DNA from: Aneurinibacillus soli | GTDB lineage: Bacteria > Bacillota > Bacilli > Aneurinibacillales > Aneurinibacillaceae | Length of the DNA: 64,000 nt | Direction: 5' to 3' | Assembly: GCF_002355375.1 (NCBI RefSeq) | Contig: NZ_AP017312.1 | Location: forward strand, 656,001 to 720,000 | Shown: positions 1-64,000 of the stretch, piece after piece | Layout of the letters: every line of letters begins with the position of its first letter | Position numbering within the stretch: the stretch's first letter is position 1 | Position numbers and translations under genes: made by a program | Notes under the pieces: generated by a model | What the model saw: only the letters and a program-made list of their open reading frames with translations | Database searches by the model: none | Told to the model about the DNA's origin: nothing

Positions 1-1
1 G

Positions 2-841
2 CATCTTCGCGAGCGGCGGGATGAACTTGAGCGCCGCCACCGTAATATCCTAAACACCATTGAAAAATCAGAGAATCTGATTTCCCAGATGGGCATTGTG
101 CTTAATTACCTGCAGGGTGACTTGCGCAAGGTAGGGATTGCCCTCGAATCCGCCCATCATCATCAATTACTGGGCATCCAGATTATTCAGGCACAGGAAG
201 AGGAGCGTAAGCGTGTAGCCCGGGATATTCATGATGGCCCCGCCCAGTCGATGGCGAATGTGGCGCTGCGCAGTGAAATTGTAGAAAAAATGCTAAATCA
301 GAACCGGATTGATGAAGCAAAAGTGGAACTCCGGTTATTAAAAGAGCTGACAAGGGCAAGTCTGGTAGATGTACGCAAGATTATTTTTGATCTGCGACCA
401 ATGGCCCTAGATGACCTTGGTCTCACTCCTACCCTGAGAAAGTACCTCGAAGAATATGAGAAGCGGCATCACATTGAAACTAAACTCACTCTCTTAAGTC
501 CTGAACGCCGCCTGCAAAGTTCGATTGAAGTGGCGGTGTTCCGGTTGATTCAGGAGTCGCTTAACAATACAGCCAAGCATGCAAACGCGAAGCAGGTAGA
601 AGTAAAACTTGAGTTCAAGCCAAACAAGGTGCTCTTTATGGTAGCGGACAATGGCATTGGATTTGAGAAGCAGGCCAAAGGAGAGCGACCACAGTTTGGC
701 ATTATGGGCATGCAGGAGCGTGTCAAATTATTGCAGGGTACGATGAAGATCGAATCGAAGCCAGGGAAAGGCACCATACTGTTTTTCGGAATTCCCCTTC
801 GTATCGAAGAAAACACGAAAGCTGGAGGTAGTGAAAAATGA
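2..841 (+). CDS. degS: Sensor histidine kinase DegS (5' end outside window)
   Basis: C-terminal part of the cytoplasmic sensor kinase that phosphorylates DegU. The reading frame is open from base 2 without a start codon, so the gene begins upstream; an internal ATG at 89 is not the start, because the preceding codons still read as DegS-like coiled-coil sequence. Visible parts: the end of the N-terminal signal-sensing coiled coil, the HisKA_3 dimerisation helix with the phospho-acceptor histidine (codon 230-232, context RDIHDGPAQ), and the HATPase domain with N-box (QESLNNTAKHA) and G-boxes (DNGIGF, GIMGMQERV). The stop overlaps the degU start as ATGA, implying translational coupling. In B. 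subtilis DegS-DegU controls exoenzymes, competence and motility, which fits the comF and flagellar genes downstream. Confidence 0.96.
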   Translation, partial: HLRERRDELERRHRNILNTIEKSENLISQMGIVLNYLQGDLRKVGIALESAHHHQLLGIQIIQAQEEERKRVARDIHDGPAQSMANVALRSEIVEKMLNQNRIDEAKVELRLLKELTRASLVDVRKIIFDLRPMALDDLGLTPTLRKYLEEYEKRHHIETKLTLLSPERRLQSSIEVAVFRLIQESLNNTAKHANAKQVEVKLEFKPNKVLFMVADNGIGFEKQAKGERPQFGIMGMQERVKLLQGTMKIESKPGKGTILFFGIPLRIEENTKAGGSEK

Positions 842-1554
842 CAGACCAAAATATTTCAATCTTACTTGTAGATGACCACAAACTGTTTCGGGAAGGCGTG
901 AAGCGTATTCTCGAGATGGAAGAGCACTTCACGATTGTAGGAGAAGCATCGGATGGAGAAGAAGCGTGCGAGATGGCAGCGAACCTCCAGGCGGACGTTA
1001 TTTTGATGGACATTAACATGCCGAAGATGACAGGTGTACAAGCTACACAGCGTATCAAGGAGCGTGCGCCCGAATCCCGCATTATTATTTTGTCGATTCA
1101 TGACGATGAGAACTACGTGTACAAATCCCTTCGCTCCGGTGCTGCCGGCTATTTGTTGAAGGAGATGGATTCGGATGCGCTGATCGAAGCGATCAATGCA
1201 GTAGCGAACGGCGAATCGTACGTTCACCCGAAAGTCACCGGGAAACTCATTACTGAATTCCGTCGCCTGAGCACGATTGAGCACAGCCACGAAGAAAATG
1301 TGCTTTTAAGTGATATTAGTGATCTTGGCGGCAGCGAGAAGGAAAGTAATATTCTTGCGTTAACGCCTCGCGAGCGTGAAGTGCTGCAGCTCATGGCAGA
1401 AGGCAAGAGCAACCGCGTGATTGGGGAAGAATTGTTCATTAGTGAGAAGACAGTTAAGAACCACGTTAGCAGCATCCTGCAGAAGTTAGATGTACAGGAC
1501 CGCACGCAGGCCGTTGTCATGTCGATCAAAAACGGCTGGGTGAAGCTCTCCTAA
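838..1554 (+). CDS. degU: Response regulator DegU
   Basis: NarL/FixJ-type response regulator, 238 residues, close to the usual DegU length. The receiver domain (residues 5-120) has the acidic pair D12/D13, phospho-acceptor D58 in LMDINMPKMTG, and the conserved lysine in YLLKEMD. A linker leads to a LuxR-type helix-turn-helix (about 173-235, LTPREREVLQLMAEG ... SEKTVKNHVSSIL). The ATG overlaps the degS stop, so the two form one operon. As a DNA-binding protein it is expected to act on degradative-enzyme, competence and flagellar promoters; comFA and the fla genes downstream are plausible targets by analogy with B. subtilis. No terminator is obvious between it and the next small gene. Confidence 0.97.
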   Translation: MTDQNISILLVDDHKLFREGVKRILEMEEHFTIVGEASDGEEACEMAANLQADVILMDINMPKMTGVQATQRIKERAPESRIIILSIHDDENYVYKSLRSGAAGYLLKEMDSDALIEAINAVANGESYVHPKVTGKLITEFRRLSTIEHSHEENVLLSDISDLGGSEKESNILALTPREREVLQLMAEGKSNRVIGEELFISEKTVKNHVSSILQKLDVQDRTQAVVMSIKNGWVKLS

Positions 1555-1632
1555 TTTTCCTGTTTTTACTCGTATGTCCTGTCACTCCTCCCTTTTATTT
1601 CGCATATATATGGAATAAAGGAGGGGAGTGCA

Positions 1633-1953
1633 ATGGGGCCTGGAATGATACTGGCTGTTACAGCTGCGGTGTACCTCATTGTCACCTGGCTATTGCGTTG
1701 GGGTGTGAACTGGCTTCTTGGCAGTGCGCCGGTGGAAGCCGAATGTCTTACTGGGCCACATGCGGCGTTTAACATGTGTGCGCCTATGGATCAAGTGGAA
1801 TATGCAGCGTATTATACGGCATGGTACTCTCTGATAGAAGGAATTCCGGCTGTGCTGTATGTAGTAAGGGGTCTGGCAGAGGAGGAAGCGGATCAGCAGT
1901 TGCTTGAGCATGCGCTTTGCCGCTGGCCTAATTTACTGGTTGTTCAAGAATAA
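1633..1953 (+). CDS. Small membrane-anchored protein, unknown function
   Basis: A 106-residue protein not recognised as a known family. The ATG follows a strong ribosome site (AAAGGAGGGGAGTG). The N-terminus is one hydrophobic segment (about residues 4-29, MILAVTAAVYLIVTWLLRWG), followed by a soluble part with three cysteines and a second mildly hydrophobic stretch (about 60-80). It ends just before a strong bidirectional terminator shared with the convergent TPR gene. It could be co-transcribed with degSU (78 bp gap, no terminator seen). No function can be assigned. Confidence 0.6.
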   Translation: MGPGMILAVTAAVYLIVTWLLRWGVNWLLGSAPVEAECLTGPHAAFNMCAPMDQVEYAAYYTAWYSLIEGIPAVLYVVRGLAEEEADQQLLEHALCRWPNLLVVQE

Positions 1954-1966
1954 TTTTATATACATG

Positions 1967-2004
1967 ACAAAAAGCGAGGGGAATCGATTCCCTTCGCTTT
2001 TTGT
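1967..2004. terminator. Bidirectional intrinsic terminator
   Basis: Near-perfect palindrome: an ACAAAAAGCGA arm, a self-complementary GGGAATCGATTCCC centre, and a TCGCTTTTTGT arm. Flanking A and T runs allow termination from both strands, serving the + strand small gene ending at 1953 and the - strand TPR gene ending at 2020. Confidence 0.85.
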
Positions 2005-2019
2005 ATAGGACATAAGTGA

Positions 2020-2469
2020 TCAGCGCAGCAGGACAAATGCAAGTGTTGCGAGTAGCGTATAGCCAAGCAGAACAGCGCTAGTCATCTGTATGAGAGATAG
2101 TTTTTTGCGTACAGGAGAAGCTGTATGTGCACGTGTGCGAGCTTCTATATGCTCCTTTTGCTGTCTACGCCGTGCAAGCAGAATCTTCGCACCAACAGCA
2201 GGCTCAAAGCAGGGATCAGCCAGGACAGCCCGATCATAGTAATCGGCTGCTTTGCGCCAGAATCCCTGCTTTTCATACTGGCGTCCGAGTTCATACAATG
2301 CTCGTACATGGGTGCGGTTTGCTCGCAGTAGTTTTTCGTAATAGGCTGGATCACTTGTGTTAATGTACGTCGCATTCGCATGGCCCGGAAACAACCGTTT
2401 GGTTCGCTCGTAGAATTTTTCCCGCGTGTGGGAAGGGTAGGAGCGTTTAGGTACGGTATGTATATTCAT
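2020..2469 (-). CDS. TPR-repeat protein with C-terminal membrane anchor
   Basis: 149-residue protein on the minus strand. The start at 2469 is chosen over an upstream in-frame ATG (2517) because a good ribosome site (AGAGGTGA) precedes it by five bases. The body contains a TPR-like helical pair (YYEKLLRANRTHVRALYELG, YEKQGFWRKAADYYDRAVLADP) at about residues 42-85, a basic linker, and one C-terminal hydrophobic helix (about 127-149) that would tail-anchor it in the membrane. TPR units mediate protein-protein contacts; the partner is unknown. It is divergent from the AbrB-like/comFA genes, sharing the 2470-2656 intergenic region, where I see only AT-rich sequence. Confidence 0.7.
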   Translation of the reverse strand: MNIHTVPKRSYPSHTREKFYERTKRLFPGHANATYINTSDPAYYEKLLRANRTHVRALYELGRQYEKQGFWRKAADYYDRAVLADPCFEPAVGAKILLARRRQQKEHIEARTRAHTASPVRKKLSLIQMTSAVLLGYTLLATLAFVLLR

Positions 2470-2656
2470 GACGGTCACCTCTTTGCCCTCATTGTTGCCA
2501 GAAACACCATCCGACAAACCCGTGCGCAGAAAAGAAGAAAAATGTAAAAAAAATACAAAAATAAAAAAGGAATATAGAAAATTCTGTCGAAATCATAGAT
2601 ACAGAGTTGGAAGACAGCACCGGAAAAATTCAGAATGAGTATAAGGAGGGCTATGT

Positions 2657-2914
2657 ATGTTAAAAAATTCACATGTTGAATATGTGCAGGAGGATGGAGC
2701 CGTTCAGCTTCCGGGGGAAGTGATGGCGAGAAGCGGAATTGGCCCCAATGATTCAATTGTCATATTGGTAACGCAGGATGGGGAGATTGTCCTGCAGAAG
2801 TGTGCAAATCGCGAGACGGACAGAGGCGGGCTGGAACAGGAAGCGGAAGTGAGACCGATGATCGCGGAAGAAGATGAATCATACGGGATCGAGAAATGCA
2901 AAAAAGCCAGGTAG
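2657..2914 (+). CDS. AbrB/SpoVT-like small protein upstream of comFA
   Basis: 85-residue protein. The start ATG follows AAGGAGGG; a second ATG four bases upstream is out of frame. Residues 5-48 (VEYVQEDGAVQLPGEVMARSG followed by IGPNDSIVILVTQDGEIVLQK) resemble the swapped-hairpin fold of AbrB/MazE DNA-binding domains in pattern: a beta strand, a PxE-helix, a G-IxPxD turn, and two beta strands ending in K. The rest is acidic. Its 3' end overlaps the comFA reading frame by 19 bases, so it is translationally coupled with the competence genes. It may be a transition-state type regulator; this is inference from fold pattern only. Confidence 0.55.
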   Translation: MLKNSHVEYVQEDGAVQLPGEVMARSGIGPNDSIVILVTQDGEIVLQKCANRETDRGGLEQEAEVRPMIAEEDESYGIEKCKKAR

Positions 2915-4431
2915 TACATGCCATGAAAGAAGTGTGTGCCTGGCTTGAGGGCCGGGCTTTGCTAGAAGAGGAAGTGAGCTGGCTATTTCAAAGTAAACTG
3001 CCTGGATGGGAGCCGGAGAATGTCCTTGCTTTCATGGAGCAGCAAGGAAGTCTGGAGAAATATAGAGGGATTGAGCAGCTGGGGGAGGGAGAAGAGACAA
3101 TCTTCTCCTTTTTTTCTTCCCTCCGCCGCTGGATCGGATTGGCCCCGCCTGTGCGGTATCGCTGTCGCCGCTGTGGCGCAACGGGTACAGATATTGTACT
3201 GGTGTCGTGTGCGCGTTGCGGGCAGGATGACTGTCCGTACTGCCGTCGCTGTATCGGGATGGGACGCAGTCTAGGATGTACGCCATATTATACGATTCCT
3301 TCATTCTCGTCTGCTTCAAAAACAGTGCGGCCTGTGCTTGATGCTCGGCACATTCTCGACCAGTATCCGACGCTCACAACAGCACAGAGAGCAGCAGCCG
3401 AGGCGATGCTTCATTTTCGCAGGGAAGAGGAGGGAGCTGATGAGTTCCTCGTCTGGGCGGTGTGCGGAGCGGGCAAGACAGAGGTTATGTTTCCGATTGT
3501 ATACGAAGCTCTGGCTTGTGGCGGTCATGTATTGTGGGCGACCCCACGTCGGGATGTCGTGCTGGAGCTTGCACCGCGCCTGGCGCAAGCCTTCCCGGAT
3601 TCGCCGCTTTCGGTTCTGTATGGAGCATCCTCGGAAAAATGGAGTCGAGCCCCGCTTGTGTTGGCTACGACGCACCAGGCGCTCCGCTTCTATCAGCGGT
3701 TTGATCTGGTCATTATCGATGAAGTAGATGCTTTTCCTTACCATGGCGATCCCGTGCTGCCATTTGCTGTTAGGCGTGCCCGGCAATTGCCGGGCAAAAC
3801 CGTATACTTGACCGCGACACCCCGAGATGAACATCGCAAAAGGCTTGTAAAACCGCACAGTGACACCGATTTTCTGCCCCATGTGAAAATCCCGATACGC
3901 TATCACGGGCATCCACTTCCGGTACCAGGCAATTGCCGGGCAAGCCAATTAAACGATCGTTTAAGACAGAAAAGGCCGATTCCTGAGCTGCTTTCTTTTT
4001 TGAAACAGGTGGCAGAACGAGAGGGACAGGCGTTTCTCTTCGTCGCATCCATTGCCAGGCTTCCGGTACTACATCATTACATCGAACAGCTTGCGCCCGA
4101 GTGGCGAGGAAAAGTAGAAACGGTACATGCAGCTGACCCGGATCGAGAGATAAAAGTAAAGGCGATGCGGGAAGGGAGCATTCGCCTTCTGCTTACGACA
4201 ACGATCATGGAGCGTGGGGTGACCATTGGCGGGGTGGATGTGCTCGTTGTACAGGCGGACGCCTCTCTGTTTGATGAAGCGGCTCTCGTTCAGATTGCCG
4301 GACGTGCGGGACGGTCGGCTGCTTGTCCGGATGGAATGGTTCTCTTTCTAGCAGAAGAGATTACGCCGGATATGAAAGCAGCGGTTCGCCATATTCAGGA
4401 GATGAATCAGCTTGCGGGAAGTGAGATGTGA
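2896..4431 (+). CDS. comFA: Competence ATPase ComFA
   Basis: DEAD-like helicase/translocase that drives single-stranded DNA import across the membrane during transformation. The N-terminal zinc-binding cysteine cluster begins at C90/C93 (YRCRRC ... CARCGQDDCPYCRRC). Walker A is AVCGAGKT (K194), Walker B is IIDEVD (D275-D278), motif III is LTATP, and the C-terminal helicase domain carries TTTIMERGVTI and QIAGRAGR. At 511 residues it is slightly longer than B. subtilis ComFA. An alternative start at 2923 is possible because neither start has a strong ribosome site. It overlaps the upstream AbrB-like gene and is directly followed by comFC; comFB, which lies between them in B. subtilis, is absent. 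Confidence 0.95.
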   Translation: MQKSQVVHAMKEVCAWLEGRALLEEEVSWLFQSKLPGWEPENVLAFMEQQGSLEKYRGIEQLGEGEETIFSFFSSLRRWIGLAPPVRYRCRRCGATGTDIVLVSCARCGQDDCPYCRRCIGMGRSLGCTPYYTIPSFSSASKTVRPVLDARHILDQYPTLTTAQRAAAEAMLHFRREEEGADEFLVWAVCGAGKTEVMFPIVYEALACGGHVLWATPRRDVVLELAPRLAQAFPDSPLSVLYGASSEKWSRAPLVLATTHQALRFYQRFDLVIIDEVDAFPYHGDPVLPFAVRRARQLPGKTVYLTATPRDEHRKRLVKPHSDTDFLPHVKIPIRYHGHPLPVPGNCRASQLNDRLRQKRPIPELLSFLKQVAEREGQAFLFVASIARLPVLHHYIEQLAPEWRGKVETVHAADPDREIKVKAMREGSIRLLLTTTIMERGVTIGGVDVLVVQADASLFDEAALVQIAGRAGRSAACPDGMVLFLAEEITPDMKAAVRHIQEMNQLAGSEM

Positions 4432-5162
4432 TGACGTTATGGCAGACGGCCCGGCGTTTCGTGCTAGATGTATTATTTCCACCGTTTCCGCCTTGCCTGT
4501 ACTGCGGGCAGGAAGCGAACGAGAAGTCGTTTGCGGCGGGTACAGCATTTGTGTGTCAGGACTGCATGAGTGGTTTTATCCGGATAGAGGGGCCGATCTG
4601 TTCGGTATGCGGACGGCCCTGGATACAGGGAGAAATCTGCCGGGACTGTGTGCGTCGGACGCACCAGGCGTTTTGTCAATCGCGCAGCGCTGTGACGTAT
4701 AACGAGAAGGCGAAGGAATGGCTCGCCCGGTACAAATATCGCGGCGATCGAGTGCTCGCGCCGGTGTTAGCAGAGCTCTTGTATGAGGTATGGCAAAGAG
4801 AGTACGCTTCTCTCTCCATTGATGTAATTGCATACATGCCGCTTCATGAAGATCGATTGATGGAGAGGACATTTAATCAAGCAGAGGAGCTTGCTCGCTT
4901 GCTGGGAGAACGGGTTAGAATTCCGGTTTGTGGCCTGCTTGTCCGGACAAGAGCGACCGAGAAGCAGAGCATGAAAGGACGGGGCGATCGACTGGCTGCG
5001 CTGCAGCATATTTTTGCTCCGGCGGCTGTTGCGCGTTCATTTAGGCGTGTTCTCCTTGTGGATGATGTGTATACAACGGGAAGCAGCATGCAGGCGGCGG
5101 CACAGGTGATTCGACAGCAATGGTCGCAGGCAGAGGTATATGGGATAACCTGGGCACGGTAA
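4431..5162 (+). CDS. comFC: Competence protein ComFC (phosphoribosyltransferase fold)
   Basis: 243-residue ComF/GntX family protein, partner of ComFA in DNA uptake. The N-terminal zinc ribbon has CXXC pairs (CLYCGQ, CQDCM, CSVCG, CRDC; residues about 24-75). The C-terminal phosphoribosyltransferase domain has the PRPP-binding loop VLLVDDVYTTGSS (about 208-220). The ATG overlaps the comFA stop (TGATG), so translation is coupled; a GTG one codon earlier (4428) is also possible. The next gene, tpx, has its own strong ribosome site 130 bases downstream and probably belongs to another unit. Confidence 0.93.
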   Translation: MTLWQTARRFVLDVLFPPFPPCLYCGQEANEKSFAAGTAFVCQDCMSGFIRIEGPICSVCGRPWIQGEICRDCVRRTHQAFCQSRSAVTYNEKAKEWLARYKYRGDRVLAPVLAELLYEVWQREYASLSIDVIAYMPLHEDRLMERTFNQAEELARLLGERVRIPVCGLLVRTRATEKQSMKGRGDRLAALQHIFAPAAVARSFRRVLLVDDVYTTGSSMQAAAQVIRQQWSQAEVYGITWAR

Positions 5163-5292
5163 GTAGAGAATAAAAGGGGCAGTCTGCGCACATCAATCTT
5201 GATATAAAAACTATCAATATATTGTAAATGAGGAGACTGTCCGCTACAATAAAATAAGAAATCACAGTCTAACCACTATGGAGGGATGTACC

Positions 5293-5814
5293 ATGGCAAC
5301 AGAACGTCAAGGAGCAATCACATTTAAAGGAAACCCGGTTACTCTGCTTGGTCCGGAAATTAAAGCAGGAGACAAAGCACCTGACTTCACAGTGCTGGCT
5401 GCAGGTCTTAAACCGTATTCACTGAATAACGGCACAGGCAAAGTCCGCCTCATTAGTGTTGTACCATCTATTGACACAGGCGTATGCGATACACAGACGC
5501 GTCGATTCAACGAAGAAGCAGCGAAGCTTGCAAACGTAGAAGTACTTACTGTAAGCGTAGACCTTCCGTTCGCACAGGGACGCTGGTGCGGAGCAGCGGG
5601 CATTGAGAACGTAACCATGCTGTCTGACCACCGCGACCTGTCGTTTGGCCAAGCATTCGGCGTAGCGATTAAAGAACTGCGCTTGCTTGCTCGTGCGATT
5701 TTTGTGCTGGATGCGGAAAATAACGTTACATACGTCGAGTATGTGTCCGAAGCAACGAATCATCCAGACTATGAGAAAGCTGTTGCAGCGGCAAAAGAAG
5801 CAGCAGCAAACTAA
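5293..5814 (+). CDS. tpx: Thiol peroxidase Tpx
   Basis: Atypical two-cysteine peroxiredoxin that reduces hydroperoxides using thioredoxin. The start at 5293 fits the GGAGGG site at 5280-5285; the 173-residue length is close to family norm. The peroxidatic cysteine is C65 in TGVCDTQT and the resolving cysteine C99 in GRWCGAAG, at the spacing typical of Tpx. The VPSIDTGVC motif is diagnostic. It sits between comFC and the flagellar genes, where B. subtilis has no such gene, so this is a local insertion. The upstream 130 bases contain a long-armed weak inverted repeat but no clear operator. Confidence 0.96.
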
Positions 5815-5891
5815 AAAATAGGACTCACTTCCTCATGTTTTTGCAGTACAATGGTTATAAAACTTGTGCGCATACGGGGGAGGAAAGTCTT

Positions 5892-6329
5892 GTGTCATTA
5901 AATGTTGAAAATTGCGTTCGTTGTGGCAGTCTATTTCGCCGGGTTCGCCAGCCACTTTGTCCGAACTGCCTGAAGAAAATCGACGAGGAATACGAGAAGT
6001 GCTACAAGTTTATACGCAAGAAAGAAAACCGGGCTTGCAACGTTCATGAACTGAGTGAAGGAACGGGTGTTTCGCTTCAGCAGATCACGACGTTTATTCT
6101 AGAAGGCAGGCTTTCGATTGATAACAATCCGAATATTGAATATGCCTGCAAGAGTTGCGGGGGTCCGACCCGTTCTGGCTCACTCTGTCAGAAGTGTGTA
6201 GGCAACATCAAAAAAATGGCTGGATACATGCAAGAAGACAAGCAGAGACAGGAGGAGCTTGTTGAAGAAGAACGCCGCAGTAAGTCCGGTTTTTATCAAG
6301 TTGGACGGGATGAACCGAGAAAAAGTTAA
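5892..6329 (+). CDS. yvyF: Flagellar-operon protein YvyF (TIGR03826-like)
   Basis: 145 residues from a GTG start placed eight bases after a GGGGGAGG site; the longer frame upstream lacks one. The N-terminal CXXC ribbon (CVRCGSLF ... CPNCLKKI) is followed by a winged-helix-like segment (NVHELSEGTGVSLQQITTFILEG), then a second CXXC pair (CKSCGG ... CQKCVG) and a charged tail. This layout matches the YvyF/TIGR03826 proteins found just upstream of flgM in Bacillales; B. subtilis YvyF is reported to influence FlgM activity. It is followed by a hairpin terminator that overlaps the predicted sigma-D promoter of flgM. Confidence 0.9.
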   Translation: MSLNVENCVRCGSLFRRVRQPLCPNCLKKIDEEYEKCYKFIRKKENRACNVHELSEGTGVSLQQITTFILEGRLSIDNNPNIEYACKSCGGPTRSGSLCQKCVGNIKKMAGYMQEDKQRQEELVEEERRSKSGFYQVGRDEPRKS

Positions 6330-6354
6330 AACTTTGTGATAGAATTGCCGATTA
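6327..6354 (+). promoter_or_regulatory. Predicted sigma-D promoter of flgM operon
   Basis: TAAA (6327-6330), 16-base spacer, GCCGATTA (6347-6354), against the sigma-D consensus TAAA-N15-GCCGATAT. Its position between yvyF and flgM is where B. subtilis has the sigma-D promoter of flgM. The -10 element is also the left arm of the hairpin at 6347-6385, so a transcript starting near 6361 would lack that arm. Confidence 0.6.
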
Positions 6355-6385
6355 CTTTAGTAATAAGTAGTCGGCTTTCTTTATT
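6347..6385 (+). terminator. Intrinsic terminator after yvyF
   Basis: Arms GCCGATTACT (6347-6356) and AGTAGTCGGC (about 6366-6375) pair over ten bases with one G-T pair, followed by TTTCTTTATTT. It would stop transcripts entering from yvyF/comF but not those starting at the overlapping sigma-D promoter. Confidence 0.75.
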
Positions 6386-6469
6386 TATTTATAGAGAGCG
6401 GATATCTCGGGGAGAATGGGAATAACGAGTATACATCCTATACGACTTATAAAGCAGAGGTGAATAAAC

Positions 6470-6727
6470 ATGAGGATTGAACGTCCGAACTCCGTACAAC
6501 CGGTAAATCCATACCGCCAGCAGGAGCAGCGCCAGGAGGAAACACGTGCATACGGGAAGCGTGATCAGCTTGAGATTTCAAGTGAAGCACTTGAAATGCA
6601 GCGTGATCAGGAGACAGAAGCTGAGCGTGCCGCACGTATTGGTGAGTTAAAAGAGCAAGTCCAGGGGGGCACGTATCAGGTAGATGCGAAGCGGATAGCC
6701 GAAAAATTACTTCGTTACGAACTGTAA
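6470..6727 (+). CDS. flgM: Anti-sigma-D factor FlgM
   Basis: 85-residue FlgM: an unstructured N-terminus (MRIERPNSVQPVNPYRQ) and C-terminal helices (RAARIGELKEQVQGGTYQVDAKRIAEKLL) that bind the flagellar sigma factor. The GTYxVDxxxIAEKLL signature is diagnostic. A ribosome site AGAGGTGA lies upstream. FlgM is exported through the completed hook-basal body, releasing sigma-D to transcribe the late genes in this cluster, most of which have sigma-D-like promoters here. First gene of flgM-flgN-flgK-flgL-yviE-fliW-csrA. Confidence 0.95.
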   Translation: MRIERPNSVQPVNPYRQQEQRQEETRAYGKRDQLEISSEALEMQRDQETEAERAARIGELKEQVQGGTYQVDAKRIAEKLLRYEL

Positions 6728-6754
6728 GAACAAGAAGACGGATGGTGAATGGAT

Positions 6755-7258
6755 ATGAGCGACATCTTGGATATTATTGAGATTTTGGAACGGTTGATTG
6801 CCGAGCATGAGCGCATGTTGAAGCTTGGCAATCATAAGAAAGAGGTACTGATCACGGGCAAGATTGATGAGCTGGCTCGCGTCGTACAGTTTGAAAGCCG
6901 CTGTATCAGCACCATCCAATCTCTTGAACTAGAGCGGGAGAGACAAATCTCGCTCTATTTAATGCAGCGGGGAATTCGCAAGGAAACGTGCTATTTAAGT
7001 GATCTCATCGAACTGGAGTCGAACTCGGATATCAAGCTGGAACTGGCGCGTTGTCAGATGCAGCTCGGTAATTTGGTGAAAGAGCTGCAGGAGCTAAATC
7101 ACCTGAATCAGCGGTTAATTGAACAATCGTTGGAGTTTGTGAATATGTCACTGGAGGAGATGACAGCTCCTCCGGACGCACCGACTTATCAGAATACAAG
7201 AAAAAACATACACAATCCGTATAAAGCAACACGCGGATATTTTGATAGTAAAGCATAA
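6755..7258 (+). CDS. flgN: Flagellar export chaperone FlgN
   Basis: 167-residue, almost entirely helical coiled-coil protein of the FlgN family (B. subtilis YvyG), which chaperones the hook-filament junction proteins FlgK and FlgL encoded next. I place the start at 6755 because GGTGA at 6744-6748 is seven bases upstream, while the ATG at 6749 abuts it. The motif LNHLNQRLIEQSLEFVNMSLE near residue 120 is typical of FlgN. The C-terminal tail (TYQNTRKNIHNPYKATRGYFDSKA) resembles that of other Bacillales members. Confidence 0.88.
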   Translation: MSDILDIIEILERLIAEHERMLKLGNHKKEVLITGKIDELARVVQFESRCISTIQSLELERERQISLYLMQRGIRKETCYLSDLIELESNSDIKLELARCQMQLGNLVKELQELNHLNQRLIEQSLEFVNMSLEEMTAPPDAPTYQNTRKNIHNPYKATRGYFDSKA

Positions 7259-7287
7259 TTTTAAGTAAGAGAGGAGAGAACGTTTAG

Positions 7288-8991
7288 ATGACATCTACAT
7301 TTTCAGGATTAGAAATAGGGAAGCTTGGCCTGTTTGCTCAGCAGACAGCGTTAAATACGACGGGACATAACATCTCCAATGCCAACACGGAAGGCTATAC
7401 AAGGCAACGGGTGAATATGGAGGCAATGCCAGCCTTCCCCTATCCGAGTGCGGTAAATAATCGTTCGGCAGGTCAGGTAGGAACTGGGGTGTGGGTCAGT
7501 AGCATCGAGCGATTGCGGACAGCGTTTCTTGATTTGCAGTTCCGGGGCGAGAATAAAAACGCTGGGGAATACGGGGCCCGTACAGATACGCTGGAAAAAA
7601 TCGAGAATATTTTAAATGAGCCGACAGACAGTGGTCTGCAGAAGACGATGGATGACTTCTGGGGTGCCTGGCAGCAGCTTTCGGCTAATCCAAAGGATAC
7701 ATCTGCACGAGAAGTGGTGCGCCAGAAGGCGACGACGATGACGGAGTCGTTTGCTTTTATTCAGCGTGAAATGATACAACAGCAGAACAATGTGAATGAA
7801 GACATCGGTACAAAGACGACAGAGATTCAGGGATATCTGGATACCGTTGCAAAATTGAACGCGCAAATCAATGATATTGTTCCACACGGTTATACTCCGA
7901 ATGACCTCTATGATCAGCGGGACCTGATTCTTGATAAGCTTTCGAAATCTATGGATATCGAAGTCAAGCCTGTTACGAACAATGGTAAAGATACCGGAAT
8001 GGTAGATGTATATATTAAGGGAACCAATGTCAACCTTGTAAGTGAGAAGGCGGCGAGTGTGGTAAAAGCAGAAGCATCTACGGCTGCCCCACCAAATAAT
8101 ACGTTACGTGACGGCACAACCACGAAACTGGATATTAACATTTACTGTGCGACACTGCGTTCAGGGACTACACCACCTCAGGCACCAGATCAATCGAATT
8201 TAGCGACGTGGACTCCAGCTAATCCTAATTATCAATTCTCGGAAGGCGGCGAGTTGAAGGGATTACTGGCATCACGGGATACGATTCTACCAGACTACAT
8301 GACGCGCATTAGTAATCTGGCTACTAAAATCGCAACAGAAGTAAATAAAGTCCATAAATCCGGTAAAGATCTGGATGGGAATCAGCAGGGGGGCGTAGAT
8401 TATGCACCGACGATTACCCCGATACCGCCTTCTACAAAGTCCGCACTCCCGTTCTTTGTAAGCAAACAGGCGTACGAAACCGCTAAAGTAGCTTCTCCAA
8501 CTAATCCTAATCCACACAATGACAATGATCCGACTACATGGAACTGGATGAACACCCCTCCGACGGGACCGGGGGATATGATCGTGAACCCGCTTATCAT
8601 GAAGTCCGTCAACAAAATCGCAGCTTCTGATCCAAACTCAGGAACAGGGGATAACAAGACGGCACTAGCCATCTATGCACTAAAAGAACAAACAAACATG
8701 GTTTTCGGTGGTGCTGGTGGTGAAACTGGATCGTTTGATAGTTATACCCGTAGTATCATTTCTAAGCTTGGAAGTGAGACGCGGGAAGCACAGCGTATGA
8801 AAACGAATGTGGAGTCTCTTACGTCCGAAGTGGATAATCGTCGTCAATCGGTTTCAGGTGTTTCGCTTGACGAAGAGATGTCCAATATGATCAAGTTCCA
8901 GCATTCGTACAGTGCATGCGCTCGCACGATTACCGCTATGGACGAAATGTTGGATCAAATTATAAATAAGATGGGACTAGTAGGTAGATAG
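7288..8991 (+). CDS. flgK: Flagellar hook-associated protein 1 FlgK
   Basis: 567 residues, somewhat longer than the roughly 500 of B. subtilis. The N-terminal D0 domain (STFSGLEIGKLGLFAQQTAL, NTTGHNISNANTEGYTRQRV) and the C-terminal D0 helix (VSLDEEMSNMIKFQHSYSAC, ending INKMGLVGR) are classic. The central region contains a proline/asparagine-rich insert (about residues 380-430, PTITPIPPSTKS ... PTNPNPHNDNDPTTW) that probably forms a surface domain. It is the first junction protein between hook and filament. It follows its chaperone gene flgN and precedes flgL with a 24-base gap. Confidence 0.97.
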   Translation: MTSTFSGLEIGKLGLFAQQTALNTTGHNISNANTEGYTRQRVNMEAMPAFPYPSAVNNRSAGQVGTGVWVSSIERLRTAFLDLQFRGENKNAGEYGARTDTLEKIENILNEPTDSGLQKTMDDFWGAWQQLSANPKDTSAREVVRQKATTMTESFAFIQREMIQQQNNVNEDIGTKTTEIQGYLDTVAKLNAQINDIVPHGYTPNDLYDQRDLILDKLSKSMDIEVKPVTNNGKDTGMVDVYIKGTNVNLVSEKAASVVKAEASTAAPPNNTLRDGTTTKLDINIYCATLRSGTTPPQAPDQSNLATWTPANPNYQFSEGGELKGLLASRDTILPDYMTRISNLATKIATEVNKVHKSGKDLDGNQQGGVDYAPTITPIPPSTKSALPFFVSKQAYETAKVASPTNPNPHNDNDPTTWNWMNTPPTGPGDMIVNPLIMKSVNKIAASDPNSGTGDNKTALAIYALKEQTNMVFGGAGGETGSFDSYTRSIISKLGSETREAQRMKTNVESLTSEVDNRRQSVSGVSLDEEMSNMIKFQHSYSACARTITAMDEMLDQIINKMGLVGR

Positions 8992-9015
8992 AGAGAATAG
9001 GAGGTTGATTGAGTT

Positions 9016-10377
9016 ATGCGTGTTACCCAAAATATGCTAAATAATACGATGATGCGTAATCTGAACAATAGCCTAAACCGCATGGATAAGCTGCAGAATA
9101 TGATGTCATCAGGCAAAAAAATCTCGAAGCCGTCTGACGATCCGGTTATTGCCAGTCGTGGCATGCTGTATCGCACGTCGATTGGAGAAAATGAACAGTT
9201 CAAGGAGAATACAGGGGCAGCAAACGATTGGATGACCGAAAGCGAAACAGCTGTAGGCGAAGTGGGAGATGTACTCTCGCGTGTAAAAGAGCTGATTACC
9301 CAGGCGTCTAACGATACGATTAATCAGGGTGACCGGGAGAAAATCCGCGATGAAATCATCCAGCTGCGCGACCATCTAGGCACAGTGGCAAATGCGACGT
9401 TGAATGGACGATATTTGTTTAACGGGACAAATACAGACCAGGCCCCATTTGCTAATGGTGTGTATGGCAGTACGAATAACGAGGATATCAATCTGGAAGT
9501 TTCACAAGGGATCAAGATGCCGATGAATGTGGATGGCATTCAGTTGTTTGGACAATCAAATCCAGGCGTTTCCAGTCTCACTGATTTCCAGTCTGCTTTG
9601 AGCCCGAGTGATAAAGCGGCTTATGACAAGGCAGGAGGAACCGATCTGTTTTCGATGATGAATACGCTCATCGAGAAGCTAAAACCATCGGAATATGCGA
9701 CAGATCAGTATGGTCGAACTCTCGCTGCTGACGCAACTGGAAGACCGATATTTGATGCATCTGGAAAATCTGAATTGTATGATCCGAATGACCATTTACA
9801 AACGAAGCTGAAGAATGAATCGTTTGTGCGAGGGGCAGAGGGTCAGCTTCTGGCAGCGGATAAGAACGGAGATCCAATTCTTGATCTCACAGATCCCACA
9901 AACCCGACAGTAAAAGTATATGATCCTACTGCTACTACTCCAATGCAATGGCCATTAAAGAAAAATACGAGCGGAAGCAAACTTTTAGCATACGATAAAA
10001 CTGATACAGCGGTTCCTAAAAGTATTGTCTTGTATGATCCAACAAGCACGAATCAAGTTCCACTTGTGGCGCCAGAAAACAAGATGGCTCCTGTTGCAGG
10101 AAAAGAATTATCCGGGTATCTCGATGTCATCCAGAAACATACAGACAACTTCCTGCAAGTACGAGCGGAGATCGGCTCCCGGATGAACCGTCTTCAACTC
10201 GTTCAGGATCGGCTCGATTCACAAAACGGGAACCTCAAAAACATGATGTCGAACGGCGAAGATGCAGACATGGCACAAGTCATCATGGATCTTCAGAACA
10301 ACGAAAACGTGCACAAGGCAGCTCTTGCCGCTGGTTCACGCATCATTCAGCCAACACTCCTCGACTTTCTTCGCTAG
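9016..10377 (+). CDS. flgL: Flagellar hook-associated protein 3 FlgL, enlarged
   Basis: 453 residues, against about 300 in B. subtilis. N-terminal flagellin-like D0/D1 (MRVTQNMLNNTMMRNLNNSL, MDKLQNMMSSGKKISKPSDDP) and C-terminal helix (DADMAQVIMDLQNNENVHKAAL) are typical. The extra length is an insert at about residues 225-360 that reads as three degenerate repeats of about 45 residues, each with an LLAxD motif followed by a YDP motif. FlgL forms the junction ring on which the FliD-capped filament grows. Preceded by AGGAGG; probably co-transcribed with flgK and the yviE-like gene. Confidence 0.95.
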   Translation: MRVTQNMLNNTMMRNLNNSLNRMDKLQNMMSSGKKISKPSDDPVIASRGMLYRTSIGENEQFKENTGAANDWMTESETAVGEVGDVLSRVKELITQASNDTINQGDREKIRDEIIQLRDHLGTVANATLNGRYLFNGTNTDQAPFANGVYGSTNNEDINLEVSQGIKMPMNVDGIQLFGQSNPGVSSLTDFQSALSPSDKAAYDKAGGTDLFSMMNTLIEKLKPSEYATDQYGRTLAADATGRPIFDASGKSELYDPNDHLQTKLKNESFVRGAEGQLLAADKNGDPILDLTDPTNPTVKVYDPTATTPMQWPLKKNTSGSKLLAYDKTDTAVPKSIVLYDPTSTNQVPLVAPENKMAPVAGKELSGYLDVIQKHTDNFLQVRAEIGSRMNRLQLVQDRLDSQNGNLKNMMSNGEDADMAQVIMDLQNNENVHKAALAAGSRIIQPTLLDFLR

Positions 10378-10390
10378 GGGGGAATAGCTT

Positions 10391-10966
10391 GTGAATCTGG
10401 AGCGGCTTGATATTACACAGATGTTTACGAAGTTGTCCTGGGATGTCCAGCGTCCGACGTACACATTTGAACCTGCAAAAACGGACGTTCAAATTGAAAA
10501 AAGCCCGGCAGAAGTTATCATCAAGCGTACTCAACCGAGACTCATCATCGACCAAAGTCAATGCTGGGCCGACATGAATTGCAAGCATATTTTTCAACGA
10601 GTAAGAGATGAAGCAGAAGATGGAAAACAAGCCTTTTTTACCTATCTCAGTACGGTAACGACTGAAGGAAGGCGAATCGGTGCAATCGAAAACAAAGAAA
10701 ATCCAATTAAAAATTTAGCACGTGAAAAATCACTTGCTCCTAAATATCAGTTCACGTACGGTAACGTTCCAAAAAACTTTTCGCTCAAATTTGAAATTAT
10801 TCCTGGCGAGACGCATGTGGATTGGACGGAAAGCAAGATGAAAGTCGATTTCCCTTCTCATCCGTATCATCATCAGTATGAACAGGGGAGACTTTCGTAT
10901 TACATCCAGAAACAGAATCAGTTACACATTCAGGTCATTGGCGGCACGATTGATCGAGTTCAGTAA
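10391..10966 (+). CDS. yviE: YviE-like protein (DUF6470 type)
   Basis: 191 residues with a GTG start after AGGGGGG. The position, between flgL and fliW, is that of B. subtilis yviE, and the sequence has the family features: an N-terminal DIxxMFTKLSWD-like segment, a PAEVIIKRTQPRLIIDQSQCWADM strand pair resembling 'internal ligand' repeats, and a C-terminal basic/aromatic region. No enzyme motif is seen and the function in B. subtilis is unknown. Operonic position suggests a late flagellar accessory role. Confidence 0.8.
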   Translation: MNLERLDITQMFTKLSWDVQRPTYTFEPAKTDVQIEKSPAEVIIKRTQPRLIIDQSQCWADMNCKHIFQRVRDEAEDGKQAFFTYLSTVTTEGRRIGAIENKENPIKNLAREKSLAPKYQFTYGNVPKNFSLKFEIIPGETHVDWTESKMKVDFPSHPYHHQYEQGRLSYYIQKQNQLHIQVIGGTIDRVQ

Positions 10967-11003
10967 GCAGGGGATCGCCCTCTGATAAAGGAGTTTGCAT
11001 ACT

Positions 11004-11459
11004 ATGTCATTCACAATCACATCTAGTCTATTTGGTGAAGTCGATTACACAGCAGACGAAGTGTATTCATTTGAAACTGGCCTTCCAGGCTTCCCGGAGC
11101 ACAAACAATTCTTACTGCTTAAAATCGAAGACAGTCCGTTTACTGTACTGCATGCCATTGATGAAGATTTGTACTTTATCTTACTTGATCCGTTCTCTTT
11201 CTTTTCCGACTATGAATTCGCGCTTCCAGAACACGTCATACATCAACTCAGCATTGAGCAGCGGGAGCATGTAGCCTGCTATTCCATTGTGGTGCTTCGT
11301 GACCCGCTGCATGACTCTACAGCCAACATGGCTGCCCCTGTTGTATTGAATACCGCCAATCGCAAAGGAATGCAGCTTGTATTAGAAAAAACACCGTATT
11401 CTGTGAAGCAGCCTGTTTTTGCGGTGGACAGCCAGGAGAAGATAAGATGCTTGTATTAG
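11004..11459 (+). CDS. fliW: Flagellar assembly factor FliW
   Basis: 151-residue FliW, start ATG at 11004 with AAGGAG eleven bases before; a TTG at 10995 sits too close to that site. The beta-barrel motifs [54 protein letters not shown] and the ending [11 protein letters not shown] match the family. FliW binds either flagellin or CsrA: when flagellin is exported, FliW is released and sequesters CsrA, relieving repression of hag. It overlaps csrA by 13 bases, the usual coupled arrangement. Confidence 0.96.
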
Positions 11460-11719
11460 GACGAAAAGCAGGTGAATCGATTATCATCGGGGATTCGATT
11501 ACGGTGAAAATTGTAAGTGTCGATGGAGATCATGTCAAAATTGGGATTGAAGCCCCACGTCACGTCCAGATTCACCGCCAGGAAATCTATGAGACGATCC
11601 AGCAGGAAAATCAGCTGGCTGGCTCTACCAAACCGAATATGCCCCTGGAACGTCTCCGTCAGCTGGGTCTTGATGCGACAAAAGGTGACAAACATATGAA
11701 AATCGAAAAAAAAGAATAA
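11447..11719 (+). CDS. csrA: Translational repressor CsrA
   Basis: 90-residue CsrA. The core [48 protein letters not shown] (given for position only: residues 1-20 [20 protein letters not shown]) is canonical; the C-terminal extension has a helix typical of Firmicute CsrA proteins that bind FliW. It represses hag translation by covering the ribosome site. A matching target hairpin is present in the hag leader at 11786-11803. A sigma-D promoter for hag begins only 19 bases downstream of the csrA stop. Confidence 0.96.
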
Positions 11720-11737
11720 AAATTTCTGTTAGAACTA

Positions 11738-11764
11738 TAAACAGTAAGAGATTCAATCCGATAC
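11738..11764 (+). promoter_or_regulatory. Sigma-D promoter of hag
   Basis: TAAA (11738-11741), exact 15-base spacer, TCCGATAC (11757-11764). Consensus TAAA-N15-GCCGATAT. Predicted start near 11771 leaves a leader of about 58 bases containing the CsrA-type hairpin. Confidence 0.8.
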
Positions 11765-11785
11765 CTTAAGTGTAAGGAACAATAA

Positions 11786-11820
11786 GCGGACATGGACGTC
11801 TGCGAAACAATCAGGGAGGA
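11786..11820 (+). promoter_or_regulatory. CsrA-type binding sites in hag leader
   Basis: GCGGAC (11786-11791) pairs with GTCTGC (11798-11803), presenting ATGGAC as a hexaloop with GGA inside, the classic CsrA recognition geometry (ACAxGGAxGU context: ACATGGACGT). A second GGA lies in the ribosome site AGGGAGGA (11813-11820). This mirrors the two-site hag leader (BS1/BS2) of B. subtilis, where CsrA bridging blocks translation. Confidence 0.72.
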
Positions 11821-11828
11821 ATTTTATT

Positions 11829-13496
11829 ATGATTATCAATCACAATATGTTGGCACAGAACTCTTACCGTCAATTAGGTATCAATAATGCTAACACAGCA
11901 AAATCCACAGAGAAATTGGCTTCTGGTCTTCGCATCAACCGTGCAGGCGATGATGCTGCAGGTCTGGCAATCTCTGAAAAAATGCGCGGTCAGATCCGTG
12001 GTCTCGACCAAGCTAGCCGTAATGCCCAAGATGGTATTTCTATGGCTCAAACAGCTGAGGGTGCATTGAACGAGACACACAGCATCCTTCAACGTATGCG
12101 TGAATTAGCTACACAATCTGCAAACGGTACGAACACTAACGATGACCGTGGAGCGATTCAGGATGAAATGAATCAGCTGACTTCTGAAGTTAACCGTATT
12201 GGTAACACAACTGAGTTCAATACGCAAAAACTTCTGAACGGTGGCATGGCTTCAACTGATGGAGCAAAAATTACGAAAGCAACAAGTGCAACGGTTACCG
12301 CTGCAGGTACAGTAACTGCAGCTACATCTAATGCTAGTATTATTGTTGATGGTAGAACTTTTGATGTTTCGGGGATTGTTGTTGCAGGCACTACTGATGC
12401 TGATGCGAAAGCGGCGGCATCAGCACTTGGAGATAAAACATCAGGTGGGGTTAAACTCTCTGAGGTAGTAGACATTAAAACTGATGGCGCTGGAAAATTA
12501 GTTTTTACTGCTAAATCACAAGGCCCATCAAGTTCAATTAGCTTTAGTGCTGATGATGCGGCACTTGGTATTACTGCTGTTAGTGATAAGGCTACTGGTA
12601 CTCCGACTACAATGGAGCGTGCAGGTCTTCAAGCTACAAATGCATTAGGAAAAGCTGCCGATACCACTATTAATGCTGGAGATACAATTAAAATCACAGT
12701 AGGTAATGATAGTGCGGTTACTGTTAATCTAAACACTGGTACAGCTAATAAAACATACAAAACATTCTCAGGTGTAGACCAAAATGAAAAAAATGCAGCT
12801 ATGGCTGACGTAATTCGTGACGTTAACGCTGCTTTACAAGATGCAGGTTTAGGCGGAAAAGTAACTGCATCTCTTTCTAAGGATAATGAACTTCAGTTTA
12901 TCTCTGAGACAGGTAAAGATATTTCTGTAGCAAATGGAACAGGTACACCTCTTACTGCACTAGGTACTGGATTTGGTGCTGTTAAAAATGTAGAGCAAGT
13001 AGTTGGAGCAGGTGCACAAGGTCCTGGATTTAAAACTACTTTCCAAATTGGTGCGAATACTGGACAAAGCATGGCATTACAACTAAATGATATGCGTGCA
13101 AATGCACTTGGTATTACAGGAAATGCAGGTCAAAAAGGCTTCACTTCTGCTAACGGTGTAACTAACGGAACAACAGATGTTAAAGGTGAAGCAGCTCTGA
13201 ATGTAATGACAAAAGAAGATGCGTCTAATTCAATTACAGCGGTTGACAACGCAATCAAAAAGGTTTCTGATGAGCGTGCAAAATTGGGTGCTGTTCAAAA
13301 CCGTTTAGAGCACACAATCAACAACTTGAACACTTCTTCTGAAAACTTAACTTCTGCTGAATCTCGTATCCGTGATACAGATATGGCGAAAACAGTTATG
13401 GAAAACACAAAAAATGGTATCCTTGCTCAGGCTGCTCAAGCAATGCTTGCACAAGCGAACCAAGCACCACAACAAGTACTTCAATTACTCCGTTAA
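11829..13496 (+). CDS. hag: Flagellin (major filament protein)
   Basis: 555-residue flagellin, roughly twice the B. subtilis Hag length. Conserved N-terminal D0/D1 ([40 protein letters not shown]) and C-terminal D1/D0 (NAIKKVSDERAKLGAVQNRL, LTSAESRIRDTDMAKTVMEN, ending QQVLQLLR) flank a large Thr/Ala/Gly-rich variable domain (about residues 140-440) of visibly lower GC content than its flanks. It has its own sigma-D promoter and a CsrA-controlled leader, and is followed by a strong terminator. It assembles the filament after export with FliS as chaperone. Confidence 0.97.
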   Translation: MIINHNMLAQNSYRQLGINNANTAKSTEKLASGLRINRAGDDAAGLAISEKMRGQIRGLDQASRNAQDGISMAQTAEGALNETHSILQRMRELATQSANGTNTNDDRGAIQDEMNQLTSEVNRIGNTTEFNTQKLLNGGMASTDGAKITKATSATVTAAGTVTAATSNASIIVDGRTFDVSGIVVAGTTDADAKAAASALGDKTSGGVKLSEVVDIKTDGAGKLVFTAKSQGPSSSISFSADDAALGITAVSDKATGTPTTMERAGLQATNALGKAADTTINAGDTIKITVGNDSAVTVNLNTGTANKTYKTFSGVDQNEKNAAMADVIRDVNAALQDAGLGGKVTASLSKDNELQFISETGKDISVANGTGTPLTALGTGFGAVKNVEQVVGAGAQGPGFKTTFQIGANTGQSMALQLNDMRANALGITGNAGQKGFTSANGVTNGTTDVKGEAALNVMTKEDASNSITAVDNAIKKVSDERAKLGAVQNRLEHTINNLNTSSENLTSAESRIRDTDMAKTVMENTKNGILAQAAQAMLAQANQAPQQVLQLLR

Positions 13497-13515
13497 TTTT
13501 AGCGGTAGGTATAAG

Positions 13516-13549
13516 AGAGGCTCTGGCTCTGCTGGAGTCTCTTTTTTTT
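13516..13549 (+). terminator. Intrinsic terminator of hag
   Basis: Arms AGAGGCTC (13516-13523) and GAGTCTCT (13535-13542) with one G-T pair, an 11-base loop and a run of eight T. Read-through would feed the genes downstream. Confidence 0.88.
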
Positions 13550-13578
13550 ACTTGCTGCATGAAAGAGAGGAACACAAC

Positions 13579-13947
13579 GTGGAAAAATATATGGATGTAA
13601 TGAAACAAACAGTGGAACTTTCAGAGACGATGAGTGAAGCTCTGGAACATATTAAAATCCGAGTAAATGAAGGGAATATAGAAAGTACCATTCAGTTGGT
13701 TGATGATACGATGATTGCTTTTTCTACTATTGTAAAAAGTATGCAGAGATTTTTATATAAACTCCCGCCTAATCAGATTGAAGAGCATACAGACATGCTT
13801 GTAAAAGGGTTCCAGGTGCTTACGACGGCGTATGAGCAGGGACAGAGTGGAAAGATACTGGAGGTATTACAGTTTACTATACTGCCAGCGTATAAGAAGT
13901 GGAGCAGTGAGTTAGAGAAGCATTTACAGTCGTATATCGTGTCATAA
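13579..13947 (+). CDS. Helical protein downstream of hag, unknown function
   Basis: 122 residues from GTG at 13579, eight bases after AGAGAGG; the open frame extends upstream through hag in another frame and that part is not real. The sequence is mostly amphipathic helix (MKQTVELSETMSEALEHIKI, VDDTMIAFSTIVKSMQRFLY, GKILEVLQFTILPAYKKWSS), reminiscent of small helical proteins found next to flagellin genes in Brevibacillus/Paenibacillus relatives; I cannot name a family with certainty. No promoter was seen between it and the hag terminator, so it probably depends on read-through. A terminator follows immediately. Confidence 0.72.
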   Translation: MEKYMDVMKQTVELSETMSEALEHIKIRVNEGNIESTIQLVDDTMIAFSTIVKSMQRFLYKLPPNQIEEHTDMLVKGFQVLTTAYEQGQSGKILEVLQFTILPAYKKWSSELEKHLQSYIVS

Positions 13948-13955
13948 AACAAGAG

Positions 13956-13984
13956 ACCGTGCAAAAAGATTGTACGGTTTTTTT
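13956..13984 (+). terminator. Intrinsic terminator
   Basis: ACCGTGCAA (13956-13964) pairs with TTGTACGGT (13970-13978), followed by a run of seven T. It lies only 20 bases before the start of the channel-like gene. Confidence 0.82.
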
Positions 13985-14003
13985 ACAATCAGGAGAGATA
14001 GAA

Positions 14004-14777
14004 ATGGGACAGGATTCAAAGATTCTTTCAGCATGGGGGCGTATCTTTGGCTGGCTGCGATGGATATCGGTATTTCAGTATGTACGAATGATTCCCCTGT
14101 TTAAAGGCTCATACGGCTTTGTAGAAGCCTGGGTTATCGGTAATTTAATCGCTTCGATGACTTCTTATGGTTTAGCTTTGTATAATAAATCAGTTCCTTC
14201 TTTGGCTATTTATTTTATTATGGCGTATGGGTTTATTCGAGTATTTGAAGTGACGGTATATCAGGTCAATGTGCTGCTTTTTGATCCGTACCAAACAGAA
14301 AACTATGCGGTGAAAAGCTATCGACGGTTGGTGATTTTACTCTTACATAATTATGTGGAAGTCATTATCTGGTTTGCCGCTGCCTATGTATGGTTGGCGA
14401 ATCTGGGGAAAGCGGTTATCCCGCTTGAAGCGATGACAACGCCTTTTGGCACGTTTATGTACAGCTTTTTAACAATGGTTGGGTTTGGCTCGAATAGTAT
14501 CAATACAGATATGCTGAAGAACATTACAATCTGGCATTCCGTCCTTGTAGTGCAGGCCATTATCGGCTTATTCATGACACTGATTTGTCTGGCTCGATTT
14601 GTTAGTCTGCTCCCGGCCCCGGATACGATGAACCCACAGGAGCAAAAAGCGGAAGCAAAAGAGCTTCAGCAGGAACTAGCATTAGTAAATGAGCAATTAG
14701 CAGAGGTAAGAGAAATCATCTGCGAGATAAAAGAAAAACAGCAGAGAGAAGAACAAGGGGAACTGATTCGGATATAA
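14004..14777 (+). CDS. Ion-channel-like membrane protein with C-terminal coiled coil
   Basis: 257 residues from ATG 14004, preceded by AGGAGAGA. Four to five hydrophobic segments occupy about residues 30-205. Between the last two sits YSFLTMVGFGSN (T157-S163), which matches the pore helix and selectivity filter of potassium channels (T-x-V-G-Y/F-G-D) except that the final aspartate is serine. The last 50 residues are a charged heptad-like coiled coil (KAEAKELQQELALVNEQLAE), suggesting oligomerisation or partner binding. Placed between hag and flaG, it may link ion flux to motility, but that is inference; the channel assignment rests on the filter motif and topology. Confidence 0.65.
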   Translation: MGQDSKILSAWGRIFGWLRWISVFQYVRMIPLFKGSYGFVEAWVIGNLIASMTSYGLALYNKSVPSLAIYFIMAYGFIRVFEVTVYQVNVLLFDPYQTENYAVKSYRRLVILLLHNYVEVIIWFAAAYVWLANLGKAVIPLEAMTTPFGTFMYSFLTMVGFGSNSINTDMLKNITIWHSVLVVQAIIGLFMTLICLARFVSLLPAPDTMNPQEQKAEAKELQQELALVNEQLAEVREIICEIKEKQQREEQGELIRI

Positions 14778-14810
14778 ACAGGTGCAGGACCGATAGGAAG
14801 GGTGTTCGTT

Positions 14811-15080
14811 ATGGACAGGAAGTATACGGACAATCAGACAGTGCAGCATCGCATAGACAACGAAGAAGAATGCTTTCTGCGTGAGCAACTTGTATGGGTG
14901 AAAGAGCGTATGGATGTGTTGGATCTGATCGAAGCAAAGCTGAAGCGGGTACGAACGCTTGTCTGCTATGTGGTAGAACATAAGCTAACCGAAGAAGAAG
15001 CAGCTGACATGCAAGTGGAAGTGGATGATTTACTTCGAGAGATTGCGCTGTTGAGTCAAGAAGAGGATGTATATCATTAA
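14811..15080 (+). CDS. Small coiled-coil protein, unknown function
   Basis: 89 residues, start ATG at 14811 eight bases after AGGAAGGG. Highly charged and helical throughout (ECFLREQLVWVKERMDVLDL, EAADMQVEVDDLLREIALLS), without signal peptide or membrane segment. It follows the channel-like gene by 33 bases and ends before a terminator, so the two are probably co-transcribed and may act together. No family recognised. Confidence 0.6.
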   Translation: MDRKYTDNQTVQHRIDNEEECFLREQLVWVKERMDVLDLIEAKLKRVRTLVCYVVEHKLTEEEAADMQVEVDDLLREIALLSQEEDVYH

Positions 15081-15108
15081 CCATACTGTACATATATAAG
15101 AGGGGTTG

Positions 15109-15134
15109 GCCGTCATGAAACGACGGCTTTTTTG
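15109..15134 (+). terminator. Intrinsic terminator
   Basis: GCCGTC (15109-15114) pairs with GACGGC (15122-15127) around a seven-base loop, followed by a T run. Confidence 0.8.
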
Positions 15135-15161
15135 TTATCCGTATGTTTTATCTGGATACAT

Positions 15162-15189
15162 TAATAAATTTGATTTTGTGTTCCGATAG
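15162..15189 (+). promoter_or_regulatory. Probable sigma-D promoter of flaG-fliD-fliS-fliT
   Basis: TCCGATAG at 15182-15189 is the same -10 core seen upstream of hag and of the FliK-like gene. The -35 is uncertain: TAAA at 15165-15168 is only 13 bases away, TAAT at 15162-15165 is 16 bases away. Confidence 0.5.
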
Positions 15190-15224
15190 TATAAGTAATA
15201 GTGAAAGACTGGGAGGTATGGTAA

Positions 15225-15620
15225 ATGAGCGATGTAAGAATGAGTGATAGTTCTTTTCTTCCAGGTAATACAAACTTTTACGAAGTAAAATCTGCTTCAG
15301 GGCCCCAGGGAAGTACAGGTAATAATGGTGTGAACCCAGATCAGTCGATTACGGATAAGTCGGGACAGCAGCTGCCAAAACAACCAGATCAAATGAGTGA
15401 AAAAGACCGGGAAAAATTGAAAGAGCAAGCTAACAAGCTTTTTGAAGCATTGGACACCGGTTTAGCTTTGAAATTCCATGAAAAGAGTGGAAAGTGGTAC
15501 GCTGTTATTGAGAACAAAATCACACATGACGTTATCAAGGAAGTTCCCCCGCAATACATGCTGGATTTAGAAGTGAAATTACGGGATATGATCGGATTAT
15601 TCCTGGATAAAAAATTATAA
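15225..15620 (+). CDS. flaG: Flagellar protein FlaG
   Basis: 131 residues, FlaG/YvyC family. The C-terminal half carries the family signature (LKFHEKSGKWYAVIENKITH, DVIKEVPPQYMLDLEVKLRD, MIGLFLDKKL); the N-terminal half is Gly/Asn/Gln-rich and probably disordered. Ribosome site GGGAGGTATGG. FlaG influences filament length in several species. First gene of flaG-fliD-fliS-fliT-like, with a sigma-D-like -10 upstream. Confidence 0.92.
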   Translation: MSDVRMSDSSFLPGNTNFYEVKSASGPQGSTGNNGVNPDQSITDKSGQQLPKQPDQMSEKDREKLKEQANKLFEALDTGLALKFHEKSGKWYAVIENKITHDVIKEVPPQYMLDLEVKLRDMIGLFLDKKL

Positions 15621-15633
15621 AGGAGAGATCGAA

Positions 15634-18135
15634 ATGGCTTCTTTTACATCTTTAACACGAATTAGTGGATTGAACTCAGGTATGGATACCGAGTCTCTTG
15701 TTAAAAAGCTGATGGATGCTGAGTCTATACGCTATAACAAAATGAAACAGGACCAGCAGAAACTGACCTGGCAGAGTGATGCCTATCGTCAGTGGAATAC
15801 AGATTTGTTTTCTTTTCGCTCGACAGTAAGTGATATGAAATTTTCGAGGAATTATAACACATTTTCCACTACTTCATCTAATCCTGACGCCGTAGTGGCA
15901 ACAGCAGGCCCAGATGCGATTGATGGGATTCATACGATTAAGGTAAGTCAGTTGGCAGCGAGCGCTACCGTTAAGGCAACAGGGGTAAAGTTTGATGTAA
16001 CGAAAAGCTTAGGAGATACGTCGCAAGGTTCCCCGTTGGCTGCGAATGATAAACTGACCATTTCTACAACAGATGGTCAAGGTGTATCACATACGGCTCA
16101 AATTGATATTAAAACAACCGATAAAATTGGGGATGTCGTCAATGCACTGAATGCGGCAAAAGATACAGACGGGAAAAGCCTGGGTATTCAAGCAATGTAC
16201 GATAGCAATTTGCAGCAGTTTATTATTAAAACAAAATCGACCGGGGCAAAGACAAGTATCAACATTACAGGTAATGATGCCACATTATCTACATTCGGAT
16301 TGCAAAACTCTAGCAGATATGCATCTTTGCAAGATACGAATGCAACGAACGCAACCCTTAAATTAAATATTGATTCAACGAGCTTTAGTGCAGATATGCT
16401 AGCTATTTCCACAAAGGATAGTCAGGGTAAGGTAAGTACGGCTCAAATTAAGATTGAAGCAAATTATACAGTTAATGATGTACTTAATGCTTTTAATTCA
16501 GCTAAAGATAGTAATGGGAATGCCTTAGGTATTCAGGCCACGTATGATAGCGGCTCGAAACAGCTTACTATTAAAACAAACGAAGTTGGGGCACAGACAA
16601 GTCTCAGCATCACAGGTACTAAGGATGTAAGTGGTACGACGTTAGACGCATTAGGATTGAAAGATGCTAGCGATATGCAATCGATTAATGGTATAGATCC
16701 GAAAATGACTGTCCCTGTACCAAAAATTGTTTCCGGAACACCCCTTAATTTAGCAGATAAATTGACAATTACAGCAACCGACAGTAAAGGTATGCTGCAC
16801 ACAGCTAAAATCGATATTAAAGCAACAGATACAATTGAAGACATCATGACCACGTTAAGTTCAGCTAAAGACAGTGCTGGAAATAGCTTAGGTATTCAAG
16901 CCACATATGATGGTGCTTCGAAACAGCTTGTTATTACAGGGGGAAACACGAAACTTGGTATCACAGGTAGTAATGCTTCGTTAGTTGCATTAGGACTGAA
17001 AGACCCTGCTAGTCCTGTGTCTACTATATCTACTACAGGTGTAGATTCTGTGATTACATCTGATGGGTCCACAGTCACACAATCTTCCAATTCGGTGACA
17101 CTATTTGGCGTCAATTATACGCTTAAACAAGCCGACGATACTAAAGATATTACGGTTAATGTTGCGCGTGATTATGATGCTGCAGTGAAAAATATTAAAG
17201 ATTTTATCGGTAAATATAATGATATGCTTGATAAAGTCTATAAAGCGATGTCAGAAAGTGTAGATAAAAACTATCAACCGTTAACGGATGATCAGCGACA
17301 AGCAATGAACCAGGACCAAATCAAACAATGGGAAGATAGGGCGAAAAGCGGATTGTTGCATAACGACACTATTTTGTCTACGTTATATAATAAACTACGC
17401 AGTGATACATTTTCTACTGTTGATAATGGGAGTGTGTACAATTCATTAGCGGCTGTTGGAATTAAATCGAATGGATACCTGGATCGCGGGAAACTGACCG
17501 TCGATGAAACCAAGTTACGTGAAGCGCTACAGAATGATCCGGAAGCGGTACGCACTTTGTTTACACAGAGTAAGAATGCATGGAAGAGTGCGAATCAAGT
17601 TGATGATACAGCACGGGGACTAAATTCGGTGAAATTTAGTGTGGGTTCTGCTTCGTATACCGTGACGCTCGATCCGAATGATACGACTAGTAAAGTTGCA
17701 GAAAAAATTAATGACTATGCTAAAAGTAAGAACATATCGGTGCAGGCTAGCTACGATAGTGGAACGAAGTTGTTTTCAATATCATCCAGTTTGGGTCAGG
17801 ATTTTCAATTTACGGATGGAGCATCGGTGCTTGGGAATCTTCAGGATGTATCTGGAGGCCAAAAAGGGATTGTCAATCGCATGTATGACAGCTTTTATAG
17901 TGCGTTTCAAAGCACTATCCAAAAGGCTGGCTTAAGTACGAGTGATAAGGCTGATCAGAGCGTGGTCGGAAAGCTCTTAAAAGATATAAACAAGAGAATC
18001 TCAGATGAAAAAACTCGCTTAACAAACGTAGAGAATAGTTATTATAGTAAGTTTACAGCTATGGAGAAGGCACTGTCACAGTATAATTCGCAGTCTTCTG
18101 CATTGATGCAGCAACTGGGACTAGGAGGAAAATAG
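15634..18135 (+). CDS. fliD: Flagellar filament cap FliD, enlarged by internal repeats
   Basis: 833 residues, against about 500 in B. subtilis. N-terminal LTRISGLNSGMDTESLVKKL and C-terminal domains (DYDAAVKNIKDFIGKYNDML, LLKDINKRISDEKTRLTNVE, MEKALSQYNSQSSALMQQLG) are canonical. The centre contains three flagellin-IN-like units at about residues 136-226, 253-347 and 372-460, each with a DKLTI-like strand, a DVLNAxNSAKDSxGxxLGIQ helix and an ATYDSGSKQLxI strand; a further weaker copy lies near 680-750. FliD caps the growing filament and also acts as an adhesin in some bacteria. FliS and FliT-like genes follow with almost no gap. Confidence 0.95.
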   Translation: MASFTSLTRISGLNSGMDTESLVKKLMDAESIRYNKMKQDQQKLTWQSDAYRQWNTDLFSFRSTVSDMKFSRNYNTFSTTSSNPDAVVATAGPDAIDGIHTIKVSQLAASATVKATGVKFDVTKSLGDTSQGSPLAANDKLTISTTDGQGVSHTAQIDIKTTDKIGDVVNALNAAKDTDGKSLGIQAMYDSNLQQFIIKTKSTGAKTSINITGNDATLSTFGLQNSSRYASLQDTNATNATLKLNIDSTSFSADMLAISTKDSQGKVSTAQIKIEANYTVNDVLNAFNSAKDSNGNALGIQATYDSGSKQLTIKTNEVGAQTSLSITGTKDVSGTTLDALGLKDASDMQSINGIDPKMTVPVPKIVSGTPLNLADKLTITATDSKGMLHTAKIDIKATDTIEDIMTTLSSAKDSAGNSLGIQATYDGASKQLVITGGNTKLGITGSNASLVALGLKDPASPVSTISTTGVDSVITSDGSTVTQSSNSVTLFGVNYTLKQADDTKDITVNVARDYDAAVKNIKDFIGKYNDMLDKVYKAMSESVDKNYQPLTDDQRQAMNQDQIKQWEDRAKSGLLHNDTILSTLYNKLRSDTFSTVDNGSVYNSLAAVGIKSNGYLDRGKLTVDETKLREALQNDPEAVRTLFTQSKNAWKSANQVDDTARGLNSVKFSVGSASYTVTLDPNDTTSKVAEKINDYAKSKNISVQASYDSGTKLFSISSSLGQDFQFTDGASVLGNLQDVSGGQKGIVNRMYDSFYSAFQSTIQKAGLSTSDKADQSVVGKLLKDINKRISDEKTRLTNVENSYYSKFTAMEKALSQYNSQSSALMQQLGLGGK

Positions 18136-18138
18136 AAC

Positions 18139-18516
18139 ATGGCTTATACAGCAAGCGCAGCCCAACAATACCGACAAAATAGTGTGTTAACAACAACACC
18201 AGCTGATCTTACATTGCGTCTGTATCAAGGATTGGTCAAGTTTCTTAGGACTGCGTTGACCGGGATTGAACAAGGCAAACTTGAAGATGTGAATACCAAT
18301 CTAATCAAGAGTCAGGATATTCTTCGTGAACTTTTATGTACGTTGAACATGGGAGTCCCGATAGCCAAAGATATGGCTGCTATGTATGAATATATGCTTG
18401 AGCGTTCTATGGAAGCGAATATGAAAAAAGATAAAGAAATTATTAAGGAAATTTTGGGCTTTGCCGAAGATTTTTACGACACATGGATGAAGGTAACAAA
18501 GGCGGTTAAAGTTTAA
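18139..18516 (+). CDS. fliS: Flagellin export chaperone FliS
   Basis: 125 residues, full-length FliS four-helix bundle (YRQNSVLTTTPADLTLRLYQ, GLVKFLRTALTGIEQGKLED, NLIKSQDILRELLCTLNMGV). It binds the C-terminus of flagellin to prevent premature polymerisation. The ribosome site AGGAGG lies inside the end of fliD, so translation is coupled. A paralogue lies at 23568, beside the second flagellin. Confidence 0.94.
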   Translation: MAYTASAAQQYRQNSVLTTTPADLTLRLYQGLVKFLRTALTGIEQGKLEDVNTNLIKSQDILRELLCTLNMGVPIAKDMAAMYEYMLERSMEANMKKDKEIIKEILGFAEDFYDTWMKVTKAVKV

Positions 18517-18894
18517 ATGCTAGAAGATACATTTGTTCATAAGGAACGATGTTTGAATGAGTTAAAACAAGAAACGCAGAAACAACTTGCGGCAGTGCGT
18601 ATAGAGGATGTATCCGGCTTTATACGAGGTGTTGAGAGATGTGAGCAGCTGATTGCAGAGCTAAAGGAAATAAATATTCAAGCTTCCTCCGTACTCTCCG
18701 AGAAAGAAAGTGTTTTTGAGGAGATCGGTCAGGATATTTTGCGTATGCGTTCAGAGATATCGGATCTCTTACCAACCTGGCGTGAGAGATTGCGTAGTCA
18801 GATGCTTCGTGAGCAGGAGGGAACCCGGATCAAACAAGTTTATGATGATGATGATGAGTATGTCCCCCCTATTTTTTTAGACAAGAGAAAGTAA
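18517..18894 (+). CDS. fliT: FliT-like flagellar chaperone
   Basis: 125 residues beginning directly after the fliS stop. Helical (VERCEQLIAELKEINIQASS, EIGQDILRMRSEISDLLPTW) with an acidic DDDDEYVPPIFLDKRK tail. Position after fliD-fliS and helical pattern fit FliT, chaperone of the cap FliD, though sequence similarity in this family is weak. It ends six bases before a strong terminator. Confidence 0.7.
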   Translation: MLEDTFVHKERCLNELKQETQKQLAAVRIEDVSGFIRGVERCEQLIAELKEINIQASSVLSEKESVFEEIGQDILRMRSEISDLLPTWRERLRSQMLREQEGTRIKQVYDDDDEYVPPIFLDKRK

Positions 18895-18899
18895 TTAAA

Positions 18900-18950
18900 G
18901 GCTTCTTTCGGTCGTGATACCATTCACACCGAAGGAAGCCTTTTCTCTTT
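18900..18950 (+). terminator. Strong intrinsic terminator
   Basis: Thirteen-base arms, GGCTTCTTTCGGT (18900-18912) and ACCGAAGGAAGCC (18928-18940), pair with one wobble; a TTTTCTCTTTT tract follows. Confidence 0.9.
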
Positions 18951-18956
18951 TAGCGT

Positions 18957-18983
18957 GAAAAGTAGGGTGATTATTTCCGATAG
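18957..18983 (+). promoter_or_regulatory. Sigma-D promoter of the FliK-like gene
   Basis: GAAA (18957-18960), exact 15-base spacer, TCCGATAG (18976-18983). One mismatch in the -35 from TAAA. Predicted start near 18990, about 30 bases before the ATG. Confidence 0.65.
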
Positions 18984-19020
18984 TAATTATAAGTAGAATG
19001 GGTACGGAAGGAGGATTCGT

Positions 19021-22000
19021 ATGCAAATTTCTGATTTTCAGCCTCGTGCGAATCAAAGTAGAGTAGCTGGGACGCCAGCCGAACTGAGTGTTGGTCAAAG
19101 TGTCATGGCATCTGTTAAACAAAAGGTTTCAATGGGAGAAGCAGTTATAGAGGTAAACGGCCAGGAATATCGAGCTGTTTTTGAAAAGGAAGCTCCTGCG
19201 GAAGGGAAGGTGCAGGTTCAAATTACGGGTCGGAATGCGGGTATGCTTCAGGTACGTACAACCGGAGATCCGGCTGAGACTCTCCCGGTTGAAGAACCGT
19301 CGGTGGAGAAGGTTCTTCAACAAGCCGGGGTAAAGGCGACACCAGAAATGAAGGAGCTTGTCCAGCGGTTTGCACAGCAGCAAATTCCTGCAACGAAAGA
19401 AATGTTGCAGTTTGCACAGCGAATTATACAGAAAGGAGAGGGAACGGTTTCGCAAAAGCTGGATACATTAGTAGCTATGGCACAGAAAGAGATTCATTTT
19501 ACGAGTAAAAGCTATGATGCTGTTTTTCGGGTACTGCATGGACCATCGTTGGATAAAATCTTAACGCAACTTGCGAAGGAAGCCCCTGATTTGATACCGA
19601 AAGTATCAGCCTTGCAAACAGCGACCCGAACGGTTAGTCAGGCGTCCGTCTCGGTACCTGAGGCTAGACAACAGGTACAGCCAGAACCAGCGGCTCAAGT
19701 ATCGCGCAATCTGGACGTGTTGAAGCAAGCGATGGAGCGAGGTGTACCGCTGTCCAAAGAAGCGGTACAGAAACTGGTGAGCCAACTGAGGGAAGGAGCG
19801 GATAAAGCGTCCCTTCCTGTTGAAGCGCGTCGAGCCGTGGAGCAGGTAGTGAAACAGGTGGAACAGGCGATCCGGGAGACACCGACGACAGAGAAAGCGG
19901 TCGCACCGCAAACGATCGCTCGCACGGTAGATCGCGGAGCGATTGAGCAAGCGGTACGTCAGGTAGCATCAGCTCGTACATCTCAGACAGTGGAACCGAG
20001 TGTACAAGTGGACCAGACGATGAAGACTACACCGAAGGAAGAAACACGGGTACAGTCGGAGCCAGCGGCCCAAGTATCGCGTAATCTGGACGTGTTGAAG
20101 CAAGCGGTGGAGCGAGGGGTGCCGCTGTCTAAAGAAGTGGTACAGAAACTGGTGAGCCAACTGAGAGAAGGAGCGGAAAAAGCGTCTCTTCCTGTTGAAG
20201 CGCGTCGAGCCGTGGAACAGGTAGTCAAGCAGGTGGAACAGGCGATCCGTGAGACTCCAGCGACAGAGAAAGTGATCGCACCGCAAACGATCGCCCGCAC
20301 GGTAGACCGGGGAGCGATCGAGCAAGCGGTTCGTCAGATAGCATCGATCCGTACTGCTCCGACGAAGGAACCTAGCGTACAGGCAGATCAGACGATGAAG
20401 ACTATGCCGAGGGAAGAAGTGCGGGTACAGTCAGAACCGGCGGCACAAATATCGCGCAATCTGGACGTGTTGAAGCAAGCTGTGGAGCGAGGGGTGCCAC
20501 TGTCCAAAGAAGCGGTACAGAAACTAGTAAGCCAACTGAGAGAAGGAGCGGATAAAGCGTCCCTCCCTGTCGAAGTGCGTCGTGCTGTGGAACAGGTGGT
20601 CAAACAGGTGGAACAGGCGATCCGTGAGACTCCAGTGACAGAGAAGGTGATCGCACCGCAAACGATTGCCCGCACGGTAGACCGGGGAGCGATCGGGCAA
20701 GCGGTTCGTCAGATAGCATCGACTCGTACCGCTCCGACGAAGGAACCTAGCGTACAGGCGGATCAGACGATGAAGACTATGCCGAGGGAAGAAGCGCGGG
20801 TACAGCCAGAACCGGCGGCACAAATATCGCGCAATCTGGAAGTATTGAAGCAAGCGGTAGAGCGAGGGGTGCCGCTGTCCAAAGAAGCGGTACAGAAACT
20901 GGTGACCCAACTGAGAGAAGGAGCGGAAAAAGCGTCCCTTCCTGTCGAAGTGCGTCGTGCTGTGGAACAGGTGGTCAAACAGGTGGAACAGGCGATCCGT
21001 GAGACTCCAGCGACAGAGAAAGCGATCGCCACGCAAACGATCGCCCGCACGGTAGACCGGGGAGCGATCGAGCAAGCGGTGCGCCAGGTAGCATCGGCCC
21101 GTACCGCCCCAACGGTGGAAGCGGATGTTCAATCGGCATCAGCGATACGTACAGCATCAGCAGGAGAGACACAGTCACCGACCAAAGCAGATGAGGCTAT
21201 ACAAAAGTTAGCAAATCTTGTTATTGATATCCGTACAGCTGGAAAAATTACGCGTAGCCAGATTGAAGCGTTACAAAAATCGGTGGCAGATGTGACGGAA
21301 GCAGCCGGAATTCGTCCGGAGCTGGCCAAAGACATTAAAGACTTGCTGACTCGACTAAGCAAAGACTTACGCATGTCGATGAGCTATGAAGCGGTAGGGC
21401 GCAGCACCGAGGCCAAAGCTATGGTCGACCGCAGCCTGGATACTGTCGTGAAGATGTTCAAGCTTCCTGTAACTGAGGTATTAGCTACTCGTCAGCAATC
21501 AACAGATATGGGAGCTGACGTGGTAGGGAAAGACGGGACTGATCCAGCATTTCTACGCCCGATGAGTGATACATTGCTCAAATTGGGGAGTATTATCTCG
21601 CTGGCCCGTCAGGAATTGCAGGGAGCGCTCGGAGCGATGGATACGAGCGATGCGAATGGCTGGCGTGATCCAGGGAAAATTGTCGCAGATATGGCCGGGG
21701 CAATCCGCACTGCAGCTACCCGTGAAGGGCTGTCTCGTGATGATGTAAAGCAAATCGAACAAATCCTCACGCAAGCGGAGCAGGCTGTATCCAAACCACA
21801 GCTTGACAAGGACGCATTGGTACATGACGTTAAAGAGCTGGAGCAATTCCTCACCAATTCCGGCGAGCGTCTGGCTGCCCTCACAGCGGTACAGACGGCG
21901 AACTTCGAACGAGTGACGCAATATATCCCTGATCGTTTGCGGGAAGTAGGGGAAGAGTTCAAACAGGTGAAAAAAGAAATTACGAATAATGTAGAGCGGG

Positions 22001-23058
22001 TGATCCAGTTTTTGCAGCAAAAAATCCCGCAGGCACCCTCGTACGTGCAGCGTATCGTCGAACCGACAATCGAAATGGTAAACCGCCTGGTGACAAAAGG
22101 CGAATTCGCGTTGTTTGCGGATATGGAGTTTGAGCATCAGGTATTGCGAATTAGCGGGGACCTCAATCAGGTTAAAGGCTTGCTTGATAAAGGGAAGCAG
22201 GATGAAGCTCTTCAGATTTTTCATCGTGTTCGCGGTGAGCTTGATAAGTTGAACTGGCAGCCTGCGTATACGAAGGTAGAACGATTCTTTTCGAAAATGA
22301 CCAGTGATGGTGATATGCAGAATCCGCTCCAAACATATGGCCAGCAGTGGCGGGATGAATCGTTGAGCGGTCGCGGTGTGCAGGAGATGATGCGTGGCAT
22401 GGGATTAAACCATGAACGGGATGCGATAGACTGGATGGCGCGACGAGAAGGGCACATGAGCATGGGACAGGATGGATCGAATCAGCAGGATCGCCCGCCG
22501 CACAACTTGAAGTCGATGCTGATGGATGGTATGGAAGGAAATGTATCGCCGCGTGCCCGAGAAATGATGGAGCATGCCTTATCAAATCTGACAGGGCAGC
22601 AGCTGCTGTCGAAGCAGGATTCCGGTATGCCTATGCAGACAATGCAGGTGCAGATTCCGCTTCCGTGGGAAGAAGGGCAGCAGACGGTACAGATGCAAAT
22701 TCAGTCACGCACGAACGGGGAACAGATGGACTGGCAGAACTGCAATCTGTTTTTCTTTCTTGATACTCCGAAATTTGGTGAGATGGGCGTATCGGTTACG
22801 GTAGTAGACCGGGATATGTCTGTTCGGGTGCAAAATGACCTGCCTAATATTGAACAGGTGTTTACACCGTATATACCGCAGTTGAAACAGGAACTGCAAA
22901 ACATGGGGTATCATGTAAACGGTGTGACGTTTACACCAGTAGCCCAGCCAGCATCGGAAATATCCGAACAGGCAGCTGTGCCAACTGTTGATGTGGCGGT
23001 TGCCCGCAAAGCAGCTATGGCCTATAACAGCCGAGAAGGGTTGGATTTCTCTGTATGA
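19021..23058 (+). CDS. Giant FliK-like protein (YlqG type) with 125-residue tandem repeats
   Basis: 1345 residues after GGAAGGAGG. The N-terminus (residues 1-85) has a short beta-rich domain with VGQSVMASVKQKVSMGEAVI and VQVQITGRNAGMLQVRT. Residues 219 to about 700 are four near-identical 125-residue helical repeats (SRNLDVLKQAVERGVPLSKE, VQKLVSQLREGAEKASLPVE, RRAVEQVVKQVEQAIRETP). A long helical stretch follows. The C-terminus (about 1230-1310: FFFLDTPKFGEMGVSVTVVD, RVQNDLPNIEQVFTPYIPQL, LQNMGYHVNGVTFTPV) resembles the FliK/YlqG substrate-switch domain. Its stop overlaps the FlhB-C-like gene (ATGA), the same pair as ylqG-ylqH in B. subtilis. It could act as a hook- or rod-length ruler, or a specialised export switch. 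Confidence 0.8.
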   Translation: MQISDFQPRANQSRVAGTPAELSVGQSVMASVKQKVSMGEAVIEVNGQEYRAVFEKEAPAEGKVQVQITGRNAGMLQVRTTGDPAETLPVEEPSVEKVLQQAGVKATPEMKELVQRFAQQQIPATKEMLQFAQRIIQKGEGTVSQKLDTLVAMAQKEIHFTSKSYDAVFRVLHGPSLDKILTQLAKEAPDLIPKVSALQTATRTVSQASVSVPEARQQVQPEPAAQVSRNLDVLKQAMERGVPLSKEAVQKLVSQLREGADKASLPVEARRAVEQVVKQVEQAIRETPTTEKAVAPQTIARTVDRGAIEQAVRQVASARTSQTVEPSVQVDQTMKTTPKEETRVQSEPAAQVSRNLDVLKQAVERGVPLSKEVVQKLVSQLREGAEKASLPVEARRAVEQVVKQVEQAIRETPATEKVIAPQTIARTVDRGAIEQAVRQIASIRTAPTKEPSVQADQTMKTMPREEVRVQSEPAAQISRNLDVLKQAVERGVPLSKEAVQKLVSQLREGADKASLPVEVRRAVEQVVKQVEQAIRETPVTEKVIAPQTIARTVDRGAIGQAVRQIASTRTAPTKEPSVQADQTMKTMPREEARVQPEPAAQISRNLEVLKQAVERGVPLSKEAVQKLVTQLREGAEKASLPVEVRRAVEQVVKQVEQAIRETPATEKAIATQTIARTVDRGAIEQAVRQVASARTAPTVEADVQSASAIRTASAGETQSPTKADEAIQKLANLVIDIRTAGKITRSQIEALQKSVADVTEAAGIRPELAKDIKDLLTRLSKDLRMSMSYEAVGRSTEAKAMVDRSLDTVVKMFKLPVTEVLATRQQSTDMGADVVGKDGTDPAFLRPMSDTLLKLGSIISLARQELQGALGAMDTSDANGWRDPGKIVADMAGAIRTAATREGLSRDDVKQIEQILTQAEQAVSKPQLDKDALVHDVKELEQFLTNSGERLAALTAVQTANFERVTQYIPDRLREVGEEFKQVKKEITNNVERVIQFLQQKIPQAPSYVQRIVEPTIEMVNRLVTKGEFALFADMEFEHQVLRISGDLNQVKGLLDKGKQDEALQIFHRVRGELDKLNWQPAYTKVERFFSKMTSDGDMQNPLQTYGQQWRDESLSGRGVQEMMRGMGLNHERDAIDWMARREGHMSMGQDGSNQQDRPPHNLKSMLMDGMEGNVSPRAREMMEHALSNLTGQQLLSKQDSGMPMQTMQVQIPLPWEEGQQTVQMQIQSRTNGEQMDWQNCNLFFFLDTPKFGEMGVSVTVVDRDMSVRVQNDLPNIEQVFTPYIPQLKQELQNMGYHVNGVTFTPVAQPASEISEQAAVPTVDVAVARKAAMAYNSREGLDFSV
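19675..21120 (+). repeat. Four tandem 375-bp coding repeats
   Basis: Units start at 19675, 20050, 20425 and 20800, exactly 375 bases apart (125 codons), each opening with a GTACAG codon pair. Long stretches are identical at the DNA level, for example the GCAAGCGGT and GAACAGGCGATCCG segments. The fourth unit loses similarity near 21120. Confidence 0.95.
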
Positions 23059-23474
23059 TTTATAAACATTTTCAATCTCCGAAGAAAAAAGCAGGAAGTT
23101 CTACGCGTGCAGCTGTTATTCGCTATGACAAAGACAATGGCAAAACACCGACGATTGTGGCACAGGGGCGGGGAGCTGTAGCTGAAAAAATTATTGCGAA
23201 GGCGAAAGAGCACGATATCCCGATGCAGGAGGATGCACTACTGCTGGACAATTTGTTGCAGTTGGATTTAGGAAGCAATGTTCCGCCCCAGTTGTATCAG
23301 GTTGTAGCAGAGGTGTTGTTACTTGTTAGACGGGCTAATGTCGGCGCTCCAATCTCTGCACCTGCATTTCCTAAAAATCTGGAACAAACGCCATATTGGG
23401 AAGCAGAAGAAGTAGATGATGATGATGATGAAATTAGTGTGGAGGATTTACTACAGGCTGTTCGGGGGATATAA
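23055..23474 (+). CDS. FlhB C-terminal-domain-like protein (YlqH/FlhX type)
   Basis: 139 residues. Residues 16-95 (RAAVIRYDKDNGKTPTIVAQ, GRGAVAEKIIAKAKEHDIPM, DALLLDNLLQLDLGSNVPPQ) match the cytoplasmic C-terminal domain of FlhB, the export gate switch, but no transmembrane part is present and the autocleavage NPTH motif is missing. An acidic tail follows (DDDDD). The start overlaps the stop of the FliK-like gene. FliK and FlhB-C interact in the hook-to-filament switch, so this stand-alone pair is likely to modulate export specificity. Confidence 0.85.
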   Translation: MIYKHFQSPKKKAGSSTRAAVIRYDKDNGKTPTIVAQGRGAVAEKIIAKAKEHDIPMQEDALLLDNLLQLDLGSNVPPQLYQVVAEVLLLVRRANVGAPISAPAFPKNLEQTPYWEAEEVDDDDDEISVEDLLQAVRGI

Positions 23475-23491
23475 AATTTTTGCCAGATACC

Positions 23492-23518
23492 TTAAGATTT
23501 CCTGAATAAATCCGATAT
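23492..23518 (+). promoter_or_regulatory. Sigma-D promoter of fliS2-flagellin 2
   Basis: TTAA (23492-23495), 15-base spacer, TCCGATAT (23511-23518), seven of eight matching GCCGATAT. A small hairpin, TAGCAC (23525-23530) with GTGCTA (23540-23545), would sit at the very 5' end of the transcript. Confidence 0.65.
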
Positions 23519-23567
23519 TTACAATAGCACGGTGAAATAGTGCTAGCATATTGAGGGAGGAATCGCC

Positions 23568-24083
23568 GTGGACGATGTCCTGAATCCACAAGATGTGGAA
23601 CTAAGCGATATTCATGATCGCCCCGAACTAATTACGGCGCTTTTATATAAGAAGCTATTAGAAAAACTAGACGCTGCCATCATGTTGATGCCACAGCGCC
23701 GTTATCTAGAAGCCAATCGGGCAATGCAGCACTGCAACGATATTCTAACCCGTCTTGGATTCGGAATTAAATATGAAGCAGGCGTGATTGCAGACCAACT
23801 GGAGCTTTTGTACAAATACATGTTTGATCGTATTCATGAGGCGAACATGAAGAAAGATATTTCCTTGTTGCGAGAAGTGCGTCGTCTTGTACGGGAACTG
23901 GATGAGGCTTGGAGCCAGGCGCTGCAAAGCGTAAAGCAAGCAAGTGTATCAGTTTCTCAGGATGGAGCGACTGCGCGTCCAGTTGCATCACGCATGGGAA
24001 CCCCGCGCTTTAATCCATACCAGCAGCGGGAGATGGAGCAGGAAGTTTATCAGCATGAACAAGAAATTCATTTAAAGAAGTAA
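23568..24083 (+). CDS. Second FliS-type flagellin chaperone
   Basis: 171 residues from GTG 23568 after GAGGGAGGAA. The core has the FliS helices (ITALLYKKLLEKLDAAIMLM, NRAMQHCNDILTRLGFGIKY, QLELLYKYMFDRIHEANMKK) also found in the first fliS, but with different loops and an added tail of about 40 residues rich in Gln/Glu (PRFNPYQQREMEQEVYQHEQ). It is followed 30 bases later by the second flagellin gene, so it is probably its dedicated chaperone. Its own sigma-D-type promoter makes the pair an independent late unit. Confidence 0.88.
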   Translation: MDDVLNPQDVELSDIHDRPELITALLYKKLLEKLDAAIMLMPQRRYLEANRAMQHCNDILTRLGFGIKYEAGVIADQLELLYKYMFDRIHEANMKKDISLLREVRRLVRELDEAWSQALQSVKQASVSVSQDGATARPVASRMGTPRFNPYQQREMEQEVYQHEQEIHLKK

Positions 24084-24113
24084 AAATGTGATAATCATAG
24101 AGGAGTGAAGATT

Positions 24114-26114
24114 ATGCGTATTAATCATAACGTTTATGCATTGGATGCATACTCGAAATTAAACAAGAACCAAGCTAATACAGGAAAGGCATTGGAGAAA
24201 TTATCATCCGGTCTTCGCATTAACCGTGCAGCGGATGATGCAGCGGGCCTGGCCATCTCTGAAAAAATGCGCGGTCAAATTCGTGGTCTTGACCAGGCAG
24301 AGAGAAATGCGCAGGATGGCATCGCGCTCATTCAGACAGCAGAGGGTGCGCTCGGGGAAGTACATGACATGTTATCTCGTATGCGTGAGTTGTCTGTACA
24401 AGCAGCGAACGGGACACTGACTCAGTCTGACCGCGGTGTTATCCAGGACGAAATCAATCAGCTTCGTGAACAGATTGACCGTGTAGGAAATGACACGCAG
24501 TTCAATACGAAGAAGCTGTTAAACGGTAGCTTATCTGAGAATGCGGATATTCGTTCCTTGTATGGTGATGTTAAGTATTCAAAGAATGGAACAGGACTGA
24601 AGAATATTAAAGTGGATCCTGCCAGTGTGTTACCTCAGGATGTTTACAGTCTTAGTGTTGTTACGAAGAGTAAAGTGCTGAACATGGATGGCATTGAGGA
24701 CACGTACAAGACGGGTCTTGAGAATTTCCTGACTTCCCCTGATACGACTTTAGGAAAAGGGGATTATAAAATTGAATTAACAGCTCAGGTCGGAGGAAAT
24801 GTTGGTACTACAGGTTTGAGTTTAACGAATTCACAATTAGAAGATGGAGATTATTGGGTTGATAATGCTACACAAAATGTGTACCTTTTAAATGCGGCAG
24901 GAACAGGTCCTGCAGGTAGTTCACTTGGTGCAGCAAGTTCCTTGAACGTAGGCACAGCTACAGCAAGTGGGAAATTTACACAAGCAACTACATACACGTT
25001 AAACGTGCTTCCTAAGTCAGGTGGAGCACCGATTGCACAAGCAAGTAATGTAAAGTTTGGTCAAGCTGGGATTGACTTTAAGGATGGTGTTGCAGCAAGC
25101 AGTACATTGACAGTCGATCAGTCGAAACTTGCTGATGGTAATAAATTAACGATCAATGGAAAGACAATCGGCTTTTATGATAATACTGGAACATACGGCA
25201 CTAATGCAGCTGCCATAACAGGTATGGGCGTAGATTTTGCTATTTCCTTACAAAGTGTAACGTCTAATAGTACCTTGGCTACTGCGATTGCAGGTTTGAG
25301 TATCCCAGGTATTACGTTATCAGCAGCCGGGGCAAATGTTACAGTCACAGCACCTGGAACAGGTGGTAATGCCGTTACTACAGCTTTTACAGGCACTGGT
25401 GCAGTAACAGGTGATACAGGTGGTGGTAAGAGCATTGGTCTTACTGTTGATTTTACGAATTCGTTAGCGGGATATGTAAAACGTGGTGGAGCATTGCCGA
25501 CAACGCCACAGATTCCGTACCACTCATTTACAATTGGTGAGCTTGATCGTACCAGTATCATTTTAAAAGATAGCAAGGATAAAATTATCGCCCATCAGTT
25601 TGCAGATAATGACCGTAAATTCGTTGAATTACAAGGAACAGGGATTTCTTTTGGTACAGGTGTGCTCTCTAATGGTGAAAAAGCGACCAACATCGACATC
25701 CGCCGAACATTAGAAGATGCATCTGTTACGTTCCAGATTGGTACCAATGCAGGTGAAATCGTGGCACTGGGTGTTGGCGATATCCGTTGTGCGTCACTTG
25801 GTATCGACAAGTTCAAGCTCACAGATGAGACATCAGCATCCAATGCGATTGCGATCATCGACTCTGCTATCGACAAGGTATCTGCTGTACGTTCTAAACT
25901 CGGGGCCTATCAGAACCGGATGGAGCATACGGTCAACAATATCACACAAGCAAATCAAAACCTGACAGCAGCCGAGTCCCGCATCCGTGATGCAGACATG
26001 GCCAAAGAAATGACTGATTTCACGAAGTACAATATCATCAATCAATCTGCAACCGCGATGCTCGCACAGGCAAACCAACTGCCACAGGGCGTACTGCAGT
26101 TGCTCAAAGGCTAA
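24114..26114 (+). CDS. Second flagellin, large variable domain
   Basis: 666 residues; ATG 24114 is chosen over GTG 24105 because GAGGAG lies correctly upstream. Conserved N-terminus ([40 protein letters not shown]) and C-terminus ([51 protein letters not shown]) are flagellin. The roughly 390-residue central domain is unlike that of the first flagellin, with beta-rich Thr/Gly segments. No CsrA-type hairpin is seen in its leader, so it may escape the FliW-CsrA control acting on hag. Possibly forms a distinct filament section or a surface-growth filament. Confidence 0.94.
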
Positions 26115-26140
26115 TTATTTATCATTACGCTACCATATTT

Positions 26141-26173
26141 CCCGCATGCAGATATCTGTATGCGGGATTTTTA
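26141..26173 (+). terminator. Intrinsic terminator of flagellin 2
   Basis: A TCCCGCAT ... ATGCGGGA stem continues inward as CAG/CTG, followed by TTTTT. It closes the late flagellar region. Confidence 0.85.
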
Positions 26174-26204
26174 CGCAATATTTTTGGAAAGCGAAGAAAT
26201 CACT

Positions 26205-26232
26205 TTGCAAATGAATTTTTATTCGTTATACT
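26205..26232 (+). promoter_or_regulatory. Probable sigma-A promoter of ABC permease
   Basis: TTGCAA (26205-26210), 16-base spacer, TATACT (26227-26232), in AT-rich surroundings. The start would fall near 26239, giving a leader of about 92 bases. Confidence 0.5.
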
Positions 26233-26251
26233 AAATATGTTATGCACAAAG

Positions 26252-26282
26252 AGGTGCGCTGTGGACAAGTTCCGGCGCACCT
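26252..26282 (+). promoter_or_regulatory. Leader hairpin before ABC permease
   Basis: Perfect eight-base arms AGGTGCGC (26252-26259) and GCGCACCT (26275-26282) around a 15-base loop. Only a three-T run follows, so it is a weak terminator at best; it may be a protein-binding operator or an RNA stability/attenuation element. Confidence 0.5.
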
Positions 26283-26330
26283 TTCGTCCCGTTACGGCGA
26301 AGTATGCTATTTCGGAAAGGTTGGTAATGT

Positions 26331-27008
26331 ATGGAATGGGATTGGGGAGTCGTGTACGAATACCGTGAATTGTTTATTCGTGGTTTCGGATACACTATTT
26401 TGTTTACATCAGTTGGCGTAGGAGTCGGAACGATCCTTGGCTTACTGTTCGGACTTGGTCGGTTGTCTAATAATGTTTTGCTTCGCTGGCTCTCACTTGG
26501 TTACATCACATTGTTCCGTGGTACACCACTGTTTGTTCAGATTTTGATTATCCACTTTGCGGCCATTCCAGAGATCTGGACAGCTTTTATAGGAGGAGAA
26601 CCGCCGGGGCCGGTGTTTTCCGGGTTTGTTGCGCTATCGCTGAACGCCGGAGCTTATATCGCGGAGATCTTCCGTGCGGGAATTCAGTCCATGGACAAAG
26701 GTCAGATGGAAGCTGCTCGTTCGCTCGGGATGAATCACCGTCAGGCGATGCGTTATATTATTTTGCCGCAAGCATTTAAGCGGATGATTCCTCCGCTTGG
26801 CAATGAGTTCATCGCTCTGCTTAAGGATTCATCACTCTTAGCGATTATTGCAGCACCGGAGTTTGCATATGCAGGGTATGCGACCGCGAAGTCTACGTTT
26901 GTCCGCTGGCCGTCTTATCTGACGCTTGCAGCAGGATATTTGATCCTGACGCTCATAATCTCCCGCGTGGTTAGCTACCTGGAAAAACGCTTCCGTACAG
27001 CTGATTAG
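26331..27008 (+). CDS. Amino-acid ABC transporter permease (orphan)
   Basis: 225 residues, polar amino-acid (HisM/GlnP-type) permease. About five membrane segments; the inner-membrane coupling EAA loop is MEAARSLGMNHRQAMRYIIL followed by PQAFKRMIPPLGNEF. The N-terminal YTILFTSVGVGVGTILGL segment is typical of the family. Normally such permeases are encoded with a substrate-binding protein and an ATPase; neither is adjacent, since it is flanked by flagellin and cold-shock genes. It must therefore pair with components encoded elsewhere, or is a remnant of a broken operon. Substrate unknown. Confidence 0.9.
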   Translation: MEWDWGVVYEYRELFIRGFGYTILFTSVGVGVGTILGLLFGLGRLSNNVLLRWLSLGYITLFRGTPLFVQILIIHFAAIPEIWTAFIGGEPPGPVFSGFVALSLNAGAYIAEIFRAGIQSMDKGQMEAARSLGMNHRQAMRYIILPQAFKRMIPPLGNEFIALLKDSSLLAIIAAPEFAYAGYATAKSTFVRWPSYLTLAAGYLILTLIISRVVSYLEKRFRTAD

Positions 27009-27076
27009 ATAGGCGAGAACCTTGTCGAATAAGGGCTTGTTTCGTCGACTAAATTCATTTGACGATGCATATTCCT

Positions 27077-27117
27077 GGGTGGTATATTCAAGATATGGGA
27101 ACCACCCGTTCCCATAT
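27077..27117 (+). promoter_or_regulatory. Alternative RNA structures in cold-shock gene leader
   Basis: A perfect ten-base stem, ATATGGGAAC (27093-27102) with GTTCCCATAT (27108-27117), followed by TTTATT, can act as terminator of the permease. Its loop and arm (ACCACCC, 27101-27107) are also complementary to GGGTGGT (27077-27083), giving a mutually exclusive pairing or a pseudoknot 27 bases before the csp start codon. Confidence 0.6.
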
Positions 27118-27143
27118 TTTATTGACGGAAAGGGATGTATCTG

Positions 27144-27341
27144 ATGCAAGGTAAAGTGAAATGGTTTAATGCTGAAAAAGGTTTTGGCTTCATCGAACGT
27201 GAAAATGGAGACGATGTATTCGTACATTTCTCTGCGATCCAATCTGAAGGTTTCAAATCGCTGGAAGAAGGCCAAAGCGTTGAGTTCGAAATCGTTGAAG
27301 GCGCTCGTGGACCACAAGCAGCGAACGTTATTAAGTTGTAA
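27144..27341 (+). CDS. Cold-shock protein (CspA family)
   Basis: 65 residues, start ATG 27144 after GGAAAGGGATG. RNP1 (KGFGFIER) and RNP2 (VFVHFSAI) RNA-binding motifs are intact in a complete OB-fold; the protein begins [20 protein letters not shown], a standard Csp N-terminus. It acts as an RNA chaperone in the cytoplasm. Single-gene unit with its own terminator; the leader contains alternative stem-loops that might respond to temperature. Confidence 0.97.
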
Positions 27342-27403
27342 TCAGCATCACCTTTCCATAGTATAGGATATAAGGTAGAGCTACATATACAACACAAACG
27401 ATA

Positions 27404-27436
27404 CCCTCGGGATTTCCGGGGGTTTTTGTTTTTTTC
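27404..27436 (+). terminator. Intrinsic terminator of csp
   Basis: CCC-T-CGG (27404-27410) pairs with CCG-G-GGG around GATTT, followed by TTTTTGTTTTTTT. Confidence 0.78.
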
Positions 27437-27516
27437 ATAAAAAAATGTCGTTACATGGAGGATTTTGCGCTCGGAAGGGGAATATATAAAGCATAGACGA
27501 AAGGAGGAGTATCTAT

Positions 27517-28077
27517 ATGCAATACAACACCCGTGGTGAAAATATTGAAGTCACTCCTGCACTTCGAGACTATGTAGAGAAGAAGATTGGGCGCCTGGAG
27601 CGCTACTTCGAAGAAGCAACAGCATTCAGCTGCAACGTCACCATGCGCGTTCAGCGCGGTGAGCATACCGTGGAAGTAACCATTCCAATGCCGGGGGTCA
27701 TTCTCCGGGCGGAAGATACGAACAACGATATGTATGCGGCCATTGATCTGGTGGTTGAGAAATTAGAACGCCAGATCCGTAAGCATAAAACAAAAGTAAA
27801 CCGCAGAAACCGTCAGACTGGAGCAGGAGCTGTGTTCCTGGATGTGGAGCCGGTATTTGCGGCACGGGAAGACGAGCATGAGGAAGAAGATGCCATCCAG
27901 ATCGTCCGCACCAAGCGTTTTAACTTAAAGCCGATGGATGTGGAAGAAGCTGTTCTCCAGATGGATATGATCGGTCACAATTTCTTCGTATTCCAGAATG
28001 GGGAAACCGATGGTGTCAACGTGGTGTACCGCCGCAAAGATGGACGCTACGGCCTAATCGAACCGGAAAGTGTATAA
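27517..28077 (+). CDS. hpf: Ribosome hibernation promoting factor (long HPF)
   Basis: 186-residue long-form HPF. The N-terminal S30AE domain (residues 1-100: [40 protein letters not shown]) binds the 30S decoding region; the C-terminal dimerisation domain (about 130-186: [37 protein letters not shown]) joins two ribosomes into inactive 100S particles. Ribosome site AAAGGAGGAG. It lies just upstream of secA as in B. subtilis (yvyD-secA), separated by a good terminator. No sigma-B promoter could be identified. Confidence 0.96.
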
Positions 28078-28085
28078 TAATGAAG

Positions 28086-28117
28086 AAAAAGGCGCTCCTT
28101 GCGCCTTTTTCTTTTTG
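28086..28117 (+). terminator. Intrinsic terminator of hpf
   Basis: Perfect AAAAAGGCGC (28086-28095) and GCGCCTTTTT (28101-28110) with a five-base loop, then CTTTTTG. Confidence 0.92.
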
Positions 28118-28205
28118 TATGTTTTTGCTACAATTGAATTTTAGAGCAGGACCTATGCAAAGCATAGTGATGGATAGCGAAGAAGTGGAAGGGGATAGAT
28201 ACCCG

Positions 28206-30719
28206 ATGCTGGGAATACTCAAGAAGATTATCGGAGATTCCAATGAGCGTGATGTCAAGAAATTGTACAAGCGCGTCGAAAAAATTAATGCGCTCGAACC
28301 TGCGATTCAGGCGCTGAGCGATGAAGAGCTTCGCGGTAAAACAGACGAATTCAAACAGCGTCTGGCAAACGGCGAAACGTTAGATGATATTTTGTATGAA
28401 GCATTTGCGGTGTGTCGGGAAGCGGGCCGTCGTGTACACAGCATGCGCCATTATGATGTGCAGTTGATTGGTGGCATGGTGCTTCATGAAGGGAAGATCG
28501 CAGAGATGCGTACCGGTGAGGGGAAAACCCTCGTAGCGACACTCCCGGTTTATTTGAATGCACTGGCAGGCCGAGGTGTACATGTAATCACAGTCAATGA
28601 ATACCTGGCGGCACGTGATGCGGAAGAGATGGGGCAGATCTATAACTTCCTCGGCCTGACCTGGGCCGTCAATCTGAACGGCATGTCACCGGATGAGAAG
28701 CGTGCAGCGTATGCGGCCGATATCACATACGGTACGAACAATGAATTCGGGTTTGATTACTTGCGCGATAACATGGTGCTGTATAAAGAACAGATGGTAC
28801 AGCGTCCGCTGTATTATTGTATGGTCGATGAGGTGGACAGCATTCTCGTCGATGAAGCACGGACTCCACTGATTATCTCCGGGGAAGCGGAGAAATCAAC
28901 GGAGCTGTATAAGGTGGCGGCGCGATTTGCGCAGCGCTTGCAGGAAGAGAAGCACTACACGATTGATATTAAAGCGAACTCGGTTGCTATGACAGAAGCG
29001 GGCGTGGCGGAAGTGGAACGCGCGTTTAATATTGATAATCTGTATGACAATGACCACATTTTGCTCAATCACCATGTGAACGTTGCACTGAAGGCGCGTG
29101 CGCTGATGAAGCGGGATATTGATTATGTTGTCGATAACGGCGAGATCGTCATTGTCGATGAGTTCACGGGTCGTCTCATGCAGGGTCGTCGCTATAGCGA
29201 TGGTTTGCATCAAGCGATTGAGGCTAAAGAAGGACTGGTTGTGCAGAATGAAAGCATGACCCTGGCAACGATTACGCTGCAGAACTACTTCCGGATGTAT
29301 GAGAAGCTGGGCGGCATGACTGGTACAGCGAAGACAGAGGAAGAAGAGTTCCAGAAAATTTATGGTTTGTATGTCGTAGTTGTTCCGACGAATAAGCCCG
29401 TGATTCGGGAAGATAAGCCGGATGCGATCTATAAGTCTGAGCAGGGTAAATACCGTGCCGTAGTAGAAGATGTAGAGAAACATTACAAGCTGGGTCGTCC
29501 GGTGCTTGTTGGGACTACATCCATTGAGAAATCAGAGTTGATCGCAAGCCTGCTGAAACGCAAAGGCATTCCGCATGAGGTACTGAATGCGAAGCAGCAT
29601 GCGCGTGAAGCGGAAATCGTATCGATGGCTGGTCGCAAAGGTGCTATTACGATTGCAACCAATATGGCGGGACGCGGTACGGACATTAAGCTGGGCGAAG
29701 GTGTAGCAGAAATAGGCGGTCTTCATATTATAGGTACGGAACGTCACGAAAGCCGCCGGATTGATAACCAGCTGCGTGGTCGTGCCGGTCGTCAGGGGGA
29801 CCCTGGTTCCTCTCAGTTCTTCATCTCGCTTCAGGATGAGCTGATGCGCAAGTTCGGTGCGGAGAACATCATGGGCATGATGGATCGTCTGGGTATGGAA
29901 GAAGATATGCCGATTGAGAGTAGAATGGTATCGCGTGCCATCGAAGCTTCCCAGAAGCGTGTAGAGGGTGCGAACTTCGATATGCGCCGCAATGTCCTTC
30001 AATATGACGATGTGATGAACCAGCAACGTACGGTCATTTACAAACAGCGTCTGGATGTACTCGAAGCCGAAACGCTGCGTGATGTGGTCATCGGGATGAT
30101 CATGTCGCATGTGGAACGTCTGGTCGATATACATTGCCCGGATGAAGTGGTCGAGGAAGAATGGGAACTGGATGCGCTGCTTGCGCATTGTAACGGATCG
30201 TTCCTACATGAAGGACAGCTGGATAAGAAAGACATCTGGGGCAAAGACCGGGAAGAGATCATTGCGTTGTTCCGCGAACTGGTTGAGCGGCTGTATACGG
30301 AGCGCGAATCGCTTATGGATGAAGCAGAATTCCGCGAGTTCGAGAAGGTTGTCGTGCTGCGTGCGGTCGACAGCAAATGGATGGATCACATCGATGCGAT
30401 GGATCAATTCCGTCAGGGTATCCACCTGCGTGCATACGGTCAGACCGATCCGCTGCGTGAATACCAGATGGAAGGCTTCGAGATGTTCAATGAAATGATT
30501 GCGACCATTGAAGAAGAAGTGGCCACGTACATTATGAAAGCAACCATCGGCAATAACCTGGAGCGCCAGGAAGTGGCGAAGGGGCAGGCGATTATTTCGT
30601 CTGATGAACCGGCACCGAAAAAGCCGCAACGCCGACAGGAGCCAAAAGTCGGACGCAATGATCCGTGCTACTGCGGCAGTGGCAAGAAGCACAAAAACTG
30701 CTGCGGGCAGGAGGACTAA
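28206..30719 (+). CDS. secA: Protein translocase ATPase SecA
   Basis: 837 residues. The start [20 protein letters not shown] at 28206 matches typical SecA N-termini and follows GGAAGGGG; the frame remains open 42 codons further upstream through the hpf terminator, which is not coding. Nucleotide-binding motifs: Walker A MRTGEGKT, Walker B VDEVDSIL, and the second fold motifs [13 protein letters not shown] and [13 protein letters not shown]. The C-terminal zinc-binding tail is [13 protein letters not shown]. SecA drives preproteins through SecYEG. prfB follows five bases later. Confidence 0.98.
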
Positions 30720-30724
30720 ATAGT

Positions 30725-31832
30725 ATGCCGTTAACGGAAGCAAAACAGCAGATGTCAGCCATCGGCAAACGTCTGACGGAAATTAGGGGGTCTCTTTGAC
30801 CTCCCTGGCAAACAAAAACAGATCGCAGCGCTAGAAGAAAAAATGGCATTTCCGAACTTCTGGGATGATAACGATGCCGCCCAGAAAGTCATCGGAGAAG
30901 TGAATGTGCTTAAAGATGCGGTGACATCCATTGAAGGCATGGAAGCTGAATATGAAGATATTCAGGTGATGATGGATCTCGTCGCCGAAGAGGATGACGA
31001 ATCCCTCATCCCGGACATTGTGGAGTCGGTGCAAAGTTTACAAACGCGCCTTACAGACTATGAGTTGCAGCTGCTTCTCAATCAGCCGTATGATAAGCGA
31101 AATGCCATTCTTGAGCTGCACCCTGGTGCGGGCGGCACTGAGTCGCAGGACTGGGCGGAGATGCTTTTGCGCATGTATACGCGCTGGGCGGATAAGCAAG
31201 GCTATAAGGTGGAAACACTTGACTATCTGCCGGGCGATGAGGCTGGTGTGAAGAGTGTGACGCTTTCGATCAAGGGCCATAATGCATATGGGTACTTGAA
31301 AGCGGAAAAAGGTGTGCACCGTCTGGTTCGCATTTCCCCGTTTGATTCATCAGGTCGTCGTCATACGTCCTTTGTGTCGTGTGATGTGATGCCAGAGATT
31401 GATGACGACATTACAATCGAGGTACGACCGGATGAGATCAAAGTCGACACATACCGGGCCAGTGGTGCGGGTGGTCAGCACATCAATACGACCGATTCAG
31501 CGGTTCGGATTACGCACGTGCCGACTGGAGTCGTTGTAACCTGCCAGAACGAGCGTTCTCAGATTAAGAACCGGGAGCGTGCCATGAAAATGCTTAGGTC
31601 AAAGTTGTATGAACGCGAGATTGCACGGCAGGAAGAAGAAGCGGCACAGTTGCGTGGGGAGCAGAAGGAAATTGGCTGGGGCAGTCAGATTCGTTCGTAT
31701 GTGTTCCATCCGTACAGTATGGTCAAAGACCACCGAACGAGCAAAGAAAGTGGCAATGTGCAAGCAGTTATGGACGGGGATATTACCCCGTTTATTGACG
31801 CATACTTGCGTCAGCAACTGCATCGCGAGTAA
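30725..31832 (+). CDS. prfB: Peptide chain release factor 2, programmed +1 frameshift
   Basis: RF2, which terminates at UGA and UAA. The frame starts at ATG 30725, reads 24 codons to an in-frame TGA at 30797-30799, and continues in the +1 frame from GAC at 30798 to 31832, giving 368 residues. The SD-like AGGGGG and the slippery CTT TGA C are present, the autoregulatory site of RF2. The downstream part has the SPF-type stop recognition region ([14 protein letters not shown]) and catalytic GGQ ([20 protein letters not shown]). secA-prfB order is as in B. subtilis. An unshifted annotation would wrongly start at 30843. Confidence 0.97.
30785..30800 (+). promoter_or_regulatory. RF2 programmed frameshift site
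   Basis: AGGGGG (30785-30790), a three-base spacer, then CTT TGA C (30794-30800). The internal SD-like sequence stimulates +1 slippage at CUU when the UGA is not quickly read by RF2. Confidence 0.95.
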
Positions 31833-31852
31833 ATCATAAAGGTAGGACACGA

Positions 31853-32731
31853 ATGCAGGCAACAAGAACAAAGCGATCGATGAGATCGGAGCCTGCTGCA
31901 TGGGTAGTCATGTTGCGCGAGTATGTGCTACTGACAGTTGGTGCGTTTCTCGTCGCTGTGGCGTTCAATCTGTTTCTTAATGCGTTTCAGATTGCGTCCG
32001 GCGGCGTGAGCGGCATCAGTATTATTGTTAGTCACCTGTTCGGCATTAAGCCTGCCTATACGCAGTGGGTATTTAACTTTTTGTTTATTATTCTGGGTTT
32101 TTTCACGCTGGGTCGTCAGTTTGGGGTTAAGGCGATTTATGGTACCTTTATTTTGCCACTGTTCGTATTGATGACGGAAGGATGGCATACGATTACACAT
32201 GAGCCGCTTCTCGCTGCCTTGTATGGTGGCGTGGGTGTTGGTGTGGGAATCGGACTTGTCTTTCGGGCGAATGCCTCTACAGGCGGTACCGATTTGATTG
32301 CCCAGATTATACATAAATATATGGGCATCAGCCTGGGAGTAGCTGTGCTCGCCATTGACGGCTTTGTGGTATTGACAGCGGCGTTTGTATTCGGCCCGGA
32401 AAAGGCGCTGTATGCACTGATCACGCTGTTTGTAACGGGCCGGACGGTAGACGCAGTCCAGATGGGCCTTGGCTACGCCAAAATGGCATTTATTATTTCA
32501 GAAAAGCGTGATGAAATTCGGGATGCGATTTTGTATGAGATGGATCGCGGCGTCACGCGCCTGTCCGCGCACGGAGGGTATACGGATGAAGAACGTCCGG
32601 TTCTGATGTGTGTGGTGAATCAAAATCAACTGGGACGTTTGAAAACAATCGTCCGGCAGTGTGATCCGAACGCTTTTGTCATCGTAAGTGAGACACATGA
32701 AGTGCTCGGGGAAGGCTTCCGGCGAAATTAA
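31853..32731 (+). CDS. YitT-family membrane protein with DUF2179 domain
   Basis: 292 residues. Five to six transmembrane segments (about residues 22-200), beginning [19 protein letters not shown] and including the family motifs [13 protein letters not shown] and [14 protein letters not shown]; the C-terminal cytoplasmic DUF2179 domain spans about 220-290 ([39 protein letters not shown]). B. subtilis has several paralogues (YitT, YpjC, YqfU) of uncertain, possibly transport-related function. Ribosome site AAAGGTAGG. It follows prfB by 20 bases and precedes the transketolase genes by 26 bases. Confidence 0.9.
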
Positions 32732-32757
32732 TTGTGATATGTGGAGGAGAAGGCAAA

Positions 32758-33603
32758 TTGAGTATACTTACGCAAGAGCAAACCGCGCAGCTGACACAGC
32801 ATGCAGGTAACATCCGCCAGGAAATCGTTAAGATGGTAGCGGCAGCGAATTCCGGTCACCCGGGTGGTTCTCTGTCAGCAGCAGATATTCTGACTGTGTT
32901 GTATTTCCACGAGATGAGTGTTGATCCAAATCAGGTTGATAACCCGGATCGTGACCGTTTTGTCCTGAGTAAAGGACATGCAAGCCCGGTTCTGTATGCG
33001 ACACTGGCTGAAAAAGGCTACCTGCCAAAAGAGGAACTCAAAACATTCCGTAAGCTAAATTCCCGTCTGCAAGGTCACCCAAGCAAAAAGCTGCTTCCAG
33101 GTGTAGAGCAAAGCACAGGTTCCCTCGGTCAGGGGCTGTCATCTGCGAATGGTATGGCGCTGGCTGCTCGGCTGGACAAGCGCGATTCCCGCGTATATGT
33201 TGTGATGGGTGACGGAGAAATTCAAGAAGGCATGGTATGGGAAGCAGCAATGGCTGCTGGCCATTACAAGCTGGATAATCTCGTTGCTTTCGTGGATTAC
33301 AACCACCTGCAGATTGATGGAAATGTAGAAGATATTATGAACGTACATCCGGTTGACGAGAAGTTCCGTGCGTTTAATTGGCATGTGATTACAATCGATG
33401 GCCATGATCTGGAGCAGATTGCGGCTGCACTCGCAGAAGCACGTACAGTAAAAGGAAAGCCGACCTGTATCGTAGCTAATACGGTAAAAGGTAAAGGCGT
33501 TTCGTATATGGAAAACAACTGTGGCTGGCACGGCACAGCGCCGAATGAGGAGCAGCTGGCGCAGGCGCTGACAGAACTGTGTGGTCAGGGAGGGAATAAG
33601 TAA
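32758..33603 (+). CDS. Transketolase, N-terminal subunit
   Basis: 281 residues from TTG 32758, directly after GGAGGAGAAGG; an in-frame GTG at 32734 precedes that site and is not used. Contains the thiamine diphosphate/Mg motif [20 protein letters not shown] ... AFVDYN, plus [14 protein letters not shown] and LSKGHASP. It needs the C-terminal subunit encoded next to make one active transketolase, transferring two-carbon ketol units in the pentose phosphate pathway. Its stop overlaps the next start (TAATG), ensuring balanced synthesis. None of the neighbours suggest a sugar-specific pathway. Confidence 0.94.
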
Positions 33604-34544
33604 TGAGTAACGAGACAGCAAAGAAAATCGCGACCCGTGACGCTTACGGCCAGGCGCTTGTAGAACTCGGCCATGAAAATAAAGATATCGTTGTACTTGA
33701 CGCCGATCTGGCAAAATCGACCAAAACAGCAGACTTCGCGAAAGCATTCCCGGAACGTTTTTTTGATGTAGGGATTGCGGAAGCGAACATGATCGGAATG
33801 GCAGCTGGGCTTGCGGCATCCGGTAAAATCCCGTTTGCGAGCACATTCGCGCTTTTCGGTTCACTGCGTGTAGCGGATATGGTTCGTAACTCAGTGTGCT
33901 ACCCGAATCTGAATGTGAAAATCGCGGTTACTCACCAGGGTCTGACTCTTGGCGAAGACGGCGCTTCTCATCAGGCAGTCGAGGATGTAGCGCTCATGCG
34001 TGCGATTCCGAATATGACAGTGATTATGCCGGCTGATGCAACCGAAACGAAAAAAGCGATTCATGCGGCAGCGAATACATATGGCCCGATGTACATTCGG
34101 ATGGGCCGTCCGAGCGTTCCGGTGCTGTTCGATGACAGCTATGAGTTCGAGATCGGAAAAGGCGTGCAAATTTGTGAAGGAAACGATATGGCGATCATCG
34201 CAACGGGCGTGATGGTTCATATCGCAGTTGCAGCAGCTGAACAGCTTGCAAAAGAAGGCATCCAGGCGCGTGTCATTAACATGGCAACAATCAAGCCGAT
34301 TGATGCAGACATTATCGTAAAAGCCGCTCGTGAAACGAAAGGGATCGTAACAGCGGAAGAGTGCAACATCTATGGCGGTCTCGGTGCGGCTGTAGCGGAA
34401 GTGCTGTGCGAGCAGCATCCGGCTAAACTCCGCCGTGTTGGTGTGGAAGATACGTTTGGTGAATCCGGTACACCGGATGAGCTTCTTCAGAAATACGGTC
34501 TGACAGCAGAGAATATTGTGGCGAAGGCGAAAGAGCTGCTTTAG
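33603..34544 (+). CDS. Transketolase, C-terminal subunit
   Basis: 313 residues, comprising the pyrimidine-binding and C-terminal domains of transketolase. The glutamate that activates thiamine diphosphate lies in DVGIAEANMIGMAAGLAAS; further motifs are THQGLTLGEDGASHQAVEDV and TAEECNIYGGLGAAVAEV. Its ATG overlaps the stop of the N-terminal subunit gene. It ends just before a structured intergenic repeat (34576-34771). Split transketolases are widespread in Firmicutes and archaea. Confidence 0.94.
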   Translation: MSNETAKKIATRDAYGQALVELGHENKDIVVLDADLAKSTKTADFAKAFPERFFDVGIAEANMIGMAAGLAASGKIPFASTFALFGSLRVADMVRNSVCYPNLNVKIAVTHQGLTLGEDGASHQAVEDVALMRAIPNMTVIMPADATETKKAIHAAANTYGPMYIRMGRPSVPVLFDDSYEFEIGKGVQICEGNDMAIIATGVMVHIAVAAAEQLAKEGIQARVINMATIKPIDADIIVKAARETKGIVTAEECNIYGGLGAAVAEVLCEQHPAKLRRVGVEDTFGESGTPDELLQKYGLTAENIVAKAKELL

Positions 34545-34575
34545 TACAGGGTGGTAATGCAGTAAGGTGTGGTGG

Positions 34576-34771
34576 CGGGAAGCGAAGCAGGGAAAAGTGT
34601 GTGGCTGTTTGATGCGCGATTGGGGGGATGACTGTCCGCTTCAGGCGTTCAGCAGACTCGCCTGCAAAGCGCTTCCGAAGAGATGGCTAAAGGAGCAGGT
34701 TGCAGGCAAAGGCCCGCCTTCCGCTAGGTGGCGCATCAAAAGCTTTCTTACTTTTCCCTGCTCCGCTCCCG
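34576..34771 (+). repeat. Foldback intergenic element, copy A
   Basis: 196-base inverted-repeat element in the 389-base gap after the transketolase genes. Outer arms pair GCGAAGCAGGGAAAAGT (34582-34598) with ACTTTTCCCTGCTCCGC (34750-34766), one mismatch; inner arms pair TTTGATGCGC (34608-34617) with GCGCATCAAA (34731-34740) perfectly. The core holds ACTGTCCGCT (34631-34640), GGCAAAGGCCCG (34705-34716) and CCTTCCGCTAGGT (34717-34729), which recur in copy B. Short open frames here are shadows of the element. Confidence 0.8.
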
Positions 34772-34824
34772 ACATGCTTTGCTGATTTACACTTGTATCT
34801 AAATCTCTATTGTAATAAATATAG

Positions 34825-34859
34825 AAGGCATCCTGATTGTGTGATCGGGATGCCTTTTT
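34825..34859 (+). terminator. Intrinsic terminator
   Basis: AAGGCATCC (34825-34833) and GGGATGCCTT form the stem, extended by GAT/ATC toward the loop, followed by TTTTT. It would end transcripts from the transketolase genes after passing copy A. Confidence 0.85.
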
Positions 34860-34933
34860 CAATATTTGAGGTCTCTACAGCGTTAGAATCAATGATATAA
34901 TAACATTTATCAATATATCGGGAGGACAAGCCG

Positions 34934-35170
34934 ATGGAGGATATGTTAAAGCAGATCCTTGTGGAAATGCAAAGCATGAAACAAGAGATGAATCAACGGT
35001 TTGATCACGTCGACAAGCAGTTTGACGAACTAAATCACAAGTTAGAAGTAATTCGAGAACAAACAGCATCCAATAGCGAGATGTACTCTCCAGTTGCAGA
35101 TGTACAAAAACAAGTAGACGAACTGTCTACGGATGTAAAACTAATCAAACGTGCTATAACGAATCAATGA
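34934..35170 (+). CDS. Small coiled-coil protein
   Basis: 78 residues, start after GGGAGGACAAGCCG. Almost the whole sequence is heptad-patterned coiled coil (MLKQILVEMQSMKQEMNQRF, DHVDKQFDELNHKLEVIREQ, DVQKQVDELSTDVKLIKRAI). No signal peptide or membrane segment. Similar short coiled-coil proteins, often annotated as hypothetical, are common in Bacillales. It has its own flanking terminators, so it is a monocistronic unit. Confidence 0.75.
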   Translation: MEDMLKQILVEMQSMKQEMNQRFDHVDKQFDELNHKLEVIREQTASNSEMYSPVADVQKQVDELSTDVKLIKRAITNQ

Positions 35171-35197
35171 GGAGTAGCAAATAGGCTACTCCTTTTA
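35171..35197 (+). terminator. Intrinsic terminator
   Basis: Perfect GGAGTAGC (35171-35178) and GCTACTCC (35185-35192) followed by TTTT, starting right after the stop codon of the coiled-coil gene. Confidence 0.88.
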
Positions 35198-35322
35198 TCA
35201 TTTTAGTTGAGAAGATTCCCTCTTCTCCCCCAAACTTATGAGAATACATAAAGCCGGATGAACTTATCTTCCCTCGAACATACTAGATGTGTAATCGTTA
35301 TGATCTGGAGGAGGAATTTTGT

Positions 35323-35715
35323 ATGAAGAAGTCCATGATGATAGCAAGTTTTCTTCTTGTTATCGCACTGGCTGTGGGTTGTGGCGTTGCGAAGAGCGAC
35401 AATCCAGGCAATAAGCCGGCTGCACAAGCTCCGGCAGGCAATACAAGCGGAGGTGCAGCAGGGAAGACAGGTGGAAGCGCTACGGATGGTGTTCATGCTG
35501 AGGCGCAGAAAATGTACCAGGCCAAATGCACAGCCTGCCACGGTCAAGACATGAAAGGTGGGGCAGGTCCAGCTCTTATGCAGGTCGGAAGTCGCTACAA
35601 AAGCGCGGATGAAATCAAAACGATCTTGATGAAAGGTAAGGATGGCATGCCGGGTGGGCTTGTGAGCGAGGAGGAGGCAAAGAAGCTGTCAGATTGGTTG
35701 ATGACGATGAAATAA
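35323..35715 (+). CDS. Lipoprotein cytochrome c (c551/CccB-like)
   Basis: 130 residues from ATG 35323 after GGAGGAGG. Signal peptide MKKSMMIASFLLVIALAVGC with the lipobox cysteine at residue 20, so it is probably anchored by lipid on the outer membrane face. A Gly/Ala/Asn-rich linker leads to one class I haem domain: the haem-binding motif CTACH and a distal methionine in GMPGGLVSEEEAKKLSDWLM. Resembles B. subtilis CccB/CccA, small membrane-tethered electron carriers for cytochrome oxidase. Monocistronic with its own terminator. Confidence 0.93.
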   Translation: MKKSMMIASFLLVIALAVGCGVAKSDNPGNKPAAQAPAGNTSGGAAGKTGGSATDGVHAEAQKMYQAKCTACHGQDMKGGAGPALMQVGSRYKSADEIKTILMKGKDGMPGGLVSEEEAKKLSDWLMTMK

Positions 35716-35723
35716 GGACGAAG

Positions 35724-35764
35724 GATGCTTTTTCTCAAAATAGGGAGAAAGCATCTTTTTTATT
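35724..35764 (+). terminator. Intrinsic terminator of cytochrome c gene
   Basis: GATGCTTTTTCTC pairs with GAGAAAGCATC (two-base bulge), followed by TTTTTT. It directly abuts the argC promoter region. Confidence 0.85.
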
Positions 35765-35806
35765 GTTGAATTTTTATTCCCTTAAACGTATAATAATTCA
35801 TAACTT
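35765..35806 (+). promoter_or_regulatory. argC promoter with ARG-box-like operator
   Basis: TTGAAT (35766-35771), 17-base spacer, perfect TATAAT (35789-35794). The -35 lies inside GTTGAATTTTTATTCCCT, close to an ArgR/AhrC box (TNTGAATWWWWATTCANW), and a second imperfect half-box, ATAATTCATAA, overlaps the -10. Arginine-bound AhrC/ArgR would block polymerase here. Confidence 0.72.
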
Positions 35807-35837
35807 ATACAGACAGGACAAATAGGGGGAATGAGAC

Positions 35838-36872
35838 GTGAATATTTCGATTATCGGAGCGAGCGGCTATAGCGGAGCCGAGCTGATTCGCCTGCTTCTT
35901 CAGCACCCGGAAGCGAACATTACTGCGATTTACTCCAATTCACAGGCGGGCAAAGCAATCCAGGATGTGTATCCGCACTTGAATCATATTTTTACCGAGC
36001 AGCTGGAGACAATTGATTGTGCCAAAATTCAGGCGGAAGCAGATGTCGTGTTTATTGCGACACCATCCGGCGTTAGCAGCAAGCTGACACCTGCGCTCCT
36101 GAACGGGAAAATCCGGATTATCGACGTGTCCGGGGATTTGCGGTTAGAAACACCGGAACTATATAAAGAGTGGTACGGCAAAGAGCCGATTACGCAGAAC
36201 TACCTCGATCAGGCGGTATATGGATTGTCTGAATGGAGTGCAGCGGCCATTGCCGATGCGAAGCTGCTAGCGAACCCTGGGTGCTATCCGACAGCAACAC
36301 TTCTGAGCTTACTGCCGCTCCTGAACGAAGGGCTGATCGATGGGAAATCCATTATCGTAGATGCCAAATCCGGCGTGACGGGTGCTGGACGTGGGGCGTC
36401 TCTTGGTACGCATTTCTGTGAAGTGAATGAAAGCATCGCTGCGTATAAGGTAGGGAAGCACCAGCATACACCGGAGATTGAGCAGACGCTCCGTAAGCTG
36501 ACAGGTCGGGACGCGCTGATCTCCTTCACACCACATCTGGTGCCGATGAATCGGGGCATTCTTGCTACGTCTTACGCGACACTTGCAGAAGGCGTGACCA
36601 CCGAGCAGGTCGCAGCGGCGTTTAGCAAGGCATACGAAGGCAAGCCGTTTGTGCGGTTGCGTCCAGGCGCATATCCCAAAACAAAAGAAGTAACAGGCTC
36701 GAATTATTGCGACATCGCGTGGCATATTGACGGGCGGGTGGGGCGTATCGTGCTGCTGTCCGTCATTGATAACGTCGTGAAAGGGGCTGCCGGCCAGGCA
36801 GTGCAAAATATGAACATCATGTTTGGACTTCCGGAAACAACCGGACTTGCATTTACCCCGGTCTATCCATAA
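35838..36872 (+). CDS. argC: N-acetyl-gamma-glutamyl-phosphate reductase ArgC
   Basis: 344 residues from GTG 35838 after AGGGGGAATG. NADPH-binding N-terminus IIGASGYSGAELIRLLLQHP; catalytic cysteine in LANPGCYPTATLL; the substrate region SGVTGAGRGAS and HKHTPEIEQ-like motif KHQHTPEIEQ are intact. It reduces N-acetylglutamyl phosphate to the semialdehyde in arginine synthesis. First gene of argC-argB-argD-carA-carB-argF. In B. subtilis argJ follows argC; here argB follows directly. Confidence 0.97.
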   Translation: MNISIIGASGYSGAELIRLLLQHPEANITAIYSNSQAGKAIQDVYPHLNHIFTEQLETIDCAKIQAEADVVFIATPSGVSSKLTPALLNGKIRIIDVSGDLRLETPELYKEWYGKEPITQNYLDQAVYGLSEWSAAAIADAKLLANPGCYPTATLLSLLPLLNEGLIDGKSIIVDAKSGVTGAGRGASLGTHFCEVNESIAAYKVGKHQHTPEIEQTLRKLTGRDALISFTPHLVPMNRGILATSYATLAEGVTTEQVAAAFSKAYEGKPFVRLRPGAYPKTKEVTGSNYCDIAWHIDGRVGRIVLLSVIDNVVKGAAGQAVQNMNIMFGLPETTGLAFTPVYP

Positions 36873-36904
36873 AAGGATCGCGTGAGAAGAGGAGAGAAGA
36901 GAAC

Positions 36905-37705
36905 ATGGGAAATCAGCTTGTAATCAAATGTGGCGGCAGCACGCTAGAACAGCTGCCTGCCTCTTTTTATGAAGATCTAACTGCCCTTCAGCAGGGAGAG
37001 ACAAACGTTGTGATCGTACATGGTGGCGGTCCGGCGATTTCAAATACATTAAAACAAATGGGCATTGAACCACATTTCATCGACGGCCTACGTGTGACCG
37101 ATGCACCGACCCTGAAAGTAGCAAAAATGGTGCTGATCGGAGATACAAACAAGCGGGTTGTGACAAGCATCCAGCAGGCGGGAGGTCGCGCAGCAGGCAT
37201 CAGCGGCATCGACGGTCAGACAATCCGAGTGACACAAGGACCGGAACATCTCGGATTTGTGGGGGAGATTCAACGTGTGGAGCCTGCGCTTATCGAAGCG
37301 CTGAGCGGAGCAGGGATGGTTCCTGTCATTGCACCGCTGGGTGTGGATGAAACGGGGCAGGTGTACAACATTAATGCGGATACTGCAGCGGGCGCGGTTG
37401 CTGGGGCACTCGGCGTAGGGCAGCTTGTTATGGTGACGGATGTGCCAGGTGTCATGCAGGAGATTGATGGTGTGAAGCAGGTGCTCCCGCAGCTTGATCG
37501 AACGCAGATTGAAGCGTTGATTGCGGATGGTGTGATCTATGGCGGTATGATTCCAAAGGTGCGGGCAGCACTCGATGCGCTCGGTCAACAGGTGGAAGAA
37601 GTGCTGATTATTAACGGCTATGAACCGGGTATTTTACGGAAGGTGGCAGCAGGTGAGGCTGTCGGAACCAAAATTGTGGCGGAAGGCAAGGTGGAACACG
37701 CATGA
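36905..37705 (+). CDS. argB: Acetylglutamate kinase ArgB
   Basis: 266 residues, amino-acid kinase fold. IKCGGST at the N-terminus binds ATP; VIVHGGGPAISNTLKQMGIE binds substrate; ININADTAAGAVAGALGV and VTDVPGVM are conserved further on. It phosphorylates N-acetylglutamate, the first committed step of the cyclic or linear arginine route. Ribosome site AGAGGAGAG. Its 3' end overlaps argD by four bases (ATGA). Confidence 0.97.
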   Translation: MGNQLVIKCGGSTLEQLPASFYEDLTALQQGETNVVIVHGGGPAISNTLKQMGIEPHFIDGLRVTDAPTLKVAKMVLIGDTNKRVVTSIQQAGGRAAGISGIDGQTIRVTQGPEHLGFVGEIQRVEPALIEALSGAGMVPVIAPLGVDETGQVYNINADTAAGAVAGALGVGQLVMVTDVPGVMQEIDGVKQVLPQLDRTQIEALIADGVIYGGMIPKVRAALDALGQQVEEVLIINGYEPGILRKVAAGEAVGTKIVAEGKVEHA

Positions 37706-38877
37706 GTAGCTTATTTCCAAACTATGGACGCTGGCCGATTCAGATTGTAAAAGGAGAAGGCAATTATTTATGGGATGCGGCAGGCAACAAATATCTTGAT
37801 CTTGTTGCAGGCATTGCAGTCACATCGCTTGGCAACGTTCCACCAAAAGTAAAAGCAAAAGTGCAGGAGCAACTTGATACGTTGTGGCATTGCTCCAACC
37901 TGTTCGAAATTCCGGTACAGGAGAAGCTTGCAGATAAGCTTGTGTCGCTCACATGTGGTAGCCGAGCATTTTTCTGCAACAGCGGTGCGGAAGCGAATGA
38001 GGCGGCGATTAAGCTTGCCCGCCGTTACATGCAGAAGATTAAAGGCGAGAATCGTTATGAAGTGATTACGTTTACCCAGTCGTTCCACGGTCGCACACTG
38101 GCGACACTGACAGCGACCGGACAGGATAAAGTAAAAGATGGATTCGCTCCGCTTCCAGAAGGATTTGTGACCGTACCGTACAATGATCTTGAAGCTCTTA
38201 CAGCGGCGATTACCGATAAAACATGTGCAATTATGCTGGAGATGATCCAAGGTGAGGGCGGGGTCCATCCGGCTGATCCGGAATTTGCGGAAGGCATTAA
38301 ACAGCTGTGTGACCAACACGATCTGTTGCTTATTGTCGATGAAGTACAGACAGGCATCGGGCGCACAGGCAAATGGTTTGCCCACCAGCATTATGGGCTT
38401 GAACCGGATATTATTACGATGGCAAAAGGACTGGGTAGCGGCTTCCCGATCGGCGCGATTGTCGGTAAGGAAAAGCTGGCTGACGCATTTAGCGCGGGTA
38501 GCCACGGGACGACATTCGGTGGTAATCCGCTCGCAAGCGCAGCCGGTCTTGCTACATTGGAAACGATTGAGGAAGACCATTATCTTGACCGCGTGACAGA
38601 GATTGGCGCATTTTTTGCAGAAGAATTGCAGAAGCTGGCAGCCAAGCATCCGGAAGTAGTCAACGTTCGTGGCAAAGGCCTGATGATGGGTGTGGAGCTT
38701 GCGATGGAGGCAGCGCCAGTCGTGAATGCGATGCGTGAGCAGTATCACATTCTGCTGCTGATGGCAGGTCCGAACGTGGTGCGTCTGCTCCCACCATTTA
38801 CGATTACAAAAGAAGAAATTGCACATGCGGTGACGGTACTCGATGACGTATTGACGGCTGTAAAAGCAAACGTATAG
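37702..38877 (+). CDS. argD: Acetylornithine aminotransferase ArgD
   Basis: 391 residues, class III PLP-dependent aminotransferase. The PLP lysine is K242 in ITMAKGLGSGFPIGA; further motifs are FCNSGAEANEAAIKLAR and the cofactor aspartate in LLIVDEVQTGIGRTGKWFA. It converts N-acetylglutamate semialdehyde to N-acetylornithine. The start overlaps the argB stop, so the two are translationally coupled. A long minus-strand open frame opposite it is a codon-bias shadow. Confidence 0.97.
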   Translation: MSSLFPNYGRWPIQIVKGEGNYLWDAAGNKYLDLVAGIAVTSLGNVPPKVKAKVQEQLDTLWHCSNLFEIPVQEKLADKLVSLTCGSRAFFCNSGAEANEAAIKLARRYMQKIKGENRYEVITFTQSFHGRTLATLTATGQDKVKDGFAPLPEGFVTVPYNDLEALTAAITDKTCAIMLEMIQGEGGVHPADPEFAEGIKQLCDQHDLLLIVDEVQTGIGRTGKWFAHQHYGLEPDIITMAKGLGSGFPIGAIVGKEKLADAFSAGSHGTTFGGNPLASAAGLATLETIEEDHYLDRVTEIGAFFAEELQKLAAKHPEVVNVRGKGLMMGVELAMEAAPVVNAMREQYHILLLMAGPNVVRLLPPFTITKEEIAHAVTVLDDVLTAVKANV

Positions 38878-38910
38878 CACCGATGCTGGAACAATAAAGG
38901 AGTGGAAGCA

Positions 38911-39987
38911 ATGAAAGGATACCTCGTATTAAGTACGGGCGAGATTTTTGAAGGAGAATGGTTTGGCAGCGCTGCGGATTGCACCGGTGAGGTCGTATTT
39001 AATACAGGTATGACAGGCTACCAGGAAGTGCTGTCTGACCCTTCTTATGCCGGACAGATTATTACGTTTACGTATCCGTTGATCGGAAACTACGGGATTA
39101 ATGAACGGGATTATGAAAGCTTGAAGCCAGCTTGCAAAGGCTTAATCGTGGGCGACTTGTGTGAGATGCCAAGTCATTACGAATCGGGTCATTCGCTCGC
39201 AGAGATTGCGACTAACTATGGAATTGGTGTCCTGTCTGGCATTGATACACGTGCGATTACGCAGATTGTGCGGACGGAAGGTGAAGTATACGGTCTGCTG
39301 ACTACCGATCGGGCGAAGCTTGATTCTTTCAAACCGCAACCGATTGGCAAGGTCGTACCTGGAGTATCGGTAAAAGAAGCCCAAACGTACAATGAAGATG
39401 CAGCAGGTCCGCATATTGCGCTTATTGATTTTGGTTACAAAAAATCCATTTTAACCAATCTGCTAAATGGCGGCTGCAAGGTAACTGTGATGCCGTACAG
39501 CGTGACCTATAACGAGATTGTAGCACTCAATCCAGACGGCATATTCCTGTCGAACGGACCAGGAGATCCGAAAGACCTGACGCCGCAACTCGGTGAGTTG
39601 AAGCAGATCGTAGAGAACTACCCAACGATGGGCATCTGCCTGGGGCATCAGCTCATCTCACTTATGTTTGGCTGTGACACCGAGCGCCTGCCGTACGGAC
39701 ATCGTGGCAGCAACCATCCGGTGAAGAACGTCATCACGGGTAAAGTGTATCTGACCTCGCAAAACCACGGCTATGTTGTAAAGCCGGAGTCGCTTGCAGT
39801 ATCGCCACTTGAGTTGACATTTGTGAACGTAAACGATAAATCAGTCGAAGGTGTTCGTCATAAAACATTGCCGATCTCGTCTGTGCAGTTCCATCCAGAA
39901 GCACATGCGGGCCCGGATGATACGAATCATTTGTTTGCGGATTTTATCCGCCAATGCCAGGCTACAGGAGAGAAAAGTTATGCCTAA
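38911..39987 (+). CDS. carA: Carbamoyl-phosphate synthase small subunit CarA
   Basis: 358 residues from ATG 38911, preceded by AAAGGAGTGG; a GTG three codons earlier lies within that site. N-terminal small-subunit domain (LVLSTGEIFEGEWFGSAADC, TGMTGYQEVLSDPSYAGQII); C-terminal class I glutamine amidotransferase with nucleophile C243 in MGICLGHQLISL and the His-Glu pair in VQFHPEAHAGP. It supplies ammonia from glutamine to CarB. Inclusion inside the arg operon indicates the arginine-specific isozyme, as in B. subtilis. Confidence 0.96.
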   Translation: MKGYLVLSTGEIFEGEWFGSAADCTGEVVFNTGMTGYQEVLSDPSYAGQIITFTYPLIGNYGINERDYESLKPACKGLIVGDLCEMPSHYESGHSLAEIATNYGIGVLSGIDTRAITQIVRTEGEVYGLLTTDRAKLDSFKPQPIGKVVPGVSVKEAQTYNEDAAGPHIALIDFGYKKSILTNLLNGGCKVTVMPYSVTYNEIVALNPDGIFLSNGPGDPKDLTPQLGELKQIVENYPTMGICLGHQLISLMFGCDTERLPYGHRGSNHPVKNVITGKVYLTSQNHGYVVKPESLAVSPLELTFVNVNDKSVEGVRHKTLPISSVQFHPEAHAGPDDTNHLFADFIRQCQATGEKSYA

Positions 39988-42900
39988 ATTACCCGACATC
40001 AAAAAAGTTCTCGTTTTAGGCTCCGGTCCGATCGTCATCGGGCAGGCGGCTGAATTTGACTATGCCGGTGCGCAGGCATGTCTGGCGCTGCGCGAAGAAG
40101 GCGTAGAAGTTATTCTCGTTAACAACAATCCAGCAACGATCATGACCGATGATGAAGTGGCAGATCGTATCTATATGGAGCCGCTCACGGTTGAAGCGGT
40201 GGAGAAAATTATCGCCAAAGAACGCCCGGATGGCGTGCTGCCAACACTTGGTGGTCAGACGGGTCTGAATCTGGCGGTGGAATTGTCTAAGGCAGGTGTG
40301 CTAGAGAAGTATGATGTGCAGCTACTCGGCACCCCACTTGACACAATTATTCGCGGGGAAGACCGCGAAGAGTTCAAGCAGATGATGAAAGACATTGGGG
40401 AGCCGGTTCCCGAAAGCGAAACGGTGCAAACGGTAGACGATGCGGTTGTGTTTGCGAACAGCATCGGGTATCCGGTTATTGTGCGTCCGGCCTATACGCT
40501 CGGCGGCGCGGGCGGCGGCTTTGCCAATGATGAAGCGGAACTTCGCGTGGTGGCGAAGCGTGGCTTGAATGCAAGTCCGATTCAGCAAGTATTGATCGAG
40601 CGCAGCATTAAAGGCTGGAAAGAAATCGAGTACGAAGTTATGCGTGATGCGAACGATACGTGCATCATCGTCTGCAACATGGAGAACTTCGACCCGGTGG
40701 GCGTGCATACAGGGGATTCCATCGTATTTGCACCGTCCCAGACACTGACAGACCGCCAGTACCAGATGCTGCGCTCTGTGGCATGTAAAGTGATTCGGGA
40801 GCTTGGTGTTGTTGGGGGTTGCAACATTCAGTACGCGCTTGATCCGCACAGTGACGATTACTATCTAATCGAAGTAAACCCACGGGTAAGCCGTTCATCT
40901 GCGCTTGCATCGAAAGCCACTGGCTATCCGATTGCTCGTACAGCGGCGAAGCTGGCACTTGGCTATCATCTCGACGAAGTCGTGAACCCGATCACGGGCT
41001 ATACGTATGCAAGTTTTGAACCGGCAATTGACTATGTGGTGGCGAAAATCCCACGCTGGCCGTTCGACAAGTTCCCACATGCGGATCGTACGCTTGGCAC
41101 ACAGATGAAGGCAACGGGCGAAGTGATGTCGATTGATCGTACGCTCGAAGGCGCTTTGCTGAAAGGTATTCGCTCGCTTGAGATTGGCATTCAGCACGTA
41201 GAGCTCGGTTATGTGAAAGAAGCAAGCGACGATGAGCTGATTGAACAGATGGTTACCGCAACCGATGAGCGTATTTTCTACATCACAGAAGCACTCCGCC
41301 GTGGCATGAGTGTGGATGCGATTCATGAGAAAACACAGGTAGATCGGTTCTTCTTGAACGCGCTGGCTCGTATTGTAAAGCTGGAGAAAACAATGGAAGA
41401 CGCACGCTGGAGCGGTATGAAGAAGGAACTGTTGAAAGAAGCGAAGCTGCGCGGTTTTGCGGACAGTACGATTGCTCGCTTGTGCGGCACGAGCTTTGAG
41501 GAAGTACGCGCGGCACTGAAAGAGTGGAGTATCCGCCCGGCTTACAAGCTTGTAGACACATGCGCGGCTGAATTTGTGGCGGCGACACCATACTACTATT
41601 CAACGTGGCAGGGACGCGACGAAGTGCCGGTTACGAAAGCAGACAAAAAAGTGCTGGTCTTAGGTTCCGGTCCGATCCGCATTGGCCAGGGCATCGAGTT
41701 CGACTACTGTTCCGTACATGCGGCGAAATCGCTTCGTAAGCATGGTATTCAGGCAGTTGTCATTAACAACAACCCGGAGACAGTATCGACGGATTACAAC
41801 ACAGCGGACCAGTTGTACTTTGAACCGCTTGCGTTAGAAGACGTATTGAACGTGATCGAAAAAGAACAGGTAGACGGCGTTATGGTACAGTTCGGTGGCC
41901 AGACGGCGATTAACCTTGCGGAGAAGCTGCAAAAAGCAGGTGTGCATGTATATGGCACATCTGTGGAAGCAATCGACATGGTTGAAGACCGAGAGCTGTT
42001 CTACGCGATGCTGCGCAAGCTCGACATCCCGCACATTCCGGGTCAAGGTGTGAACAGCCAGCAGGGGGCACACCTTGTGGCAGAAGAAATCGGTTATCCG
42101 GTACTTATCCGCCCTTCATATGTAATTGGCGGTCGCGGTATGGCTGTGCTGCATAATGGGGAAGAGCTGGATCAGTATTTCGCGGACTGGAATCGCTACA
42201 CGTCATCCGGCGCGTTGTTCCCGCTGTTGATTGATAAATACGTATCCGGTATGGAAGTGGAGATCGATGCGATCTGCGACGGTGATGACATCCTCATCCC
42301 GGGCATTTTCCAGCATATCGAGCGTGCAGGCGTTCACTCCGGTGACAGTATGGCCATCTTCCCGTCTCCGCATCTTACAGATGCACAGCGTGAAGAGATC
42401 GGACGCTATGCTGCACTCATCGCCAAAGAAATGAAAGCAAGCGGCTTGATCAATTTGCAGCTGGTAATCGACGATAAGGGCACGATTTATGTACTGGAAG
42501 TAAATCCGCGTGCTTCCCGCACGGTTCCAATCGTCAGCAAAGTAACCGGCATCCCGATGGTGGCACTTGCTACGCGGGCACAGATGGGCGAGAAGCTGGC
42601 CGACATGGGATATGGTACGGGTATGATGCCGCGAATTCCGTTCTATGCGGTGAAAGGTCCGGTATTCTCGACAATCAAGTTGAATGGTGTCGACCCAGCG
42701 CTTGGACCGGAGATGAAATCGACCGGGGAAGTAATTGGCCTTAGTTATTCGGTGGAAGAGGCGATTGGCAAGGCGATTGCCTGGAAAGAAGGCATCTGCG
42801 ACTGGTTAGTGAACGGCGATATGATTTTACTGTCGCTGTCTGAACAGGACAAAGCGGCGTTCGTGCCGCACATTGCGATGCTGAAAAAACTTGGCGTACA

Positions 42901-43222
42901 GGTAATTGCCACACCGGGTACAGCAGCCCTCCTGAACGAGCATGGCTTGAAAGTGGCAGAAGTTGTAGAAACGGTAGAGCGTGTGAAAGACATTTGTGCC
43001 GACCGTCCTGTGAAAGCGTTCGTGAACACTCCAACGCTTGGAAATAAACGTGGTCGTCTTGGATTTGAACTGCGCCAGCTGGCCCTTGCGCTGAATATTC
43101 CGTGCTTTACGTTCCTTGATACGTTCGCATCGTACCTTGATGTACACGGACATAGTGCAGGTGAAGCGATTGACCTCGGTTCGTATTTAAATGGGGCGAA
43201 ACGAAAGGAGTCTGTGAAATAA
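39980..43222 (+). CDS. carB: Carbamoyl-phosphate synthase large subunit CarB
   Basis: 1080 residues. The true start is ATG 39980 after GGAGAGAAAAG, overlapping the carA stop by eight bases; the frame is open 43 codons further upstream inside carA but this is not used. Two homologous ATP-grasp halves are visible (VLVLGSGPIVIGQAAEFDYA and VLVLGSGPIRIGQGIEFDYC), the first making carboxyphosphate and the second carbamoyl phosphate, and a C-terminal MGS-like allosteric domain (about 930-1070). Output feeds ArgF encoded next. Confidence 0.97.
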   Translation: MPKLPDIKKVLVLGSGPIVIGQAAEFDYAGAQACLALREEGVEVILVNNNPATIMTDDEVADRIYMEPLTVEAVEKIIAKERPDGVLPTLGGQTGLNLAVELSKAGVLEKYDVQLLGTPLDTIIRGEDREEFKQMMKDIGEPVPESETVQTVDDAVVFANSIGYPVIVRPAYTLGGAGGGFANDEAELRVVAKRGLNASPIQQVLIERSIKGWKEIEYEVMRDANDTCIIVCNMENFDPVGVHTGDSIVFAPSQTLTDRQYQMLRSVACKVIRELGVVGGCNIQYALDPHSDDYYLIEVNPRVSRSSALASKATGYPIARTAAKLALGYHLDEVVNPITGYTYASFEPAIDYVVAKIPRWPFDKFPHADRTLGTQMKATGEVMSIDRTLEGALLKGIRSLEIGIQHVELGYVKEASDDELIEQMVTATDERIFYITEALRRGMSVDAIHEKTQVDRFFLNALARIVKLEKTMEDARWSGMKKELLKEAKLRGFADSTIARLCGTSFEEVRAALKEWSIRPAYKLVDTCAAEFVAATPYYYSTWQGRDEVPVTKADKKVLVLGSGPIRIGQGIEFDYCSVHAAKSLRKHGIQAVVINNNPETVSTDYNTADQLYFEPLALEDVLNVIEKEQVDGVMVQFGGQTAINLAEKLQKAGVHVYGTSVEAIDMVEDRELFYAMLRKLDIPHIPGQGVNSQQGAHLVAEEIGYPVLIRPSYVIGGRGMAVLHNGEELDQYFADWNRYTSSGALFPLLIDKYVSGMEVEIDAICDGDDILIPGIFQHIERAGVHSGDSMAIFPSPHLTDAQREEIGRYAALIAKEMKASGLINLQLVIDDKGTIYVLEVNPRASRTVPIVSKVTGIPMVALATRAQMGEKLADMGYGTGMMPRIPFYAVKGPVFSTIKLNGVDPALGPEMKSTGEVIGLSYSVEEAIGKAIAWKEGICDWLVNGDMILLSLSEQDKAAFVPHIAMLKKLGVQVIATPGTAALLNEHGLKVAEVVETVERVKDICADRPVKAFVNTPTLGNKRGRLGFELRQLALALNIPCFTFLDTFASYLDVHGHSAGEAIDLGSYLNGAKRKESVK

Positions 43223-43223
43223 G

Positions 43224-44165
43224 ATGACAGTAGCTGAACAATTAAAGGGCAAGGATTTCCTCTGCCTCTCTGATTATACAAAAGAAGAAATCCAGTATTT
43301 ACTCGATCTGGCGGCGAAGCTGAAAGATGAGCAGAAAAAAGGAATCCCGCATCCACATCTGGCGGGCAAAACACTTGGCATGATTTTCGAAAAATCATCC
43401 ACTCGTACCCGTGTATCGTTTGAAGTGGGGATGTACCAGCTCGGTGGGATGGCGATGTTCCTGAGCGGACGCGACTTACAGATCGGACGTGGTGAGCCGA
43501 TCTCGGATACGGCGCAAGTATTATCGCGCTACATTGACGGCATCATGATTCGGACGTTCTCGGATGATATGGTGCGTGAGCTTGCGGAATTCGCATCGAT
43601 TCCGATCATTAACGGGCTGACCGACATGCAGCACCCATGCCAGGTGATGGCGGACTTCCAGACGATCATCGAGCAGAAAGGCAAGCTGGAAGGATTGAAG
43701 CTTGCGTATGTAGGAGATGGCAATAACATGGTACATTCTCTGATGATCGGAGCGGCGAAAGTGGGCATGCATGTATCGGTTGCGTCCCCGGCAGGCTATG
43801 AGCCGAATGCGAGCGTAACCGAGATGACCAAACAATTCGCGCAGGAAACAGGCGTGAATGTTGTCGTTACGCATGATCCGATGGAAGCGGTAAAAGATGC
43901 CGATGTCATCTACACAGACGTATGGGCAAGCATGGGTCAGGAAGCGGAGCAGCAGGAACGGATTGAGAAGTTCAAAGGTTTTGAAGTGAACGGAGAGATG
44001 ATGAAGCAGGCGAATCCGGATGCGATCTTCCTGCATTGTCTGCCAGCACACCGTGGGGAAGAAGTGGCGGCGGAAGTCATTGATGGTCCACAGTCACGCG
44101 TGTTTGATCAGGCGGAAAATCGTCTACATGCGCAAAAAGCGGTGCTTGTGGCGCTGATGGGCTAA
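43224..44165 (+). CDS. argF: Ornithine carbamoyltransferase ArgF
   Basis: 313 residues. The carbamoyl-phosphate motif SSTRTRVSFEVG, the ornithine-side loop (the FLHCLPAHRGEEV segment near residue 270) and the MQHPCQVMAD motif are intact. Converts ornithine plus carbamoyl phosphate to citrulline, the substrate of ArgG. Last gene of the first arginine operon; a terminator lies 12 bases after the stop, followed by two foldback repeat elements. Confidence 0.97.
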   Translation: MTVAEQLKGKDFLCLSDYTKEEIQYLLDLAAKLKDEQKKGIPHPHLAGKTLGMIFEKSSTRTRVSFEVGMYQLGGMAMFLSGRDLQIGRGEPISDTAQVLSRYIDGIMIRTFSDDMVRELAEFASIPIINGLTDMQHPCQVMADFQTIIEQKGKLEGLKLAYVGDGNNMVHSLMIGAAKVGMHVSVASPAGYEPNASVTEMTKQFAQETGVNVVVTHDPMEAVKDADVIYTDVWASMGQEAEQQERIEKFKGFEVNGEMMKQANPDAIFLHCLPAHRGEEVAAEVIDGPQSRVFDQAENRLHAQKAVLVALMG

Positions 44166-44177
44166 CACAAAAATGAG

Positions 44178-44216
44178 AGGATGTAGGTGTGGAAATCGCC
44201 TGCGTCCTTTTTTGTT
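44178..44216 (+). terminator. Intrinsic terminator of argF operon
   Basis: AGGATGTAGG (44178-44187) pairs with CCTGCGTCCT (44199-44208) with two G-T pairs, followed by TTTTTTG. Confidence 0.85.
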
Positions 44217-44221
44217 TTGTG

Positions 44222-44465
44222 GAATCGTGCAACTTTGGTGGTGGGGGGAGAGAAGAGAGAAGCCGTTCGCTTGGGTACGCTTTGCGGAGAAGTGTCCACT
44301 GTCCGCTCCAGGAGCTCGGCGAACTTGCCCGCAAAAGAGGGCCCACGATGTATCTTCATGGAAGGGTTGCGGGCAAAGGCCCGTTCGCCGTGCTCCTTCC
44401 GCTAGGTAGCGCGTACAAGAGCTCTCTTGCTTCTCTCTTCTCTCCTCCCAACAAAGTTGGGATTC
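44222..44465 (+). repeat. Foldback intergenic element, copy B
   Basis: Largest copy, 244 bases counting outer GAATC/GATTC arms, in the 709-base gene-free stretch 44166-44874. Arms include CAACTTTG/CAAAGTTG and the perfect 16-mer GAGAGAAGAGAGAAGC (44248-44263) with its complement (44429-44444). The core has ACTGTCCGCT (44298-44307), GGAAGGGTT (44360-44368), GGCAAAGGCCCG (44372-44383) and CCTTCCGCTAGGT (44395-44407), the last two exactly as in copy A. No real gene is seen; short open frames here are shadows. Confidence 0.82.
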
Positions 44466-44541
44466 AAAAAACAAAAAACAATCTGTAGAGCGAAGCTACA
44501 AAATACTTGTGAGAGAGCATTGACCTGCCCACGCTTGGTTA

Positions 44542-44742
44542 GGAGCGGAGAAGGGAGGCGACACGGAACGCCTGTACGTGATTCACCCAGCGGAGGGGTT
44601 CGGGCGCACGGGCCTTTGCCCATAACCCTTCCGTGAATAACATCCTGACCTTTTATGGGTGAGTGCGTCTGGACCCTGGAGCGACCAGATTTGCTTCTCC
44701 GTTGAGCGTACCGAAGTGACAGTCGCCTCCCTTCTCCGCTCC
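44542..44742 (-). repeat. Foldback intergenic element, copy C (inverted)
   Basis: 201 bases bounded by a perfect 21-base inverted repeat (44542-44562 and 44722-44742; arm begins GGAGCGGAGAAGGG). Read on the minus strand it has GGAAGGGTT, two bases, GGGCAAAGGCCCG (plus-strand 44609-44632), matching copy B. Bases 44743-44874 downstream hold no feature I can support except the next gene's ribosome site. Confidence 0.8.
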
Positions 44743-44874
44743 TCCACCGCACATTGGGTAGATCGAGGCCCAGCAAGTACAGGATTTTATCCATGCTCCC
44801 CTTTTTTGTATAAATTACCGCCTTCCGGTTACTCTACTATGTGACCAATTATGCCAAAAGGAGGCAGGATAGTT

Positions 44875-45222
44875 ATGAAGAAAATCTGGAAATCGGCAGC
44901 GCTGGCAGCGGTCCTGATGCTGGTCCCGATGCAGGCATTCGCTCATCCGGGAGGCGAAGCCATATCCCCGGAGCTTAAGCAGATTCATACCCAGTTAAAA
45001 GAAATTAAGGATCAGAACCATGAGCTAATGCGTACCGTTTACGATAAGTGTCGGACGCAGATGGAAGCGCTCAAAAAGGCGAAAGAGAGCCGGGACGCAG
45101 CGGCAGAGCGTGAAGCGATGAACAAACTGCGCGAGATGGAGAGACAAATCATTCAGCTGAAAAAAGAGCGGCTGCGCTTTGAGCAAAACGCACATGAGCA
45201 GTTAAAAAAGCTGGCACAGTAG
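44875..45222 (+). CDS. Small secreted coiled-coil protein
   Basis: 115 residues from ATG 44875 after AAAAGGAGGCAGG. A signal peptide (MKKIWKSAALAAVLMLVPMQ, cleavage likely after AFA, before HPGG) is followed by a fully helical, highly charged mature part (LKQIHTQLKEIKDQNHELMR, REMERQIIQLKKERLRFEQN) with one cysteine. It resembles Spy/periplasmic-helical or envelope stress-type proteins only in general pattern; no family recognised. It is flanked by foldback elements on both sides and has its own terminator. Confidence 0.72.
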   Translation: MKKIWKSAALAAVLMLVPMQAFAHPGGEAISPELKQIHTQLKEIKDQNHELMRTVYDKCRTQMEALKKAKESRDAAAEREAMNKLREMERQIIQLKKERLRFEQNAHEQLKKLAQ

Positions 45223-45233
45223 CAGAAAACCAC

Positions 45234-45290
45234 AAGAGGCTGATTCAAAAGCTGTAACACGGCGACTGAGGCAGCCTCTTCTTTCTTGGT
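45234..45290 (+). terminator. Probable terminator of small secreted protein gene
   Basis: AAGAGGCTG (45234-45242) pairs with CAGCCTCTT (45272-45280) around a long loop, followed by CTTTCTT. Confidence 0.65.
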
Positions 45291-45306
45291 GTAGGTTTTC
45301 TCCAAA

Positions 45307-45426
45307 GTGTGGTGGAGGAGCAGGATCGGGCGAGTTCGCCGGGCTTCCGGAGCGGACAGTCTACACATCCCTGCCAAGCGTACCGAAACGAACGGCTCCT
45401 TCCTTCTCCCACTCCCTCCCCCACAC
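45307..45426 (-). repeat. Foldback intergenic element, copy D (short, inverted)
   Basis: 120 bases in the 323-base gap before the Lon-like gene. Outer arms GTGTGG/CCACAC. On the minus strand it contains AGCCGTTCG, GGTACGCTT, ACTGTCCGCT (plus-strand 45351-45360) and GGCGAACTCGCCCG in the order found in copy B, but lacks the GGCAAAGGCCCG half. It is best read as an internally deleted copy. Confidence 0.7.
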
Positions 45427-45545
45427 GTTGTCGATATCACAAAAAGTTGTCCTGTTCTTTTTTTGTCTGGAAAACGATGTTTTTTAAGAGAAGTGCTACT
45501 ATAATGAAAAGTAAGACAGGTTCGACACAGAAAAGAGGGGCAGTT

Positions 45546-48020
45546 ATGTGGAAGACGGTAGACAAGGACGTACTAGATAAACGAAAAGTACCGGCAGCCC
45601 GGCTGCGAGCCTGGATTGATCCGGCTGTATTTCCGTTTGAAACAACCGCAGAAGCAGAGCCACTGCATGACGGAATCATCGGGCAGGACCGGGCCGTTCG
45701 TGCTATGGAGTTCGGGCTACAGGTTCGGCAGGCCGGATACAATCTATTTGTCATGGGGCCACCGGGGACCGGGAAAACTACATACGCTCGAACAAAAGTA
45801 GCGCAGCTAGCTCAAAGCAAGCCGACGCCTGCCGATTGGTGCTACGTATATAACTTTACTCGCCCTGACTATCCGCTGGCCCTATCGTTTCCAGCGGGAG
45901 AAGGCCGGGTTTTCAAAGCTTACATAGATGAGTTGTTCCGTGGAATTGAGCGTGCGATCCGGACGACCTTTTCCGGAGAGGAATATGAAAAGCAGCGCCA
46001 GTATACGGTGCAGAATTTCAATAACCGGGCACAGGAGTTCTGGGACAAGCTTGAGGATAAAGCGGAACAATTGAATTTTGTTCTGGAGCGAACACCGGAA
46101 GGAATTGCGACCATTCCGCTTGTATCTGGTGAGCCGATGAGCAATGAGGCGTTTAGTCAATTATCAAAAGAAGAGCAGGAAGCCTGGGAGAAAAAAAGCA
46201 AGCAGATTGAACAGGAAGCAGCGGAGACATTGCGTCAGGTGCACCTGGTTGAGAAAGAGATGGCACAGGCGGTTTCCTCTATGAACAAAGACTCGGCTCG
46301 CCATGCGATCTATCATCTGTTCCAGCCGCTTTATAACCTGTACCGGGATGAACAGGTGCAGACATATATAAAAGCGTACGAGGAAAATGTAATCGAAAAC
46401 CACCAGTTGTTCCGTGAGCAGGAAAAAGAAGAAGATCCGATGGAAAGCTTGCTTGAAACCGACCGGAAAAGCATGTATCACCGTTATCGTGTCAACGTAG
46501 TAGTGGACAACAGTGAAGTGGACGGCGCACCAGTCGTCTTCGAGACGAATCCGTCCTATTATAATTTGTTTGGACGGATGGAGTACCGCAGTACGCTTGG
46601 TACAATGACGACTGACTTTACCATGATTAAGTCGGGGGCCCTGCATCTAGCAAATGGGGGCTATCTGATTATGCAGGCTGGTGAATTGCTGCGGAATCCG
46701 TATGCCTGGCATGTTTTGAAACGCACACTAAAGGCCGCCAGTATTCAGATTGAGAATGCAGCAGAAGAGCAAGGGCTTATCGCAGCAAGCGGGCTAAAGC
46801 CGGAGCCGATTCCGCTTCAGGTCAAAGTCGTATTAATTGGTGACCCGGATGTGTACCGCGCACTTGCGGAATGGGATGATGATTTTTATGAGTTGTTTCA
46901 GGTCAATGTCGAGTTTGACACGGAGATGAAGAATGAGCAGGCGAACCATCTCGCTTTTGCTTCATTCGTGCGCAGCTACGGGGAACAGGAAGGGTTACGT
47001 CCGTTTCATCGCTCTGCGCTGGCTGAGCTGATCGAGCATAGCGTTCGGCTTGCAGAAGATCAGCGAAAACTGACTACTGGATTCCAGGCTGTTACCCGTC
47101 TGCTGGTAGAAGCGGAATTCTGGGCGGAGCGGGAAGGAAGCGATATCGTATACGCCCAGCACGTGCGAAGAGCACTTGCGGAACAGGAGTATCGCTCCAA
47201 CGGAATGGATGAGAGAATGCGGGAGATGATTGAAGACGGCACCATTATGGTCGATGTGGATGGGGAGCGTGTGGGGCAGATTAACGGACTGGCGGTTCTA
47301 CAGATTGGTGAATACGCATTCGGACAGCCGCATCGCATTACGGCTCAGACATTCATTGGACGCAGCGGTATTATTAACATTGAACGTGAGACTTCGTTAA
47401 GCGGGCAGATTCATCACAAAGGTTTGTTGATTTTGAGTGGGTATCTGGCCGGAAAGTTTGCGCAGGATAAACCACTTCCGCTATCGGCTAGTATCACGTT
47501 CGAACAGACATACAGCATGATTGACGGAGACAGTGCGTCTAGCACGGAGCTATACGCGCTCCTTTCTTCCTTATCTGGCATTCCGATTCGCCAGGGGATT
47601 GCGGTTACCGGATCTGTGAATCAGTGGGGCGAGATTCAGCCAATCGGAGGCGTAAATGAAAAAATAGAAGGTTTCTTTGCTGTATGCCGGGCACTTGGTC
47701 TGACAGGTGGGCAGGGGGTTATCATTCCGCATCAGAATGTGAAAAACTTGATGCTGCGCCGGGAAGTCATCGAGGCTGTAGAGAACGGCATGTTCCACAT
47801 CTGGCAGGTGCGGACGATTGAAGAAGGCATTGAAATTCTTACAGGCATAGAAGCAGGCGTGCATGGAGAAAAAGATGGTTATCTGGATGATACATTGTTT
47901 GCCGCTGTTAACAAACGACTGGAACGTATGGCCGCTGCCGGAAGCGATCCAGCTGACCTCGTAATTGATGTTGATTCGGATGTGGTAAAACAAATTATGG
48001 ATCAAGAAACTGGAAAGTAG
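45546..48020 (+). CDS. ATP-dependent Lon-like protease (LonB/LonC type, AAA_32)
   Basis: 824 residues from ATG 45546 after AGAGGGGCAG; the frame is open upstream through copy D, which is not coding. Walker A MGPPGTGKTTY (K77) is followed by a long helical insertion (about 120-290) instead of the usual Lon N-terminal substrate domain. The C-terminal protease domain has the Ser-Lys dyad S663 (DGDSASSTEL) and K706 (GGVNEKIEGFF). This matches the 'Lon-related putative ATP-dependent protease' family. It lies between the two arginine operons without obvious functional link; substrate unknown. Confidence 0.92.
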   Translation: MWKTVDKDVLDKRKVPAARLRAWIDPAVFPFETTAEAEPLHDGIIGQDRAVRAMEFGLQVRQAGYNLFVMGPPGTGKTTYARTKVAQLAQSKPTPADWCYVYNFTRPDYPLALSFPAGEGRVFKAYIDELFRGIERAIRTTFSGEEYEKQRQYTVQNFNNRAQEFWDKLEDKAEQLNFVLERTPEGIATIPLVSGEPMSNEAFSQLSKEEQEAWEKKSKQIEQEAAETLRQVHLVEKEMAQAVSSMNKDSARHAIYHLFQPLYNLYRDEQVQTYIKAYEENVIENHQLFREQEKEEDPMESLLETDRKSMYHRYRVNVVVDNSEVDGAPVVFETNPSYYNLFGRMEYRSTLGTMTTDFTMIKSGALHLANGGYLIMQAGELLRNPYAWHVLKRTLKAASIQIENAAEEQGLIAASGLKPEPIPLQVKVVLIGDPDVYRALAEWDDDFYELFQVNVEFDTEMKNEQANHLAFASFVRSYGEQEGLRPFHRSALAELIEHSVRLAEDQRKLTTGFQAVTRLLVEAEFWAEREGSDIVYAQHVRRALAEQEYRSNGMDERMREMIEDGTIMVDVDGERVGQINGLAVLQIGEYAFGQPHRITAQTFIGRSGIINIERETSLSGQIHHKGLLILSGYLAGKFAQDKPLPLSASITFEQTYSMIDGDSASSTELYALLSSLSGIPIRQGIAVTGSVNQWGEIQPIGGVNEKIEGFFAVCRALGLTGGQGVIIPHQNVKNLMLRREVIEAVENGMFHIWQVRTIEEGIEILTGIEAGVHGEKDGYLDDTLFAAVNKRLERMAAAGSDPADLVIDVDSDVVKQIMDQETGK

Positions 48021-48038
48021 TTTTTTTATAAAAAAGGT

Positions 48039-48080
48039 ATTGAATTTTTATGAATAAGGATGCATAATATTGCATAGTGA
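48039..48080 (+). promoter_or_regulatory. argG promoter with ARG boxes
   Basis: TTGAAT (48040-48045), 17-base spacer, CATAAT (48063-48068). The -35 is embedded in ATTGAATTTTTATGAATA (48039-48056), whose complement closely fits the B. subtilis AhrC box (CATGAATAAAAATKCAAK). A second palindromic box, TGCATAATATTGCA (48061-48074), covers the -10. Confidence 0.75.
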
Positions 48081-48126
48081 ATCAAACGAAAAACGAGTTC
48101 GTTTTATAAAGGAGAGACATATAATC

Positions 48127-49380
48127 ATGGCAAAGGACAAAATTATTCTCGCTTATTCTGGCGGCTTAGATACTTCCGTAGCAATCAAATGGCTACAAGA
48201 AAATTATAATTACGACGTTATTGCGGTAGCACTTGATGTCGGCGAAGGTAAAGACCTTGATTTCGTACGGGATAAGGCGATCCAGGTCGGCGCAATCAAA
48301 TCATACGTAGTTGATGCAAAAGAACTGTTTGCAAACGAGTTTGTACTTCCGGCTCTGAAAGCAAATGCGATGTATGAAGGCAAATATCCAGTTGTATCGG
48401 CACTGTCTCGTCCGCTTATCGCGAAAGTGCTGGTTGACATCGCGGCAGAAGAAGGCGCAGTTGCCATCGCACACGGTTGCACAGGCAAAGGGAACGACCA
48501 GGTTCGTTTCGACGTTTCCATCACAGCACTCAATCCAGACCTCAAAATCGTCGCTCCAGTACGTGAGTGGGGTATGAGCCGTGACGAAGAAATCAAATAT
48601 GCAATGGAGCACAACATTCCGATTCCAATCGATCTCGACAACCCGTTCAGCATCGACCAGAATCTGTGGGGACGTGCATGCGAGTGCGGCGAACTCGAAA
48701 ATCCGTGGAACGAGCCGCCGAAGGGTGCGTATGACCTGACTGCTCATCTCGAAGATACACCGGATACACCGGAAGAAATCGAGATCGAATTTGTTCAAGG
48801 TAAACCAGTTGCGCTGAATGGCAAACAAATGCTTCTGAGCGAACTGATTCTTGAACTGAACCAAATCGCAGGCAAGCACGGGGTAGGCCGTATCGACCAC
48901 GTAGAAAACCGTCTTGTTGGGATCAAATCTCGTGAAGTATACGAAGCACCGGGTGCGATCACACTCATTCTGGCACACCGTGAGCTGGAATTCCTGACAC
49001 AGCCGCGTGAAATCGCACAGTTTAAACCGATCGTTGAACAAAAAGTTTCCCAGGTGATTTACGAAGGCCTGTGGTTCTCTCCAATTACAGATGCTCTCAA
49101 AGCATTCGTGGAAGAAACACAAAAATTCGTAACGGGTACAATCCGTGTGAAACTGTTCAAAGGCCATGCGATTGTTGTGGGACGTAAGTCAGAATCATCT
49201 CTGTACGATGAAAACTTGGCAACATACGGCACAGAAGACACATTCGATCACAAAGCAGCGATCGGGTTTGTTAAACTGTGGGGTCTGCAAACACAAGTGT
49301 TCGTTCAAACAAACAAAGACAAACTTGACCATACACCGAAAGCGGTTATTATCGATAAAAAAGAAGCGATGCAGCAATAA
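48127..49380 (+). CDS. argG: Argininosuccinate synthase ArgG
   Basis: 417 residues from ATG 48127 after AAAGGAGAGAC; an upstream in-frame ATG at 48070 lies in the operator region and is not likely used. The ATP-pyrophosphatase P-loop [16 protein letters not shown], the [13 protein letters not shown] motif and [10 protein letters not shown] are intact. It joins citrulline and aspartate. First gene of argG-argH. Its C-terminus ends KKEAMQQ, slightly longer than B. subtilis ArgG. Confidence 0.97.
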
Positions 49381-49402
49381 TAAAGACAGGAATGCAATAG
49401 CA

Positions 49403-49461
49403 GAGAGGGGGGAGGCGTTTTCCGTTCTGGCACAGCCGGGGCTGGGAAACGCCTTGTATTT
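49403..49461 (+). promoter_or_regulatory. Hairpin-spaced ribosome site of argH
   Basis: The argH ATG at 49462 has no adjacent SD sequence. GAGAGGGGGG (49403-49412) lies about 50 bases upstream, immediately followed by AGGCGTTTTCC (49413-49423), which pairs with GGGAAACGCCT (49444-49454). Folding would bring the SD to within seven bases of the start codon. Confidence 0.55.
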
Positions 49462-50886
49462 ATGAAATTATGGGGCGGTCGGTTTACTAAAGCCACAGAT
49501 AAGCTTGTAGAAGAATACACAGCATCCATTCAGTTCGACCAGCAATTATGGAAAGAAGACATCACAGGTAGTCTCGCACACGTAGCGATGCTTGGCAAAT
49601 GCGGCATTATCGGTGAAGATGAGGCAGCAACAATTGCAGAAGGTCTCAAAAAAGTAGCCAAAATTATTGAAGCAGGCGAAGCTGAGTTCACGATTTCGAA
49701 TGAAGACGTACATATGAACGTCGAAAAAATGCTGCTCGATGAAGTGGGCCCGGTCGGCGGCAAGCTGCACACAGGCCGCAGTCGTAATGATCAGGTTGCC
49801 ACAGACATGCACCTGTATTTGCGTGCACGTGTTGTTGAACTCGTAGCTCTGATCGCACAAGTGCAGGAGGCTCTGTTAGAGCAGGCGAAAGCAAATGTAG
49901 ATACGATTCTACCGGGTTATACGCATCTGCAGCGTGCGCAACCGATTTTGTTCGCGCATCATCTGATGGCGTATTATTCCATGTTCCAGCGCGACGCAGA
50001 ACGGTTAATGGATAGCTTCAAGCGCATCAACGTGCTGCCGCTTGGTGCGGGCGCACTTGCGGGTACGACATTCCCGATTGACCGGGAATACGTAGCGGAA
50101 TTGCTCAAGTTCGATGCTGTTTATACAAACAGTCTGGATGCGGTAAGTGATCGGGATTTTATCATTGAATTCCTCAGCGGTTCATCGCTTCTGATGGCGC
50201 ACTTGTCCCGTCTGTGTGAAGAAATGATTTTATGGATGAGCAACGAGTTTAATTTTGTGGAGCTTGATGATGCATTCTGCACGGGATCAAGCATCATGCC
50301 GCAGAAGAAAAATCCGGATGTAGCCGAGCTTGTACGCGGCAAAACAGGTCGTGTGTATGGCAACCTCATGGGGATGTTGACGGTACTAAAAGGGCTGCCG
50401 CTCGCCTATAACAAGGACATGCAGGAAGATAAGGAAGGCATGTTCGATACCGTTACGACGCTGCACGGTGCGCTGTCGCTATTCGCTCCGATGATTCGTA
50501 CGATGAAAGTAAAGAAAGAAAACATGCGTCAAGCTGTGGCAGAAGACTTTTCGAATGCTACAGACCTGGCCGATTATCTCGTAGGCAAAGGCATGCCATT
50601 CCGCCAGGCGCACGAAGTTGTCGGCAAAAGCGTGCTGTACTGCATCGATGCGGGCAAATATTTGCTCGATATGAAGCTTGATGAGTATAAGCAGTTCTCC
50701 GAGCTGTTTGAAGATGATATTTATGCCGCTCTCGATCCGAAGCAGGTTGTGAATGCACGCAACGTGCTCGGCGGCACGGCGAAAAACCAGGTAGAAATTC
50801 AACTGAACGCAGCTTCTATTGATTTGCAGCGTACACATCAGTGGGTAGAAGACCACGAGCAAAAAATTGACGTGCAACTTTTATAG
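49462..50886 (+). CDS. argH: Argininosuccinate lyase ArgH
   Basis: 474 residues, fumarase/aspartase superfamily. N-terminus [59 protein letters not shown], and the superfamily signature [23 protein letters not shown] with the catalytic-loop serine are all present. It cleaves argininosuccinate to arginine and fumarate. Follows argG by 81 bases containing a hairpin; ends before a good terminator. Confidence 0.97.
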
Positions 50887-50935
50887 AATGAATAGTGAAG
50901 GCTAGCATTCAGAAGAATGTGGCATCATTTGTCCC

Positions 50936-50973
50936 ATCATCCCTTTCCATAGCAGGAGAGGGATGATTTTTTA
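50936..50973 (+). terminator. Intrinsic terminator of argGH
   Basis: ATCATCCCT (50936-50944) and AGGGATGAT (50959-50967), perfect nine-base stem, followed by TTTTTT. Confidence 0.9.
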
Positions 50974-50981
50974 TCGACAAA

Positions 50982-50990
50982 TGGTATAAT
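50982..50990 (+). promoter_or_regulatory. Extended -10 promoter upstream of ftsE
   Basis: TGGTATAAT matches the extended -10 consensus TGnTATAAT exactly; no -35 is recognisable because the terminator's T run occupies that position. It leaves a leader of about 70 bases before ftsE. Confidence 0.5.
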
Positions 50991-51067
50991 AATAGATGGG
51001 TTTTGTGTTGAATGATGTCATTTCTTGGTAAAAGCAATAAAATACATTGTAGTTTGGGTGATCAAAT

Positions 51068-51766
51068 TTGATAGAAATGCAAGATGTATGGAAGACGTAT
51101 CCGAACGGTACGGTCGCGCTGCAGGGCATTGAGGTTTGCATCAAAAGCGGCGAATTTGTCTATGTTGTGGGACCTTCCGGCTCAGGGAAATCAACGTTTA
51201 TTAAGTTGATGTACCGCGAAGAAACCGCAAGTAAAGGTCAGATCATGCTGACAGCAGACGGGGAGACCTTTGCCATTAGCCGCATCAAGGAAAAGCAAAT
51301 TCCGTATGTGCGTCGTAAGATTGGCGTCGTATTTCAGGATTTTAAACTGTTGCCGCGTCTGACAGTTTATGAGAATGTAGCATTTGCGATGGAAGTTATT
51401 GAAACACCGGTCAAAGATATTAAGCCGCGTGTGATGGAAGTGCTTGAGCTTGTTCGCTTGAAGCATAAAGCACGCTCGCTTCCCGATCAGCTTTCTGGTG
51501 GGGAGCAGCAGCGGGTGGCAATTGCACGGGCGATCGTAAATAACCCGAGCATCATTATCGCCGATGAGCCGACCGGAAACCTTGACCCGGAGACGTCGAT
51601 GGATATTATGCAGACGCTTCTTGATATTAATCGGCGCGGCACGACCGTTGTGATGGCCACGCATAATAAAGAAATTGTAAATACCGTACGGAAGCGAGTT
51701 ATTGCGATTGAAGCAGGCCGCATCATTCGGGATGAGCAGAGAGGGGAGTACGGCTATGAAGACTAG
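51068..51766 (+). CDS. ftsE: Cell-division ABC ATPase FtsE
   Basis: 232 residues from TTG 51068 (reads MIEMQDVWKTYPNG, the usual FtsE start). Walker A GPSGSGKST, signature LSGGEQQR, Walker B IIIADEPTGNLD, and the switch histidine in MATHNKEIV are intact. With FtsX it forms the type VII ABC transporter that controls peptidoglycan hydrolases at division or elongation sites. GGGTGAT lies close upstream as a moderate ribosome site. Overlaps ftsX by 11 bases. Confidence 0.97.
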   Translation: MIEMQDVWKTYPNGTVALQGIEVCIKSGEFVYVVGPSGSGKSTFIKLMYREETASKGQIMLTADGETFAISRIKEKQIPYVRRKIGVVFQDFKLLPRLTVYENVAFAMEVIETPVKDIKPRVMEVLELVRLKHKARSLPDQLSGGEQQRVAIARAIVNNPSIIIADEPTGNLDPETSMDIMQTLLDINRRGTTVVMATHNKEIVNTVRKRVIAIEAGRIIRDEQRGEYGYED

Positions 51767-52649
51767 CACAATGACCCGTCATCTGCGTGAAGGATGTAAG
51801 AACTTAGGTCGTAACGGCTGGATGACATTTGCCTCGATCAGTGCCGTGATGATTACCCTGCTGACTCTCGGCGTGTTTCTCTTGCTGGCGTTGAATATAC
51901 AGCATTTGGTTGAGAAGGTAGAGAAGCAGGTTGAGATTCGTGTTATGCTTGATGTTACGAGTGATCAGGCACAAGCCAAGCAGGTAGAAGCAGAGATACG
52001 CAAGTTTCCAGAATTACAAGGAATTGAGTTTGTCTCCAAGCAGCAAGGATTGAACAGCTTAAAGCAAAGCTTTGGCAAGCAAGGTTCGCTCTTAAATGGG
52101 CTGGAAAAAGAAAATCCGCTGCCTGATTCGTATATCGTGAAGGCAAAATCACCGCAGCAGACGGGAGCACTCGCCCAAAAGATTGAAAAGATCCCGGGTG
52201 TAAAGAGTGTAAACTACGCGGAGCAAACAACCGCAAAATTGTTTGCGATTACGGATATGATCCGGTTTGTTATTGTGGCGTTTATTTTTGCGCTCGCCTT
52301 TACGGCCATGTTCGTCATTGCCAATACAATTAAGCTAACTATTTTCGCACGTCGCCGCGAGATTGAGATTATGAAGCTTGTTGGAGCAACCAATGGCTTT
52401 ATTCGCTGGCCATTTTTTGTAGAGGGCGCGCTGATGGGTGTTTGCGGCGCGATCTTACCGATTGTGATTCTAGCAGTGAGTTATAACTCGCTTTTGAACT
52501 TCGTGGAAGGGCAGCTTGCGCTCTCTTTTCTAGATTTACTGCCGCTTTATCCAGTAATGCTGCAGGTTGCATTTATCCTGCTCGGCATTGGTGCCTTTAT
52601 CGGTATTTGGGGAAGTATGATGTCTGTGCGCAAATTCTTGCGCGTGTAA
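51756..52649 (+). CDS. ftsX: Cell-division membrane protein FtsX
   Basis: 297 residues from ATG 51756, preceded by GAGGGGAGT. Four membrane segments (about residues 22-44, 170-192, 222-245 and 262-290), with a large extracellular loop between the first two (residues 45-165) where murein hydrolase partners bind. The REIEIMKLVGATNGFIRWPF cytoplasmic motif is typical of FtsX. It overlaps ftsE and is followed by an M23 hydrolase gene, a candidate partner. Confidence 0.96.
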   Translation: MKTSTMTRHLREGCKNLGRNGWMTFASISAVMITLLTLGVFLLLALNIQHLVEKVEKQVEIRVMLDVTSDQAQAKQVEAEIRKFPELQGIEFVSKQQGLNSLKQSFGKQGSLLNGLEKENPLPDSYIVKAKSPQQTGALAQKIEKIPGVKSVNYAEQTTAKLFAITDMIRFVIVAFIFALAFTAMFVIANTIKLTIFARRREIEIMKLVGATNGFIRWPFFVEGALMGVCGAILPIVILAVSYNSLLNFVEGQLALSFLDLLPLYPVMLQVAFILLGIGAFIGIWGSMMSVRKFLRV

Positions 52650-52693
52650 AAGGTAGATATAAAATAAGAGATTTGCAATTCGGGGAGGAAAAG

Positions 52694-53896
52694 ATGACAA
52701 AGAAATTCCTGATTCCGCTTGTGGCAGCTCTTGCAATTACGGGGCTTACTCCGGCAGCTAGCCGGGCTGGTAGTGTATCTGATGTGCAGCAGGAAATTGA
52801 CCAGATTCGCCAGCAAAGCCAAGCAGCAAAAGCAAAAGTGGGAACGATTAATCAGCAGATTAATAAGTTACAGACTCAGCAGCAGGATACAAAAGAAGAC
52901 ATCATGAGCATTGACCTAAAAATGAATGATACACAAGCGAAAATTGATCAATTGAATCAAAAAATCCAGACGACAACCGTTGAGCTTCAGGCAGCTGCCA
53001 AAGAACTTCAGGCAGCGATGGAGCGCGTGCAGAAGCGGGATAAGCTGCTCAAAACACGCGTGACCGCCATCTATGAAGCAGGTGACATTTCGTATTTGGA
53101 AGTATTGCTCGGCTCTCAGGATTTCGCAGATTTCCTGGAGCGTCTGGATGCGGTCAAATCGATTGTCGATCAGGATGTAACGATTTTAGAAGATAACAAG
53201 CGCGACCGCGATATTATCGAGAAACGCAAAAACGAGATTCAGGCGAATCTGACTAACTTGAAAACCATGCAGGCAGAAAATCAGCAGTTAATCGCTGACA
53301 TGGCAGCGCAGAAAGCGGATCGTGAACGCATTCTGAAAGAGTTAGAGAAGCAGGAAGGCGATCTGGTCGAAATCAAAGACGAGCAGGAGCAGGCGGCACT
53401 CGAGCTTGTAAACCAGCTTCAGCGAAAAATCGATGAGCAAAACCAGGCCAATTCGGGTAGCACGGGTGGAGACTCAGGTGGACAGCCTTCTTTCCATGGA
53501 AGTGGGCAACTAAGCAACCCATTGCCGGGAGCGCGCTTGTCATCTCCATTCGGATACCGAATCCATCCGATTTTGCATATTCGTAAATTCCACGACGGAC
53601 AGGATATGGCGGCTCCAGAAGGAAGTACGATCATGGCAGCAGGTGATGGAGTAGTAGCGTCAACGGGTTACATGAACGGCTATGGCAATACCGTAGTCAT
53701 CTATCACGGAAACGGACTGAGCACGCTGTATGCGCATATTCGAAACGGCGGTATTATGGTGTCAGAAGGCCAAACGGTAAAAGCTGGACAGAAAATCGCA
53801 GAAGTAGGGGCAACCGGACGTGCGACTGGGCCACATCTTCATTTTACCGTGATCAAAAACGGACAGAAAGTAAATCCGATGTCCTATATTAATTAA
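52694..53896 (+). CDS. Secreted M23 peptidoglycan hydrolase with coiled coil
   Basis: 400 residues from ATG 52694 after GGGGAGG. Signal peptide MTKKFLIPLVAALAITGLTP (about residues 1-25), a long coiled coil (about 28-245; VSDVQQEIDQIRQQSQAAKA onward) like PcsB/EnvC/CwlO, a Gly/Ser linker, and a LytM/M23 domain (about 270-400). Zinc ligands H300 and D304 (KFHDGQDMAAP) and H381/H383 (GPHLHF) are present, so it is probably an active endopeptidase. Directly after ftsEX, it is a likely FtsX-regulated hydrolase. Confidence 0.94.
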   Translation: MTKKFLIPLVAALAITGLTPAASRAGSVSDVQQEIDQIRQQSQAAKAKVGTINQQINKLQTQQQDTKEDIMSIDLKMNDTQAKIDQLNQKIQTTTVELQAAAKELQAAMERVQKRDKLLKTRVTAIYEAGDISYLEVLLGSQDFADFLERLDAVKSIVDQDVTILEDNKRDRDIIEKRKNEIQANLTNLKTMQAENQQLIADMAAQKADRERILKELEKQEGDLVEIKDEQEQAALELVNQLQRKIDEQNQANSGSTGGDSGGQPSFHGSGQLSNPLPGARLSSPFGYRIHPILHIRKFHDGQDMAAPEGSTIMAAGDGVVASTGYMNGYGNTVVIYHGNGLSTLYAHIRNGGIMVSEGQTVKAGQKIAEVGATGRATGPHLHFTVIKNGQKVNPMSYIN

Positions 53897-53981
53897 ACAA
53901 CTCACGATGACGGATATATCCAGGGTATATCAGTCATATACTAAGTGATAGAAGTCGGATTATACAAAGGTGGTGCGTATA

Positions 53982-55430
53982 GTGGTAGTGAAACGCCGCA
54001 CGTTTATCACCATCATTCTGCTAGCTGTTGTATGTACAAGCATCGTGACGCTTGCGGCTGCCAAGTACGCTGGACAGGCGTGGGGCAGCAGTGGTACAGC
54101 AGGAAATAAGCAGGAGATGGTGACGGCACCGAACCCGGAACTGGCGAAGATTTATGAAGCGTACCAGGTCATTCAGGGAACGGCTCTGGAGAAGCGGGAG
54201 CAAACTAAGCTGATTGACGGTGCTATCGAAGGCATGGTCAAGACGCTGGATGACCCATTCTCCGATTATATGAATCAGAAAGAAACGAAAGATTTCAACT
54301 CATCGATTCAGTCCACCTTTGAAGGGATTGGGGCCGAAGTCACGCTTAAAAATGACAAGGTGACAATCGTTTCTCCATTCAAAGGTTCTCCTGCGGAACG
54401 TGCAGGCTTACGTCCGGGAGATCAGATTCTGAAAGTAAATGGCAAAAGTTTGAATGGCATGAGCTTAACGGATGCCGTTCTACAGATTCGCGGACCAAAG
54501 GGAACGAAAGCAGAGCTTGAAATCGTACGAGCTGGTATGTCTGATCCGATGCAGATTACGGTTGTCCGGGATGATATTCCAGTGGAAACTGTATATGCGG
54601 GCACCGTTGAGAAGGACGGTAAAACGTATGGCAAGATCGAGATCACACAGTTCTCTGAAAACACGGCTCAGCATTTTGAAAATGAGCTGAAAAAGCTGGA
54701 AGCGAAAAACATTAGTGGTCTGATTGTGGATGTGCGAGGCAATCCGGGAGGCCTGTTGAAATCAGTAGAAGCCATTGGGAATCTCCTCGTACCGAACAAG
54801 GGGATAATCCTTCAGGTACAGTACAGCGATGGTCGTAAAGACATCGTCCGTTCTGATCTTAAGCAGGCGAAGTATCCGGTTGTGATCTTAACAGATAAAG
54901 GAAGTGCGAGTGCGTCGGAGATTCTTGCGGGTGCCCTTCAGGAAAATGGCTATAAAGTAGTCGGTGACCAGTCATTCGGGAAAGGAACCGTACAGAATAC
55001 GATTCCGCTAGAAGACGACAGCCAGCTGAAAATCACAGTCGCCAAATGGCTGACGCCGAAAGGAAACTGGATTCACAAAAAAGGCATCACACCGGATGTG
55101 AAAATTAATCAACCGGACTATTTCACAGCTGCCCCGATCTCGGACAAAACAGAACTGGTGCGTGATATGAACAGTGCAGATGTGAAAAACCTGCAGTTGA
55201 TTCTTAAAGGGCTTGGTCAAGCTCCGGGACGTCAGGACGGTTATTTTGATAGCCGTACGGAAACAGCGGTAAAAGCATTCCAGAGTCTGCACCAGCTTCC
55301 GATGACCGGACGAGTGGATAAGAAGACGGCGCAGGTAATGCAGGAAGAGCTGATTACGCGTATCCGTGATCCGAAGAATGATTTGCAAATGCAGGGTGCG
55401 CTGGAAGTATTGTCAAGAGAAGCAAAATGA
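53982..55430 (+). CDS. ctpA: Carboxyl-terminal processing protease (S41, CtpA/CtpB)
   Basis: 482 residues; GTG 53982 is preferred because AAAGGTGG is eight bases upstream, though GTG 53970, 53973 and 53988 are possible. One N-terminal membrane segment (TFITIILLAVVCTSIVTLAA), a PDZ domain (about 95-185; GSPAERAGLRPGDQILKVNG), the S41 protease core with nucleophile serine in DKGSASASEILAGAL and lysine in GDQSFGKGTVQNT, and a C-terminal PG_binding_1 domain (about 395-460). It cleaves envelope proteins from the C-terminus. B. subtilis ctpB also lies near ftsEX. Confidence 0.94.
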   Translation: MVVKRRTFITIILLAVVCTSIVTLAAAKYAGQAWGSSGTAGNKQEMVTAPNPELAKIYEAYQVIQGTALEKREQTKLIDGAIEGMVKTLDDPFSDYMNQKETKDFNSSIQSTFEGIGAEVTLKNDKVTIVSPFKGSPAERAGLRPGDQILKVNGKSLNGMSLTDAVLQIRGPKGTKAELEIVRAGMSDPMQITVVRDDIPVETVYAGTVEKDGKTYGKIEITQFSENTAQHFENELKKLEAKNISGLIVDVRGNPGGLLKSVEAIGNLLVPNKGIILQVQYSDGRKDIVRSDLKQAKYPVVILTDKGSASASEILAGALQENGYKVVGDQSFGKGTVQNTIPLEDDSQLKITVAKWLTPKGNWIHKKGITPDVKINQPDYFTAAPISDKTELVRDMNSADVKNLQLILKGLGQAPGRQDGYFDSRTETAVKAFQSLHQLPMTGRVDKKTAQVMQEELITRIRDPKNDLQMQGALEVLSREAK

Positions 55431-55468
55431 TTTTTCAGCAGGGATTAAGAGCTGAAATAGAGAATTGT

Positions 55469-55504
55469 ACAACCACGGCATAGAAATGGCCGTGGTTGTT
55501 TTTA
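55469..55504 (+). terminator. Intrinsic terminator of ftsEX-ctpA unit
   Basis: Perfect ACAACCACGGC (55469-55479) and GCCGTGGTTGT (55489-55499) followed by TTTTTA. Confidence 0.9.
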
Positions 55505-55525
55505 TGAGAAGTTGGAGGAATATAT

Positions 55526-56827
55526 ATGATAGACTGGTCTGCTTTTTTTATTGATCTGCTTATACAGATTCCGCGTACGCTGCTCAGTCCAGCGCTGTAT
55601 GCGTTTATTCTCTTGCTGTTCTGGTATGCGAGCCGGCAGATTAGACAGGAGCGACACCTGTTTTCTGTGCGGGTGACGTCTGCCCCGCGTGAGATTGTGC
55701 AGGCACTTGTTCCAGGAATCTTAGTCGGAGCGGCTGTATCGATTCTCCTGTTAGGATTCGGCATTGCATTGTCGTATTTCGATGTGTTGTCGCTCTGGAT
55801 CGGAAGTGTACTCCTTGGATTGGTGGCTCCGCGTTTTGCTGCAGCAGGCTATGCGGGTGGGTTATTGATTGTGCTCTCTGTGTTATTCCGTCAGGTAGAC
55901 GTGAGTGGGACGGGCCTATTAGCGTCATTGGCAGGATGGATGCAGCAGGTGCATGCTCCGGCCGTCGCGGCACTGCTCGGTCTTCTATATATAGCAGAAG
56001 GGATATTGTTGCGGCGCCCGTCGTTACACGGCTGCTCACCGATGCTTCTTACTAGTCAGCGGGGGCTTGTGGTGGGAGCTTATCGTGTACGCAGGTTGTG
56101 GATCGTTCCGCTGATCACGTTCATTGCAGATGGAACTGGCTCTTATTCATTTGTATTGCCATCTGGCTGGCCATGGTGGGCGGGGGTTGCGGTTCTAAGT
56201 CTGCTTCCACTTCCACTTATGATTGGGCATGAGGATACGGCGATTGTCGCGACACCGGACGAGCAGATGCGTCAACCGGGCACATGGATGATAGGGCTTG
56301 GTCTGTTGATTTTTGTGCTTGGGTATCTTGGTACGTACTGGTTGCCGTCTGCTGTATTGGGTGGCGTGCTGGCACTGGCCGGGCATGAAGCTTTGCGTAT
56401 GTACAGCCGCTGGCAGCAGAAGCTTCATGCACCATTGTATGTGCAGCGGAATAAAGGAGTATGCGTGCTCGGTGTTCTGCCGGGGAGTCCGGCAGATGAG
56501 ATGGAGATTGTGACGGGTGATGTGATCATGCGAGTGAACGGACAGAGCATTACGGGGATAGAGGACTTGTATCCGGCGTTGCAGCAACAGTCCGCCTTTT
56601 GTAAAATGGAAGTGTTGAATCGGGACGGACATATCAAGTATGTACAGCGCTCGGTATACCAGGGAGACCATCATCAGCTCGGATTGATTTTGGCACCGGA
56701 AGCAGCGGGAGAGAAGGCAGGGTTGCCTCGAATGCGCCGTGGTGGGCTTCCGGGACGAAATCGTCAGGCTTCGGACGAACTAGAATCGAGTGTGCCGTTG
56801 GATCAAGGAAAGGATGTTTCGCTTTGA
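55526..56827 (+). CDS. MinJ-like multipass PDZ membrane protein
   Basis: 433 residues, start after TTGGAGGAATATAT. Eight or so hydrophobic segments (about residues 5-305) and a C-terminal PDZ domain (about 312-385; GVCVLGVLPGSPADEMEIVT, GDVIMRVNGQSITGIEDLYP). Topology, PDZ position and neighbourhood (ctp gene upstream, csbA-uvrB downstream) match B. subtilis MinJ (YvjD), which bridges DivIVA and MinD to position division. Its C-terminal tail (GGLPGRNRQASDELESSVPL) is longer. The assignment is by context and architecture. Confidence 0.82.
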   Translation: MIDWSAFFIDLLIQIPRTLLSPALYAFILLLFWYASRQIRQERHLFSVRVTSAPREIVQALVPGILVGAAVSILLLGFGIALSYFDVLSLWIGSVLLGLVAPRFAAAGYAGGLLIVLSVLFRQVDVSGTGLLASLAGWMQQVHAPAVAALLGLLYIAEGILLRRPSLHGCSPMLLTSQRGLVVGAYRVRRLWIVPLITFIADGTGSYSFVLPSGWPWWAGVAVLSLLPLPLMIGHEDTAIVATPDEQMRQPGTWMIGLGLLIFVLGYLGTYWLPSAVLGGVLALAGHEALRMYSRWQQKLHAPLYVQRNKGVCVLGVLPGSPADEMEIVTGDVIMRVNGQSITGIEDLYPALQQQSAFCKMEVLNRDGHIKYVQRSVYQGDHHQLGLILAPEAAGEKAGLPRMRRGGLPGRNRQASDELESSVPLDQGKDVSL

Positions 56828-57054
56828 TTGTCAATTATATGATTGCACTGATCATGCCGCTTGTACTGGCGGCTGTTCTCTCACGGGTCATACGGAATGT
56901 ATGGGTAAGTATCATCGCTACATTTGGCATTATGATGGTCGGCTTCGATGGAGCGTACCAGCCGCTTCCGGTTATTCTCATCGGTGCTGCTGCTGGATTG
57001 ATCGGCATGTACATCGGGTACCTCTGGTTGAAGAAGAACAATCTTACAGAATAA
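56824..57054 (+). CDS. csbA: Small membrane protein CsbA (DUF2198)
   Basis: 76 residues from TTG 56824, eight bases after AAGGAAAGG and overlapping the preceding stop; an ATG at 56839 is an alternative. Three hydrophobic stretches (MIALIMPLVLAAVLSRVI, VSIIATFGIMMVGFDGAY, VILIGAAAGLIGMYIGYLWL) end in a basic KKNN tail. Size, topology and position just before uvrB match CsbA, a sigma-B-controlled membrane protein of unknown function in B. subtilis. No sigma-B promoter is visible here. Confidence 0.8.
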   Translation: MIVNYMIALIMPLVLAAVLSRVIRNVWVSIIATFGIMMVGFDGAYQPLPVILIGAAAGLIGMYIGYLWLKKNNLTE

Positions 57055-57075
57055 AGTAAAATGTGTTTGATAGGA

Positions 57076-57115
57076 AAAAGAGGCTGTCCCACTAGCTTAT
57101 GGGACAGCCTCTTTT
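57076..57115. terminator. Bidirectional intrinsic terminator
   Basis: Perfect 16-base arms (57076-57091 and 57100-57115), AAAAGAGGCTGTCCCA and its complement, with an eight-base loop. It serves csbA on + and the repeat protein on -. Confidence 0.93.
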
Positions 57116-57140
57116 GCTCATAAATTGGATGCTACCTGAA

Positions 57141-57848
57141 TTAGTTTGTAGCTGTTTCTTGATGTTTTTCGCCTTTAGCTGGGAACTTGATGCCGAGAGC
57201 TTCGAGTTGAGTTTTTGCTTCATCTTTTGTTAAGGTACCCGCTTTTTCTTGCTCAAAAATGGCTTTTACTTTTGCTTTAGTGGCATCGTCAAGTTTATTG
57301 AGAAAACCTTGATGACGTTCTGGTGCTTTGATGCCAAGTGCTTCTAGTTGGGCTTTTGCCTGTTCATGAGTTAAAGTACCGGCTTTTTCTTGATCGAAAA
57401 TAGCTTTTACTTTTTCTTTTGTAGCAGCATCAAGGTTAGCGAAGTGATCTTGACGTTCTGGCAGTTTGATGCCGAGAGCTTCGAGTTGAGTTTTTGCTTG
57501 GTCATGAGTTAAAGTACCGGCTTTTTCTTGATCGAAAATAGCTTTTACTTTTTCTTTTGTAGCAGCATCAAGGTTAGCGAAGCGATCTTGATGTTGTGGC
57601 GCTTTGATGCCGAGAGCTTCGAGTTGAGTTTTTGCTGCTTCTTGTGTTAGTGTACCGGCTTTCACTTGATCGCGAATGGCTTTTACTTTTTCTTTCGTTG
57701 CAGTATCAAGAGTAGCATGTGCATGGTGTCCAGCATGTTGTTTCACTTGGGATGGTGATTGTGTAGGTGCATCAGCAGCAAATACAGATCCAACGGATGC
57801 AAGAGCGAATACAGCACCTAATGCAGTCGCAACAATTTTCTTTTTCAT
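57141..57848 (-). CDS. Secreted protein of four 46-residue helical repeats
   Basis: 235 residues on the minus strand, ribosome site AAAGGAGATGG before the ATG at 57848. A signal peptide (MKKKIVATALGAVFALASVG, cleaved after SVFA), a His/Gln-rich linker (HAGHHAHA), and four repeats at residues 47-92, 93-138, 139-185 and 186-235. Each reads LDxATKEKVKAIxDQxKAGT, LTxxxAKxQLEALGIK, then a variable polar linker. The GTLT helix-turn resembles SHOCT or DUF2680-like modules, but no family assignment is firm. It is the only gene on this strand in the right-hand half, between csbA and uvrB. Confidence 0.85.
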   Translation of the reverse strand: MKKKIVATALGAVFALASVGSVFAADAPTQSPSQVKQHAGHHAHATLDTATKEKVKAIRDQVKAGTLTQEAAKTQLEALGIKAPQHQDRFANLDAATKEKVKAIFDQEKAGTLTHDQAKTQLEALGIKLPERQDHFANLDAATKEKVKAIFDQEKAGTLTHEQAKAQLEALGIKAPERHQGFLNKLDDATKAKVKAIFEQEKAGTLTKDEAKTQLEALGIKFPAKGEKHQETATN

Positions 57849-58003
57849 AAATAGCCATCTCCTTTAAAGTAAGTGTAATTTTGTTTACGTCTTAATAATG
57901 GACTAGAAATGTGGTAGGAATGTCAAACAATTATGGGGAATTATAAAAACCTACGTTTTTTTTATTACTTTTTCCCTTAATTGTAATTGTCTAGCTCAGA
58001 AAG

Positions 58004-58054
58004 AGAACTTTTGTTCGGTAAAATTGCGTTTTCATATAGCTCATATGCTATAAT
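58004..58054 (+). promoter_or_regulatory. uvrB promoter with LexA box
   Basis: AGAACTTTTGTTCG (58004-58017) matches the Gram-positive LexA/DinR box CGAACnnnnGTTCG with one mismatch. Downstream is an extended -10, TGCTATAAT (58046-58054). LexA bound here would block access to the promoter, as known for SOS-regulated uvrBA in B. subtilis. Confidence 0.75.
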
Positions 58055-58087
58055 AAAAGGTAGCATTTCGTGCAGAAAGATGGTGAG

Positions 58088-60079
58088 ATGTTGGAAAAGC
58101 TTACGAAAAAATTCGAGCTCGTCTCTGATTACGAACCAAAAGGTGACCAGCCGACTGCGATTGCCGCATTGGTGAATGGGATCGAAGCGGGCAAGAAGCA
58201 TCAAACACTGCTGGGCGCAACTGGAACGGGGAAAACATTCACGATGGCGCAGGTCATTAATCGTGTCCAGAAGCCGACGCTGGTGATTGCCCACAATAAA
58301 ACACTCGCTGCTCAGCTAGCCAGCGAGTTCAAGGATTTCTTCCCGCATAATGCGGTGGAATATTTCGTCAGCTACTATGATTACTACCAACCGGAAGCGT
58401 ACATTCCGCATTCCGATACGTATATTGAGAAAGATGCAAGCATTAATGAAGAGATTGACAAGCTCCGCCACTCGGCAACGAGCGCACTGTTTGAGCGCAA
58501 TGATGTCATTATTGTGGCGAGTGTGTCTTGCATTTATGGTCTCGGTTCCCCGCAGGAATACGGTTCTCTTCTATTATCGTTGCGCCGGGGAATGGAGAAA
58601 GGGCGCGATGACGTGCTGCGCAAGCTGATTGATATTCAGTATGATCGGAACGACATTAACTTTACGCGCGGCACATTTCGTGTGCGTGGAGATGTAGTCG
58701 AGATTTTTCCAGCATCTACGACTGAACATGCGATACGCGTCGAGTTTTTCGGTGATGAGATTGAGCGGATCACAGAGATTGATATCGTAACGGGTAAGGT
58801 GCTTCTGGAACGGGAACACGCTGCGATTTTTCCGGCTTCCCACTTCGTAACCGGGCCGGATAAGATGAGCAAGGCGATTGTCAGCATAGAAGCGGAGCTG
58901 GAACAGCAGCTGGCGCATTTTAAAGAGCAGGGGAAGCTACTAGAAGCGCAGCGCTTAGAGCAGCGGACGCGTTATGACATCGAGATGATGCAGGAGATGG
59001 GCTACTGTTCGGGTGTGGAGAATTATTCGCGCCATCTAACAGGGCTTGCGCCGGGGGCGACACCGTATACGCTACTTGATTACTTCCCGGATGATTTCAT
59101 GATTATGGCGGATGAGTCTCATATTATGATTCCGCAGATTCGCGGGATGTATAAAGGGGATAAAGCGCGGAAGGATATGCTCATTCAGCATGGCTTCCGT
59201 CTGCCATCTGCGGCAGATAACCGTCCGTTGCAATTCCAGGAATTTGAGAAGCACGTTAACCAAATTCTTTATGTATCAGCGACGCCGGGTCTGTATGAAT
59301 TGGAGATTGCACCGGATGTGGTCGAGCAGGTGATTCGTCCGACTGGTTTGCTTGATCCAACGATTGATGTGCGTCCATCACAGGGACAGATTGATGATCT
59401 GGTGGGTGAGATCAATGAACGCATCGCTTGTCATGAGCGGGTGCTTGTAACGACACTCACGAAGAAGATGTCGGAGGATTTAACCGACTACCTCAAAGAG
59501 ATTGGAATCAAGGTGCGCTATCTGCACTCGGATATTAAAACGATCGAGCGTATGCAAATTATCCGTGATCTGAGACTTGGTGTATTTGACGTGCTGATTG
59601 GCATTAACCTGCTGCGGGAAGGGTTAGATATACCAGAAGTATCGCTGGTGGCGATTCTTGATGCGGATAAAGAAGGATTCCTGCGCAACGAACGTTCACT
59701 GATCCAGACCATCGGGCGGGCGGCACGTAATGCGAGTGGTCATGTGATTATGTACGCTGATAAAATCACGCAATCCATTGAGAAGGCATTGGATGAGACG
59801 AGCCGTCGCCGGAAGCGGCAGATTGCGTATAACGAAGAACATGGCATCACACCGCAGACGATTCAGAAAGCGGTACGTGATGTGATCGAAGCAACGAAAG
59901 TGGCCGAACAAGAGGAAGAGTATTTGCCGCAGAAGATGTATAGCAAGTTGAGTAAGAAAGAGCGTAAAGAAGTAGTGGCACGCATGGAAGACGAGATGAA
60001 GGAAGCAGCACGGGCCTTGAATTTTGAGCGGGCGGCTGAGCTGCGCGATCTGATTCTTGAATTGAAAGCGGAAGGATGA
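58088..60079 (+). CDS. uvrB: Excinuclease ABC subunit B
   Basis: 663 residues from ATG 58088 (B. subtilis UvrB: 661). A GTG at 58070 is in frame, but the -10 at 58049-58054 would place the transcript start only about nine bases before it. P-loop [11 protein letters not shown], the beta-hairpin region with [16 protein letters not shown]-like motif [11 protein letters not shown], and the C-terminal UVR domain ([20 protein letters not shown]) are present. UvrB verifies damage delivered by UvrA and loads UvrC. Cotranscribed with uvrA ten bases downstream. Confidence 0.96.
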
Positions 60080-60089
60080 TGACGGACGT

Positions 60090-62951
60090 ATGAGTCGTGA
60101 GAATATTGTCATTAAGGGCGCACGCGCCCATAACTTGAAAAATGTTGATATTACGATTCCACGCGACAAGTTTGTGGTTCTGACCGGATTGTCCGGTTCA
60201 GGGAAATCGTCGCTTGCGTTTGATACGATTTATGCCGAAGGCCAGCGTCGCTACGTGGAGTCTCTTTCTGCGTATGCGCGTCAGTTCCTTGGCCAGATGG
60301 ACAAGCCGGATGTGGACTCTATTGAGGGACTTTCTCCGGCGATCTCCATTGACCAGAAAACAACAAGTCGAAACCCGCGTTCTACTGTGGGGACCGTCAC
60401 CGAAATTTATGATTACTTGCGTCTGTTGTATGCTCGCGTCGGACGTCCACACTGTCCGGAGCACGGGATCGAAATCACGGCGCAGACGGTCGAACAGATG
60501 GTGGACCGGATTGTGGCGTATCCTGAGAAAACCCGCTTGCAAATTCTTGCTCCGCTTGTTCAGGGGCGCAAGGGGGAACATGTAAAACTGCTCGAAGAGA
60601 CTCGCACGCAGGGATATGTGCGTGTGCGCATCGACGGAGAGGTACGGGATCTGTCTGAGGAGATCAAGCTTGAGAAGAACAAGAAGCATACGATTGAAGT
60701 TGTGATCGACCGCATTGTGGTGAAAGAAGGTATTGAGAGCCGTCTGGCTGACTCGCTTGAGACGGCGCTTCGCCTGGCAGAAGGTCGTGTGCTCGTTGAT
60801 GTAATGGAGAAGGAAGAGCTGCTGTTTAGTCAGAATCTCGCCTGCCCGACTTGTGGCTTTAGCATGTCCGAGCTTGAGCCGCGTCTGTTCTCTTTTAATA
60901 GCCCATTCGGTGCTTGCTCGACCTGTGACGGTCTAGGTAGCCAGCTGGAGGTTGACCATGATCTAGTCGTACCGGACAAGACAAAAAGCGTGAACGAAGG
61001 GGCACTTGATCCGTGGAATAGCTCCACATCGGAATACTACGGCCAGATTTTGAGCTGCGTCGCGAAGCATTATGCGATTGACCTCGACAAACCGTTCGAG
61101 GAACTGACAGACGAGCAGCAACATGTACTTTTGTTCGGTAGCGGGAAAGAGGAGCTTCTTTTTCGTTACAAGAGTGATTTTAGTACGACCGTACGAGAGA
61201 CGCATACAACATTTGAAGGCGTGGTCAACAACGTACAGCGTCGCTATCGGGAGACAGGATCGGACCATGTTCGTCAGCAGCTCGAACTGTACATGAGTCA
61301 GAAAGATTGCCCGACTTGCAAGGGAGATCGACTACGTCCAGAAGCACTTGCGGTGCTTATAGGTGGTAAAAGCATTGCGTATGTAACCGATCTGTCGGTT
61401 GTTGATGCGCATGTGTTTTTTGATACGTTAGCGTTGACCGATAAGGAGATGCAGATTGCTCGCCTGATTTTGAAAGAGATCAAGGCACGTTTGCAGTTCC
61501 TTGTGGATGTTGGACTGGATTACTTGACAATGAGCCGCTCAGCTGGCACGCTGTCCGGTGGAGAGGCGCAGCGTATCCGCCTGGCGACCCAGATTGGTTC
61601 GAGTCTCATGGGTGTGCTCTACATTCTCGATGAGCCGAGCATCGGCCTGCACCAGCGTGATAATGCGCGTCTGATTAAGACACTTGAGCATATGCGCGAT
61701 CTGGGCAACACACTGATCGTAGTCGAGCACGATGAAGATACGATGATGGCAGCAGATTATATTATTGATATCGGGCCAGGCGCGGGCATTCATGGCGGGC
61801 AGGTCGTAGCGCAAGGAACGCCCAAGGAAGTTATGGATGATCCGAACTCGCTGACCGGCCAGTATTTAAGCGGGCGCAAGTTCATTCCAGTGCCGCTCGA
61901 ACGCCGCCAGTCGAACGGCAAATGGATTAAAGTGACGGGTGCGAAGGAGAACAACTTGCGCAATGTTACGCTCAACGTGCCGCTTGGTGTGTTTACGTGT
62001 GTAACTGGGGTATCCGGTTCGGGTAAATCGACGTTGATTAATGAAATTTTGCATAAGGCGCTTGCGCGGGACTTGCATAAATCAAAAGCAAAGCCAGGTT
62101 CATTCCGTAAAATCGAAGGCATTGAGCATCTGGATAAAGTCATCGACATTGACCAGTCGCCAATCGGCCGAACGCCGCGTTCCAATCCGGCGACATACAC
62201 TGGCGTATTTGACGACATTCGGGACTTGTTCGCGCAGACGAATGAAGCGAAGATGCGTGGGTATCAGAAAGGCCGTTTCAGCTTCAATGTGAAGGGCGGT
62301 CGCTGTGAAGCGTGCCGAGGGGACGGGATTATCAAAATTGAGATGCACTTTCTGCCAGATGTATATGTGCCGTGTGAAGTATGCCATAGCAAGCGGTACA
62401 ATCGTGAAACGCTCGAAGTACGCTACAAGGGTAAGAATATTGCCGATGTGCTTGCGATGACGGTGGAAGATGCGCTTGAGTTTTTCAAAAACATCCCGCG
62501 CATTCAGCGTAAAATGCAGACGCTGTTCGATGTAGGTCTTGGCTATGTGAAGCTTGGCCAGCCTGCGACGACGTTATCCGGTGGGGAGGCACAGCGCGTA
62601 AAGCTGGCATCTGAGTTGTACCGCCGCAGCAATGGCAAAACGTTGTACATTCTGGACGAGCCAACAACCGGTTTGCATATTGATGATATTGATCGTCTGC
62701 TTCGTGTGCTACAACGTCTTGTAGATGCGGGAGATAGTGTACTTGTCATTGAACACAATCTGGACGTGATTAAGACAGCTGACCATATTGTTGACCTTGG
62801 CCCAGATGGTGGAAGCCGAGGGGGTGCGATTGTGGGAGAAGGAACACCGGAAGACCTGGTTAAGGTCGAGGAATCTTACACGGCCCACTTCCTCGCACCT
62901 GTGCTTGCACGTGACCGGGAACGGTCTGAAGCCCGCCTGCAGATGCGATAA
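60090..62951 (+). CDS. uvrA: Excinuclease ABC subunit A
   Basis: 953 residues, double ABC ATPase. First Walker [17 protein letters not shown], second [15 protein letters not shown]; two signature motifs LSGGEAQR; zinc clusters [22 protein letters not shown] and [10 protein letters not shown]. It scans DNA as a UvrA2 dimer and hands damage to UvrB. Shares the LexA-controlled promoter upstream of uvrB. A strong terminator follows. Confidence 0.97.
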
Positions 62952-62972
62952 ATCCAGATGTGAATGTAAAAT

Positions 62973-63015
62973 GAAAGGCCCGCTGTCAGATGGCTCTGGC
63001 AACGGGCCTTTCTAG
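62973..63015 (+). terminator. Intrinsic terminator of uvrBA
   Basis: Perfect GAAAGGCCCG (62973-62982) and CGGGCCTTTC (63003-63012), continued inward by TGTCAGA/TCTGGCA, with a short T tract. Confidence 0.85.
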
Positions 63016-63065
63016 GAAATGTGATACAATAGAAGCAAGTATTGTAGAAAGAAAGGGTGGAACAG

Positions 63066-63998
63066 GTGAAGAAAACATATGTGCGGGACATTATTAATTA
63101 TTTTCATCTAAAAGTGGCTGCTGGAGAGGCCGGTGTGCGGCGGGAAATCACGGTAAGCGACATCAGTCGTCCGGGTCTCGAGATTGCCGGGCATTTTCAG
63201 TTCTACCCGGCCGAGCGCGTACAATTGCTTGGACAGAAAGAAATGAGCTTTTTTAGCATGCTATCTGATGCAGAGAAGGAAGAAAGTGCCGGACGCCTGC
63301 TGGATGAGAAGACACCATGCATCTGCGTGGCGCATGGCTGTGAAATCCCGACGATTCTCCTCGAAAAGGCCGAAGAACGTGGAATTCCGGTGCTGACCTC
63401 TCCGCTTGCGACTACGAAACTGTCAAGCAAGCTGACTACATATTTAGAAGGGCGATTGGCCCCGACGACGACGATGCACGGGGTGCTTGTCGATGTATAT
63501 GGGATGGGCGTGCTCATTGTTGGACAGAGTTCCATCGGGAAAAGTGAAACGGCGCTTGAACTTGTAAAGCGTGGCCATCGTCTGGTGGCAGATGATGCCG
63601 TGGAAGTGCGACAGACACAGGAGAATCAACTGATTGGCAGCGCTCCGGAGCTTATTCAGCATTTGCTTGAAATTCGTGGCGTTGGCATTATTAATGTCAT
63701 GACGCTTTTCGGTGCCGGGGCGATTCGGAACTTTAAACGGATCACACTTGTCATTCGCCTGGAGACCTGGGACCCGGAGAAACAGTATGAGCGTCTGGGA
63801 TTAGATGAAGAGAAATTGAAAATTTTGGATACGGAATTGCCGCAGATTACGATTCCAGTTCGTCCAGGGCGCAATCTGGCTGTTATCGTGGAAGTGGCGT
63901 CGATGAACTTCCGTCTGAAGCGCATGGGCTATAATGCAGCGGTTGTGTTCAGTAAGAAGCTGACAGATACGATCGAGGAAGCAGCAGACGACATCTAG
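63066..63998 (+). CDS. hprK: HPr kinase/phosphorylase
   Basis: 310 residues from GTG 63066, six to eight bases after AAAGGGTGG; a GTG at 63057 overlaps that site and is not used. The N-terminal domain ([20 protein letters not shown]) precedes the kinase core with Walker [22 protein letters not shown], and the HprK signature [20 protein letters not shown]. It phosphorylates HPr on Ser46 to trigger CcpA-dependent catabolite repression and reverses it with phosphate. The gene is complete and ends two bases before the window edge; lgt usually follows. Confidence 0.97.
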
Positions 63999-64000
63999 GA

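Follow-up and report, generated by a model that had tools for sequence, protein, structure and literature searches.

A FliK-like protein with an expandable repeat spacer, encoded in a flagellin-linked gene block of Aneurinibacillus soli and its relatives

The tandem repeats of a giant FliK-like gene in Aneurinibacillus soli lie in a spacer between two conserved ends of the encoded protein. The gene was found in a stretch of 64,000 nucleotides (contig NZ_AP017312.1, positions 656,001 to 720,000), referred to as the window. The protein combines a conserved N-terminal domain with a C-terminal switch domain; its gene is paired with one for FlhX, lies in a conserved block with a second fliS and a flagellin gene, has a sigma-D-type site upstream, coexists with a separate canonical fliK, and changes in length through repeat number. 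We infer, with about even confidence, that the protein acts as an accessory regulator of export at the late, filament stage, with an expandable helical tether, and not as an ordinary hook ruler.

The gene (P0001; 19021..23058, plus strand, as are its parts, its upstream elements and the genes of its block) encodes 1345 residues. Its conserved N-terminal domain (19021..19590), delimited by alignment and modeling, consists of a small beta barrel (residues 27-80) and helices (residues 92-187). Beyond the repeats follow a helical core (21193..22305), the end of which is the conserved FADM block (residues 969-1095, from alignment and HMM placement), and a TGQQLL motif (22591..22608). The Flg_hook domain, the type III switch domain of the FliK C-terminus, comes next (residues 1243-1305; 22747..22935), and the protein closes with a conserved tail, GLDFSV (23038..23055). 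In a YlqG-like paralogue the corresponding motif and tail are TGQQLM and GVDFRI. With a Flg_hook (PF02120) score of 31.8 bits, just above the curated cutoff of 29.8, the protein is placed by sequence in the FliK superfamily. Among 14 orthologues, the window's own included, five scored above the cutoff (the window protein, G002, G008, G010 and G025) and eight below it; for G012, Flg_hook went unreported at E 0.001.

The N-terminal structure model (468 residues, 14 sequences) comprised the small barrel, the helices and two repeat units of five helices each, with pLDDT of about 92-98, and linkers between the units with pLDDT below 50; its pTM was 0.34, so the mutual arrangement of its domains is not given by the model. 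The C-terminal model was weaker (pLDDT 67.8, pTM 0.29). Foldseek neighbors of its beta domain included the switch (SS) domain of PscP (probability 1.00, E 0.087) and the C-terminal domain of FliK (probability 0.98, E 0.59); no match to the C-terminal model, switch domains included, reached E <= 0.001, and its lowest E-values belonged to helical proteins (the alpha-catenin M domain and vinculin), not to switch domains. The description of the gene as FliK-like in the initial annotation is upheld by the Flg_hook match and by these two type III switch domains. The repeat-unit model had no clear relative in Foldseek, with nothing at E <= 0.001.

Tandem Repeats Finder placed the array at 19674-21114, with a period of 375, 3.8 copies, 90% matches, 0% indels and a score of 2245, whereas 20 dinucleotide-preserving shuffles of the window yielded 6 rows in total and a best score of 63. 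The same program, unit comparison and a unit profile delimit unit 1 (19675..20049, 125 codons), unit 2 (20050..20424), unit 3 (20425..20799) and unit 4 (20800..21114, its similarity reaching about 105 codons); every unit lies in the reading frame of the gene. The coordinates and the 375-bp period read earlier from the letters are thus confirmed, but the units are not exact or near-identical copies: pairs of units are 85.6-92.0% identical in DNA (with 318 bp of unit 4 used), 2-3 (92.0%) and 3-4 (91.5%) being the closest pairs and unit 1 the most divergent. Values of dS between units (0.20-0.49) indicate that the array is older than a freshly made duplication, and dN/dS of 0.11-0.22 points to purifying selection on the units; calling them recently duplicated was an overstatement. 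Low-scoring Pfam and NCBIfam matches inside the repeats (among them MS_channel_3rd above cutoff and stomoxyn below) were discarded as an effect of helical, repetitive sequence.

In the 13 other orthologues, Tandem Repeats Finder reported a single 18-bp repeat and no comparable near-regular DNA array. The near-regular DNA array is confined to the window's lineage, although some orthologues contain divergent members of the unit family. Plain self-BLAST conceals such repeats, and windowed BLAST was used in its place. Own-unit profiles identified 4 units in the window protein, 8 in G006 (7 at a stricter setting), 4-5 in G003, 3 in G005, 2 in G002, 1-2 in G004 and a partial match of 44 residues in G007, and nothing at E 0.001 in the remaining seven of the 14. 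Repeat number, the constancy of which in all strains and species would have counted against the initial annotation, is not constant, ranging from 0 to 8 units among family members.

To this set we added relatives from a profile scan of named genomes, for which a single-protein query had found none. The scan, whose patterns favor the window-type branch, returned 107 relatives, of which the best 80 were kept; judging from record names, these are presumably 6 Aneurinibacillus, with the others from Bacillales and some Clostridia (Heliobacterium, Sporosalibacterium, Syntrophomonadaceae). Seven of the 80 loci encode the same proteins as seven of the 14 orthologues, leaving 87 distinct proteins in 94 rows. 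Self-similar repeats were present in 39 of the 94 rows and, at the threshold used, absent from 55. In 38 of the 39 (two of the 38 being duplicates) they lay between the N-terminal domain and the FADM block, and an early view from few genomes, that arrays occupy two different sites, was dropped. Across the 83 distinct proteins in which each of the three domains was found, this spacer measured 387 +/- 293 residues (29-1505) and the next one, after the FADM block, 85 +/- 42 residues (52-396); G031 and G051 combine a short first spacer with a long second one. Intact relatives span 601-2072 residues, mainly through the first spacer; the shortest row (L116, 388 residues) lacks the N-terminus.

DNA arrays with Tandem Repeats Finder scores of at least 100 occurred in 12 of the best 80 of 107 loci. 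When the strong arrays, those of the window and of ten loci, were mapped onto a tree built from the conserved blocks, at least 8 changes of state were required; L110 and L112 scored below 300 and were excluded. The clearest case of a change in length is the pair L089 and L094, whose proteins are 98.5% identical except for one 321-residue block, flanked on either side by DNA of 98.3-98.5% identity; 321 residues is the sum of the two Tandem Repeats Finder periods at these loci, 207 and 114 residues. The earlier proposal that unit number alters protein length is borne out by this pair. A 193-residue block also sets apart two records under the name Halalkalibacter oceani, but the DNA of these two is only 84-93% identical and they are therefore not strains in the strict sense. 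Length gaps between related records include 1122 versus 1443, 947 versus 1139 and, for L119 and L123, 908 versus 1709 residues. L096 and L112 were rejected as a length pair because L112, at a locus end, lacks its N-terminus. For a possible shared ancestry of the 125-residue Aneurinibacillus unit and the 95-residue Bacillaceae unit, comparison of profiles gave probabilities of 5-25%, versus 0.05-1.3% in ten shuffled comparisons.

Several loci showed irregularities of their own. In L121 (5153, 8152) and L135 (7089, 7612) the FliK-like gene appears divided between two open reading frames, which may reflect a frameshift, a genuine break or faulty sequencing of the repeats. The records of L089 and L094, named Bacillus methanolicus DE0196 and Robertmurraya siralis, share long stretches of DNA with 88.6-98.6% identity, so one of the species names may be wrong.

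The complete genome (one contig, 4.12 Mb) contains three FliK-like genes and three FlhB or FlhB-C genes; two further hits, at E 0.35 and 0.69, were taken as noise. A canonical fliK of 434 residues follows FliI- and FliJ-type genes and precedes flgD and a FlgE/F/G-type gene; a complete flhB lies farther along. A YlqG-like gene of 490 residues, scoring below the Flg_hook cutoff, follows RNase HII and is accompanied by an FlhB-C gene of 94 residues. In a small local database the window protein matched the YlqG-like paralogue at 7e-16 and had no match to the canonical FliK at 1e-4. Its C-terminal similarity, the shared TGQQL motif and GVDFxI-type tail, and an FlhB-C gene without NPTH directly behind place it by sequence with the YlqG-like branch. 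Open-frame lengths in 10 family genomes were 785-1939 residues for the window type, 424-499 for canonical FliK and 488-592 for the YlqG type, and canonical fliK and full flhB are kept in all 10 of the family genomes that have the FliK-like/flhX pair. In G009, the sole family genome lacking a window-type gene, neither Flg_hook nor FlhB gave a match at E 0.001. The place in the hook operon beside flgD is occupied by the 434-residue FliK, and the window gene is not the hook-length FliK of this genome. The suggestion that its repeats measure the hook or rod finds no support here, since a separate canonical fliK of near-constant length stands beside flgD whereas the window-type orthologues vary.

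Examination of the genomic context revealed a common gene order. The FliK-like gene is overlapped by 4 bp by flhX (23055..23474, 139 residues), followed by a second fliS, fliS2 (23568..24083, 171 residues, with CCGATA 56 bp upstream), and a flagellin gene (24105..26114, 669 residues), all identified by domain search. FlhX matches PF01312 positions 263-335 with 55.2 bits and NCBIfam flhB_rel with 87.1 bits, under the cutoff of 117.35; it is the FlhB cytoplasmic domain with neither the transmembrane part nor NPTH, which is replaced (the FlhB C-terminal-only class). NPTH was found in 0 of 88 FlhX rows. The order FliK-like, flhX, fliS2, flagellin holds in 13 of the 14 genomes, the window's own among them; the exception is G004, with an inverted flagellin and no fliS2 found.

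Among the best 80 of the 107 relatives, flhX follows the FliK-like gene in all 80 loci, with the 4-bp overlap in 74; flhX plus fliS2 occur in 73, and the complete four-gene block, with flagellin, in 72. Six loci have the pair with no fliS2 and flagellin behind it (L085, L101, L113, L130 and L136, from Anoxybacillus, Parageobacillus and Thermolongibacillus, and L100). L081, which encodes the G004 protein, lacks fliS2 and has an inverted flagellin; L090 has fliS2 and ends before any flagellin. Given the six pair-only loci and L081, the link to flagellin is not absolute. The first five of these pair-only loci hold the shortest FliK-like proteins (601-647 residues), the truncated L116 apart. In G012 (locus L073; the L129 protein, Ammoniphilus resinae according to its record), two flhX genes (5847-6161 and 8288-8584) flank the FliK-like gene. 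The window also has a second flagellin upstream (11829-13496, 555 residues) with a CCGATA site of its own, and all three Flagellin_N matches of the genome lie within the window.

Upstream of the FliK-like gene, an inverted repeat noted by eye, GGCTTCTTTCGGT ... ACCGAAGGAAGCC, and a T-rich stretch behind it (18900..18945) form a possible terminator of fliD-fliS-fliT; a terminator scan with a loop limit of 8 did not call it, as its loop exceeds that limit. A motif scan identified a candidate sigma-D promoter at 18957..18982, consisting of GAAA (18957-18960), 15 bp and TCCGATAG, which contains CCGATA (18977-18982) 44 bp upstream of the start codon. CCGATA is the core of the sigma-D -10 element. 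In the window's upstream region alone the best promoter match was not above shuffles (26% equal it), and a search for sigma-70-type promoters at 18800-19100 gave none. The argument for late expression therefore rests on conservation of CCGATA and not on the window's single match.

CCGATA occurs 44-91 bp upstream in 12 of the 14 orthologues, counted after the start codons of G001, G002 and G006 had been moved to the conserved position, versus 2 of 198 other open reading frames of at least 150 residues, one of these two being the window's other flagellin. For the best 80 of 107 relatives, with one locus omitted for too little upstream DNA, the site precedes 43 of 79 FliK-like genes (38 of 73 when Aneurinibacillus is left out) versus 7 of 528 other frames of at least 200 residues; this second background consisted of mechanical frames, with both strands included. 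In the same loci CCGATA precedes fliS2 in 41 of 73 cases, flgL in 1 of 29, fliD in 0 of 8, and 12 of 93 flagellin frames, many of the 93 sitting directly behind fliS2. The whole sigma-D pattern with a perfect -35 was present at 21 of the 79 FliK-like genes, and CCGATA was missing at 36, which, like the unremarkable match in the window's own region, counts against the reading proposed below. In the general order of flagellar gene expression, sigma-D-class genes are made after hook completion. From this motif evidence, the FliK-like gene is probably late and made with flagellin, and such timing would further weaken the hook or rod ruler assignment.

The window protein resembles canonical FliK in its C-terminal Flg_hook switch domain, in an N-terminal part joined through a spacer and in FlhB-C as presumed partner. 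Canonical FliK differs in having its own gene beside flgD, with 434 residues and a length near-constant in the family, in a sequence devoid of the TGQQL motif or GVDFxI tail, and in the absence of an overlapping free FlhB-C gene; it also has no sigma-D-type site just upstream, a weak point since the gene lies inside an operon. The RNase HII-adjacent pair, to which we assign the B. subtilis names YlqG and YlqH, shares the C-terminal half, the TGQQL motif, the GVDFxI tail and an adjacent NPTH-less FlhB-C gene; it differs in its length of 488-592 residues in 10 family genomes, in its position beside RNase HII rather than flagellin and, in the window genome, in that no sigma-D-type site was found just upstream. 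The ruler portion of YscP and PscP, which govern needle length in type III secretion, is regarded as extended and not as a string of helical domains. These two proteins share the switch-domain fold at the C-terminus, with the PscP SS domain among the Foldseek neighbors (E 0.087), but belong to the injectisome. FlhX proteins, presumably including HP1575 of H. pylori, likewise carry the FlhB cytoplasmic C-terminal domain without the membrane part; here, in difference, the protein is from Firmicutes and lies within a fliS and flagellin block. HP1575 is entered in one table as 'homolog of FlhB protein (flhB2)' (PMC2864241), and FlhX appears in a list of flagellar components in Actinobacteria (PMC10746217). 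In open-licence PubMed Central literature we found no description of the FliK-like/flhX/fliS2/flagellin block.

We propose that the repeats are an expandable spacer within the FliK-like protein of this block. Made late, together with flagellin, the protein would bind FlhX, and perhaps FlhB, through its C-terminal switch domain, so that the export gate is held or adjusted during filament assembly, and its N-terminal domain would bind another partner. The small helical domains on loose linkers would act as a tether between the two ends, and unequal crossing-over would change the number of domains and thereby the tether length. By analogy, FlhX probably holds the switch end; gene pairing and domain homology are what point to this interaction. 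The reading of an adjustable, two-ended tether draws on Salmonella FliK, for which one account describes a ruler part, a flexible linker and an FlhB-binding switch domain, with linker length influencing binding (PMC6972891).

A role specific to flagellin might predict that the two proteins co-vary in length. Raw Spearman coefficients were 0.38 (n = 71) and 0.34 (n = 78), and tree contrasts gave r = 0.48 (permutation p 0.0024; L112, L121 and L135, in which the N-terminal domain was not found, were included and the truncated L116 was omitted). With a floor on short branches, r fell to 0.18-0.23 (permutation p 0.05-0.12), and without L089, L094, L119 and L123 to 0.02; 6 of 12 sister pairs agreed. 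We rejected co-variation on the grounds that it collapses under either treatment, and this failure counts against the filament-stage regulator that we favor.

The protein may instead be a ruler after all, exported and stretched through the axial channel, with repeat number setting the length of the hook or another axial structure stepwise. Its FliK-like C-terminal domain would fit, as would length change concentrated in a single spacer flanked by two conserved ends, repeated gain or loss of arrays, and a report that N-terminal insertions and deletions in Salmonella FliK lengthen or shorten the hook (PMC6972891). Yet a canonical FliK of near-constant length is already present, the candidate promoter is of the late type, the units are predicted to be folded helical domains, unlike an extended chain, and the almost twofold gap between L119 and L123 would require the measured structure to change in large jumps. 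We regard this as an unlikely explanation; should the protein nonetheless act as a ruler, the ordinary hook is hardly what it would measure.

It is similarly doubtful that the spacer is a length-tolerant, near-neutral linker whose arrays turn over by slippage or recombination without effect, only the ends being important. Wide length differences between related records, the unstable correlation with flagellin length and the rows without self-repeats are all compatible with such a linker, but the window units are in frame, under purifying selection and confidently folded in the model, and the second spacer is not comparably variable. Least probable, in our estimate, is a spare FliK/FlhB-C pair that substitutes for the canonical one at the gate as a backup of the hook-to-filament switch. 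The domain types are the same, and 'flhX-fliK' is named jointly in a passage on Nitratiruptor (PMC9321776); this idea is opposed by the retention of canonical fliK and full flhB in every one of the 10 family genomes with the pair, by a canonical FliK that is not length-variable there, and by the conserved FliS and flagellin neighborhood, which points to a late role.

Bacillales and some Clostridia keep an extra FliK-like/FlhB-C pair, mostly ahead of fliS and flagellin, which suggests a filament-stage control step not described before. In the textbook picture, exemplified by FliK, each flagellum has one ruler and one switch. The FliK-like protein varies more than threefold in length among relatives, the longest through repeats, whereas canonical FliK is near-fixed across 10 family genomes; these natural variants, one pair of them otherwise near-identical, are suited to tests of what a FliK-type spacer measures. 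As a speculation that we hold only tentatively, Bacillales may have a second, filament-stage export switch with an adjustable tether or ruler, in which a sigma-D-made FliK-like protein and a soluble FlhB-C decoy would jointly control flagellin export and take a measure other than that of the hook, unit number being an evolvable setting.

A further repeat gene of the window, on the minus strand (57141-57848), encodes a 235-residue protein. It has weak family matches only (Pfam, NCBIfam), a start that by eye resembles a signal peptide, and a run of about four repeats of 46 residues each (138-bp period, 3.8 copies, 83% matches).
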